From: a virus
IMG/VR virus record: IMGVR_UViG_3300028025_001492
Span: 1 to 40,218 of that record
Strand: one strand, 5' to 3'
Length of the DNA stretch: 40,218 nt
Positions within the stretch are counted from its first letter, which is position 1; each line of letters starts with the position of its first letter. The position numbers were made by a program, and so were the translations under genes. The notes beneath the pieces are model-generated. The model was not told the DNA's origin. It was given only the letters and a program-made list of their open reading frames with translations, and ran no database searches. Below are positions 1 through 40,218 of this stretch, in pieces.

Positions 1-116
1 CTTTCTTTCTGTCTTAAGTTATATTTATTTTTCTATCTCGTGAACTAAGTACTCGAACTTTAATGTTGGATTACCCTCGTTAAGTTCGCCAATTAGGGTG
101 ACGATTTCTTTCATAT
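1..116. repeat. Left arm of a 116-bp perfect inverted repeat
   Basis: Bases 1-116 are the exact reverse complement of 1351-1466, with no mismatch over 116 bp. The match starts at base 1 and stops after base 116. This arm therefore carries an inverted, headless copy of the small gene at 1290-1442 plus its downstream CTTAAGACAG element. Because the repeat runs to the window edge, it may be a fold-back chimera from amplification or assembly rather than a real genome feature. It does not match the right end of the window. Confidence 0.95.
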
Positions 117-464
117 ACTTACAAAGGAGTAAGCGTATTTAAACAATGTACCCTCAAAGATTCTGCCCTTACCCTTTTTCTGCCTTACCTCTTCGGTCTT
201 AAGACGTATCTACTTACTTAGATGTAATTAATATTATGTAAAGTTATATTTAAATCCAGATTTTCTGGCAAGGAATGAACGCACATTCATTCTTGAGGTT
301 GGTGACTCTCCCCCCTTCCCTTTCCCCCCTCGTATTGATTGAATGCCGTCTCATATATTGAGAATGTAAGTCTCATAATCCGATACGCAATTCTCAGGAA
401 TCTATCAGGGATTATGTGACGCAATTAACACCCGAAATGTTAGGTGAATCGGGGGAGGTGTGCT
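117..464. other. Non-coding leader region upstream of the early genes
   Basis: No convincing gene is seen in these roughly 350 bases. The region holds a perfect palindrome GTCTTAAGAC at 196-205, a short hairpin GAATG/CATTC around 277-293, and a C-rich tract near 308-330. It leads into the candidate promoter at 465-470. It is probably a regulatory or origin-proximal region, but nothing in it identifies an origin. Confidence 0.5.
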
Positions 465-470
465 TATAAT
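465..470 (+). promoter_or_regulatory. Candidate -10 box of the rightward early promoter
   Basis: A perfect TATAAT lies at 465-470, preceded by TGCT. No good -35 box is visible. A start about 7 bases downstream would be near 477, exactly where a 6-bp hairpin (477-493) begins, so the transcript would carry a 5'-terminal hairpin followed at once by the ribosome-binding site of the gene at 511. Position and fit are seen in the sequence; activity is inferred. Confidence 0.5.
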
Positions 471-476
471 TTGGTT

Positions 477-493
477 AGTGGGACAAGCCCACT
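477..493 (+). promoter_or_regulatory. 5' mRNA hairpin AGTGGG-ACAAG-CCCACT
   Basis: Six base pairs close a 5-nt loop ACAAG. The hairpin sits directly in front of the TTAAGACAGGAGAA ribosome-binding element. The same GGG-A(C/A)AAG-CCC core recurs at 1251-1269 and 1537-1553, again just before a start element. It may protect the mRNA 5' end or regulate translation. Confidence 0.55.
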
Positions 494-510
494 TAAGACA
501 GGAGAACCAA

Positions 511-1191
511 ATGAAAACCGCAACAACAAGAAAAACCGCAAAAGTTGAAGACATCTTTCAACTTAAGACCGAATCTCTTAGCCCTATCACTACCGCATTA
601 GAAAAGGCTCACGAGATTATCAAAAAGGAAACCGACGCACCCCGCGCCACTATCACAATCACCAGAAACACCAAGGGCAAGAAAGCACATTTCACACATT
701 ACAAGCCTTGGAAATCTGGTGAAGAATCTTTCAACGAGATTATGTTCAACGCCGATTTCTTCAGAAATGGCGCGGAGGGTGTTCTTGCCACTTTATTGCA
801 CGAAATCGCTCACTCTTTAAATTACAAGAACGGCGTGAAAGATTGCACCGACGAGCAATATCACAACAAGCAATTCGCAAAAGTTGCCGAGGGCTTAGGT
901 CTTAAGACCGAAAAGATAAAGCGTTTTGGATTTGCCCTAACTACATTAACACCAGAGGGCAAGGAAAAATGGGCAGAGGCTTTTGACATAATCGCCGAGG
1001 CTTTAAAGATAACCGCAATTCAAGAATCCGAGTCAGCCCCTAAGGGACGCAATAAGAATCTACTAGTGGCAAGTTGCGAGTGCGGGGAAAAAATCCGCTT
1101 AAGTCTTAAGACGTTAGAAAAGTGTGCCCCTATCTGCCAAGATTGCGAGACCGAGTTCAAGACAGAGGAATCAGAAGGAGACGACAACTAG
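511..1191 (+). CDS. SprT-like zinc metallopeptidase
   Basis: This 226-aa protein has the gluzincin motif HEIAH at residues 97-101 and a likely third zinc ligand at His118 (YHNKQF), the HExxH...HxxxF layout of SprT-like proteases. The C-terminus has a zinc ribbon, CxC near residue 189 and CxxC near 209. SprT/Spartan-type proteins cleave DNA-bound proteins; versions are common in actinophages, where the role is unknown. The start is the ATG at 511 because TTAAGACAGGAGAACCAA lies directly before it; an upstream in-frame start near 460 overlaps the promoter. It is the first gene of the early rightward operon. Confidence 0.85.
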   Translation: MKTATTRKTAKVEDIFQLKTESLSPITTALEKAHEIIKKETDAPRATITITRNTKGKKAHFTHYKPWKSGEESFNEIMFNADFFRNGAEGVLATLLHEIAHSLNYKNGVKDCTDEQYHNKQFAKVAEGLGLKTEKIKRFGFALTTLTPEGKEKWAEAFDIIAEALKITAIQESESAPKGRNKNLLVASCECGEKIRLSLKTLEKCAPICQDCETEFKTEESEGDDN

Positions 1192-1199
1192 CAAGAAAA

Positions 1200-1269
1200 G
1201 CCCCCCGCCCGCTAACGACGGCGACGGTTCAAGACCGACGAGGGGCGCGAGTTAGGGAAAAGCCCTAAC
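1200..1269 (+). ncRNA. Structured leader RNA element, copy A
   Basis: In the gap between genes the RNA can form P1 GCCCC/GGGGC (1200-1204 with 1242-1246), an internal hairpin CGG-TTCAAGA-CCG (1225-1237) whose 7-nt loop matches the tRNA T-loop consensus UUCRANN, and a second hairpin GTTAGGG-AAAAG-CCCTAAC (1251-1269). The start element and ATG at 1290 follow at once. CTAAC at 1212-1216 can also pair with GTTAG at 1251-1255, giving a possible alternative fold. Copy B at 1485-1553 has the same order of parts with a different stem sequence. It does not match any riboswitch class I can recall. It could be a cis-regulator or riboswitch. Confidence 0.55.
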
Positions 1270-1289
1270 CAATTAAGACAGGAGAAAAA

Positions 1290-1442
1290 ATGAAAATCAC
1301 TTATACAATCTGGCAAGGCTCTTTAATGAAGGGCAGACTAACCGCTAAGAATATGAAAGAAATCGTCACCCTAATTGGCGAACTTAACGAGGGTAATCCA
1401 ACATTAAAGTTCGAGTACTTAGTTCACGAGATAGAAAAATAA
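1290..1442 (+). CDS. Small hypothetical protein, 50 aa
   Basis: An ATG follows TTAAGACAGGAGAAAAA at good spacing and the frame runs to TAA at 1440-1442. The product is a soluble alpha/beta mini-protein with no recognisable domain. The gene sits behind structured leader copy A, so its translation is likely regulated. Bases 1351-1466, covering most of this gene, are repeated in inverted form at 1-116. Confidence 0.75.
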   Translation: MKITYTIWQGSLMKGRLTAKNMKEIVTLIGELNEGNPTLKFEYLVHEIEK

Positions 1443-1466
1443 ATATAACTTAAGACAGAAAGAAAG
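1351..1466. repeat. Right arm of the 116-bp perfect inverted repeat
   Basis: This is the exact reverse complement of 1-116. The arm covers codon 21 to the stop of the 50-aa gene and the CTTAAGACAGAAAGAAAG element at 1449-1466. The spacer between the arms is 117-1350. Confidence 0.95.
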
Positions 1467-1484
1467 AATGTGATTCAATTCACA

Positions 1485-1553
1485 GCCCCAAATAGTTAAA
1501 GGCTACGGGTATTCAAGATACCATTGGGGCACTAGGTAAGGGACAAGCCCTTA
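1485..1553 (+). ncRNA. Structured leader RNA element, copy B
   Basis: P1 is GCCCCAA/TTGGGGC (1485-1491 with 1524-1530). The internal hairpin is GGTA-TTCAAGA-TACC (1508-1522), with the same T-loop-like UUCAAGA as copy A. A downstream hairpin TAAGGG-ACAAG-CCCTTA (1537-1553) is followed by TTTTAAGATAGGAGAA and the ATG at 1575. A small hairpin TGTGA/TCACA (1469-1484) lies just upstream. The segment before the T-loop stem is GGCTACGG here and GGCGACGG in copy A. Conserved loops with changed stems fit a selected RNA structure. Confidence 0.55.
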
Positions 1554-1574
1554 TCTTTTAAGATAGGAGAAAGA

Positions 1575-1835
1575 ATGTTAATCAAGATAGCAACAGATAA
1601 CGACGCAAGCGGAAATCCTCGCAGAGGTTGGCTAAGGACAACGGCAAGCGGTCAGGTTCTAGGCTGGATTGAGGAGGGCTACCTTGGAAGAGGGGCAATC
1701 GAAGGCTACGACGACGGCGAGAGTCCCACTATCTACGTCAAAGTTAGAGAATATAAGAGATTCAAAAAGTGGGGCGAAACTATTCAAAATAATTTCGGCT
1801 CAATGTACAACTTAAGACAGAAAGAAAGCAAATGA
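1575..1835 (+). CDS. Hypothetical protein, 86 aa
   Basis: The ATG at 1575 follows AGATAGGAGAAAGA behind structured leader copy B. No family is recognised. The product looks like a small beta-rich soluble protein. Its last residues (NLRQKESK) are encoded by a CTTAAGACAG element that serves as the start region of the next gene; the stop overlaps that gene's ATG. Confidence 0.75.
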   Translation: MLIKIATDNDASGNPRRGWLRTTASGQVLGWIEEGYLGRGAIEGYDDGESPTIYVKVREYKRFKKWGETIQNNFGSMYNLRQKESK

Positions 1836-1990
1836 AACTAACCAGACGAGGACGCAGAGTAAGGGCGGTAATATTGACCGCCCTAGGGCTGGGGATTATC
1901 TGGCTATTAAACGACATCACAACACCCGACCAATGCAAGGTGGAGTTCGAGAATCTTTCTCAGTTCTGCCTTGATTTACTTTACAAATAA
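1832..1990 (+). CDS. Small single-pass membrane protein, 52 aa
   Basis: The frame starts at the ATG overlapping the previous stop (AATGA). An arginine-rich N-terminus is followed by one hydrophobic helix (about residues 10-27) and a short acidic tail with two cysteines. The positive-inside rule suggests an N-in orientation. Function is unknown; small early phage membrane proteins often act in superinfection exclusion or host takeover, but nothing here shows that. Confidence 0.7.
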   Translation: MKLTRRGRRVRAVILTALGLGIIWLLNDITTPDQCKVEFENLSQFCLDLLYK

Positions 1991-2017
1991 AAACAACGAC
2001 TTAAGACAGGAGATAAA

Positions 2018-2161
2018 ATGAATGAAGTTATGATTTACAAAGAAGGCAAAGAGTGGAGGGTTGCACTTAACCCTAGAACTAATTGCAAAATCTATTGCGT
2101 GGCTACCAAAAGACGAGCCACAGAATTAGCAAATGATTTACTACTTAAGACAGGAGAATAA
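2018..2161 (+). CDS. Small hypothetical protein, 47 aa
   Basis: The ATG follows CTTAAGACAGGAGATAAA. No domain is recognised. The C-terminal LLLKTGE is encoded by the next gene's start element (2144-2158), and the next ATG lies 2 bases past the stop. The start element and tight packing support a real gene. Confidence 0.7.
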   Translation: MNEVMIYKEGKEWRVALNPRTNCKIYCVATKRRATELANDLLLKTGE

Positions 2162-2162
2162 A

Positions 2163-2273
2163 ATGGATATAAAAGAAATAGTGGGCTGGTTAAACCATAG
2201 CCTAACCTTAAAATGGAATGATGAAGTAGCGACGGCTAGAGATTTATTACTTAAGACAGGAGAAAACAAATGA
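2163..2273 (+). CDS. Small hypothetical protein, 36 aa
   Basis: The ATG follows CTTAAGACAGGAGAATAAA, and the stop overlaps the next start (ATGA). The C-terminus LLLKTGENK is again encoded by the following start element at 2250-2264. The length is near the lower limit for a gene, but the signals are the same as for its neighbours. Confidence 0.65.
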   Translation: MDIKEIVGWLNHSLTLKWNDEVATARDLLLKTGENK

Positions 2274-2419
2274 ACACAATGCAAGACTTAATTAATGCAA
2301 TAAAACTTATACTACCTAATGCGCTAGTGATAGACACCGACGAAGGAATCTTAATTGAAACTAACTTAGAGTTAGGGCTAGGTGGATTACTGCAACCAAT
2401 GGAAACAGAGGGCGACTAA
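2270..2419 (+). CDS. Small hypothetical protein, 49 aa
   Basis: The ATG follows CTTAAGACAGGAGAAAACA and overlaps the previous stop. The protein is acidic and leucine-rich, with no recognised family. Its TAA overlaps the ATG of the next gene. Confidence 0.65.
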   Translation: MNTMQDLINAIKLILPNALVIDTDEGILIETNLELGLGGLLQPMETEGD

Positions 2420-2556
2420 TGAAGGGCGCAAACCAAAACACAAACCAAGTTTATTGCGGGGATTGCCTCGTCTTAATCTCAGAGTGCGGGCACGGCTACG
2501 ACTTAAGACGTGAGACGCAATTCACTAAAAGAACTATTGATTCCAAAAAAAAATAG
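2419..2556 (+). CDS. Small zinc-binding-like protein, 45 aa
   Basis: The frame starts at the ATG overlapping the previous stop (TAATG). It holds a YCGDC...ECGH pattern that could bind one zinc ion, and ends in a lysine run. A CTTAAGAC octamer occurs inside the gene at 2512-2519 but not at a start codon. It lacks a strong Shine-Dalgarno sequence, so translation is probably coupled. Function is unknown. Confidence 0.6.
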   Translation: MKGANQNTNQVYCGDCLVLISECGHGYDLRRETQFTKRTIDSKKK

Positions 2557-2591
2557 TGCAATAGTTAAGCAACGAAAGGACGGGAGAAGGT

Positions 2592-2969
2592 ATGAGCGCA
2601 GAAGAAACTTTAACAATCAGTAAAACCTTTACAGTTAATGAATTATGGGAAGCGGTCTGGGGTTGCGACGGTGCGGGTATGTATTACTGGTGCAGGAAAT
2701 TACGCAAACCAAACTACCAAGGAATAGACTTATGGAAAAGAGTTGACGGCAAACTTACGCCTAACCCTCAACCCGTAAGAGTGTACGACAGCATAGAAGA
2801 AAAGTCTTACGTCGTCGAGGTGGAAGACTTACGCAGGGGGTATGAACTAGCAATCAAAGCAGGTCAAACTCATTGTGGAAATTATCCACTAGACACGCAA
2901 GATTACGACGCTTGTTTCGGAGATTTAATTGTGCAGTATGCAATCTTCGGCGAGTTAATATACGGATAA
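2592..2969 (+). CDS. Hypothetical protein, 125 aa
   Basis: The ATG follows GGGAGAAGGT. This 125-aa globular protein is rich in aromatic residues (about 12 Tyr, 5 Trp). Its composition resembles the widespread actinophage hypothetical proteins of the early region, but no named family can be assigned. It stands in its own interval with 35 bases upstream and a CTTAAGACAGGAGAA element for the next gene downstream. Confidence 0.8.
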   Translation: MSAEETLTISKTFTVNELWEAVWGCDGAGMYYWCRKLRKPNYQGIDLWKRVDGKLTPNPQPVRVYDSIEEKSYVVEVEDLRRGYELAIKAGQTHCGNYPLDTQDYDACFGDLIVQYAIFGELIYG

Positions 2970-2995
2970 ATACTACTTAAGACAGGAGAAATAAT

Positions 2996-3136
2996 ATGAG
3001 AACAAGTAAAGAAATTAAAGACGAACTGGAAGATATTAAACGCAACTCTAAAGCAACAGACGGAACGGAAGATATATTGCTTGGCTGGACAGAAGCCCTA
3101 GAATGGGTGCTATCTGAGTACAAGGAGGAGAAATAA
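2996..3136 (+). CDS. Small hypothetical protein, 46 aa
   Basis: The ATG follows CTTAAGACAGGAGAAATAAT. The product is a charged, probably helical mini-protein. The end of the gene supplies the next ribosome-binding site (AAGGAGGAGAAA), with the next ATG one base after the stop. Confidence 0.65.
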   Translation: MRTSKEIKDELEDIKRNSKATDGTEDILLGWTEALEWVLSEYKEEK

Positions 3137-3137
3137 T

Positions 3138-3497
3138 ATGGGCGCAAGAACAAACTTCCACTTCAAACAAGGGGATAATTTCATAACTCTTTATTCCCAT
3201 TGGGGCGGAGATAGTAAAATGCAAGACTTAGCCTACGCAATCGCTAAGGCTGAGCCAAGGTGGGAAGATACCTCATACGCTACCCGAATAATGATAAGCC
3301 AATTAATCGGTGAGAGTTGGAGTAATGAAACTGGGTATGGTCTCTTCGCTAATTCAATAGGCGGTGAAGAAAGTTATGAGCACACCGTCATTGATGTAGA
3401 TAACAAACTCGTAATAATTGACGGGCAATCTAAATCATACGAGGAGTTTATCTCTTATCACTCAACATCATTTCACGTTGGCGAAATGGTTAACTAA
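3138..3497 (+). CDS. Hypothetical protein, 119 aa
   Basis: A strong AAGGAGGAG site precedes the ATG. This mixed alpha/beta protein has no recognised motif. The N-terminal part (residues 1-20) with FKQGDNFITLYSHWGG resembles small proteins of actinophages that begin with a similar beta-hairpin, but this is only an impression. It is followed by a CTTAAGACGGGAGAA element. Confidence 0.75.
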   Translation: MGARTNFHFKQGDNFITLYSHWGGDSKMQDLAYAIAKAEPRWEDTSYATRIMISQLIGESWSNETGYGLFANSIGGEESYEHTVIDVDNKLVIIDGQSKSYEEFISYHSTSFHVGEMVN

Positions 3498-3520
3498 CTA
3501 CTTAAGACGGGAGAATAAAA

Positions 3521-3712
3521 ATGGTAGCAAGTTACACAGACACAGGCTATAACGTAGCGTCTGGTTCAGATGAAGAAGGTAATGTATGGGAAGCACGTCA
3601 TAGTGGGGGTGAGTATCATCTATTTAAGAATGGAAGATATGCAACTACAATGAGTACTAAAACAAACATTATGGTTTTATTAAATCAAGTCTTAAGACAG
3701 GAGAATAAATGA
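3521..3712 (+). CDS. Small hypothetical protein, 63 aa
   Basis: The ATG follows CTTAAGACGGGAGAATAAAA. It has a beta-rich sequence with a repeated GN/DG-turn character and no known family. The C-terminus VLRQENK is encoded by the next gene's start element at 3691-3705, and the stop overlaps the next ATG. Confidence 0.7.
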   Translation: MVASYTDTGYNVASGSDEEGNVWEARHSGGEYHLFKNGRYATTMSTKTNIMVLLNQVLRQENK

Positions 3713-3840
3713 AACTTGAATGGGTAAAAGTTGAACCTAAAGATATAGAACCACAACTTATGTGGACTGAAGCAACGGGCTGGGTTGAGAAAACAAAACC
3801 AACTCAAGCAATTTATGTCTTAAGACAGGAGAGCAAATGA
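3709..3840 (+). CDS. Small hypothetical protein, 43 aa
   Basis: The ATG follows CTTAAGACAGGAGAATAA. The C-terminus VLRQESK comes from the next start element (3819-3833). This ending is almost identical to that of the preceding, otherwise unrelated protein, showing how the nucleotide element dictates C-termini. Function is unknown. Confidence 0.65.
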   Translation: MKLEWVKVEPKDIEPQLMWTEATGWVEKTKPTQAIYVLRQESK

Positions 3841-4010
3841 AAAACTATAGGATAACTGTAGAGTTAGTGCCGATTTCTTACGAGATAGAGGCAGAGAATG
3901 AAGAAAAAGCCAAGGAATATGCCAAGGATTGTTTCTTTGATGAGACAATTTACGATATATTTAAGTATGCAGAACTACAAACACAACAACTGGAAGGAGG
4001 ACTAAAATGA
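3837..4010 (+). CDS. Small hypothetical protein, 57 aa
   Basis: The ATG follows CTTAAGACAGGAGAGCA. The pattern is a beta-strand (YRITVELVPISYEIEA) followed by an acidic helix with EEKAKEYAKD, like small ferredoxin-fold-type proteins. An AAGGAGGAC site in its 3' end serves the next gene. Confidence 0.65.
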   Translation: MKNYRITVELVPISYEIEAENEEKAKEYAKDCFFDETIYDIFKYAELQTQQLEGGLK

Positions 4011-4156
4011 TAGGCAAGATATGTAGTAAATGTGGCTGGCAATTAAGTGACCCTGATAATGGTTGCATTGATTGCGGTTGGGAAGAGTTCAACTGGGGTT
4101 CACTTATAGAAAGCGCAAACAAACTTATACAACTTAAGACGGGAGTAAAAAAATGA
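4007..4156 (+). CDS. Small zinc-ribbon protein, 49 aa
   Basis: The ATG overlaps the previous stop after GGAAGGAGGACTAA. It has two CxxC knuckles, CSKCG (residues 6-10) and CIDCG (about 20-24), a minimal zinc ribbon. The partner is unknown; it may bind nucleic acid or a host protein. The C-terminal LKTGVKK is encoded by a start element (4133-4147). Confidence 0.7.
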   Translation: MIGKICSKCGWQLSDPDNGCIDCGWEEFNWGSLIESANKLIQLKTGVKK

Positions 4157-4296
4157 TAGACAAAGATGATTGGGAGTTCTGGTATTACAACAGAGTCAAC
4201 GAGTTTTCACAGCGAATACTTGCACCTATGTACAAGGAATTAAACGAGCCAAGTATTAATGATTTGGTAAAGAATGAGGAGGAGAGTAATGCTTGA
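4153..4296 (+). CDS. Small hypothetical protein, 47 aa
   Basis: The ATG follows CTTAAGACGGGAGTAAAAA. The acidic and aromatic N-terminus starts MIDKDDWEFWYY. No domain is recognised. A GAGGAGGAG site in its end serves the next overlapping gene. Confidence 0.65.
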   Translation: MIDKDDWEFWYYNRVNEFSQRILAPMYKELNEPSINDLVKNEEESNA

Positions 4297-4429
4297 CGAT
4301 TCAATAAGTTGGGGAGAGTTAGCACAACTTACACACGCCACCCAAGTAGAAAGATTTAATTGGTGTGGGTGTGAGGAGCAAGAACAATTCCCTTATGATG
4401 ACTGCCCGAAAGTAGAAGCAAATGCCTGA
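4289..4429 (+). CDS. Small hypothetical protein, 46 aa
   Basis: The gene overlaps the previous one by 8 bases, with GAGGAGGAG upstream of its ATG. Cysteines in WCGC and DDC near the C-terminus could bind a metal. The protein is acidic. No known family. Confidence 0.65.
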   Translation: MLDDSISWGELAQLTHATQVERFNWCGCEEQEQFPYDDCPKVEANA

Positions 4430-4559
4430 GCCAAGGTTAGAAGATGACGTGGCATATTATGGATATGAAATGTGTGATGATTGTGGAGAACGGCACGACC
4501 CAGAGCAAGCACACGCTGGCGACGGAGAACCTGACAGAATGTGGGAGGACTTAGATTAA
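4422..4559 (+). CDS. Small cysteine-containing acidic protein, 45 aa
   Basis: The ATG lies inside the end of the previous gene (8-base overlap), so translation is probably coupled; the upstream Shine-Dalgarno is poor. It holds one CDDCGERH motif that could be half of a zinc site. Very acidic. Function is unknown. Confidence 0.6.
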   Translation: MPEPRLEDDVAYYGYEMCDDCGERHDPEQAHAGDGEPDRMWEDLD

Positions 4560-4561
4560 TT

Positions 4562-4786
4562 ATGAAACAATACAGAATAACCTATGAAACAAAGGGCGTC
4601 AGAGTGGTAGATGTGTGGGTAAAGGAGGAATTATTACCAGAAAACTTTGAGTTATACGACCCTAATAAGCAAGATGAGATACTATATTCCCTGCAGTACA
4701 GGGCTGAAGAGGTATTTCAAGACAGCCATAGCGGTCAATGTGTAAATGTTTTGCCAGTATTACAACTTAAGGCGGTAAATAATTGA
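4562..4786 (+). CDS. Hypothetical protein, 74 aa
   Basis: I chose the ATG at 4562, two bases after the previous stop, with GGGAGGAC upstream. The protein has alternating beta and helix segments and starts MKQYRITYETKG, similar in style to the 57-aa protein at 3837. The stop overlaps the TTG start of the WhiB-like gene. Confidence 0.7.
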   Translation: MKQYRITYETKGVRVVDVWVKEELLPENFELYDPNKQDEILYSLQYRAEEVFQDSHSGQCVNVLPVLQLKAVNN

Positions 4787-5031
4787 ACCTTGCTGAGGTG
4801 TTATTGCCACCTGATTGGACAAAGAAAGCCTTGTGCGCTGAGGTAGACCCTGATTTATTTTTTCCTGAAATAGGAGATAACGTGGCAAGGGCTAAAAGAG
4901 TATGCAAAGCCTGTGATGTTAGAGAAGAATGTTTAAAGTATTCATTAGACAATGACGAAAGGTTTGGCATATGGGGCGGACTATCAGAACACAACAGAAG
5001 AGAACTAAGGGCAAAAAGAAAGTTGGGTTAA
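4783..5031 (+). CDS. WhiB-like (Wbl) iron-sulfur transcription regulator
   Basis: At 82 aa this is a typical actinophage-size Wbl protein. The four conserved cysteines are C18, C41, C44 and C50 (the C...CxxCxxxxxC pattern that holds a [4Fe-4S] cluster), followed by the family's turn GIWGG at 62-66 and a basic C-terminus. Wbl proteins bind the host principal sigma factor and change promoter choice; phage copies can block host WhiB2 function or exclude superinfection. The start is TTG at 4783 after CTTAAGGCGG, a degenerate start element. This gene is the clearest evidence for an actinobacterial host. Confidence 0.95.
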   Translation: MNLAEVLLPPDWTKKALCAEVDPDLFFPEIGDNVARAKRVCKACDVREECLKYSLDNDERFGIWGGLSEHNRRELRAKRKLG

Positions 5032-5429
5032 AGTTTAAGGCGATATTCTTAGCCTTATTAGTTATAACTTTAACTTTATTTTCTATAAACAAGATAGACT
5101 CACCCTCTAAATCTCCTAATCCACAGCCGACAAAGGCTACAATGGAGCAGAAGAAAGCCAACAAAGCGGTGGCTAAAGAGTTTGCGTGGGCTGGGTATGG
5201 TTGGAAGGATAAACAATGGAGTTGCATCTCTAAATTATTTACAGCCGAGTCAAGGTTCGACCATTTTGCAGACAACCCTAAGTCAACTGCATATGGAATA
5301 GGGCAAGTGTTAGGTGAGAAATCTAATATCCCAGAGATTCAGATTCTAAGAGCGTATAAATATATTAAGCACAGATATACCACACCCTGCAAGGCGTGGA
5401 ACTTTCATTTAAAAAGGAATTATTATTGA
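4971..5429 (+). CDS. Membrane-anchored lytic transglycosylase-like protein
   Basis: This 152-aa protein has a basic N-terminus, one hydrophobic segment (about residues 22-39) acting as signal or anchor, a Ser/Pro-rich linker, and an SLT-like core. The core has Glu93 in TAESRFD and AYGIGQ at 107-112, the catalytic Glu and Gly-Gln motifs of goose-type/SLT muramidases. It should cut peptidoglycan glycan strands outside the membrane. The start at 4971 overlaps the WhiB-like gene by 61 bases; no later ATG fits the transmembrane segment. Its place among early genes, far from the lysis cassette, is unusual. Confidence 0.75.
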   Translation: MGRTIRTQQKRTKGKKKVGLKFKAIFLALLVITLTLFSINKIDSPSKSPNPQPTKATMEQKKANKAVAKEFAWAGYGWKDKQWSCISKLFTAESRFDHFADNPKSTAYGIGQVLGEKSNIPEIQILRAYKYIKHRYTTPCKAWNFHLKRNYY

Positions 5430-5605
5430 TGTTAGATTTAACTGGCAGACCAATTATGGTTTGTGTCTGCGGTTCTAAACTGTGGCAAGTAAATGTAATG
5501 TGGGACGCAGAAGAAAGAAGTGTTAGTTGGTACGACTTAAGACAGACTTGTGTAGTTTGTGGAGCAATAGCAACTGCACCAACACCTATAGACGAGGAAA
5601 TATAA
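5429..5605 (+). CDS. Small zinc-ribbon protein, 58 aa
   Basis: The ATG overlaps the previous stop (TGATG), with AAAAAGGA upstream. CVCG near residue 13 and CVVCG near 42 form a two-knuckle zinc ribbon. A CTTAAGAC octamer lies inside the gene at 5536-5543. Function is unknown. Confidence 0.7.
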   Translation: MLDLTGRPIMVCVCGSKLWQVNVMWDAEERSVSWYDLRQTCVVCGAIATAPTPIDEEI

Positions 5606-5782
5606 ATGCCAACTTATGAGTATAGATGTAATAAATGTAAAGCAGTTTATGTCTTAAGTAGAACTGTAGATGAACGAAGCCAAGATGTTAACTGTGTATG
5701 TGGCAATAATGCAGATAGAGTATTTACTCCACTACCTGTTCAGTTCAAGGGCACAGGATTTTATAAGACGGACAACAGATGA
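5606..5782 (+). CDS. FmdB-type zinc-ribbon protein
   Basis: This 58-aa protein begins MPTYEYRCNKC, the hallmark of FmdB/CxxC_CxxC_SSSS proteins, with a second pair CVCG around residues 30-33 and the family's ending KGTGFYKTDNR. FmdB-like proteins are small putative regulators with one zinc ribbon. Phage copies exist but their role is not established. The stop overlaps the ATG of the next gene. Confidence 0.85.
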   Translation: MPTYEYRCNKCKAVYVLSRTVDERSQDVNCVCGNNADRVFTPLPVQFKGTGFYKTDNR

Positions 5783-6099
5783 TTGAATTAGTCTGTCCTA
5801 AATGTGGCAAAACCTTTGAAAGACAAGGGAAAAAACGGGGCAAAATGCCCTATTGTTCACCTTGTAAGGGTGATTCTTCCTCTTCAGATTCCTCTGACTC
5901 AACAAAATCTTTATCATTGTATGGCTTGTATCCACCTAGTCTGCGAACTAATTTACCTATAGCCCTCTTGTGTCTCATACGAGATGTGTCTTCAGACCCA
6001 AGACTTAAGACATTAGCAATCTCTTTAAAGTCTAATGACTCTGCGTGGCGCATAAACAATATGCGTCTGTCTTCTTTATTTAATTTCCAGAATGCATAG
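5779..6099 (+). CDS. Zinc-finger protein with antisense C-terminus
   Basis: The first 32 residues hold CPKCG and CSPC, a clear zinc-binding pair, and a basic stretch KKRGK. From about codon 24 the frame runs antisense through the 3' end of the convergent sigma-factor gene (overlap 5850-6099), and that part has a serine-rich, low-information composition. The start overlaps the FmdB-type gene stop. Either the protein really has this tail or transcription ends early at the hairpins of 5838-5873. Only the N-terminal half can be called with confidence. Confidence 0.5.
   Translation: MIELVCPKCGKTFERQGKKRGKMPYCSPCKGDSSSSDSSDSTKSLSLYGLYPPSLRTNLPIALLCLIRDVSSDPRLKTLAISLKSNDSAWRINNMRLSSLFNFQNA
5830..5850 (-). 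terminator. Terminator of the leftward replication operon
   Basis: On the minus strand the RNA reads GGGCA-TTT-TGCCC, then CG and six U residues (A run at 5830-5835 on the plus strand). It is a compact intrinsic terminator whose stem touches the stop codon of the sigma-factor gene. It lies inside the coding region of the convergent zinc-finger gene. Confidence 0.7.
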
Positions 6100-6518
6100 T
6101 CAACCTCAAGCATAAGCACTACTAAGTTTCCACCTTCTGATGGTGCACTAGGACGTCCAGGTCCACCAAGATTTAATTTATGTGACACACCAAACTCTTG
6201 TCTTAAGACAGCAGGTAATATAGTTTCTACAATTTCAGATGTGTAATAAAATAAATCACTAACATCATAGCCAACAGACTTAGCCTTCCAGCGTTGGCAA
6301 TAATCAATAGCCTGATTTCTAAGCGACTTATAGATTAAGTTCTTTGCATCACGCTCACCCTTTGCTTCCCATTCTTTTAATTTGTTTGGGTGTTCAGCAA
6401 ACCATAACCATAATGCCTGTCTTAAGTCAGCAACCTCTACCATATTAAACTTCCTATTGTATTCTGAGGCTACTGTATCTACAATATAATCCCACTTCTT
6501 TACTTCGTCCCAATTCAT
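5850..6518 (-). CDS. Phage RNA polymerase sigma factor, sigma-70/ECF-like
   Basis: This 222-aa protein has a region 2-like N-terminal half (DLRQALWLWFAEHP, about residues 32-45, in place of the usual DLxQExxLxxW) and a C-terminal region 4-like helix-turn-helix (KEDRRILFMRH...SLDFKEIANVL...DTSRMRHKRAIGKL, about 148-195). It should redirect host RNA polymerase to phage promoters. It is the last gene of the leftward operon, overlapping the upstream gene by ATGA. The tail is acidic. The AT-rich promoters near 11770-11817 and at the right window end are natural candidates for its targets. Confidence 0.75.
   Translation of the reverse strand: MNWDEVKKWDYIVDTVASEYNRKFNMVEVADLRQALWLWFAEHPNKLKEWEAKGERDAKNLIYKSLRNQAIDYCQRWKAKSVGYDVSDLFYYTSEIVETILPAVLRQEFGVSHKLNLGGPGRPSAPSEGGNLVVLMLEVDYAFWKLNKEDRRILFMRHAESLDFKEIANVLSLGSEDTSRMRHKRAIGKLVRRLGGYKPYNDKDFVESEESEEEESPLQGEQ
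5857..5873. terminator. Weak hairpin between convergent operons
   Basis: TCACCTT-GTA-AGGGTGA forms a 7-bp hairpin with one G-U pair. On the plus strand it is followed by TTCTTCCTCTTC, which may serve as a poor termination signal for the rightward operon. It lies within coding sequence on both strands. Confidence 0.35.
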
Positions 6519-6901
6519 TTAAGTTTATTTCCCTTTTCGACAGGGAGGAAGCCAACTACTTTCATTGTATAACTTGTGTTAGTAAACTCAGTAGTAATAG
6601 GTAATCGTTTCTCTGCCCACTCAAGTTCAGGCATATCATTTAAATCAAAAGACCATACACCTTCTGGTGTGGAGTTTATGTAGTAAGGGTTGTAACTTAA
6701 GACGGAAGATTTTTCCAATAAAAAATCATACTTCTTCTTCTCAATAAGTAGGGTTGGGTAGTGAGTATGCCTTGACTTTAACTCTATAAACATTTTATTC
6801 TCTGCAGTTATACAATCAAATCCATCATATTCATTTGGAGAATGTTCAAGGTCTGGAAAGTATTCTACTTTAAGCCAATCAAATAGTTCTTGCTCTCTCA
6901 C
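6515..6901 (-). CDS. PD-(D/E)XK-like nuclease, putative
   Basis: This 128-aa protein has YDGFDCITAENKMFIELKSR around residues 25-44: an Asp, then a beta-hairpin and the ExK catalytic pair, as in restriction-endonuclease-fold nucleases. No close family name can be given. The start is GTG at 6901 overlapping the upstream stop (GTGA). A CTTAAGAC octamer is at 6696-6703. It lies between the Nmad1-like and sigma genes in the DNA-metabolism operon. Confidence 0.55.
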   Translation of the reverse strand: MREQELFDWLKVEYFPDLEHSPNEYDGFDCITAENKMFIELKSRHTHYPTLLIEKKKYDFLLEKSSVLSYNPYYINSTPEGVWSFDLNDMPELEWAEKRLPITTEFTNTSYTMKVVGFLPVEKGNKLK

Positions 6902-7191
6902 TTATCCCACTTATCTCTTAAGACTAAAAGCCCTATGACTCCATAGTTTGCTAAGTCTTTAAATGAATCCTCTAGTGGTTCATTTACTGCTTCTCTTTTC
7001 TTATCAAATAAGTTATTAATACGGGCTAGTTTGTCCCACATACGCACACGTAATCCGTTGATTGGACCACCAGGAGACTCAGCAATATTCTTAGGACCAT
7101 AGTCATAATGTTTCTGAATCAACAAGTCACCCAACTCTTGCATTACTGCTCTTACATCTTTTTCAAATTTGTTTGAACTATTACTCACCAT
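6898..7191 (-). CDS. Nmad1-like (DUF1599) protein
   Basis: The core HYDYGPKNI...GLRVRMWDKLARINNL...EPLEDSFKDLANYG matches my memory of the nucleotide-modification-associated domain 1 (DUF1599), common in phages and sometimes next to base-modification enzymes. I start it at the ATG at 7191 because GAAGGAGAACAAG lies directly upstream; the longer frame to 7212 would overlap the previous gene more. The product is 97 aa. No base-modification enzyme is evident nearby, so its role here is open. Confidence 0.75.
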   Translation of the reverse strand: MVSNSSNKFEKDVRAVMQELGDLLIQKHYDYGPKNIAESPGGPINGLRVRMWDKLARINNLFDKKREAVNEPLEDSFKDLANYGVIGLLVLRDKWDK

Positions 7192-7555
7192 CTTGTTCTC
7201 CTTCAATATCATCTGGGTCTGCCTGTTCTAATAGTGTCTTAAGACTATCATCAAACTTCAACATTTCCGAACTAACCACCATATCTTTAATCATTTCTTC
7301 TACTTCTTCTGCCTGATTTTCTGCTGCAAATAAAGTCACATAAGTAGATTCACTTATCTTTCTAATCTGTTCAGGTTGTTCGGCGTGGTCAAAAATAAAT
7401 CTGAGTAATGAACCGACCTGTAACTTAACCCCATTAGGTAGGATTAGATAAGGGTCAAAGACATCATCACACTCTTCTTCCATAAAGTGTTCAACGAACT
7501 CGAAGCCATTATCAAAACTTCTATTACAGTTTTCACAATGGTAATCGTCTAGCAT
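7181..7555 (-). CDS. Hypothetical protein with N-terminal zinc finger
   Basis: This 124-aa protein begins with CENCNRSF...EFVEHF...C (residues 7-29), a C2H(C)-type finger, followed by a beta-rich and a helical acidic part ending DDIEGEQDGE. It sits between the primase and Nmad1-like genes and has overlapping junctions with both. Nucleic-acid binding is plausible but unproven. A GTCTTAAGAC palindrome is at 7236-7245. Confidence 0.7.
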   Translation of the reverse strand: MLDDYHCENCNRSFDNGFEFVEHFMEEECDDVFDPYLILPNGVKLQVGSLLRFIFDHAEQPEQIRKISESTYVTLFAAENQAEEVEEMIKDMVVSSEMLKFDDSLKTLLEQADPDDIEGEQDGE

Positions 7556-8172
7556 TATGAATTTACTTTCCTTAATATAAAGTCAGCACCTTCTGATACA
7601 TAGACAGAGTTAACATCTCCACCGTCAGGCATTTGTACTATAGTTACGGGTAGTTCACGAGCCAGACTACGGGCAAACTCTGTGCCAGGTTGGTCGCCAT
7701 CTGCAAAGACAAAGACTCTCTGAAAATCTGCAAGCAATCTTGTGTAATGTTTTTTCCAAGAGTTAGCACCAGGTACACCAACACAAGGAATGCCAACACA
7801 AGCAGACATAGTAAGAGTATCTAGTTCACCCTCACACACTCCGATAATATCGTTAGCCTTATCAACATCAAGCACGTTGTACATTTTAGTTTCTGCACCA
7901 GTTAACCCCATATACTTAGGCTCAACAGCAGGATTAAGAGACCTAAATCGCAAGTCAACAACACCAGTCTTGGTGATATACGGGATAGATAACCTTCCAA
8001 TGAATGCTTCGTGCCCAAGTTCAGGCTCCGCGACTACGCCTAATCGCGCCAGCCGTGCTACTTCTAGTGGAATTCCTCTTTGCCTTAGGTAATCTTCCGC
8101 CTGATAAATGTTTTGACTGTACTTCTCCGTTGCTTTCCCCAACAATTCCTTCTGCGATACGCTTTGCTTCAC
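7555..8172 (-). CDS. DNA primase, TOPRIM part
   Basis: This 205-aa frame carries the TOPRIM catalytic core: EGELDTL at 114-120 and ADGD at 157-160, the acidic residues that bind metal. The N-terminal YSQNIYQAEDYLRQRGI is the usual linker of DnaG-type primases. It pairs with the zinc-finger frame at 8021-8401, which overlaps it by 152 bases in another frame. A GTG at 8172 with AAGGAG nine bases upstream would allow separate translation; alternatively a one-base shift at GGGG near 8130 fuses the two. No C-terminal helicase-binding domain follows. Confidence 0.85.
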   Translation of the reverse strand: MKQSVSQKELLGKATEKYSQNIYQAEDYLRQRGIPLEVARLARLGVVAEPELGHEAFIGRLSIPYITKTGVVDLRFRSLNPAVEPKYMGLTGAETKMYNVLDVDKANDIIGVCEGELDTLTMSACVGIPCVGVPGANSWKKHYTRLLADFQRVFVFADGDQPGTEFARSLARELPVTIVQMPDGGDVNSVYVSEGADFILRKVNS

Positions 8173-8401
8173 GAATATTTACTCCTTCGTACTTTGAAAT
8201 GACTTGTAAACTATTTCCCTGTACTCCACAGGCGAAACATATAAAAATATTTTTATCAAGGTTTGCACTTCCAGACTGGTGGGTGTCTGAGTGGAATGGA
8301 CAACGGAGGTTGACTTGACCGTGATTGTTTCTGAACTTTGCTCCGTAATGTATGAGGATTTCTTTGATGCTTGGTAGGTCGTTATCAATTGTTATCACCA
8401 T
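8021..8401 (-). CDS. DNA primase, CHC2 zinc-binding part
   Basis: This 126-aa frame has the primase zinc motif C34-x2-H37...C55-x2-C58 (CPFH and CFAC) and reads as a normal primase N-terminus to about residue 85. After that the sequence loses primase character because the conserved protein continues in the other frame. The ATG at 8401 follows AAAGGAGAAAACAGAAA. It recognises the template in primer synthesis and must act with the TOPRIM part. Confidence 0.85.
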   Translation of the reverse strand: MVITIDNDLPSIKEILIHYGAKFRNNHGQVNLRCPFHSDTHQSGSANLDKNIFICFACGVQGNSLQVISKYEGVNIREAKRIAEGIVGESNGEVQSKHLSGGRLPKAKRNSTRSSTAGAIRRSRGA

Positions 8402-8753
8402 TTTCTGTTTTCTCCTTTAACCATTGGGTTAAATCTTGGACCACCCAAGCCCTATCTATTGATGTATTCCTGCGCTTAACTATAACATAATGAAGCGGAA
8501 CTTCCTGTAAATCCCTAGCCTTGGCGTAGTTAATTGCTTCTACTTCTGCCTCTTCCCAAAACCTAGGTAAATCAATCTTTTTTACATTCTTAAGTTCTAA
8601 GATGTAGGTTTTACCAGCAATAATAGTAACTAAATCACCCTCATCATTAGCCCCAGCCTTGGTTAATCTCTCTATCCAAAGCCCTGTCTTTCTAAAAAAC
8701 TTGAGGACATCTATCTCAAACTTTGAACCTTTACGTCCATTTGGGTTAGCCAT
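8385..8753 (-). CDS. Holliday-junction-resolvase-like PD-(D/E)XK nuclease
   Basis: This 122-aa protein starts NGRKGSKFEIDVLKFFR and continues AGANDEGDLVTIIAGKTYILELKN (about residues 38-56): a Glu in helix 1, the GD motif and the ExK motif, as in Hjc-type resolvases and related phage nucleases. It likely resolves branched DNA before packaging. Overlaps on both sides place it firmly in the replication operon, next to another nuclease-like protein and the primase. Confidence 0.75.
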   Translation of the reverse strand: MANPNGRKGSKFEIDVLKFFRKTGLWIERLTKAGANDEGDLVTIIAGKTYILELKNVKKIDLPRFWEEAEVEAINYAKARDLQEVPLHYVIVKRRNTSIDRAWVVQDLTQWLKEKTENGDNN

Positions 8754-9240
8754 TTGTAACCTGAATTAAATCATCTATCTCACATACATATCTAACACCA
8801 TAACCAAAATCTTTTTCATAACATACTTTAAGAAACTTATCTCTTGATATATCACCCCACACTATGAACCTTGAATTAATATGTGGTTGAGTTCTATCTC
8901 CAATAAGAGTCACAAGTATTGCATAATCTGCTGTAAATAATTCTTTGCTATTGAATATAAGTTCTTTGGTTACCGTAGTCTTGACTTGATAAGTCTTACC
9001 ATCTATAACTAAATCGTGCCCAGCATCACCACCAGTTAGAACTCTATCGTCAGTTGTGGTTTTGTATACCTTGGCAGCAGCCAGTTCACCTAGGTAACCC
9101 ATAAGATTGACAGCCCAAGATGTATTGTTGGCATCAAACTTTTTATCAGTAACATTGAACTCTTGTTTATCTTTACGCATTGCATCAACAAATTGCAAAG
9201 AAGATTCAATTTCTTCAGGCGTTAACTTTAACTCTACCAC
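8746..9240 (-). CDS. Nuclease-like protein (PD-(D/E)XK fold, putative)
   Basis: This 164-aa protein has MGYLGELAAAKVY (Glu about residue 52), GHDLVIDGKTYQVKTT (Asp about 75, QVK about 85-87), the pattern of restriction-endonuclease-fold proteins in which Q replaces E of ExK. The start is GTG at 9240, directly against a GTCTTAAG octamer and without a good Shine-Dalgarno. It could be a repair or host-DNA-degrading nuclease. Confidence 0.55.
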   Translation of the reverse strand: MVELKLTPEEIESSLQFVDAMRKDKQEFNVTDKKFDANNTSWAVNLMGYLGELAAAKVYKTTTDDRVLTGGDAGHDLVIDGKTYQVKTTVTKELIFNSKELFTADYAILVTLIGDRTQPHINSRFIVWGDISRDKFLKVCYEKDFGYGVRYVCEIDDLIQVTNG

Positions 9241-9435
9241 TTAAGACGCACTTTTATCTTTTTTAAGAATACGAATAGCCCAATCCATACCCATATTCAA
9301 GCCTTCACTCCACTCATCTTTGACTGGAATCTTTGCTTCCTCAATCCTTTTAACTGCCATATCTATTTCTGATTTGGTTTGAAGAATCACAAGTTGACGA
9401 ATTTCTTGTGTCATATCATTCTCTTCTGCAATCAT
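9241..9435 (-). CDS. Hypothetical protein, 64 aa
   Basis: I place the start at the ATG at 9435, just past the stop of the upstream ATPase gene; an upstream start would lie in that gene. The product is a charged helical protein starting MIAEENDMTQEIRQL and ending ILKKDKSAS, with no known family. An alternative start is the ATG at 9414. Confidence 0.6.
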   Translation of the reverse strand: MIAEENDMTQEIRQLVILQTKSEIDMAVKRIEEAKIPVKDEWSEGLNMGMDWAIRILKKDKSAS

Positions 9436-9439
9436 ATCT

Positions 9440-10222
9440 CTACACGCTTTCTGGAATATCATCCATATACATATACTCAGGATTAAATGCAAGCCACACA
9501 TTTATATTGGCATTAGCATCAGCCCTACCGTAACGATTCTTTACTGGTGCTACAGCCATTGATGTTCCTACCACACCAAGTGTTGCAATCAAGGCTGGTA
9601 GTTGTGCTACCTTTCCTTGTAATGCAGAACGTGGTTGGCAAGGACGACCTTCTACTGCCTCGCTGGTATGGTGAAGAACAATAACTCCAGCGTTAGTATG
9701 ACGTGCTAAGAACTTTAACTCTTTCATAATGGCTCGCATTGAAGCAAACTCTTCACCGCCATCAGTTGCAATATCCATTAAATTATCTACAAAGATAGCA
9801 ACAGGAGGACAACCCCATAGTTCTTCAAAGGCTTGTACCTCTTCATCAATATCTTGTAGTGATGGACTTGATTCAAAAGACCACACAATATGGCTACCCT
9901 TTGCAAGAGTGGCTTTGGTCCAGCCCAAATCATTCTGAAGTAGTTGTTCTACATCACTCTGGTTTTTGCCACTAATCATTGATGCAAGGCGCATAGCCAT
10001 AGTATGTGCGTTAGTATCTGCTGAGATGTAAAGTGTTGGAACTTTCATCTTAAGTGCCAAGGCTAAGGCAAGCGTAGACTTACCAACACCAGGCGTTCCA
10101 GCAAGCATAGATACCTCTGCTCGACGGAAAATTATTTTATTGGAATCAAAAGCCTTGAACACAGAGGGCAACGGTTCGCCACCTATATCCGCTCTTCCTA
10201 CGGAACGGACAAGTGTCTTCAA
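9440..10222 (-). CDS. RecA/DnaB-like ATPase (RepA/replicative-helicase-type)
   Basis: This 260-aa single RecA-fold domain has Walker A GTPGVGKST (42-50), Walker B VAIFVDN (141-147), the sensor-like VIVLHHTSE (180-188) and KNRYGRAD near the C-terminus, as in the C-terminal domain of DnaB-family helicases and phage AAA ATPases. The DnaB N-terminal domain is absent. It probably unwinds or remodels DNA at the fork with the primase encoded downstream. The start is TTG at 10222, overlapping the stop of a 32-codon gene. Confidence 0.8.
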   Translation of the reverse strand: MKTLVRSVGRADIGGEPLPSVFKAFDSNKIIFRRAEVSMLAGTPGVGKSTLALALALKMKVPTLYISADTNAHTMAMRLASMISGKNQSDVEQLLQNDLGWTKATLAKGSHIVWSFESSPSLQDIDEEVQAFEELWGCPPVAIFVDNLMDIATDGGEEFASMRAIMKELKFLARHTNAGVIVLHHTSEAVEGRPCQPRSALQGKVAQLPALIATLGVVGTSMAVAPVKNRYGRADANANINVWLAFNPEYMYMDDIPESV

Positions 10223-10317
10223 TTATTTAATCCGAACTTGATAAAACATTCTAAAATAAATTTGTACATTTCTAAATCTAATAAGTACATTTCTAATTGC
10301 CAAAGTATTTCAATCAT
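10219..10317 (-). CDS. Mini-protein, 32 aa
   Basis: The ATG at 10317 follows CTTAAGACAGGAATATA (10334-10318), a leftward copy of the early start element. The frame runs 32 codons to TGA overlapping the TTG start of the ATPase gene (TTGA). It is hydrophobic and acidic, with a repeated LEMY. It may be a real mini-protein or mainly a device coupling ATPase translation to the element. Confidence 0.55.
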   Translation of the reverse strand: MIEILWQLEMYLLDLEMYKFILECFIKFGLNN

Positions 10318-10334
10318 TATATTCCTGTCTTAAG

Positions 10335-10379
10335 TTAGAAGAGAGGCAGTCACTTCCCCCATAACTACCCCTCTTCTAA
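10335..10379. terminator. Imperfect inverted repeat between genes
   Basis: TTAGAAGAG (10335-10343) and CTCTTCTAA (10371-10379) form a 9-bp stem with a 27-nt loop. No U-run follows on the minus strand; instead the CTTAAGACAGGAATATA element begins. It could be a weak terminator, an attenuator or a processing hairpin in the leftward operon. Confidence 0.4.
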
Positions 10380-10385
10380 TTCTAT

Positions 10386-10781
10386 TTAGTTAACTGGTTT
10401 GCATTGAGTCGCACCCTGTGGTTCAGGGCAAGACCAAAATGCATACGGTTGTCCATTCTTCTTTGATACACCGCTACGGAAAATTCTTGCGCCGTGTACA
10501 CAGGTTGGGCTACTTGTACCTGATGGAGCCGACCCCTGGGTTGGAGCGGAGGTAGTGGACGGCAAAGTGCTTGGAGTTGTAGCGGGCGTCCCCAAAGGGG
10601 CTAGGTTATAAGCACCACGCACCATCTTTGCAGTTGCTGCAACTTGTGCTGAGTAATCACTTATGCCTTCAAGTAATACGCTGAGTTCATCAGCAGTATT
10701 TGCACGAATGTTAATCATATCTGAATCACGACTATCACTTGTGCGGATAGAAACTTGCAGTTTCCAGTCTTCGTTACTCAC
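10386..10781 (-). CDS. Putative ssDNA-binding-like protein with C-terminal zinc ribbon
   Basis: I chose the GTG at 10781 (AAAGGAGAACGCAA upstream); a TTG at 10811 lies within the previous gene. The 131-aa protein has a beta-rich N-terminal part, a Pro/Thr/Ser linker (about residues 65-95) and a C-terminal zinc ribbon, CVHG...KKNGQPYAFWSCPE...C. The ribbon type occurs at the ends of several actinophage replication proteins. It stands between nuclease and ATPase genes, fitting single-strand handling; the function is inferred from context. Confidence 0.6.
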   Translation of the reverse strand: MSNEDWKLQVSIRTSDSRDSDMINIRANTADELSVLLEGISDYSAQVAATAKMVRGAYNLAPLGTPATTPSTLPSTTSAPTQGSAPSGTSSPTCVHGARIFRSGVSKKNGQPYAFWSCPEPQGATQCKPVN

Positions 10782-10902
10782 TTGCGTTCTCCTTTGGGGT
10801 ATCAAAGCCAAACATATGTCGGGCTTCGTCTTGTGTTATTACTTTCAAGTCAAGAGCAACAAGAATATCTTGACCCGATATGTTGATGTTTGTAGTCATC
10901 AT
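10774..10902 (-). CDS. Small hypothetical protein, 42 aa
   Basis: A short open frame fills the gap between the nuclease and zinc-ribbon genes. The ATG at 10902 overlaps the upstream TGA (ATGA), and the stop overlaps the next gene's GTG region by 8 bases. The last codons contain the next gene's AAAGGAGAAC site. Hydrophobic N-terminal half ILVALDLKVIT; no family recognised. Confidence 0.65.
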   Translation of the reverse strand: MMTTNINISGQDILVALDLKVITQDEARHMFGFDTPKENASE

Positions 10903-11498
10903 TTCTCTTTCGTAAATGTGCAATGTTCTGTAAGTCCACAGAAACTGCAACTGGATAGGTTAGGTAAGAATACACCAGCCTTACGTGCCTTATCAAAGCC
11001 CGACACCATATATTCAAGCATTGAAAGTGTATACCTACTTAAGTCAATCATCTCTCCTGTCCCAGCCTCACGGCTCATCCAGTAGTTTCCTAAATTGACT
11101 TCTATTCCGAACTGCATCTCAAGTCCAACCTTGTAGAAACCAAGTTGCAAATCAGATACAGGTCTTCTTGCACTTGTCTTCAAGTCCACAATCACAAGTT
11201 GACCGTTAACTTCAAAGACTCTATCAATCACCATCTTCACAGGAACATCTGCGATAACAGGATTGAGTTCTATTTCGACTGCCTTCGCACCTTCAGGTGT
11301 GCGCCATATTTTCCAGTCAGGATTATTCTTTCTCCATAAAATATAATTATCTACCCATATTGAACCTTGGTTTATCCACCAAACAGCATCTTCTCTGTCG
11401 GGGTTAGCCTTAGTTGAGCGACCTGCAACTCTTGCTTTAGAAAAATCTAAGTCTTTAGTTTCTTTTAACCAAGCAATATCCCAATAAGCATTACTCAT
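10899..11498 (-). CDS. RecB/Cas4-family exonuclease, catalytic part
   Basis: This 199-aa frame carries the nuclease core: VIDRV with Asp92, and VDLKT with Asp105 and Lys107 (the D...DxK of PD-(D/E)XK exonucleases), then three cysteines C184, C187 and C193. In Cas4/AddB-type enzymes these join one N-terminal cysteine to hold a 4Fe-4S cluster. That fourth cysteine and the catalytic His lie in the preceding frame (11491-11679), so this is one protein cut in two by a single base. The ATG at 11498 overlaps the upstream stop by 8 bases (ATGAGTAA), permitting coupled translation. Confidence 0.8.
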   Translation of the reverse strand: MSNAYWDIAWLKETKDLDFSKARVAGRSTKANPDREDAVWWINQGSIWVDNYILWRKNNPDWKIWRTPEGAKAVEIELNPVIADVPVKMVIDRVFEVNGQLVIVDLKTSARRPVSDLQLGFYKVGLEMQFGIEVNLGNYWMSREAGTGEMIDLSRYTLSMLEYMVSGFDKARKAGVFLPNLSSCSFCGLTEHCTFTKEK

Positions 11499-11679
11499 TT
11501 TCTAAATCCCACAATTCTGCAGCGTGGTGAAATGCTCTACCACCAGCAGACCAAATGCTTGGCTCTTCGGGTAGTTGCATTAAACGACCTAGATAGTATT
11601 GATAACCACAGGTTAGGTAAGTTGTGAATGCTGAGTAACTTATATGTGCAGGTAATTTATAATCACCTAATTGAAGCAT
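11491..11679 (-). CDS. RecB/Cas4-family exonuclease, N-terminal part
   Basis: This 62-aa frame reads ISYSAFTTYLTCGYQYYL (with Cys24) and GGRAFHHAAE (His51/52), the typical N-terminus of Cas4/RecB-like nucleases, and then stops in GAAAATGAGTAA. Removing one A of the AAAA run continues into the 199-aa frame. The ATG at 11679 follows AATTAGACAGGAGAAAATTA, so this is the first gene of the leftward operon. Confidence 0.8.
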   Translation of the reverse strand: MLQLGDYKLPAHISYSAFTTYLTCGYQYYLGRLMQLPEEPSIWSAGGRAFHHAAELWDLENE

Positions 11680-11680
11680 T

Positions 11681-11754
11681 AATTTTCTCCTGTCTAATTG
11701 TATTACCTAAACCCCTAGGAGGACAGGAGAGTACTCGACTAGAGGCTTAGGTAA
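11681..11754 (-). promoter_or_regulatory. Leader hairpin with anti-Shine-Dalgarno loop
   Basis: TTACCTAA (11703-11710) pairs with TTAGGTAA (11747-11754), then CC/GG and CTAG/CTAG with two mismatches, leaving a 20-nt loop (11719-11738). In the leftward RNA this loop contains TCTCCTGTC, the perfect complement of GACAGGAGA in the ribosome-binding site at 11687-11695, just 8 nt downstream of the hairpin. Loop and site could form a pseudoknot that blocks initiation. The same loop could pair in trans with the other GACAGGAGA start elements. Confidence 0.5.
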
Positions 11755-11766
11755 ACCTATTTATAT

Positions 11767-11772
11767 ATTATA
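11767..11772 (-). promoter_or_regulatory. Leftward promoter -10 of the replication operon
   Basis: On the minus strand these bases read TATAAT within an AT-only tract. A start near 11760 would place the hairpin of 11703-11754 at the very 5' end of the leader, with about 80 nt to the first ATG. The -35 position falls in the GGGGC-TTC-GCCCC palindrome at 11788-11800, shared with the opposing promoter. Confidence 0.55.
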
Positions 11773-11787
11773 ATATATATTATATAA

Positions 11788-11800
11788 GGGGCTTCGCCCC
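11788..11800. promoter_or_regulatory. GC palindrome between divergent promoters
   Basis: GGGGC-TTC-GCCCC is embedded in alternating A/T sequence, roughly midway between two TATAAT boxes facing apart (11767-11772 and 11812-11817). It occupies the -35 position of both. It may bind a phage regulator or, if transcribed, form a hairpin. Confidence 0.45.
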
Positions 11801-11811
11801 TATATATATGC

Positions 11812-11817
11812 TATAAT
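11812..11817 (+). promoter_or_regulatory. Rightward extended -10 promoter of the methyltransferase gene
   Basis: TGCTATAAT (11809-11817) is a textbook extended -10 element. A start near 11824 gives a leader with CTAAAGACAGGGGAA at 11834-11848 and a short upstream ORF. Confidence 0.6.
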
Positions 11818-11854
11818 ATATCTCAATTATACACTAAAGACAGGGGAAAACAAG

Positions 11855-11893
11855 TTGAACAATTATCAGCGAGTCGTGTCTAAGAATGCCTGA
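11855..11893 (+). CDS. Leader peptide ORF, 12 aa
   Basis: A TTG lies 6 bases after the AGACAGGGGAAAA site and opens a 12-codon frame (MNNYQRVVSKNA) ending at TGA 11891-11893. The stop overlaps the ATG of the methyltransferase gene (ATGCCTGA). The methyltransferase ATG has no Shine-Dalgarno of its own, so its translation probably depends on this leader. Alternatively the leader site is simply used inefficiently. Confidence 0.45.
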   Translation: MNNYQRVVSKNA

Positions 11894-12476
11894 GTTTCCT
11901 AATTGGTTTGCATCTAGTCAAGCAATAGAAAACTTTAAAGAATTAATATCTGGAATGGCTGGTAAGCCAGACCTAAACTTCCTACAACTAGGAGCATTTA
12001 CTGGTGACGCTAGCGTGTGGTTACTAGATAACATCTTAACTCACCCTTCATCTCACCTGACTGATGTTGATACTTGGCAGGGTTCAGATGAGAAAGAACA
12101 TCACGAGATGAACTTCTCAGATGTAGAGTCAGAATACGATTATAAAACTAAAGAATATAAAAACTTAACCAAGGTTAAGGGAACAACTATTAGTTTCTTG
12201 CGTCAAGCAGAACTTAATCATTACGACTTCATCTACATTGATGCTGACCATACAGCAATAGGAACATTACTTGATGCTGAGTTGTCTTGGTTATGTCTTA
12301 AGACGGGTGGAATTTTAGCCTTTGATGATTACGAATGGAGTGATGGTAAGGGTGATGCTAACCGTCCTATGCCTGGCATCAATTCTTTCTTAGAAAGGCA
12401 CGACGGAGAGTGGTTACCAGTCAAAAGAAACTGGCAATTATGGGTCTTAAAAATAGAAAAAGACCCCCTCACCTAG
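11886..12476 (+). CDS. Class I SAM-dependent methyltransferase
   Basis: This 196-aa protein has motif I FLQLGAFTGDAS (32-43), an acidic motif II near Asp60/Asp62, and FIYIDADHT (about 117-125), the pattern of Methyltransf_24-type enzymes, which often act on small molecules or sugars. The target is unknown; no DNA-methyltransferase motif (such as NPPY) is seen. It is the only rightward gene between two leftward operons, with its own promoter and terminator, so it may be an accessory (moron-like) gene. A GTCTTAAGAC palindrome is at 12295-12304. Confidence 0.8.
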   Translation: MPEFPNWFASSQAIENFKELISGMAGKPDLNFLQLGAFTGDASVWLLDNILTHPSSHLTDVDTWQGSDEKEHHEMNFSDVESEYDYKTKEYKNLTKVKGTTISFLRQAELNHYDFIYIDADHTAIGTLLDAELSWLCLKTGGILAFDDYEWSDGKGDANRPMPGINSFLERHDGEWLPVKRNWQLWVLKIEKDPLT

Positions 12477-12498
12477 TATTTCTACTAAGTGAAGGGGT
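12463..12498. terminator. Bidirectional terminator
   Basis: A 16-bp imperfect stem (12463-12478 with 12483-12498; about two mismatches) closes a 4-nt loop. On the minus strand it is followed by TCTTTTTCTATTTTT, a good U-tract for the late operon; on the plus strand by AAAAGTCTTTCT. The stem overlaps the stop codon of the methyltransferase gene. Confidence 0.85.
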
Positions 12499-12540
12499 AA
12501 AAGTCTTTCTAAGGTGCCTTGGAAGGCTTTTAAAGGGGTA

Positions 12541-12753
12541 CTACTTGGCTCCTAGACCGTACTCTTTTTCGGTCTTATCTGCCCATTTAGCCAATGGTCC
12601 AGCAATAGAGCCGATTAAGATTGCTTGTTCTGGAGCAAGGTCAGCAGCAAGTGCTAGACCCAATGTTACTGCTGATGCAAGTACTGCACGAAGATAAGAC
12701 TTGACTGCAGCCTTAGTCTTCTTGCTCTTTAACTTAGCAATTAAATCTTTCAT
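12541..12753 (-). CDS. Holin-like small membrane protein
   Basis: The start is the ATG at 12753 with AAAAAAGGAGAACAA upstream. The 70-aa protein has a basic amphipathic N-terminus (KDLIAKLKSKKTK) and two hydrophobic segments (about 23-42 and 47-60) joined by a short turn, ending in charged residues. This fits a two-helix holin. It is the last gene of the late operon, immediately after the endolysin gene, which supports a lysis role. Confidence 0.65.
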   Translation of the reverse strand: MKDLIAKLKSKKTKAAVKSYLRAVLASAVTLGLALAADLAPEQAILIGSIAGPLAKWADKTEKEYGLGAK

Positions 12754-13196
12754 TTGTTCTCCTTTTTTGGTAGTGGCTTTATCGAGGCTACCACCTTGTT
12801 TAGTGTTGGTGCTTTTCCCATCCAGGCAAACCAAGGTGATGTGTCATTACCGCAGTTATCTTTGATGGAAATATGTAGATGTTTATTATGTTGATTACTT
12901 CCAGTATATTTGGATTCACCATTTTTAATTGACCAAATTTTACCAGTAAATATTAGATACTTAACTCTAGGGTCTGACTTTAACTTCTCGTATATATCAA
13001 AACAATCAATATCATTCTTAGGGTCGTGAGTTAAATCAACTGCATACCCAGTATTGTGGTCAGAGTTAGGACTCTGTGTTAGGTGAGCAGCAGAGGGAAG
13101 AAGCCCATCTGAGGCTTTCTTGCGCTTCGGTCTTAACGCCGTCGCTTGGCGCAGCACAGCAATTGCAGCAGGTGTGGCTTTCTTTGCAACAGTCAT
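12750..13196 (-). CDS. Endolysin, M15-like peptidoglycan peptidase
   Basis: This 148-aa protein has the zinc-site layout of VanY/L-Ala-D-Glu peptidases: SDHNTGYAVD with His47 and Asp54, and HLHIS with His106 and His108. The N-terminal SDGLLPSAAH is also typical of phage M15-type lysins. It should cut peptide bonds of peptidoglycan. No signal peptide or separate wall-binding domain is seen, so export would rely on the holin. It overlaps the holin-like gene by 4 bases. Confidence 0.8.
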   Translation of the reverse strand: MTVAKKATPAAIAVLRQATALRPKRKKASDGLLPSAAHLTQSPNSDHNTGYAVDLTHDPKNDIDCFDIYEKLKSDPRVKYLIFTGKIWSIKNGESKYTGSNQHNKHLHISIKDNCGNDTSPWFAWMGKAPTLNKVVASIKPLPKKENK

Positions 13197-13202
13197 TGGT
13201 AC

Positions 13203-13406
13203 TCATTTCTTTAATGCTTGCAATACTAGGTCTGTTAAAAATTCCACTTTTTCATCCAATTGATTGACCTTATCTTTTAAACTTGAGCCTCCATTGGGGC
13301 GAAGTTCAGATAGATAATATTTAACCAAGTGTCTTACTGTTAAGGCTAGCGTACCAATAAGGGTGGTTATTGCTACTCCAAAGGTAGCCCAATCAATAGG
13401 TGTCAT
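13203..13406 (-). CDS. Small membrane protein, possible second holin
   Basis: This 67-aa protein has one long hydrophobic helix (about residues 6-26) followed by a charged region SSLKDKVNQLDEKVEFL with heptad-like spacing, suggesting a coiled coil. Such one-helix proteins next to endolysin genes in actinophages are commonly holins or holin partners. Short intergenic spacing joins it to the tail gene upstream and the endolysin downstream. Confidence 0.6.
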   Translation of the reverse strand: MTPIDWATFGVAITTLIGTLALTVRHLVKYYLSELRPNGGSSLKDKVNQLDEKVEFLTDLVLQALKK

Positions 13407-13410
13407 AGTG

Positions 13411-15639
13411 TTATACCGTTCTAATAGTTATGTCAATGACTCCACCATAACCAGTAAAGCCTCGGTCAGGAGGAGTGAGTCGTGTAAATGAAATTTGTTC
13501 AATAACGCATTGACGAGATTCGCCAGTCGTTAAGTCTTGCCACGTTACAACGTCACCATTCTCTTCAATAGATTCTAGTTGAGAGATGCGGTCAAAGGCT
13601 CTGCCTTCATAACCAACTTGTACATTGTATCGGTCTGTCTCCACGTCATAACAATAAACGGGAAATCTCATTACTCTTTGGCGAGGTGTAGCAATAGTTG
13701 CTTTCGCCTGATAGCCCTTCATAATAGGACCTAGTGATGCAGTTGTTCCATCACGATAAAAGATAAACTTGTAAGCCACATACTCTTGAGCATCTTGTGG
13801 TTGGTTAGTTGATACCTCAACAGGGGGCACAGATGAGTCATATGAGATATGGTCATACTCTGTACCATCTGCATCAACTGTTTCTAAAGTCATAGAGCCG
13901 TAGGTAAAGTCACCACGAGCAACAAGACGTTTATAATTCTTAGGTTCTAATGTGTTGTATCTAATGAAACCAGTTTGTAAATAGCCAGTAGGTGCTAATT
14001 GTGTTTCATCTTCAGAATAAGTTGAACCAGGTACATTAGCCAAGGCAGTTGTAGAGGTTACTGCTGTTGATGTTACAGTTGCAGTAACTGCGCTTGTGTA
14101 TGTAAAGGTTGTAGTAGTTGCTGAGGTTAAAGTCCAAGCACTTGTAGTTGAGTTAAAGTTGGCATCTACACCTTGTACCCATACAGAACTTCCAGCCACA
14201 AGTCCGTGAGCAGAGGCGGTTGTAAGGGTAGCAACACCTGCTGTCATTGCCTTATTGGTAATAGTTCCACCTACGGTATTGGCTGTAGTTGCAAACCAAA
14301 GTTGGTCAGTACTATTTGCAAAAGCACAGGAAGTTGTCTGATGTCCAGTTACTCCTGTGTAGTAAAGGTCGTTAGCCCAAGCAAAACGTAAGGTTTCAAT
14401 CTCAGCACTTAAGTCAATACGAATAAGACCAGGCTCACCATCTACGCTAGTTGCACACCAGACATAGTGGTCTCTACTTGCAAAGTCATAGCAAGGTTGG
14501 GTGGTTTGTACAATAAGTGGACCATAGTTAATACTTCCATCATCTGATACCTGTGCCACACGAACACCTAGATTAGTACCAATTATCATATAACCTAAGT
14601 AGTAATGAATTTTATGTACTATCTCACCTACTGGAAACTCAGCAGCAACTACTGCAGAAGTTAAGGTAGGCATTACACCAGCAGAAGATAAAGTAAATCT
14701 TAATATTGTAGATTGAATTCCATTGTATCCAGATACATAGATAGATGTTCCAGATGCAGCAACGCTTGTATATACGTGGGCAGTAGAAGGATGTGTGTAT
14801 AGGGCTGTAGGCATAGCCGAAGCATTTGGTGCAAACTCATAGACTTTATTATTGACGCACATAACAATACGTTCTTTAACAAATTCCATAACTGCATTAT
14901 TTATAGTAATATTATTATCGCTAAACATTAAAGTAACATCAGCCGTGCTTGCTGAAGTACCAGTTAGGGGTTTATTGTAAACTCTTAGTCTTGGAGTTCC
15001 TGCATTAAGAAGGTTAGTTACCCAGTACGCAGTAGTACCATCATCACAAATATCAAAAACAGGATAATCACTATCAGCGTTATAATCAACAAAATGAGTT
15101 ACTGTTCCAGTTGATGAAATTTTATCTACATCATATTCATCTTTAAGTAAGACACCAGATGTATCGTTCCATTCAATAGAACGTAATTTTTGATTGACTT
15201 TACCATTAGATTGAGTAGCACCAGTTGTAATGTGTTGGGCATCTACATCATTAAGTAAAGTTACTTGTCCAATGTCCCAGACATTTAAACCTTTAGACTC
15301 AGCATAACGATAGTGTTCAGGTGAGCCAGAGTTAGATGAGGTTGGGTCATAGAATGTTATTCCATCTCCATAGTGGAAAGATGACTGACTTCTAATCCAC
15401 CAACCAGTTAGGCTTTGCTCACCAGGTTCGGTTTGATTATCAAATTGGTCTTTACGAAATGGAGCAGTCTGTCTAATGTACGGTCTTGAGTCGCTAATAG
15501 CATAGATAAAAGGCATACCACCAATAGCAGTATCATAAGCAATATCTGTGTTCTGCCAGATTGATGTTGTTGCATCAATACCAACGTTAACAGCAATAGC
15601 ACGGGTAGCACGACCTTCGGTAATATCACGACCAGCCAC
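13411..15639 (-). CDS. Large tail or receptor-region protein
   Basis: This 742-aa beta-rich protein starts at the GTG at 15639 after AAGGAGTCTAA. The middle (about 130-430) has repeats of short strands with DDGTTAYWVTNLL, SGTSIYVSGYNG and DGSINYG-like turns, suggesting a beta-propeller. A Thr/Ala/Ser-rich insert lies around residues 460-530 (KAMTAGVATLTTASAHGLVAG), a module I associate with phage tail proteins. It is the last big gene before lysis and probably belongs to the tail tip or minor tail. Confidence 0.6.
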   Translation of the reverse strand: MAGRDITEGRATRAIAVNVGIDATTSIWQNTDIAYDTAIGGMPFIYAISDSRPYIRQTAPFRKDQFDNQTEPGEQSLTGWWIRSQSSFHYGDGITFYDPTSSNSGSPEHYRYAESKGLNVWDIGQVTLLNDVDAQHITTGATQSNGKVNQKLRSIEWNDTSGVLLKDEYDVDKISSTGTVTHFVDYNADSDYPVFDICDDGTTAYWVTNLLNAGTPRLRVYNKPLTGTSASTADVTLMFSDNNITINNAVMEFVKERIVMCVNNKVYEFAPNASAMPTALYTHPSTAHVYTSVAASGTSIYVSGYNGIQSTILRFTLSSAGVMPTLTSAVVAAEFPVGEIVHKIHYYLGYMIIGTNLGVRVAQVSDDGSINYGPLIVQTTQPCYDFASRDHYVWCATSVDGEPGLIRIDLSAEIETLRFAWANDLYYTGVTGHQTTSCAFANSTDQLWFATTANTVGGTITNKAMTAGVATLTTASAHGLVAGSSVWVQGVDANFNSTTSAWTLTSATTTTFTYTSAVTATVTSTAVTSTTALANVPGSTYSEDETQLAPTGYLQTGFIRYNTLEPKNYKRLVARGDFTYGSMTLETVDADGTEYDHISYDSSVPPVEVSTNQPQDAQEYVAYKFIFYRDGTTASLGPIMKGYQAKATIATPRQRVMRFPVYCYDVETDRYNVQVGYEGRAFDRISQLESIEENGDVVTWQDLTTGESRQCVIEQISFTRLTPPDRGFTGYGGVIDITIRTV

Positions 15640-15648
15640 TTAGACTCC

Positions 15649-16380
15649 TTAGACTTCTTTTTGTTTTTGCTCCGTTTGTTTCTTGATTTGGTCCATAGTC
15701 CAGTAAAGGGCATAGTAATCAAAGTCAAGACTGAATCTTTTAATATGTTTAACTAATGCTCCAGTATGTGCGTGAAGCGGAATACCTGCTGCCTTCATCT
15801 TTCGGAAGAAGATAATATCTTCACCGATAAACTGGTCATCCTTAGCACTACCAGCAGTCTCAAGAAACATAGACTGATTAGGATGTGCTTGTCTCATCTT
15901 TGCAACTATTGACTTGTGCATAATGACTAGACCAAATCCTGCAGCGTCACACTTAACCACTTCATTATCTGGTAGTGGGTGTAAGTATTGAATCTGATAT
16001 TCAGATACATCATTAAACAGAACTGGATAAGGTTTCATTAAAGAACCTTCGTTATCTTTAGATATAAAGTAAACACCACTTACTACTGGTCTGTTAACTT
16101 TATCTGCAGTCTTCCATAGTTTTTGTAGTACATCAATAGTCAAGACAATATCTGAGTCAACCCAAAGTAACCAATCGGTCTTAAGGTTATCTGCCCAGTA
16201 ATCAAATAGAACTTGTCTTTGTCTGCCTATCTGATTGCCTTGTACTCTAATAGAACTTGCTATGGGTGTACCGTTGTTTGGACCAGCAAGTGCTGCGGTC
16301 ATTAACCCTTCGGTAAACTTACCGTCAGTTGTGCCATTGTCGCACCAGCCAATAGATACTGTTTCGTTTGGTTTAATCAT
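15649..16380 (-). CDS. GT-A fold glycosyltransferase
   Basis: This 243-aa protein has WVDSDIV with the DxD metal motif at residues 75-77 and a later GEDIIFFRKMKAAG, the usual acidic and helix motif of family 2-like transferases, plus His residues after it. The ATG follows AAGGGGGACACA. Sited inside the tail-fibre cluster, it may decorate virion proteins or alter host surface sugars; neither can be told from sequence. Confidence 0.75.
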   Translation of the reverse strand: MIKPNETVSIGWCDNGTTDGKFTEGLMTAALAGPNNGTPIASSIRVQGNQIGRQRQVLFDYWADNLKTDWLLWVDSDIVLTIDVLQKLWKTADKVNRPVVSGVYFISKDNEGSLMKPYPVLFNDVSEYQIQYLHPLPDNEVVKCDAAGFGLVIMHKSIVAKMRQAHPNQSMFLETAGSAKDDQFIGEDIIFFRKMKAAGIPLHAHTGALVKHIKRFSLDFDYYALYWTMDQIKKQTEQKQKEV

Positions 16381-16396
16381 TGTGTCCCCTTGTTAG

Positions 16397-16687
16397 TTAT
16401 TCTTGTGGTGCTTGTTGTGCTGCCAATGCTGCAGCAACTGCTGCTGATACGGCATCATTAAATGCCTGTTGCTTTGCTGCTTCTTCTGCTGCTTCGGCTG
16501 TTGCCTTGGCTACTGCTTCGGCTGCTAGTTGTTCTTCTAAAGCAATCTGTGCTAGTCGCATATCAGCCCAAGCATTTGCTGCTTCAATGCGTTCCTCTTC
16601 TGATAGTTCACGCTCAACATCATTTATAGTTTGAATCATTACAGGATTATCTGTAAGACATTGTGCCACTAATTCTTCTTTAGTCAT
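16397..16687 (-). CDS. Alanine-rich coiled-coil protein, 96 aa
   Basis: The N-terminal 45 residues are acidic and helical (NDVERELSEEERIEAANAWADM). The rest is an Ala/Glu helix (EAVAKATAEAAEEAAKQQ) ending AAQQAPQE. It likely forms an extended helix and could be a fibre partner or chaperone. The start overlaps the previous stop (TAATG). Confidence 0.65.
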   Translation of the reverse strand: MTKEELVAQCLTDNPVMIQTINDVERELSEEERIEAANAWADMRLAQIALEEQLAAEAVAKATAEAAEEAAKQQAFNDAVSAAVAAALAAQQAPQE

Positions 16688-17115
16688 TATGCTACCTCAT
16701 ACATTCCGCTAATATAAATTGAATCATTTGTACCCCAACCAATAGGAACGGTTGAAGTAGTTGGTGCATAACTACCATAAGTAGAATTGGTGAGAACGCC
16801 ACCAAATCTAACAGTTGTTGTTGTATTGTTTAGTGCTTGTATTGCACCAACGAAAGTTCCTACACCGTGGTCTTGGAAAGTTATTTGATAAATACCGCCT
16901 TGAGATGCTGCGGTACTTGCCGCTGCAACTGGTAAAGTAAAATTTGCATCATTTCCCATAGAAGTCGTTGAGCCAAAAATTACCTGTAAATAGAAAAAAA
17001 CTCTCTTATTTACATTTATGTATTTTCCAGTAAGTGTTGCGTTACCAACAGTTAAATTAGTAAAAGTAGGTGTAAAGTTAATCCAACTGCCACTAGGAAC
17101 TAATATACCTGCCAT
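16687..17115 (-). CDS. Beta-rich virion protein, 142 aa
   Basis: The sequence is Thr/Asn/Gly-rich with alternating strands; GSWINFTPTFTNLTVGNATLTGKYI near the start resembles trimeric fibre tips and phage head or tail decoration modules. No family is assigned. It is a likely surface protein in the tail-fibre cluster. The ATG overlaps the preceding stop after GAGGTTTAC. Confidence 0.6.
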   Translation of the reverse strand: MAGILVPSGSWINFTPTFTNLTVGNATLTGKYINVNKRVFFYLQVIFGSTTSMGNDANFTLPVAAASTAASQGGIYQITFQDHGVGTFVGAIQALNNTTTTVRFGGVLTNSTYGSYAPTTSTVPIGWGTNDSIYISGMYEVA

Positions 17116-17417
17116 TAGTAAACCTCGTAACCTGCAATATGGAAGTCAACTGTAGTTGTAGATGCAGAACCAGTAATAGTTTCACCATTGTAAATAATCT
17201 GCTCTAGGTCAACAAACTGCGTAGAGTTAGCACCAACTGATATACCACCTAGTAAAGGGAAAGTGGCTAGATTTATAGTTGCAGTAACAGCAGATGCAGA
17301 GTCGTTAACAATAGCAATGTTAGTTACGGCTACGGCTACACTCGCTGGGGCTGTGTATAGAGTTGTGCTAGAGGTTGCTGCTGCACCTCTGAATAGGGTT
17401 ATGGATGTGTCTGACAT
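17115..17417 (-). CDS. Beta-sandwich-like virion protein, 100 aa
   Basis: The pattern TTLYTAPASVAVAVTNIAIVNDSAS...VDLEQIIYNGETITG fits an Ig-like sandwich. It resembles the 109-aa protein at 20521-20850 (TVYTVPSATETVISTITIVNGG) in order of motifs, so the two are probably distant paralogues. The ATG follows GTAAGGAACAAA. Confidence 0.6.
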   Translation of the reverse strand: MSDTSITLFRGAAATSSTTLYTAPASVAVAVTNIAIVNDSASAVTATINLATFPLLGGISVGANSTQFVDLEQIIYNGETITGSASTTTVDFHIAGYEVY

Positions 17418-17425
17418 TTTGTTCC

Positions 17426-17593
17426 TTACTCTCCTGCTGGAGCGATAAATTTACCATCAACATAGGTTCCACCGATTGAAGGTACTGTGTACTCAATGCA
17501 GGTAGCCTCTGTTACTTCTTCAGCAATCGCTAAAGAATCTGCTACTATGCAATTCTCAATGATTCCGTCTTTGATTACAGCAAAGTTTGCCAT
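17426..17593 (-). CDS. Small protein, 55 aa
   Basis: A short frame begins at the ATG overlapping the upstream stop (TAATGG) and ends 9 bases before the next start. NFAVIKDGIIENCIVADS resembles the opening of small phage proteins found near tail fibres in cyanophages and related phages. Function is unknown. Confidence 0.7.
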   Translation of the reverse strand: MANFAVIKDGIIENCIVADSLAIAEEVTEATCIEYTVPSIGGTYVDGKFIAPAGE

Positions 17594-18276
17594 TATTTAT
17601 ATTCCTTTCGTGACCAGAATTGTCGTTTGTAAGAGTTAAAGAATAATGTCTTTAACTTTCTAGTTATCTTATCTTGCTCTTGTCGCTCTTTATCAGAGCC
17701 TATCTTGTGCTCCCAAGACTCTCGCTTAAATGGTATTACCTGAGCCATTGGAGTTCCTGCTGGGATTATGCCTTCCCATTTGGTATCGTTTAATACAAAT
17801 GGAAAATTAACTGGGGCTTTATATTGGTCGGTATCTACTACTCCTTCAAGGATAGTAAACACAGATTCTCTATGCATTGGTTGTGTAAATAAAACTGAGT
17901 ATCCAGGTGGGGTAGTAATCGCATAAGGATTATTCCACTTAGGATATGGTGCTTCATTTCTTACTGGATGTAATGGGGCTTGTTCTATTGGATGAAAAGA
18001 AATAGCACCTTGGTCTGACCAAGTATAGTAAGGTAAGTCATCAGCCTGTGATACTTGTATATCTACTTGAGTATAAAGAATATACCCAGCAGTTATAGCA
18101 TCAAATACAGGTATACATTTTTTAATTGTATGTGGTGTATTTGTGCCATCAATTTTTTTACCTTTATCACCAATATACTCTGGTGTATTTTTATACCATT
18201 CTGGTACTTCTTTTACTGCTGGCTTAGGTGGAAAAAAATCCAACCCAAGCACATTAGTAAATGTTATTTCTTTCAT
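17593..18276 (-). CDS. Conserved phage protein of cyanophage type, 227 aa
   Basis: The ATG follows AAGGGGACAAT. PKPAVKEVPEWYKN, IKKCIPVFDAITAGYIL, GYSVLFTQPMHR and EGIIPAGTPMAQVIPFKRESW form a pattern I know from uncharacterised proteins of marine T4- and T7-like phages (possibly DUF6065). Short strands ending in PAGTPMAQVIPF suggest a cupin-like barrel, but no metal triad is clear. Role unknown; placed among adhesin genes. Confidence 0.6.
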   Translation of the reverse strand: MKEITFTNVLGLDFFPPKPAVKEVPEWYKNTPEYIGDKGKKIDGTNTPHTIKKCIPVFDAITAGYILYTQVDIQVSQADDLPYYTWSDQGAISFHPIEQAPLHPVRNEAPYPKWNNPYAITTPPGYSVLFTQPMHRESVFTILEGVVDTDQYKAPVNFPFVLNDTKWEGIIPAGTPMAQVIPFKRESWEHKIGSDKERQEQDKITRKLKTLFFNSYKRQFWSRKEYK

Positions 18277-18294
18277 ATTGTCCCCTTATTTAGT

Positions 18295-19377
18295 TTATGC
18301 TATATAAAGTATAATTCTTGCAGCACCACCATTACCACCTACGCCACCAATTTGTTGTGGATTTGCGCCACTAAATCCGCCACCGCCTCCACCGCCACCT
18401 GCGCCAAGACCTGTTGCAGCATTACCTGCTTGACCACCGCCGCCATTAGAGCCACCAGTACCGCCATTACCTCCACCACCTGCGCCAGCACCACCAGCAA
18501 CGCTTGGGTCATTAGTACCACCACCTGCACCACCAGAACCATAAGCAGTATTTGATGGAAGAATTGCAGTAATAGCACTAGCGCCAGTAATATTTGAATT
18601 TGATGTTTGTGCAGAACCAGTTCTAGGTGATACAGCATTAGGACCTGCTACTCCAGTTACAGTTATAGCCTCAGCAACATTGGATGCTGCAGTTCCAGCA
18701 CTGCCACCACTAAGTGTGCCACCAGCCCCACCACCGTTAGCAGTAGCAATATCGGTTCCACCGTAGGTAATTTTACTTATTCCTCCACCTGTACTGTTAT
18801 TAGTAGTACTTCCAGAACCAGTACTACCTACTGTAATAGTTACTGTTTGTCCAGCCGTTACAGTAAAATCTTTAAAGCCAACAATGGCTCCACTTGCACC
18901 ACCACCACCACCGTGTGCTGCTTGACCACCTGCGTTTGATTGACCTCCGCCACCGCCTCCACCGCCTGCTCCAATAATATAAGCAGCAATTTTGGTAACA
19001 CCAGAAGCAACAGTATATGAACCACTAGTATTGTAAGTTGCTTGAAGTGCATAAACTTGAGGGATAACTAAACTAGCAGCAGCAGTAATTGATGCACCAG
19101 GACCATTATAATTTTGTCCTGCTATGCTAATTGCATATGTAGAACCGCCACTAAATCCAGTTACTGTAGTAGGTGAAGTAGTTAATGCTGTGCTAACTGT
19201 TGCACCAGTAGTAGATGTTCCAGTAACTAAATAAGAAGTTGCTGCAGGACCTAGTGTACTAGGAGTATAAGTTATAGTTACACTTGTAGTATCTGCTGCT
19301 GTTGAAGCAGTTGATGTAGTAGGACTCGTAGGTTTTGCGTAGTTTCTACCGCCACCTGATATATTACCTGTTGCCAT
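18295..19377 (-). CDS. FN3 plus glycine-rich tail adhesin, paralogue 1
   Basis: This 360-aa protein has a fibronectin type III-like domain (about 15-105) and a glycine-rich second half with long GGGGGGG runs, ending ARIILYIA. The glycine-rich part alternates with short strands (DFTVTAGQTVTITVG), as in polyglycine-sandwich adhesins such as the T4-type gp38 tips. It likely binds the host receptor. It is a tandem duplicate of 19394-20521. Confidence 0.75.
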   Translation of the reverse strand: MATGNISGGGRNYAKPTSPTTSTASTAADTTSVTITYTPSTLGPAATSYLVTGTSTTGATVSTALTTSPTTVTGFSGGSTYAISIAGQNYNGPGASITAAASLVIPQVYALQATYNTSGSYTVASGVTKIAAYIIGAGGGGGGGGQSNAGGQAAHGGGGGASGAIVGFKDFTVTAGQTVTITVGSTGSGSTTNNSTGGGISKITYGGTDIATANGGGAGGTLSGGSAGTAASNVAEAITVTGVAGPNAVSPRTGSAQTSNSNITGASAITAILPSNTAYGSGGAGGGTNDPSVAGGAGAGGGGNGGTGGSNGGGGQAGNAATGLGAGGGGGGGGFSGANPQQIGGVGGNGGAARIILYIA

Positions 19378-19393
19378 TTATATTTATCCTTTT

Positions 19394-20521
19394 CTACTTA
19401 ACATAAAGAATTATTTGACCAGCACCACCAGAGCCACCAGTACCGCCAGTTGCAGAGTTTTCACCACTTTGACCGCCTCCACCTGCCCCGCCACCTACAC
19501 CATTTGCGCTACCTCCAGTTGGGTCTGTGTTAGGAGTCCTTGCAGGACCAGCACTACCACCACCTCCACCAGGAGTTCCAGCATTAGAATTTTGACCAGC
19601 AGCAGCAGCACCACTACCATAAGCGGTATTAGATGGAACTATTGCATTAACACCACCAGCAGAAATATTTGTATTTGAACTTTGATTTGTACCACTAGGA
19701 CTAGATTGTTGTCCACCTGTTATACCAGTAACACTTACAGCACCAGCAACATTGGATGAACCAGTACCACCTGCACCACCAGTAGAACCTGTATTGCCAG
19801 GACCTGAGTTGCTACCAGCGTTACCACCAGCACCGCCAGTACCACTATTAGCAGTAGCAATATCTACAGCGCTATAAGTAACTTTAGTTACTCCACCAGT
19901 ATTACCTTGAGCACCAGCATTACCTGAACCAGATTGTGAACCACCACCACCGCCGTTCCCAGCAGTACCAATAGTAATTGTTACTGTTGAACCAGGAGTT
20001 ACCGTAAAGTCTTTAAATCCAGAAATACCAGCAGAACCACCACCTGCACCGCCACCACCTTCTCTAAGACCACCAGACCAACGACCTCCACCACCGCCTC
20101 CTCCTCCGCCAGTACCAATAACATAACCAGCAATAGAAGTCATACCAGCAGGAATAGTGTATGTTCCAGATGAATTAAATGTCTGAGCGAGAGAGTAAGT
20201 ACTAGGAATAACTAATCCTGTAGCAGCCGTAATAGCAGCACCAACGCCATTGTAATTTTGTCCTGCTAATGTAATAGTATATGTTGCACCACCTGTAAAT
20301 CCAGTAACAGTAGTTGGTGATGTAGTAATTGATGTACTTACTGTTGAACCAGTAGTTGAAGTTCCAGTAACTAAATAAGATGCAGCACTAGGACCAAATG
20401 TGCTTGGGGTATATGAAACTGTTACTACGGTTGTATCTGCAGATGTTGAAGCAGTTGATGTAGTTGGAGAAGTAGGTCTTGCATAGTTTCTTTTCCTACG
20501 AATTTCATATTTTTTTGCCAT
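19394..20521 (-). CDS. FN3 plus glycine-rich tail adhesin, paralogue 2
   Basis: This 375-aa protein has the same order as its downstream neighbour: RNYA(R/K)PTSPTTSTAST, FN3-like domain, AGQNYNG, SGTYT, FKDFTVTPGSTVTITIG, then glycine-rich repeats ending QIILYVK. The paralogues agree well in the framework and differ in the glycine-rich loops, where receptor specificity would lie. The N-terminus has an extra basic stretch KKYEIRRKR. Confidence 0.75.
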   Translation of the reverse strand: MAKKYEIRRKRNYARPTSPTTSTASTSADTTVVTVSYTPSTFGPSAASYLVTGTSTTGSTVSTSITTSPTTVTGFTGGATYTITLAGQNYNGVGAAITAATGLVIPSTYSLAQTFNSSGTYTIPAGMTSIAGYVIGTGGGGGGGGGRWSGGLREGGGGAGGGSAGISGFKDFTVTPGSTVTITIGTAGNGGGGGSQSGSGNAGAQGNTGGVTKVTYSAVDIATANSGTGGAGGNAGSNSGPGNTGSTGGAGGTGSSNVAGAVSVTGITGGQQSSPSGTNQSSNTNISAGGVNAIVPSNTAYGSGAAAAGQNSNAGTPGGGGGSAGPARTPNTDPTGGSANGVGGGAGGGGQSGENSATGGTGGSGGAGQIILYVK

Positions 20522-20850
20522 TACGCAATCTCGCTTCCAAATACGTTAAATACCATTGAGGCGTGTCCTGCAAAAACAGTAACAACATCTGTAGCATCTA
20601 GGGTTATTCCTAGTGTTAGTGTTACTGTATCTTGTGGGGCTATTGTAGCATCATAGGCTATATAGTGTTTGGTAGCCAAAGTTTCCCCATTAGGTCTTAC
20701 CGCAATACGGTATGTGCTTGGAAAAGCACCACCATTAACAATCGTAATAGTTGATATTACAGTTTCTGTTGCCGAAGGCACGGTATATACCGTTGTTGCT
20801 GTTGTTGCTGCTGGGTTTACCTGACCCAGGACTTTATATGTTGCAGCCAA
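20521..20850 (-). CDS. Beta-sandwich-like virion protein, 109 aa
   Basis: The start is TTG at 20850 after GGGAGCCTAAC. TTATTVYTVPSATETVISTITIVNGG and later strands fit an Ig-like fold, and it looks related to the protein at 17115-17417. It lies between the long fibre and the adhesins, so a fibre-joining role is possible. Confidence 0.6.
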   Translation of the reverse strand: MAATYKVLGQVNPAATTATTVYTVPSATETVISTITIVNGGAFPSTYRIAVRPNGETLATKHYIAYDATIAPQDTVTLTLGITLDATDVVTVFAGHASMVFNVFGSEIA

Positions 20851-20851
20851 G

Positions 20852-22714
20852 TTAGGCTCCCATCAGTAGTAGTGGATTAAATGTTTCACCTGCTGCGACT
20901 CCTGTGGAGGCAGAGGTGATTCTACCGTAAGCATCTACGGTAATAGTAGAGAGGGTATAAGTAGTAGCAGTTACTCCGCTAGTACTTAAATCTATTGTCG
21001 GGGCAGTAGCCGTACCGCCAACAGAAATTCTTGTTGTGCTTGCTGAAGTAACAGAAGTTACTGGAGTAGTTCCGCTTGATGCTGCAGTTATACGACCTTG
21101 AGCATCAACAGTTAAACTTGTGTAAGTATATGCTCCAGCAGTTACTGTAGTATTGGCTAGGTCTAAGGTTACGGTTCCAGAGGTACCACCACCTGATAAA
21201 CCAGTACCAGCAGTTACGCCAGTAATGTCACCAACATCATTAGCAATCCAAGCAAGACCACTAGTAGCAGCGCTGCTATAACTTAAGACGTAACCATCAG
21301 TAGATGGTGCAGTTAGACCTACTGGGGTGGCTGATGCTGAAGCACCAACTAAAGAACCCTTACCAGTCCATAGAGATTTATCTACGAAGTTAGATGTATC
21401 GGCAGCAACAATTTGCCAAGCACTTCCTGTATAAACCTTCATAGCAGGTAGGGTTGTATTGAAATACAAGGCACCAGTAATTAGTGGGTTGCCATCATTA
21501 TCTACGGTTGGGTCAGATGCCTTAGCACCAAGGTATCTATCATCAAAACTGTCATAAGAAGCAGCAGCACTTGAGGCAGATGTGGCTGCTGAGTCAGCAG
21601 AGGTTACTGCAGATGAGGCTGATGTACTTGCGCTTGAGGCGGATGTACTAGCGGCACTTGCACTTGCTGCAGCAGAGGTAGCAGATGTTGATGCTGCACT
21701 TGCTGAGTTAGATGCTGATGTTGCAGAAGTTGTTGCAGCACTTGCACTATTACTAGCAGAAGTTGCAGAAGTAGCAGCAGCAGAGGCTGAATTAGAAGCA
21801 GAGGTTGCTGAAGTAGATGCAGCAGAGGCAGAGGTAGAAGCGCTACTTGCGCTAGTAGCAGCAGCAGAGGCACTTGATGAGGCTGCACTCGCTGAGTTAG
21901 AAGCAGAGGTAGCAGAGGTAGCAGCAGCAGAAGCGCTTGCTGCAGCACTTGCTGCTGAGGTTGCTGCTGCAGTTGCAGAACCTAAAATAGCATCTACATA
22001 ATCCTTTGGGGTAGCAGAAGTTGAAACCATACCTGCACTAGATAGACCAGTAAGAGTTACACCAGTCATATCAATAGTCTTATTGGTTAATGTCTGAACA
22101 GCATTAGCAATAACTATTGTACCTGTTGTGTTAGGTATTGTAACCGTATTGTCTTGAGTAGGGTCAACTACGGTCAGAGTGGTTTCAAAGGTATCTGCTG
22201 TAGTTCCTTCAAATACAAGTACTGCTCCAGCACTAGCGGTACCAGTAAGAGTTGGGTCGCTAATAGTTGGAGATGTTAAAATTTTGTTTGTAAGGGTTTG
22301 GGCTTTATCTGTACCTACTACAGAACCTTCACCAGAGGCAATACCGTGCATAGATTGTGCATTACCTGCACCATCATTGTATGAAGCACTTGCTTGTGTG
22401 TGTAGGTTAGCATCACGATAATCACGACCAATTGCCATATGTCTGACAACTGCACCTGCTGAGTGTTCTTGAGCGGATGAACCGTCAATAGCACGAGTAA
22501 TTACAAAGGTGTTAGTGGATACCGAAGTCGCATCTACAATTTCTTCAATAGCGGTATCTGGGTCAATAACTAGTGTGAAGGTTCTTCCTGCTGGAATTGT
22601 TACACCACCCAATAAGGCGGAGCCTGATACAACAGTTATTGAAGTTGTACCAGCAGTAATTGCTGTAGTCAGAGTTGACTGCTGTGAGCGGGATGAGTAT
22701 TGGCGAGTTGGCAT
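20852..22714 (-). CDS. Long tail fibre with Ala/Ser/Thr stalk
   Basis: This 620-aa protein has a beta-rich N-terminus (1-100) that may attach to the tail, repeats of TLTNKTI around 140-225, an Ala/Ser/Thr stalk at about 244-392 made of ATSASSAS-like units, then a module with YDSFDDRYLGAKASDPTVDNDGNPL and YFNTTLPAMKVYTGSAW, well known in podophage and cyanophage fibres. The C-terminus repeats ITVDAYGRITSAS-like units. It is a classic multi-domain receptor-binding fibre. The stalk lies in low-complexity DNA at 21540-21983. Confidence 0.8.
   Translation of the reverse strand: MPTRQYSSRSQQSTLTTAITAGTTSITVVSGSALLGGVTIPAGRTFTLVIDPDTAIEEIVDATSVSTNTFVITRAIDGSSAQEHSAGAVVRHMAIGRDYRDANLHTQASASYNDGAGNAQSMHGIASGEGSVVGTDKAQTLTNKILTSPTISDPTLTGTASAGAVLVFEGTTADTFETTLTVVDPTQDNTVTIPNTTGTIVIANAVQTLTNKTIDMTGVTLTGLSSAGMVSTSATPKDYVDAILGSATAAATSAASAAASASAAATSATSASNSASAASSSASAAATSASSASTSASAASTSATSASNSASAAATSATSASNSASAATTSATSASNSASAASTSATSAAASASAASTSASSASTSASSAVTSADSAATSASSAAASYDSFDDRYLGAKASDPTVDNDGNPLITGALYFNTTLPAMKVYTGSAWQIVAADTSNFVDKSLWTGKGSLVGASASATPVGLTAPSTDGYVLSYSSAATSGLAWIANDVGDITGVTAGTGLSGGGTSGTVTLDLANTTVTAGAYTYTSLTVDAQGRITAASSGTTPVTSVTSASTTRISVGGTATAPTIDLSTSGVTATTYTLSTITVDAYGRITSASTGVAAGETFNPLLLMGA
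21540..21983 (-). repeat. Low-complexity Ala/Ser/Thr codon repeat in the fibre gene
   Basis: About 150 codons encode nearly only Ala, Ser and Thr with Asn at intervals, in degenerate units of about 7-14 residues such as SASNSASAAATSATS. The antisense strand is open over most of it as a by-product. Such tracts recombine and expand easily and could vary fibre length. Confidence 0.8.
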
Positions 22715-22722
22715 TTATGTTC

Positions 22723-23643
22723 CTATCGGCTGTAGTGAACTCGTGGGGGATATTGACCTTGTATTGCTGCAATCTCTTCTTTTAGACGTTGAGAATAAAG
22801 TGCATAAAGTTGTTTTGTTGCGCTGGCTGCAGCGTTGTATGGACGCTTGCCATCTGTCTCATCAGCCTGTGGGCTGACCTGACCTGCTCTTGCTGGGTCA
22901 AGATATGTTAATAATCTATATGAAGCACCTAGAACAACAATATCTTTAGATGACTCAGCATAACCAGTAACGGTTGTGTAAACATCATTAGCGTTTACAA
23001 AGGTGTCAGGTGTAGTTAGGTAAACAACTTTAACTGTACGACCTGCTGTAATATAATCTGAGATAGTTACTGTTTGAGCACCACTACCCCAGACACTTGA
23101 GTCTGCGAATGAATCAAAGTCCCAACGTCGTATTGGAATCCATTCTTCTGTAGGACCAACATCTTGCCAGTCAAGGCGAATAATGCGGTCAATGTCTAAA
23201 TTATTAAATCCATAAGTATTTACTGCTGCATTGTAGGTAAATGTAGTTTGCTTAACAGCCAACAACTGTGAACCCATTGCATTAATTGTGTCGTTAATCG
23301 CCCTCTGTATTGAGAATCGTGGAAAAATTGGAGAGATTGTAACCTTGGTATCTATAGCGTGAGTAGTAGCACTAGTACCTAGATAGCCTCTACCGTATGG
23401 AGCAATAGTTGCAGTATTAGCAACGCGGTCAAAAGAGTCAACCCAAAGCAATTCACTATCAATTTCAAGTACACCTTTACCTACGTTATCAGTAGAACCC
23501 AAACTTAGAATAGTTGGATTGCTACTAGGTGATGTAGTAGATGTAACTGCAGATGATAAGTATGTAGAACGCTCTTGCTGGAAAGTATATCCAGACAAGT
23601 TCATTAATACTTCATCAATAAGACTTGATAGTGTGGTTGCCAT
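22723..23643 (-). CDS. Probable neck or head-tail connector protein
   Basis: This 306-aa protein starts with a helical segment (TTLSSLIDEVLMNLSGY), then a beta-domain with WVDSFDRVANTATIAPYGRGYLGT, FSIQRAINDTINAMGSQLL, and a C-terminal helical part with SYRLLTYLDPARAG and YSQRLKEEIAAIQGQ. The helix-strand-helix layout and location between the capsid and fibre genes fit a connector or tail-tubular protein. The family is not identified. Confidence 0.5.
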   Translation of the reverse strand: MATTLSSLIDEVLMNLSGYTFQQERSTYLSSAVTSTTSPSSNPTILSLGSTDNVGKGVLEIDSELLWVDSFDRVANTATIAPYGRGYLGTSATTHAIDTKVTISPIFPRFSIQRAINDTINAMGSQLLAVKQTTFTYNAAVNTYGFNNLDIDRIIRLDWQDVGPTEEWIPIRRWDFDSFADSSVWGSGAQTVTISDYITAGRTVKVVYLTTPDTFVNANDVYTTVTGYAESSKDIVVLGASYRLLTYLDPARAGQVSPQADETDGKRPYNAAASATKQLYALYSQRLKEEIAAIQGQYPPRVHYSR

Positions 23644-23909
23644 TAGATGCTCCTCAATGCGTCAACTGCTGATAAATTTGTTGTCCCAGCCAACTCATTA
23701 CAAATAGCATTAAGAGCCTTATAGTTATTAGGTTGACGGTTAGCGTCTGCTTTGTAATTAAGAGCACCAATTAATGCCTTGCCAGATGTTCCAGCCCAAT
23801 CATTTGCAGCACCAACGGCTGCTAAATATGAAGTTAGAACTGGATAAGTTCCACCATTTGCAAGACGATTAAGTTCATCTACGAACGAACTACCTGCTGT
23901 ACCTGCCAT
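23643..23909 (-). CDS. Hypothetical virion-region protein, 88 aa
   Basis: This Ala/Asn/Gly-rich small protein begins MAGTAGSSFVDELNRLANGG and includes ALNYKADANRQPNNYKALNAICNEL. It is probably helical. No family is known. The stop overlaps the start of the next gene and the ATG overlaps the previous stop (TAATGG). Confidence 0.65.
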   Translation of the reverse strand: MAGTAGSSFVDELNRLANGGTYPVLTSYLAAVGAANDWAGTSGKALIGALNYKADANRQPNNYKALNAICNELAGTTNLSAVDALRSI

Positions 23910-24070
23910 TATTTAGCCTTTCTTTTTACCGCAGCGTTATCTACCAAATTTGGATATGGTCTACCTGCTGCTTTAGCCCTTGCTTTTGCTCTAGCCTTTT
24001 GTGCTGGAGTTAGTGGAGTAGATTTCTTATTAGGGTTTTTCTTTTCCCAAAATTTTTTCTTTTTCACCAT
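23909..24070 (-). CDS. Lysine-rich mini-protein, 53 aa
   Basis: The frame begins at the ATG at 24070 overlapping the previous gene (ATGGTGA). The sequence starts MVKKKKFWEKKNPNKK and has AQKARAKARAKAAGRPYPN; about a third of its residues are Lys or Arg. First of a run of five basic proteins; it may bind packaged DNA. Confidence 0.7.
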   Translation of the reverse strand: MVKKKKFWEKKNPNKKSTPLTPAQKARAKARAKAAGRPYPNLVDNAAVKRKAK

Positions 24071-24321
24071 TTCACCTTATCTGCCCAGTATGCTGCAGAC
24101 ATTTTGCCTTTAGCAATATTTGCTTTATGACGTGCTTTAAAAGATTTCTGACGAGCCGTTGGTTTCTTATCCCCAGTTACACCTTGTTGTCCAAAACGGA
24201 TAGTCTTTACTTGACTTCCCTCTTTAGCCACAACTATGTGTGACTTAGTAGGATGGCTAGGAGTTCTCTTTGGTTTATTAAAACCAGATACTCCTGCTCT
24301 TTTTAATCTTGAGTCTTTCAT
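24064..24321 (-). CDS. Basic protein of cyanophage type (DUF5872-like), 85 aa
   Basis: MKDSRLKRAGVSGFNKPKRT, then HPTKSHIVVAKEG...KTIRFGQQGV and ARQKSFKARHKANIAKGKMSAAYWADKVKW. I recognise this sequence type from T7-like cyanophages and pelagiphages, where it is conserved and uncharacterised. It could be a DNA-binding or virion protein. Confidence 0.75.
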   Translation of the reverse strand: MKDSRLKRAGVSGFNKPKRTPSHPTKSHIVVAKEGSQVKTIRFGQQGVTGDKKPTARQKSFKARHKANIAKGKMSAAYWADKVKW

Positions 24322-24462
24322 TTATTTCCCCTTAGTAATTTCTTTGGTCTTTGGGTCAAGACGAACTTTCTCTCGTCCATCCTTACGAAGAATAACAATT
24401 ACACCATCTCGCATAATTGATTTATTCCAACCGTCGTGACGCTTGCGTTGACCCGAAGACAT
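24322..24462 (-). CDS. Basic mini-protein, 46 aa
   Basis: MSSGQRKRHDGWNKSIMRDG, then VIVILRKDGREKVRLDPKTKEITKGK: a basic N-terminus and two beta-strands with a DGREK turn. The ATG overlaps the stop of the previous gene (TAATG). No family name known. Confidence 0.7.
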   Translation of the reverse strand: MSSGQRKRHDGWNKSIMRDGVIVILRKDGREKVRLDPKTKEITKGK

Positions 24463-24623
24463 TACTTCTTTTTCTTCTTAGACATCCCAGCCTGAGATAG
24501 GGCAATAGCAACTGCTTGCTTCTTAGACTTGACCATTTTCTTAGATTTACCAATGTTAAGAGTCCCAGCCTTATACTCTTTCATTACCTTGGAAATCTTC
24601 TTTTTCGCTGCTGACTTTTTCAT
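24462..24623 (-). CDS. Lysine-rich mini-protein of DUF6496 type, 53 aa
   Basis: MKKSAAKKKISKVMKEYKAG, then LNIGKSKKMVKSKKQAVAIALSQAG and a run of lysines. ISKVMxEYKxGxLxxGKS...KQAVAIALS is the pattern I associate with DUF6496 proteins, found in phages and plasmids, often as several copies. The gene overlaps its neighbours (TAATG). Confidence 0.75.
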   Translation of the reverse strand: MKKSAAKKKISKVMKEYKAGTLNIGKSKKMVKSKKQAVAIALSQAGMSKKKKK

Positions 24624-24769
24624 TACTTCTTTTTGCCCATTTTCTTCATTGCAACTTTCTTAACAGTTTTCTTCATAACCATTTTCTTACCTGACTTTTT
24701 GGCTTCTTTCTTTGCCATAGCCATTCCTTTTTTGCCGTAAGAAAATTCTTTTCCGTTTACCATTGGCAT
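24623..24769 (-). CDS. Lysine/methionine-rich mini-protein, 48 aa
   Basis: MPMVNGKEFSYGKKGMAMAK starts the protein; the rest is Lys/Met-rich (KKMVMKKTVKKVAMKKMGKKK). The opening matches a cyanophage protein type (MPMVxGKxFxYxxxGM). Nearly half of its residues are basic. It overlaps the upstream stop (TAATG). Confidence 0.7.
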   Translation of the reverse strand: MPMVNGKEFSYGKKGMAMAKKEAKKSGKKMVMKKTVKKVAMKKMGKKK

Positions 24770-25221
24770 TATATTTGTCCTATCTCTTTCATTATAGTTG
24801 CTGTTTTTGGTGTTATCTTTTCTGCCGAAATCATTGAGTTACCATTGTAAGGTTTACCTAAGTTTTCGGAAGCCTTGTGTGCTGCTTCTATTTTTTTCAT
24901 AGTAGTACCACCAGGCTGTATGCCTTGGCGTCTTGCTTCTTTATAAGCATCCATCTCTTTATTATACTTCTTCTTGCTCATAAAAGATTGACTATTAGCA
25001 TCACCAGTACTTAATTGTAACCCTTTAGCCTTGCATCCAAAACAAGGGTCTATCTGACAATTGCTATGGTCTATTGTAAAAAATTCTTCTTTACCTATAA
25101 ATGGTTTAGGTGAAGTAGCATCACACTCAGTACATCCATATAAGGATACGTACTGGTTCATCTGACCATCTTTTAATTCATAACCCCACTCAAGAACTTT
25201 ACTTTTGTGGTCGCATTCCAT
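24769..25221 (-). CDS. Zinc-binding-like protein in the head module, 150 aa
   Basis: Cysteines and histidines occur in CDHKS, YGCTECDA, DHSNCQIDPCFGC, so one or two zinc sites are likely in the first 65 residues. The remainder is helical and basic (KKKYNKEMDAYKEARRQGI). It resembles uncharacterised proteins of marine phages. Position downstream of the capsid gene suggests a virion or packaging role. Confidence 0.6.
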   Translation of the reverse strand: MECDHKSKVLEWGYELKDGQMNQYVSLYGCTECDATSPKPFIGKEEFFTIDHSNCQIDPCFGCKAKGLQLSTGDANSQSFMSKKKYNKEMDAYKEARRQGIQPGGTTMKKIEAAHKASENLGKPYNGNSMISAEKITPKTATIMKEIGQI

Positions 25222-25229
25222 ACTTCCCC

Positions 25230-25502
25230 CTATTGTGCTATGAAATTATCTGATGTAACTCCTACGTTTCCATTTTCAAGAGCAGTCTTAGTTACATCAT
25301 CTACTACATACTCATAGCCACCACGATATACCTGTGGGTATTGTGATAGGTCCTCATCTAATGGGTAACGAATTTGTTTATAAGTTCCACTAGGTTGCAT
25401 AACAATTGTTAAGCCTCTGTCTAATCTGAAGAAATCAAAAAGACGGTGCTGTCCTGCTGGACCTTCCATTGTGGTAGGTGTTTTAAAAAGCCAATCAGTC
25501 AT
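25230..25502 (-). CDS. Small virion-region protein, 90 aa
   Basis: I chose the ATG at 25502 with AGGAGGACTT directly upstream. MTDWLFKTPTTMEGPAG, HRLFDFFRLDRGLTIVM, YKQIRYPLDEDL and YRGGYEYVVDD make a beta-rich protein. It may be a head-completion or decoration protein given its place just after the capsid gene; no family recognised. Confidence 0.65.
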   Translation of the reverse strand: MTDWLFKTPTTMEGPAGQHRLFDFFRLDRGLTIVMQPSGTYKQIRYPLDEDLSQYPQVYRGGYEYVVDDVTKTALENGNVGVTSDNFIAQ

Positions 25503-25572
25503 AAGTCCTCCTAATGAACTCACCACAAGATACTGCAACGTATTCGCCGTATGAACAGTATCCTGCAGTCAA
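25495..25572 (-). CDS. Possible 25-aa Cys/Tyr-rich peptide
   Basis: A TTG just after the capsid stop opens a 25-codon frame with GYCSYGEYVAVSCGEFIRR, ending at a TGA that overlaps the next gene's start. The composition looks protein-like, but there is no Shine-Dalgarno, so it would depend on coupling. Confidence 0.3.
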   Translation of the reverse strand: MTAGYCSYGEYVAVSCGEFIRRTYD

Positions 25573-25576
25573 TCAA

Positions 25577-26779
25577 TTAAAGAGCAGCGATTGAAGAACC
25601 AGATGTGATTCTGTATAGAGCCTCATCACGGTAAACAGCGAAGCCAAGTACGCCGTACCAACCCATTGGGCGGAAACGCATTAACTTGTCGGTTACGTTA
25701 CCAATAACGATATGTGGCTCTTCTGCAACAGCCTCAGCCATAGCCTGTGAACCAGCAACGATTGTATCAAATACACGAGTTACTGGAGTTACGGTTACAA
25801 CTGTTGTAGTAGTTACTGCTGCTGTATTAGCAGTATTAACTGTGAAAGTTGTTGTTGAACCAGATGTTGAGATAGCAGTAATAAGAGCGCCAGAAGCGAT
25901 ACCTGTTCCTGCAACCTTATCTCCGACCTCTGCACGAGTTGCGATAACAGCAGAAGAAGCAACGCCGAATGTAAATCCAGCAGAAGTTCCTGCAACTGTT
26001 ACTGCAGTTGTAGCAAGAGCGGTTTGGTTAGCACCTGATTTTGCGTTGTAAAGACGTGAAGATTCTACGAAGAATGAACCTTCGTAATCTCCAATTTCGC
26101 CAGCCCAGATGTTCTTAACTGCTGGGTCTGATTGTGCGTGAACGAAGTTCCAGCCCAAGTTTCCAGTCTCAGCACGAAGGTCGTGTGAAACTTCTGGGTG
26201 AATACCAGTCCAGTATAGTGAACCACGACGTGCCTTAGCCTTGTTAGAACGAAGCAATGCAACAGCCTTGCGGATGTTTGCTGATGTAATCGTATCTGTG
26301 GCTGCAACAGTTGCTACAGAGGTTGCGGAACCTGAGTAGATGTTGTTTGTACCAGAACGTAGTGTGGTCATTGCAACCTGGTCAATTGAGTCAGCCAAGT
26401 TGTAAGCGATAATATTTGCAATTGCAGGGTCTACATCTGCTAATGAGAATAACTCAAGAGCACGTGTAACTAGAACTGCATTGCCGTACTCATTTAGAGT
26501 AACTGTTACAGATGTTGGAGTAGATAATGCTACTGCATCTGGGTCAGTTGTCTCTGTTAGAGTACCTGTAGCAGCGCTAAGGTCTGTGTACTTTTGTAGT
26601 ACTACTGTTTGACCTGGCATTGCTTGGCGTGCTGGACGCTTATCTGCGACTGAACGAATTAGTGGTTCGGCGCGGAGAGCGAATTCCAGAAGACGGTCAT
26701 ACGCCTTCTGTACAAGACCAGCACCACCTACGGTACCGCCTAGCGAGGTGCTAGAGGTATCTGTATATTGGTTGGGCAT
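25577..26779 (-). CDS. Major capsid protein, N4-gp56 family
   Basis: This 400-aa protein reads as an HK97-fold capsid of the N4-gp56 type: VQKAYDRLLEFALRAEPLIR, the PGQTVVLQKYTDL strand, EYGNAVLVTRALELFSLADV, AVALLRSNKAKARRG, YWTGIHPEVSHDLR, and the C-terminal DKLMRFRPMGWYGVLGFAVYR. A Thr/Ala-rich insertion (about 250-325) may be a surface domain. The ATG follows AAAGGAGACTAAACA. It should form the shell with the scaffold encoded just upstream. Confidence 0.9.
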   Translation of the reverse strand: MPNQYTDTSSTSLGGTVGGAGLVQKAYDRLLEFALRAEPLIRSVADKRPARQAMPGQTVVLQKYTDLSAATGTLTETTDPDAVALSTPTSVTVTLNEYGNAVLVTRALELFSLADVDPAIANIIAYNLADSIDQVAMTTLRSGTNNIYSGSATSVATVAATDTITSANIRKAVALLRSNKAKARRGSLYWTGIHPEVSHDLRAETGNLGWNFVHAQSDPAVKNIWAGEIGDYEGSFFVESSRLYNAKSGANQTALATTAVTVAGTSAGFTFGVASSAVIATRAEVGDKVAGTGIASGALITAISTSGSTTTFTVNTANTAAVTTTTVVTVTPVTRVFDTIVAGSQAMAEAVAEEPHIVIGNVTDKLMRFRPMGWYGVLGFAVYRDEALYRITSGSSIAAL

Positions 26780-26811
26780 TGTTTAGTCTCCTTTGACTAT
26801 GAACGGATAAA

Positions 26812-27282
26812 TTATTGCTGCGAACGAAGCAGGTCTAAAATCTCTTCCGTAGATGAAGCATTGTTCAATCTGGATTCGATATTTTCTGCTCTGTCGGGAG
26901 TAATAGCACCCTGAGTTAAGATGTCTTGCTGACGTAATGCAGCAATATTTGCATCTACTTGCGGGGTGTTTTGCGCCTGTAACCCAAACAAGTCTCCGTT
27001 ATCTTCAAGCCAGTTAGAAACTGACTCTTCGTTAACTTCCTCTATATCTTTTAGGATTAGGCGTGCAGCCTTTTGGTTTACACCCTTTTTTTCTAGGACT
27101 GATTTAACGGTTTGCTCACGCTGCGCCTTGGTATATGTCTCAAGTTGCTCAGTAAGTTCCTTGATACGTTTCTCATCTGACCTCTTGGCTTTACGTAACT
27201 TTTTTACTAAGTCACCGCCGTCGGTAGACGAATCTATATCTAGGTCGTCGTCTTCATCTTCCCATATGTTGTTGTTGCTCAT
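26812..27282 (-). CDS. Capsid scaffolding protein
   Basis: This 156-aa protein has an acidic N-terminus (EDEDDDLDID), a basic helical coiled coil (KKLRKAKRSDEKRIKELTEQLE) and a C-terminal helical tail with EEILDLLRSQQ. Size, charge and position just before the capsid gene are those of podophage scaffolds. I start it at the second ATG (27282), 3 codons in, after AAAGGGTGG. Confidence 0.75.
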   Translation of the reverse strand: MSNNNIWEDEDDDLDIDSSTDGGDLVKKLRKAKRSDEKRIKELTEQLETYTKAQREQTVKSVLEKKGVNQKAARLILKDIEEVNEESVSNWLEDNGDLFGLQAQNTPQVDANIAALRQQDILTQGAITPDRAENIESRLNNASSTEEILDLLRSQQ

Positions 27283-27291
27283 AGCAACCAC

Positions 27292-27403
27292 CCTTTCTAT
27301 TCGTTGTTAGTTCGCAGACCACAATGACCATTCGGGGTAATGGGTTGGCTTCTGCTACCAGTCTTATACGCTAACGGGGCTGGTGGGTCCGTAAGGATTC
27401 TAT
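27292..27403. other. Intergenic gap before the scaffold gene
   Basis: One of the few clear gaps in the late operon (112 bp). No tRNA or strong terminator is seen. One frame on the minus strand is open for about 32 codons (TDPPAPLAYKTGSRSQ) but has no start codon. It may be a leader with a promoter or processing site for capsid expression. Confidence 0.4.
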
Positions 27404-28933
27404 TTAGATTAAGCCAGCACCTCTGGCTTGTGAAGCAAATGACTTGCTTCCTATAGTGCCCGCTTTACCTGCGAAGCGAGCCTCTTCTTCTTTAGTTAAT
27501 GCTTCTAAGGCTTGTGTTTCTCTGACTGAGTTTCTAAAAACAATATTCTCTAAGTCAGCCTGTGTTAATGCTTCTGTTCCAGATATACCTGCAAGTTTAG
27601 TTGCGGTAGGAAGTGCCTGTGCTACACGTCCGAATTTACCAAGTGCACTCTGGTATGTCTCACCCATAGCACCTAGTTCGGTAGCACGTTCTACAGTTAC
27701 TCCACCTGGAAGGGTTTGAGCACCTAAGCCTTGTTGTTGAGCAGCAGTCAGAACTTCATATCCAGCAATTTCTCTTGCTAGTTCCTTAGTGCTCTTTTCT
27801 CCACCAATAATTGCTTTAGCAATTTGAGTGCGAGTTAAGTTTGGATAGTAAGTCTTAATAGTTTCTTTTACTTCATTAGGAGCAAAATCAATTCTATCAA
27901 ATATCTGAGTAACACGCTCTGCAAATACTGATGCTGGGATAGCCTTACCAATTATTCCAGTAAGAAATTCTTCAGTTGCTAACTCACCAAGGTTTGCTGC
28001 TCTAAGAACATCTGCCATTTTTGATTGAGTTCCAACATACTCAGCAACTGTAGGAACAGTTACTGGCTTGCCAGCCTGACGTAAATCTTGTAGGTCATAG
28101 ATACCTTTGAACCGCTTAGTAAAGTCAGCCATCTCAGGGTTGTTACGAACATCTTGTAATGCTAAGTTATAAGATTCATCAATTGTTGCGCCTGTCTTAT
28201 AAAACTTAGACATAGATGTATATAGTTGGTCAACCCAAGGTTTTGCAACTTCTTCTGCACCAAAAAATAAACCAAGGGTAGTTTTAAATACATCTTTTGC
28301 TAATGTTGGTCCAGTTACACCAGTACCAGGTAAGCCAGCACTTAATGTTGTTCCGCCAGTTCCTGTTCCACTTGTTGTCCCACCTGTTCTTGTACCACCC
28401 ATACCCATACCAGGTAAATCACCAAAGAAAGATAATCCAGTTAGGCTAGTCCCTAGTCCACCCATTCCACCAGTTTCATCTGTTGGTAGGCTTGACATAT
28501 TAAATAAGTCGCCATATTGTCCCTGAAGTTTTCTTACTGTCTCTGCAGGATTAGCACCAGCAGCAATAGCCTCATCATATTGTTTCTTTATTAAGACGGC
28601 AGCCATAGCGTTGGTATCAGTAGTACCATCTGGTTTTCTTACTTGCTTTTGTTCTTCAGCAGTTAGTTGTCCAGATATAGGTGTATCATTAAAATATCCT
28701 TGTGTATTAATACCGCCACGAGAAGCAATATATTCTTTGCTATATCCAATAGACATAGCCTCTGCTTCTTTGGCAGCATTGCGTTCTGCTCCAGTAATAG
28801 TTAAACCACTAACTTTAGACTCAGTACCAACAAGTGCTACATTGCTTGGCATATCTCGTCCAGTAGCAGCAGTATAAGAAGATATTGGTGGGAGTCCTAA
28901 TCCTGCTCTAATTTTATCGCGTTCGTCAGCCAT
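27404..28933 (-). CDS. Putative internal virion protein, 509 aa
   Basis: A mostly helical protein with a Gly/Thr-rich hinge (about 155-205, GMGMGGTRTGGTTSGTG). The N-terminal part has RDKIRAGLGLPP; the C-terminal half is full of amphipathic helices (EFLTGIIGKAIPASVFAERV, KELAREIAGYEVLTAAQQQG). No enzyme motif is seen. Placed between portal and scaffold, it may be ejected with the DNA. Confidence 0.6.
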   Translation of the reverse strand: MADERDKIRAGLGLPPISSYTAATGRDMPSNVALVGTESKVSGLTITGAERNAAKEAEAMSIGYSKEYIASRGGINTQGYFNDTPISGQLTAEEQKQVRKPDGTTDTNAMAAVLIKKQYDEAIAAGANPAETVRKLQGQYGDLFNMSSLPTDETGGMGGLGTSLTGLSFFGDLPGMGMGGTRTGGTTSGTGTGGTTLSAGLPGTGVTGPTLAKDVFKTTLGLFFGAEEVAKPWVDQLYTSMSKFYKTGATIDESYNLALQDVRNNPEMADFTKRFKGIYDLQDLRQAGKPVTVPTVAEYVGTQSKMADVLRAANLGELATEEFLTGIIGKAIPASVFAERVTQIFDRIDFAPNEVKETIKTYYPNLTRTQIAKAIIGGEKSTKELAREIAGYEVLTAAQQQGLGAQTLPGGVTVERATELGAMGETYQSALGKFGRVAQALPTATKLAGISGTEALTQADLENIVFRNSVRETQALEALTKEEEARFAGKAGTIGSKSFASQARGAGLI

Positions 28934-28936
28934 TAA

Positions 28937-30034
28937 TTAAACTCCAAATCCTGATGCTCTGGCAAAACCAATTGCTGCTTCTTTCGCTTTAGTTTGAAGA
29001 GCAAATGTTTTTTCTGCGTTTGGATGAAAGATTGCATAGTTATAAATATCAGCAGTAGTTGGAAGTGGAGCCTTACCAACCACACCATCTGGTCTTAAGA
29101 ATCTATCAACTTCTGGATTATCTAAAGTTAAAAGACTTGGGTCCATCTCCCAGGTCTTAGCCAATATAGAAACAATAGGGTTTGCAATATCAGAAACAGT
29201 TAAATCAGAATTTGCTGCAAGACGTGGAGCCAATGCTGGATAATACTTTTGTGCTTGAGCATTTAATTCTAACTTAAGTTTTTCTGGAGATAATGCACCA
29301 GAGGCTAAATCTATACCAAGTTTTACAATCTCTTGGTTAGTTACATTTGTTGAGCCATAAGACTTAAGAATTGTTTTAACGTTGTTAATTGTTTTAATTG
29401 CAGAACTAGGTAAATCCTCAGCCTTACCAAGTACTGCCTTTGACCATACATAAGATTCAGTAAAAGCCTTAGCATCAAATAGTGATGGAGTAGTTACCTG
29501 CTCAATGCCACCATCTTTAGCCTTACGGGTAACAGTCCTACCAGATAACTTAGCCTCAGAACTTACCTTGTTAAAGAAATCTAATCTATCTTTTTCAGTA
29601 AATAATGCTGGGTTGTAACCTAGGGCTGAAGCAGTCTTATTCAAAAGAGCATCTGATGTTAGTTTGTCATACTCAGTATATGAGATAGTTGTACCAGTAA
29701 CAGATGGAGCATTCTTGCTTAATGTACCAAGAACATCCCAAGGTGATTTCTTTTCACCATTCTTAAAGGAAGCCACAGCGCCATCAACAATCGTATTCCA
29801 AAGAGTTTGACGCATTGCACGGGTAGGCTGTGTCTTATTCTCAACAGTAACTAAATACTCTTGAAGTGCAAGAACTGATGCTTCAGGTAGGGTAGAGAAA
29901 CCCTTCTTAACTATAGATGCATCAGCCTTAACCAAGTTACCATTTTTATCTGGCATCCAAAGATAACTAATTGTTTTATTAGAACCTTTTTGAGGAATCT
30001 TAGGTATTGGTGGTGGTGGGGTTGGTCCTGCCAT
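28937..30034 (-). CDS. Putative internal virion protein, 365 aa
   Basis: It starts with a proline-rich segment (MAGPTPPPPIPKIPQK) and continues as a mixed helical protein with NTIVDGAVASF, DLASGALSPEKLKLELNAQA and FHPNAEKTFALQTKAKEAA. No family is known. The start overlaps the stop of the 1722-aa gene by one base. Probably a structural partner of its large neighbours. Confidence 0.6.
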   Translation of the reverse strand: MAGPTPPPPIPKIPQKGSNKTISYLWMPDKNGNLVKADASIVKKGFSTLPEASVLALQEYLVTVENKTQPTRAMRQTLWNTIVDGAVASFKNGEKKSPWDVLGTLSKNAPSVTGTTISYTEYDKLTSDALLNKTASALGYNPALFTEKDRLDFFNKVSSEAKLSGRTVTRKAKDGGIEQVTTPSLFDAKAFTESYVWSKAVLGKAEDLPSSAIKTINNVKTILKSYGSTNVTNQEIVKLGIDLASGALSPEKLKLELNAQAQKYYPALAPRLAANSDLTVSDIANPIVSILAKTWEMDPSLLTLDNPEVDRFLRPDGVVGKAPLPTTADIYNYAIFHPNAEKTFALQTKAKEAAIGFARASGFGV

Positions 30035-33000
30035 TATCTAGCCTCTTTCAAGTTATCATTTTGGAAATATCTATTTATTATTTTTTGTAGTACTGGGTCC
30101 CAAAGATTTAAAGTTGATTCTAAGTAACCGACCCATTGTTCTTGAATTTTATTCTTAGAACCAACAGGAGTATCTTTATAAGCCTTAACATAGGAATCAC
30201 GATAATCTAGGAAAGATTTTGCGTGGGTCCAGAATTGAGTATTACCAAATTCATTCATCCATTTTTTATTATTAACAACTTTTTGTAAACCTCTGGCTTG
30301 TGACCAAGCAGCATCTCCCTTTGAGATACTTTGCATATACTCGTTATACCAAGGTTCGCTACCAGCCTTAAGAGTTGTTGTTGCATATTGTTTTAATGCA
30401 TCTTTTAATTCTGGAATACTAAGATAACTTGCATAACCTGCTTCTTTAGCAGCATCATTTAATTGATTCTTGTAGTCAGTATAAGCCTTCCAATAACGAG
30501 ATTTAGTTAACTCAACCTCAATCATTTCTGGTGTCTTAATCTGTGTATTAAGAATTGTTCCACCAGGTAGGGTTGTATTTGGGTCGTTAAGGAATTTATT
30601 AACTTGTGGACTATATTCTTTTGGTAAATCTGCAGTTAATAGTCCAACTACTTGAGGACTAATAGATTCTAGTTCCTTAGCAAGACCACTATAATCATCC
30701 CAGATTCTATCGTATGCTTTTTGACTTGGAGTGATATAAGCATTTTTATCTCTGGAAGATACAAACAATCTATCCATAGGAAATTCTGAACCAAAAACAG
30801 CCATATGAGATTGAAACTCATCCGTTGCAAAACTTTGAGCCTCTACATCACCTTTGCCCTGTGCTCTGTATTTATCAAGAAGCATAACGTAGTAGTCATT
30901 AAATAAACTATCTGGACGGGCTTCTACATACTGGGCTGAACCTAGTAATGAGAAAAATTGAGTACGGAATTTACGTAAGTAAATATCTCTAGTTTCTTTT
31001 TCTACACTTTTTTCAGTTGGCTTTGGACCAATTTTCATATCATAAAGAGTCCATTGTTTATTTGATACAGAAACTAATGAGTCCATCCACATTTCGTCAG
31101 TCTTTGACTTATTGACTGCAGTCATTAAATTTCTTGCCCAAGCAGGAGTAAATGTTTTAGTTAATTGAGTCTTACTGCTTGGCTCAACTCCAAATGGAAA
31201 CAACTCATCATATGAATAACCAGGAATTTTACCAATTGTTTTATCTATAAGAGTTTTTATTTCATCTGCTGAATTAGGCTTACCATTTAAAATTTTACCT
31301 ACTGAAAGTGGGACTAGCCAGTTTGCGCCAGGAAGGTTAGCAATAAAGTTAGTTGCACGTGCTGAAACAATAATTCCTGAGCCATCATTAAAGCCCATTT
31401 CCTTGGTACCAGGAACTAATAGATACTCAGCCTTCATTGGGTCTTCAACTGGATTACCGTACTTGTCTACACCAAATGAGTTATATAAAGCATAGTAAGA
31501 GTTTAAGAATCCTGATGTTCTGCCAGGTTGTCTAGCAGCAAAACCAGTATAACGATAGATACCACTCGCTGCAGCATTAGGGAAGACAAGTGCTGCACGG
31601 GCTAGATAAAGCCCTCTTTGTTGACGTGGAATTGTATAAAAAACTTTTGTTATATCTTGCACCATTTCGGCTGCAGTAGATTGTCTTAAAGCATTTAAAG
31701 TTGCAAGACTTATCTCTTGACCTTGAGCAAGTAACTGATTAGCCTTATCAACTACACGATTAGCGTGTTCAACATTGCCCCATATTTGACGAATTAAGTT
31801 TTCTGGTTTTGCAAGTTGACGCCACGCTGCTGAGATAGCAGCATCTGCTGCTTCACTAATTGCTTTAGAATTACTTGTAGGTCTTGCATAAGCAATATCA
31901 AGTGGTTGAATAGGAACCATTTGGTCAAGATATGCACTCAATGTTCTTTCTAAATCTGTTTGTTTAACAGCACCTGCAGCAGCCAGTCTTTGTGCCTCTG
32001 GGCTTGGTAAGTATCTATTAACATATGAAATAGAATCATCAACAATTTGAGTTAGTTCATCTTCGCTACGTCCCATATTAAATGCGTAAGATTTACCCTG
32101 ACGTGTAGTTGCCCATTGTAGTAACTCTTCACGAGATGCACCACTTAAAATTTGGTCAACTAAAATGTCGCCTCGCATATGATTATTAACTACATAAGTT
32201 AATTCAGGAAAATATAGTGGGTCTGCAACATTTGTTATAGTAGAAGGACTCTTGCGAAATATAGTATTTATATTTGCGACAACCGCTTTGTTACCAAGAA
32301 CCTCAAGTGTTCTGGTACTGTTGTTTGCAATTTCGCTAAAGTATCCATCACCAAGATAGTTCTCATTGGTAAATGATGGGAACTCAACCTTTTGTCCATT
32401 AGCAAGAACTCGTGTTACAGTCTCTGGCATTAAAGATTTGCTCTCATAGCGACCTTCAGATACCTTAAATAATCTGGCTCTTTCTTGCAATTTAGGGTCG
32501 AGTTTCTTTAAAACTTGACCTATCTCATCATAAACTTTAGCAATCTGAGAATCAAGAACAGTTAATTCAGGAGCAAGAATATTAATTTTATTAGTTGCCT
32601 CACTTAATAACGCCTCAGCCTTGGCTATTAAAGATGCACTACCTTTGTATGATTGCTCAATCATCTTAAATGTATCTTTATATTCTTTAGGAGCAGTAAC
32701 ATCTCTTACTCTAAAATCTTGTAATTCATCTGCAGGAATATTATCTTTTAAAGTTTTAATTCTACGACCTAAGTTGTATAAAGACGGAACATCAACTGGT
32801 TTGCCATATTCAACTGTCCAACGATTAAAGTTTGTTTCAATATTCTCAACAACTTTTTCGGCTGCACGTAAATCTTCTCTAACTTCATCAGCCCAGTCAG
32901 CCTTTGTCTTAGGTGATACACCAGGAGTATCCCTAAAGAAACTTAAATATTGTGCATAGGTTTTATCACGAAGGTTCACCGCTTGGTTATACTCTTCTGA

Positions 33001-35202
33001 TAAAGCCTTTATCTCACGTTGAATTTCTTTTTTAGCACTTGGCAAAATAGTTTTTGATTTTTCAATATTTCTCATAGCAAAATTTCCTGCGTTCTTTATC
33101 ATTTGTTTTGAAGCAGTAGTTGCCATTGCTGAAACAAATTGTGAACCAGATGCCATAGTTGCTGACAACATAGGTTCAAAAACTGAGTTTTTAGGAATAT
33201 ATGAAAAACGATATAACTGTGCTAATGAGAACGCTTTATTTCCCATTTCAAAAATTGATTGTGCTGCATCTTTAGTTGAGCCAGTACCCTTTTGTACTGC
33301 TCCAGCAACTACATTTTTTTCTGCTCTAGCAGCACGGGCAATCAATTTATCTAACTCACCAAAAGGTAACATAGGCATTGAGTTTTGTAGTTGACGTTGA
33401 GTCTGTGCATTAACTACAAGTCGTGTGCCAGTTGGGTCCATTGCGTTTCCGTGTTGGCGTAGGTCTCCGTGTACAGCCTTAACATTTTGCATTGAAGTAT
33501 TAACAAAAGAATCAATTACTTCAGTATTATAGTAACCTCTTGAATATGCAATAGTTCTAGCCAATGCTATATTAGCGTCATCAATAACTTTAGCACGAGC
33601 ACCATCTGTAGTAGCGGAAACAAACTTATCAATTAATTCTCTACGATATTCAGAAACAGTTTTTGGAATTAATTCATCTGTCATAATTATTCTATCGCCA
33701 CGTGTAAATAATGGAATATCATCAAAGACAGAAATTAATTCATCTACACCATTAAGAGGACGTAAACCTGAGTTGGTTACAAATCCTTTTGGCATCATAG
33801 TTCCAAAGTTGCGGATAAGAACTGTGGCTGGACCACCTACACGTCCACCCAGTACTGTTTGAGTAAGCCCACCAACGTTTGAAAAATCACGTTCTAGTCT
33901 TGCTGTCTTAAGTTGACCAGCCCTTGTGCGAGATGCAATATATGCAGTCTTGCCAATTACAGGTTCCATTGGCTTATAATTTTTACCAAAGAATCTAGGG
34001 CTAACCTCAAGAAGATTAGTTGTAGGATTTAATTCTTCTTTTAAGAATGCATCATAAATTGCTTGATGCTTTGGGTCCTTAGCGATAGCATCATCATATG
34101 CTTGATTCCAGCGATTACGTTGTTCTACTGTGTAGGTAGGTAATTTGTTATTCGCTATATAGTAGTTTTGAACTTCTTCAGTTCCTCTGCCCATATACCA
34201 AACATCATCAAGGTTTCTTGCACTAGCAAGACGGTCAATTGCAGGACCCCAACCTTTATCTGCTAGTAATAAATCACGAACAAACGCTGGGTCTGTTGTT
34301 TCTCTTACTAAAGCAGGAAGTCTTGGGTTTAAACTGTATGGTTTTAATATATTTTTAATATCAATGATGTTAGTTGAGATAGCAAGGTTTTCAATATCTT
34401 GACCAAACACAGTTAATGCACCATCTTGACCATTGCTTGCTTTAAATTTAATGTGGTCGTCAGCCAATTTTTCTAATTGAGGTAGAGCATTAATGTCTCC
34501 AACACGAATTTTAGTTGTTAATCCAGCAGCAGTTAAAAGACTTTTTGTTATAGCAGCAAAGCCTCTGATACCTTTATCAATGGCAACGTTTTTAATTATT
34601 GCGTCATTTATTCCGCTAACCCATCTTCCAACAAGATTGTCTTGGAAATTTTCTTTAACATCTTGGTCATTCCATAAGTCAACTTCATCTAAATCAATTC
34701 CACCTAATTTAAGAATACCAGACTCAAGTGCTGGTAAAACTGGAATCATTTCTGCTTTAGTAAAAGATACACCAAGAGATACTTTTTTACTTCTCTCGTA
34801 CGCATCAACTATATCTTGTGGTTGAAAACCTTTACGAAATTTTTCTGTTTCATATAATGGACTATTAGGGTCAGCAAGTAAAAATGCTGTAGAAATGGGA
34901 CGTGCAACAATTGGACTAAAAACATATTTTTCTGCAGCATTTGCTACATTCATAATTGGGTCAACTGGCTTCATAATTGACTGGTCTTGTGAAAGAATTC
35001 CAGCATCTTTCATAGACTGCTTTATGCCAGCCTCAGTTGCTAAGTTCGCAGCAGCAGCAATCTCTGGTCTGCTTTTAGAATATGTTGCAGCACCAAGTGA
35101 AGCACCAGCCTGTAATACTGGAGATAGAAGACTTCCAGTAAAAGCACCTAAACCTTTTGCAACCGATTTAGTTGTGTCTAAAAAATCATTCCATAAAGAC
35201 AT
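30034..35202 (-). CDS. Giant virion protein, 1722 aa (putative ejection protein)
   Basis: The largest gene of the window, over 5 kb. The N-terminus has SLLSPVLQAGASLGAA, a hydrophobic stretch; the middle (about 680-900) is rich in long helices and coiled coil (KSKTILPSAKKEIQREIKAL, EKVVENIETNFNRW). No enzyme signature is visible. In podophages, very long, helical proteins coded after the portal are internal or ejection proteins, so that role is inferred. It could instead hold an unrecognised enzymatic domain. Confidence 0.6.
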   Translation of the reverse strand: MSLWNDFLDTTKSVAKGLGAFTGSLLSPVLQAGASLGAATYSKSRPEIAAAANLATEAGIKQSMKDAGILSQDQSIMKPVDPIMNVANAAEKYVFSPIVARPISTAFLLADPNSPLYETEKFRKGFQPQDIVDAYERSKKVSLGVSFTKAEMIPVLPALESGILKLGGIDLDEVDLWNDQDVKENFQDNLVGRWVSGINDAIIKNVAIDKGIRGFAAITKSLLTAAGLTTKIRVGDINALPQLEKLADDHIKFKASNGQDGALTVFGQDIENLAISTNIIDIKNILKPYSLNPRLPALVRETTDPAFVRDLLLADKGWGPAIDRLASARNLDDVWYMGRGTEEVQNYYIANNKLPTYTVEQRNRWNQAYDDAIAKDPKHQAIYDAFLKEELNPTTNLLEVSPRFFGKNYKPMEPVIGKTAYIASRTRAGQLKTARLERDFSNVGGLTQTVLGGRVGGPATVLIRNFGTMMPKGFVTNSGLRPLNGVDELISVFDDIPLFTRGDRIIMTDELIPKTVSEYRRELIDKFVSATTDGARAKVIDDANIALARTIAYSRGYYNTEVIDSFVNTSMQNVKAVHGDLRQHGNAMDPTGTRLVVNAQTQRQLQNSMPMLPFGELDKLIARAARAEKNVVAGAVQKGTGSTKDAAQSIFEMGNKAFSLAQLYRFSYIPKNSVFEPMLSATMASGSQFVSAMATTASKQMIKNAGNFAMRNIEKSKTILPSAKKEIQREIKALSEEYNQAVNLRDKTYAQYLSFFRDTPGVSPKTKADWADEVREDLRAAEKVVENIETNFNRWTVEYGKPVDVPSLYNLGRRIKTLKDNIPADELQDFRVRDVTAPKEYKDTFKMIEQSYKGSASLIAKAEALLSEATNKINILAPELTVLDSQIAKVYDEIGQVLKKLDPKLQERARLFKVSEGRYESKSLMPETVTRVLANGQKVEFPSFTNENYLGDGYFSEIANNSTRTLEVLGNKAVVANINTIFRKSPSTITNVADPLYFPELTYVVNNHMRGDILVDQILSGASREELLQWATTRQGKSYAFNMGRSEDELTQIVDDSISYVNRYLPSPEAQRLAAAGAVKQTDLERTLSAYLDQMVPIQPLDIAYARPTSNSKAISEAADAAISAAWRQLAKPENLIRQIWGNVEHANRVVDKANQLLAQGQEISLATLNALRQSTAAEMVQDITKVFYTIPRQQRGLYLARAALVFPNAAASGIYRYTGFAARQPGRTSGFLNSYYALYNSFGVDKYGNPVEDPMKAEYLLVPGTKEMGFNDGSGIIVSARATNFIANLPGANWLVPLSVGKILNGKPNSADEIKTLIDKTIGKIPGYSYDELFPFGVEPSSKTQLTKTFTPAWARNLMTAVNKSKTDEMWMDSLVSVSNKQWTLYDMKIGPKPTEKSVEKETRDIYLRKFRTQFFSLLGSAQYVEARPDSLFNDYYVMLLDKYRAQGKGDVEAQSFATDEFQSHMAVFGSEFPMDRLFVSSRDKNAYITPSQKAYDRIWDDYSGLAKELESISPQVVGLLTADLPKEYSPQVNKFLNDPNTTLPGGTILNTQIKTPEMIEVELTKSRYWKAYTDYKNQLNDAAKEAGYASYLSIPELKDALKQYATTTLKAGSEPWYNEYMQSISKGDAAWSQARGLQKVVNNKKWMNEFGNTQFWTHAKSFLDYRDSYVKAYKDTPVGSKNKIQEQWVGYLESTLNLWDPVLQKIINRYFQNDNLKEAR

Positions 35203-35405
35203 TATTGTACCGTCCCTGGTTTAAATGTAGATAGAGAGCCACCCTGAACTTCATCTTCAGTAATAGCCAGTATGAATCTATCTCTATCGTTTGTAGATTC
35301 CCAAGGTACCATTGATAATGATAATGCAACTCCAAAGTTATCGTAACCTAATGAATTGGCAAACTTATCTAAATGGTCAAAGAAAGAATTTTCTACCCAT
35401 TTCAC
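35202..35405 (-). CDS. Small hypothetical protein, 67 aa
   Basis: The GTG at 35405 overlaps the preceding stop (GTGA). MKWVENSFFDHLDKFANSLG and LSLSMVPWESTNDRDRFILA suggest a compact mixed fold. No family is known. It is a small late gene directly upstream of the giant virion gene. Confidence 0.65.
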   Translation of the reverse strand: MKWVENSFFDHLDKFANSLGYDNFGVALSLSMVPWESTNDRDRFILAITEDEVQGGSLSTFKPGTVQ

Positions 35406-35881
35406 AATATCTGTGCTTTCAAATAGTTAACTAGTTCCTTGTATGAGTCAGGTGCACCAGGTAATCTAGTTGCTTGTAGTAAATCTGGTAGATATTTTTT
35501 AATTAAATCTAAGTCTTGTGATTGGTTAATTGGGCTAGTAATACGTGCAGGTAATGCTTCTTCACCACGTCCACGACCAATTGCCACACCATCAGAGATA
35601 GGTAAATCACCCTCATATTCAGCATCTAGTGGAGTAAAACTTCCCATCATTGCGTCTAATGGATTACCTGTAGGTGCTGGTGGTGCTTTAGGTGTTGGAG
35701 TACTCGCCAATTTTGCACCAGCCTTCTGTTCTTTAATTTGTTTGTTTACTCCATATGGAAAACCTGAGTAATTCTTACCAGATTGTCCGTCGCCACCCAT
35801 AGGATTAATATTTGCTGGGTTATTTTGAGGAGCAGTTGGACGGTCACCACCACGATTCTCTACAGGTTGTGTCATTGACAT
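35402..35881 (-). CDS. Proline/glycine-rich protein, 159 aa
   Basis: The ATG follows TAGGAGGATGTA. The N-terminal two thirds are disordered-looking (Pro, Gly, Asn; STPTPKAPPAPTGN). The C-terminus is helical with LIKKYLPDLLQATRLPGAPD. It may be a flexible adapter in the head. Unknown family. Confidence 0.65.
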   Translation of the reverse strand: MSMTQPVENRGGDRPTAPQNNPANINPMGGDGQSGKNYSGFPYGVNKQIKEQKAGAKLASTPTPKAPPAPTGNPLDAMMGSFTPLDAEYEGDLPISDGVAIGRGRGEEALPARITSPINQSQDLDLIKKYLPDLLQATRLPGAPDSYKELVNYLKAQIL

Positions 35882-35890
35882 TACATCCTC

Positions 35891-36460
35891 CTACTTCGTA
35901 AATTGTGTTTTGATATTTGCGGTCCCACCGCACCATATGTTGTATTGAATTGCTATGTTAACTGCTTTTTTAGCAACACTTGTTGCTTTAGCGTGGGTTC
36001 TGCGCTCCATATCCATTGCTGCTAGTGCACCAAGGGCTATTCCACCACCAGAACCTATGCCGTATAAGCCTTTATCATCACGCATATATCCATAGTCATC
36101 ACTAACTTGATATATCTTGCCATTAAAACAAACTAATGCATCCCAACCAGAGTCATCATCTTTATTATTCTTAGGTGCTGGTTCATAACCAGCCTCAGTT
36201 AATGTTTGTTTTATAGATGGTAGTACTCTAATCATCATAAATCTATCTGGGTCTTGAGTTTTAATTACCTTTGGTGGTTGCCATAGGTTATTAAGAATAT
36301 CTCCTGCTATAGCATCACCTGCTACTGCAACTAAATACTCACCAACTTTAACTATCTTGTCGCAACCTTTGGCTATATACGGTCTATCTGTATATGTGGT
36401 CATAGTATCTGCGCCTAAAACAGCCCAGCCTTTACCTTGAATACCTACAATCGCTGTCAT
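35891..36460 (-). CDS. HslV/proteasome-beta-like Ntn hydrolase
   Basis: This 189-aa protein starts MTAIVGIQGKGWAVLGADT, with CDKIVKV at 33-39 and YGIGSGGGIALGALAAM near 133-149. Thr2, exposed after Met removal, corresponds to the Thr1 nucleophile; Asp18 and Lys35 match Asp17 and Lys33 of HslV; GSGG is the loop with the conserved Ser. It is therefore a predicted active N-terminal-nucleophile protease. No HslU-like ATPase is encoded. It lies directly between the portal and small head genes, where phages place their prohead proteases, so capsid maturation is a tempting role. Confidence 0.8.
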   Translation of the reverse strand: MTAIVGIQGKGWAVLGADTMTTYTDRPYIAKGCDKIVKVGEYLVAVAGDAIAGDILNNLWQPPKVIKTQDPDRFMMIRVLPSIKQTLTEAGYEPAPKNNKDDDSGWDALVCFNGKIYQVSDDYGYMRDDKGLYGIGSGGGIALGALAAMDMERRTHAKATSVAKKAVNIAIQYNIWCGGTANIKTQFTK

Positions 36461-36475
36461 AGTCCCCCACTTAAA

Positions 36476-38266
36476 TTATCTTCTGGCTATTGTTCTCACA
36501 CTAGCGTTTGCTTCGCCACCTGATGTAAGACTTGAAAGAATACTCATAATGTCTGGCGCTGGTTGTCCACCTTCAGTTACTTCAGGAGGAAGAGCGCCTC
36601 CTGTTAGGACGCCAGAGGGAGCAGGGGACGTTTGCTCAACCATAGATGGGGCAGCCCCAACAGGAGGAACTTGTTCTGCAGGTGCTGGCTCAGGCGTAAA
36701 TACTTCTTGAATTGCATCTTCAAGTGCCATACCACGTTGACGCATCTTAATAACCTCAGCAATTTGTTTAACAATTGCAGATGCATCTTGTCCTTGTGTA
36801 GCCATTGCAGGAATTGCTTGGGTGTATGCAGTTAAGGAACCAAGCAAAGCCTGGCGCATACTCTCAACTTCAATTTTTTCCAACTCTTGTGTTACGTTTA
36901 CGCTAAATGGCAACTCACGCATAGCCAAATCTTTAGAGATTAAGCCACCACCGAGTGCTTGTAGCATAAAAATAAGTCCCTGTGCTGGGTTAAGACCAGC
37001 CAACATTCCATAACGAACATCTGCTGAGTAGTCACCCTTGATGTCTTTTACTGGATTGTAAGTAATTTCATATGGTGACCCAGCATCTACACCACGAATT
37101 GTCTTCTCTGCTGGGAAAATTTTCTCATCAATCTCAAAACAAATCTGAATTACATCACGTAATGCACTTGCAAAGATTGCTTGGGCTGATTTAACCTGTG
37201 TATCAAAGGCACCCATAAGGGCTTGTACACCTTGACCAGTTACAATTGATGCATCAATGTTTCCAGTACGTCCTTCTGGATAACGTGCACCAACTCTAAG
37301 TTCTTGATTTAATAATGTTTGCTCAGTAAACGCACCTTGTGGAAGGGTAAGTTCTACACGGCGGACACCACCAGGTGTGGCTGTGCGGATAATCGCATCT
37401 CCACCAAGTTGTAATTCGTTAACATCAGCAGGTACAACAATAGGAGCCTGTACAGATTTCTCTGCTGCTTCCATTGCAAGTAAGGCAAATCGGTTACGAA
37501 GTAACTGAATACCTAGGATGTCATCAAATTGTCCACGCATTTCACCATCAACAGATGGCTTACGGGCTACAACAACCATCATCTTACCTAGAGGATTTTT
37601 AGCCTCTGATAAAACTAAATTTTCTTTGGTTGGCAAATAGATAACAGACTGGTCTTTATCGTAATAGCGAATCATTTCAATCTGAGCGTTAAGGTCTTGC
37701 TCATAGCGTAGTTTGCCTAGGAGTTGATACTCATACTCAGGGAATAACGAAACAAGTTCGCCCAAGGTCAGCATATATCTTTTAGCAAATGCAACACAGC
37801 GTCCATAGCGGTCAAACTCAGGGTAAGCACCAATTGGGTTTTCTAGGCGGATGCGTGGCATCTTTGCTTCTTCATCCAGTTCAATAATGAACGGGAGGAA
37901 ACCATATGTGATATACCAATCAGCACCTTGGTACATCTGTACTGACAAATCAGAGTGATTAAAATAGTTTGATGCTATACGTGTACGGGTATCTGCAAAC
38001 TTACGGGCACGGTCTTTAACAGCATTAGCAGCAGAACAGTTAACTGCTGGTAGTGGAGCCATAACCTCAGAAAGGTCACGGGCTACAATGTCAACAAAGT
38101 TTGCTACTACGTTTGTATCAACGCCCTCTGGAAAGAAATCAGGATAGACGGAAGCAATTTGCCCTTTGCGAACCGCAAGAACATCTTGTGCACGAGAATC
38201 TCTATCTACAGCACGATAGCGTAAAGACTGAACTCGTGCACTAATTTGCTCAATTGATAAAGCCAT
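36476..38266 (-). CDS. Portal protein
   Basis: This 596-aa protein directly follows terminase, the usual place. It has an N-terminal helical clip region (VDIVARDLSEVMAPLPAV), YITYGFLPFIIELDEE, the MRYYDKD-type strand IEMIRYYDKDQSVIY, NRFALLAMEAAEKSVQAP, and a C-terminal helical barrel tail with a Pro-rich end (TPEPAPAEQVPPVG). Portals form a 12-subunit ring for DNA entry. The family signature is by position and pattern, not by an exact motif. Confidence 0.8.
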   Translation of the reverse strand: MALSIEQISARVQSLRYRAVDRDSRAQDVLAVRKGQIASVYPDFFPEGVDTNVVANFVDIVARDLSEVMAPLPAVNCSAANAVKDRARKFADTRTRIASNYFNHSDLSVQMYQGADWYITYGFLPFIIELDEEAKMPRIRLENPIGAYPEFDRYGRCVAFAKRYMLTLGELVSLFPEYEYQLLGKLRYEQDLNAQIEMIRYYDKDQSVIYLPTKENLVLSEAKNPLGKMMVVVARKPSVDGEMRGQFDDILGIQLLRNRFALLAMEAAEKSVQAPIVVPADVNELQLGGDAIIRTATPGGVRRVELTLPQGAFTEQTLLNQELRVGARYPEGRTGNIDASIVTGQGVQALMGAFDTQVKSAQAIFASALRDVIQICFEIDEKIFPAEKTIRGVDAGSPYEITYNPVKDIKGDYSADVRYGMLAGLNPAQGLIFMLQALGGGLISKDLAMRELPFSVNVTQELEKIEVESMRQALLGSLTAYTQAIPAMATQGQDASAIVKQIAEVIKMRQRGMALEDAIQEVFTPEPAPAEQVPPVGAAPSMVEQTSPAPSGVLTGGALPPEVTEGGQPAPDIMSILSSLTSGGEANASVRTIARR

Positions 38267-38273
38267 TTATATC

Positions 38274-40139
38274 CTAACCGTAAGTATCTTGCCATTGCTC
38301 TGCAATAGCGTCGTCTAAATTAATTGTGTATCGGCTTTGCATTTGTCTTCTTGTTGCCCAGCGATTGTTTGTATATGAAGTCAAGCCTGAACTCTTCTGC
38401 ATTAACTCACGAACCTTGATAACTGCAAACCATAAAGCCATTACGCAGTCAGTAGCATTTCTAGTCTCAGGCTTCCAAGTGATTAACTGTTGGACTAACG
38501 CCTTAAGACCTTCAGAGCCTTCATTGCTTGGTAGTTCAATTAAGTTGTTATCTTGGAATCTGCCATCTCGCAGGTTTCCAAATAGGGCTGCCATAGATGC
38601 TACACCGAAAGATGTATCCCATTTGTTCTTGCCAGTAAAGTGTGAGTTTAATTGGCAACCGTGTGCTGCTAGCCAGTTCCTTAACTCATCATCTAGGGCG
38701 TAAGCCTTCTGGTGAGCGTTAATCTCAATACGTAATTCTTGTGGTTTAAATTTTTGAACCCACTCTTCGATAAGTTCTCGAATCTTAAAAGGTGTAGGTT
38801 CGGTCATATTGGCACAATCTAAAACATAAATCTTGCCATCTGCTTTATTGTAAGTAACTGCAACGGCTGCGGTAGCACCAGCCATAGCGGGGTCTAGCCC
38901 TATGATGGTATATGCCTCAACATTTTTTGGATGACCAGGTGCCCCAGGTTTTAGCGGTCCACGCTTTCGCATTCCGTTGACACATCCTGCGACAGAGCCT
39001 GGTGCAAAGATTGCGTCTTGGGTAACATCTTCTTGTTGGTAGACCATAGCCCAGACACTCGGAGCAACTTCAGACCGCCTTGTAAATAACGCGGGTCCAT
39101 CCCATTTTGGATAAAGTCCATTTTCGTCCACTTCATCTTGGTCACCTTCGGCTCTATCAGTTTTTGCCCAAAGGGTTTTCCAGTTTTCTGGTTTCTCATC
39201 AAACTCTAAAACGGCTGGCATTGCACAGTATGTAAATGGCGATTTGCCACCAGTCCAGTTTGAACCATCTCGTATCTGTTTATATAAATCTATAGGGGCG
39301 ACACGGGTTCCAACTATAAGCAGTTTTCCGTGCCGTCCCAAACGTGTGATAACTTCCTTTTGAAGCCATTCAATTTGCTTTTCCCACTCGTGGGCATTTG
39401 AGTTCATCACAACATCATCTAGGATAATCAGGTCAGCACGTGCACCGTAAATCTGAGACCCAAATCCTAAAGCCTGTACCGTAGGGTCTTTTTCGCCAGA
39501 GTCTCGTCCAGCACCTAGGTAAATCATATCTGCTGACCAGGTAGGTGAGTCAGCCTTGTATCCGCCGTTTGGACCAAATGCCATCTGTAACTTAATCCAA
39601 GATGGGTGGGACATACGGGTCTTTATGGCACTTAAAAATTTTCTAGCCATACCCTGAGTTTTAGAAACAATAATGATTCTAACATTCGGGTCAGTTGCAA
39701 TTCGGTAGGTTACGTAGTTAATCGTAATCACCGTTGACTTGGCGTGCTCAGGGGGTACGTTTATTAAAACTCGGTTGGGTGCGCCTGGTTCATAAATTAT
39801 CGCAGGTGGCTGCCAACGGGGTGGTAAGCCATCAATTAAGTCAATCCAGTTTAACTGGTGAGGAAATAGTTTAGTTTCTAAGAACTGCTCAGAGAATTCG
39901 GGGAAGGTAATACCCTTAAGGTTAGATAGGTCAGCCTTGACACCCTTACCCGCAAGGCGGGCTTTGTCGGCTAAATCTTTAAACTCAGGTTGGTTCATTG
40001 ACCATTGTCGGAAGGTTACTTCATTCCTACCAACAGCCTTCATAGCGTCAACTATCGTTGAGCCTTGGCTCAGTAATTCCAGAACTTGCTTCTGGGCTGT
40101 GTCCTTTGAGATGTTTTGTATCCCAGGTTTCCTACCCAT
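38274..40139 (-). CDS. terL: Terminase large subunit with HTH-like N-terminus
   Basis: The start is the ATG at 40139 with AAAGGGAGACGT upstream; a longer frame to 40178 lacks a ribosome-binding site. The 621-aa protein has an HTH-like N-terminus (STIVDAMKAVGRNEVTFRQW, 27-46) that may replace a small terminase subunit, a deviant Walker A PPEHAKST (129-136), Walker B LIILDD (237-242) and an RNase H-like nuclease starting IIGLDPAMAG (Asp416). It cuts and packages DNA. No separate terS gene is seen. It is the first gene of the late operon. Confidence 0.92.
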   Translation of the reverse strand: MGRKPGIQNISKDTAQKQVLELLSQGSTIVDAMKAVGRNEVTFRQWSMNQPEFKDLADKARLAGKGVKADLSNLKGITFPEFSEQFLETKLFPHQLNWIDLIDGLPPRWQPPAIIYEPGAPNRVLINVPPEHAKSTVITINYVTYRIATDPNVRIIIVSKTQGMARKFLSAIKTRMSHPSWIKLQMAFGPNGGYKADSPTWSADMIYLGAGRDSGEKDPTVQALGFGSQIYGARADLIILDDVVMNSNAHEWEKQIEWLQKEVITRLGRHGKLLIVGTRVAPIDLYKQIRDGSNWTGGKSPFTYCAMPAVLEFDEKPENWKTLWAKTDRAEGDQDEVDENGLYPKWDGPALFTRRSEVAPSVWAMVYQQEDVTQDAIFAPGSVAGCVNGMRKRGPLKPGAPGHPKNVEAYTIIGLDPAMAGATAAVAVTYNKADGKIYVLDCANMTEPTPFKIRELIEEWVQKFKPQELRIEINAHQKAYALDDELRNWLAAHGCQLNSHFTGKNKWDTSFGVASMAALFGNLRDGRFQDNNLIELPSNEGSEGLKALVQQLITWKPETRNATDCVMALWFAVIKVRELMQKSSGLTSYTNNRWATRRQMQSRYTINLDDAIAEQWQDTYG

Positions 40140-40179
40140 ACGTCTCCCTTTAAAACATAGATTAAACGCCCCTACCAAA

Positions 40180-40218
40180 CGGGCAGAATACCCCCATATA
40201 TATTATTATATATATTAT
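40180..40218 (-). promoter_or_regulatory. Likely late-operon promoter region at the right edge
   Basis: Read leftward, the window edge starts ATAATATATATAATAATAT, containing TATAAT, and runs into ATATGGGGG, about 40-60 bases before terminase. It resembles the divergent control region near 11767-11792 (ATAATATATATTATATAAGG), another AT-only tract ending in a G run. The exact -10 cannot be fixed because the window ends here. Confidence 0.45.

Follow-up and report, generated by a model that had tools for sequence, protein, structure and literature searches.

A covarying RNA element with tRNA-like dimensions lies between the small genes of phages

Both leader RNAs that we analyzed in a 40,218-base phage record (IMG/VR record IMGVR_UViG_3300028025_001492, the whole of which is referred to as the window) are members of an RNA family that is absent from Rfam. 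On the evidence of its predicted structure, we propose that the element works like the top half of a tRNA, without claiming that it is a tRNA or a mascRNA, and it probably serves to cut or insulate viral messages. Our own reading, put forward tentatively and with rather less than even confidence, is that the element is a form of tRNA-like punctuation that may be cut, or at least recognized, by tRNA-processing enzymes, with flanking hairpins that would guard the new ends. The family is apparently undescribed, has more than 150 distinct sequences, and occurs in freshwater actinobacterial phages, the host being a lake bacterium that is abundant worldwide and that has been brought into culture along with two of its phages.

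The minus strand of the window carries terminase, portal, tail, primase, helicase, and sigma-factor genes, and a plus-strand module of small genes (at ∼500–5400) houses the two copies of the element, A and B, which are 285 nt apart. Copy A follows a SprT-like gene (511–1191, plus strand; PF10263, E = 2.6e-7), the stop codon of which (1189–1191) is located 8 nt ahead of it, and precedes a gene (1290–1442, plus strand) for a 50-amino acid protein of unknown function with no match in Pfam or PHROG. Copy B precedes a gene (1575–1835, plus strand) for an 86-amino acid protein, also of unknown function, which has no confident match in Pfam or PHROG. The gene at 4783–5031 of the same module, which we read as WhiB-like, has closest bacterial relatives that are all actinobacterial. 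Further, we note that the window contains a 121-nt inverted repeat (1–121 versus 1346–1466, 99% identical), such that the record opens with the reverse complement of the end of the gene preceding copy B; this repeat is either an assembly artifact or a true terminal feature.

Both copies were located where the first-pass annotation had placed them, and the features it had described as shared, i.e. P1, a T-loop-like hairpin, a GGGAMAAGCCC hairpin, and a start element, are all present in copies A and B. In copy A (core at 1200–1250, plus strand; 46.6 bits, E = 2.4e-9 with the R2 model described below), P1 consists of 8 bp (1200–1207/1239–1246), including one C-A mismatch, and is followed by P2 (1209–1211/1219–1221) and P3 (1225–1227/1235–1237), the latter closing a T-loop-like loop (1228–1234); the junction adenine is A1238, and the tail is GCGA (1247–1250). 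Hairpin P4 (1251–1269, plus strand; GTTAGGG-AAAAG-CCCTAAC) and the start-associated element with its Shine-Dalgarno sequence, ATTAAGACAGGAGAA (1272–1286, plus strand), lead to the start codon at 1290. Copy B (core at 1485–1534, plus strand; 75 bits with the R1 model and 65.7 bits, E = 1.7e-14, with the R2 model) is abutted upstream by an additional hairpin, P0 (1469–1484, plus strand; TGTGA-TTCAAT-TCACA), which copy A does not have. Its P1 has 7 bp (1485–1491/1524–1530), P2 is at 1493–1496/1502–1505, P3 is at 1508–1511/1519–1522 with its loop at 1512–1518, the junction adenine is A1523, and the tail is ACTA (1531–1534); P4 (1534–1556) and the start-associated element with its Shine-Dalgarno sequence, TTTAAGATAGGAGAA (1557–1571), follow on the plus strand ahead of the start codon at 1575. 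The minimum free energy z-scores of the two copies are −2.6 and −3.2; these scores, and the recovery of copy A by a model from which it was left out (see below), speak against a chance fold. The strand previously described as GGC(G/T)ACGG combines the 3′ strand of P2 with the linker between P2 and P3, helix P2 itself having been overlooked.

The entry point to the family was a set of 47 IMG/VR loci related to the 86-amino acid protein of copy B, and most of the close relatives have the same fold upstream, made from stems of different sequence. A first covariance model (R1), for which seven nearly gapless copies served as the seed and copy A was left out, recovered copy A (23.8 bits, E = 0.009) among its 137 matches, which lay in 86 loci, and two pattern scans and a rebuilt model (R2) enlarged the set to 263 model matches, spread over 136 phage loci. 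These represent 159 distinct cores, which is the safer count because a few contigs entered twice. P1, P2, and P3 all covary: 92–96% of the cells are paired compared with ∼70% in shuffles, both-sided changes are seen in 273–309 helix cells compared with 83–92, and the covariation score is 0.51–0.58 compared with 0.15–0.17 after shuffling and at most 0.09 when the partners are slid. In one of these comparisons, the paired share was 92.8% versus 69.8%, with 287 versus 88 both-sided changes. In P2, G-U combinations (63) far exceed A-C combinations (8), indicating that the coding-strand RNA is the molecule that folds. The first-pass annotation had proposed a structured cis-acting RNA of a new kind and had named compensatory changes in related phages as the feature to look for; such changes are present, and the covariation supports the proposal. 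It could not match the leaders to a known class, and Rfam 15 likewise has no match at gathering thresholds. No description of the element was found in the open literature searched, and the novelty is provisional because that search covered few subscription papers.

Dimensions were taken from the 147 distinct cores that our script parsed (12 were left unparsed). P1 has 7 or 8 bp, opening with GCC/GGC, and a linker of 0–2 nt joins it to P2, a short hairpin; P3 has 3 or 4 bp and, in 142 of the 147 cores, a 7-nt loop. The lengths of P1 and P3 are 8 + 3 in 51 cores, 7 + 4 in 79, and 7 + 3 in 17, the total being 11 bp in 130 cores. Because P1 and P3 trade lengths, the distance from the loop to the end of P1 is constant, at exactly 12 nt in 130 of the 147 cores. 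A single adenine (J31 A) joins P3 to P1 in 144 of them. The stems occur in many sequence types (34 for P1, 58 for P2, and 34 for P3), and individual positions are conserved: G1 in 197 of 200 copies, A73 in 191, C74 in all 200, and A at N-1 in 167, with a single-stranded tail of consensus A-C-N-A. All 195 of the 7-nt loops have C56 and R57, and only 68 of them (35%) have U54 together with A58. The T-loop architecture described in the first-pass annotation is thus partly borne out, by the loop length and the invariant C56 and R57, the U54/A58 pair being present in a minority of the loops. P4 starts 0–1 nt past the tail in 156 of the 160 copies that have it, with a mean energy of −10.1 kcal/mol compared with −3.9 kcal/mol in shuffles; it is stable in more than 90% of copies, and the Shine-Dalgarno element then follows. 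P0 ends against P1 in 96 of 225 copies, mostly as GUGA(N)-GNRA-(N)UCAC; 51 of the 96 loops are GNRA, in one orientation throughout, and the P0 loop of copy B (TTCAAT) differs. In some loci, a P0-type hairpin is located downstream of the element instead of upstream.

In a tRNA, the 7-nt T loop has conserved C56 and R57, a distance of 12 nt (5 + 7) separates its end from the final base of the acceptor stem, and the tail reads N-C-C-A. The phage element is like tRNA in the 12-nt distance, in the 7-nt loop with C56 and R57, and in A73 and C74, and, by sequence comparison, P1 and P3 resemble an acceptor arm stacked on a T arm (for the dimensions of which see PMC4919913) within a compact three-way junction. 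The element differs from tRNA (RF00005) in that it has no D arm, has a short P2 in place of the anticodon arm, does not conserve U54 and A58, does not have C at N75, and contains the extra unpaired A. No copy reached the gathering threshold of RF00005, and ARAGORN called no tRNA in the window, its only call in 15 phage loci being an unrelated tRNA-Arg in one (L025). For copies A and B, a permissive Rfam scan gave nothing but chance matches; when two copies of the AGG/CCT type were scanned permissively against 4227 families, mascRNA-menRNA (RF01684) was the best family (E = 0.014 and 0.02), with scores of 20.3–21.7 bits that are below its gathering score of 42.5. The phage model had 36 weak matches in 23 actinobacterial genomes, and 19 of these (4 of 7 and 15 of 29) overlap tRNA genes on the right strand, where ∼0.02 would be expected from the tRNA share of the sequence, by our estimate ∼50 tRNA genes of 76 nt per 3-Mb genome. 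These overlaps are support rather than proof because other GC-rich structured RNAs might also draw the model. Further, the core had few blastn matches in named phages, one of them being a phage tRNA-Lys.

P1 starts a median of 11 nt past the upstream stop codon, which is 6–9 nt ahead of P1 in about half of the copies, and 203 of 221 copies have an upstream ORF that ends no more than 80 nt from P1, compared with 54 of 221 random positions. The downstream start codon lies a median of 93 nt from the start of P1 (middle half, 90–98 nt). Each phage has 1–4 clustered copies, none of the 136 loci has copies on both strands, and the downstream proteins form 62 clusters of small genes (∼60 unrelated families) with no common theme. 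From the stop-codon position, the single strand, and the 62 downstream clusters, we conclude that the element marks gene junctions and not a pathway; even without cleavage, many unrelated genes would share one leader by position, not by function. A terminator or promoter at the element was rejected, as a scan for intrinsic terminators and promoter consensus sequences gave no more matches than were obtained in shuffles, and none at the copies. We note that the window encodes a sigma factor of its own (5850–6515; PHROG 354, E = 5.6e-18), which may use phage promoters that are invisible to a sigma-70 consensus scan.

The tRNA ruler, the intercistronic site, and the hairpin at each flank together suggest processing. 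Enzymes of the host that gauge the acceptor/T-arm helix would bind and cut the element, most likely RNase P on the 5′ side of G1 and RNase Z on the 3′ side of position 73. Such cuts would split the polycistronic mRNA, so that the upstream message would end in P0, where P0 exists, and the downstream message would start 2–4 nt ahead of P4, which would protect it and leave its Shine-Dalgarno sequence free. RNase P gauges T-arm/acceptor length (PMC4919913) and cuts several phage, mRNA, and operon RNAs (PMC11143913), the tRNA mimic mascRNA owes its maturation to RNase P and RNase Z (PMC11693755), and, in the account of Emory et al. (1992) given in PMC3997798, 5′-terminal stem-loops can stabilize bacterial mRNA. 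The fully specified version, in which D-arm-less tRNA mimics punctuate polycistronic mRNAs and would be excised by host RNase P and RNase Z to leave hairpin-capped ends, is possible but seems doubtful to us. Cleavage is argued against by the lack of a D arm and of a conserved partner for the T loop, by the small share of loops with both U54 and A58 (68 of 195), by the Rfam results for RF00005 and for copies A and B, and by the unpaired A, which breaks the stack; the RCC-GGU contact would be partial because N75 is not C, and P0 set against P1 could obstruct RNase P. It is because P0 adjoins the cleavage site and the D arm is missing that we hold our confidence in punctuation at the level given at the outset. 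If punctuation is true, phages would have their own equivalent of the tRNA punctuation of mitochondria and of the processing of mascRNA, and, if the tRNA mimicry is functional, a dedicated processing or insulating signal would be reused between phage protein genes. The element also offers a direct test of how far a tRNA mimic can be shortened, here to the loss of its D arm, and still be recognized by tRNA enzymes.

Punctuation has two serious rivals, an operator bound by a protein and a passive device that insulates genes or couples translation. As an operator, the element would be gripped at the loop, the junction A, and the A-C tail by an RNA-binding protein of the phage or its host, whether a tRNA binder or not, which would switch downstream translation and make the small genes a regulon. 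The few invariant unpaired bases (J31 A, C56, R57, A73, and C74) in a variable scaffold, the constant start-codon spacing (median, 93 nt), and the 1–4 copies per genome are consistent with this, but the Shine-Dalgarno sequence lies outside all helices, no alternative pairing covaries, and the operator is without a candidate regulator; we regard it as rather unlikely. As an insulator, stabilizer, or sensor of upstream translation, the element would have its P1 covered by the terminating ribosome, and its hairpins would protect the mRNA or separate the translation of neighbors without any cleavage. Such a device does not account for the tRNA ruler, for the bases that are invariant in the loop and tail, or for the presence of the element at only some gene junctions, and we think it unlikely, even though its site right behind stop codons, the stable P4 in more than 90% of copies, and the sequence variation of the stems agree with it.

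The metabolite riboswitch that the first-pass annotation had considered is, in our view, very unlikely. It would account for a compact junction with conserved unpaired bases ahead of a start codon, but the 62 downstream protein clusters have no coherent theme, a phage has several copies (1–4), no Rfam aptamer scores above threshold, no expression platform is seen, and the element sits behind stop codons and not at a promoter. An on/off fold, in which a core strand of copy A would pair with P4, had also been suggested and does not stand, as core-P4 pairing is no better than that between unrelated copies; across the family, the z-scores for complementarity of core segments were −0.1 with P4 (L2w-P4) and −1.1 with the ribosome-binding site (L2-RBS). 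Kissing of loops L2 and L3 was likewise rejected, true pairs being less complementary than permuted ones. The put RNA of phage HK022 is a cis-acting row of adjoining hairpins in a phage leader, and the adjoining hairpins seen here in phage operons recall it. An RNA-encoded transcription antiterminator of this type is nevertheless highly improbable: neighboring copies of an operon are separated by only a few hundred nt (285 nt for A and B) and would be redundant for a processive modifier, and the start-codon spacing indicates a local effect. The element differs from put in density and position. We note that TGTGA-N6-TCACA, found at 1469–1484 and in L040, L093, L121, L124, L067, L078, and L143 with mostly GNRA-type loops, resembles a CRP/GlxR site. 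P0 as a CRP-like DNA palindrome was rejected, an RNA hairpin being likelier given that 51 of 96 loops are GNRA in the same orientation. A site acting at the DNA level, whether as a recombination or cassette junction or as a regulator-binding palindrome in P0, has in its favor the CTTAAGAC repeats that flank many copies on both sides and the varying gene content behind the same leader; strand-specific wobble pairs, GNRA loops in constant orientation, and compensatory changes make it extremely unlikely.

Among described systems, mascRNA and menRNA are like the phage element in having a 7-bp acceptor-like stem, one middle hairpin, and a T-arm-like hairpin with a UUCAAG loop and in being embedded in a longer transcript. 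They form the 3′ ends of animal nuclear long noncoding RNAs, whereas the phage element lies between protein genes; the small D arm of mascRNA includes two guanines that are essential (PMC11693755), whereas the phage element, with its P1–P2 linker of 0–2 nt, has no D arm to supply guanines that would dock into the T loop and has an unpaired A between the T-arm and acceptor helices. The RNase P substrates in T4 gene 32 mRNA, in the C4 antisense RNA of P1 and P7, and in polycistronic operons (PMC11143913) are also structured RNAs in or between genes, but these are single cases, whereas the phage element would be a repeated and dedicated one, and its cutting is putative. In Cluster K mycobacteriophages, the short SAS repeat occurs at the starts of some small genes, and about half of the SAS are preceded by an extra, sequence-conserved 17-bp inverted repeat (ESAS) (PMC3203893). 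This arrangement is comparable to CTTAAGACAGGAG with or without the phage element; however, the phage stems vary freely, with the numbers of P1, P2, and P3 types given above, and form a covarying three-way junction. Membership in SAS/ESAS was rejected, as conserved 17-bp inverted repeats beside a 13-bp start repeat are not what we found.

Outside the metagenomic loci, three copies are present in OX376640.1 and two in OX376641.1 (L174 and L259), unannotated GenBank records of the Ca. Planktophila phages LanE43AprE7 (E7) and AprF5 (F5). These two isolates (PMC10202952) were the first phages of Ca. Nanopelagicales to be brought into culture, and no others are in culture. Nine other cultured actinophages gave no convincing match, and the exact pattern had no match in 84,980 genomes. 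A search of 463 actinobacterial genomes returned one convincing copy (L256), one tRNA, and one doubtful match. A host gene as the origin was rejected, as this sole convincing copy belongs to a phage-like operon of a high-GC actinobacterial genome, where it follows the gene for a Cas4-type exonuclease. It consists of the core and an ACAA tail between two genes (L256 1501–1550, minus strand) and lacks P4, which suggests that the core is older and P4 an addition.

Two further observations concern the sequences around the leaders. The start-associated repeat with its Shine-Dalgarno sequence, CTTAAGACAGGAGAA, occurs 11 times at 492–4147 and 13 times in the window as a whole, where 0.15 would be expected, and CTTAAGAC is also found upstream of many leaders, so that each leader lies between two copies. 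Further, a relative of the copy B gene has a leader resembling a type II hammerhead ribozyme (L045 3650–3708; RF02276, 31.7 bits, E = 3.9e-5, under the gathering score of 37), and the same sequence is found upstream of the gene in L046; in other phages, the tRNA-like element occupies the place of this hammerhead-like sequence.
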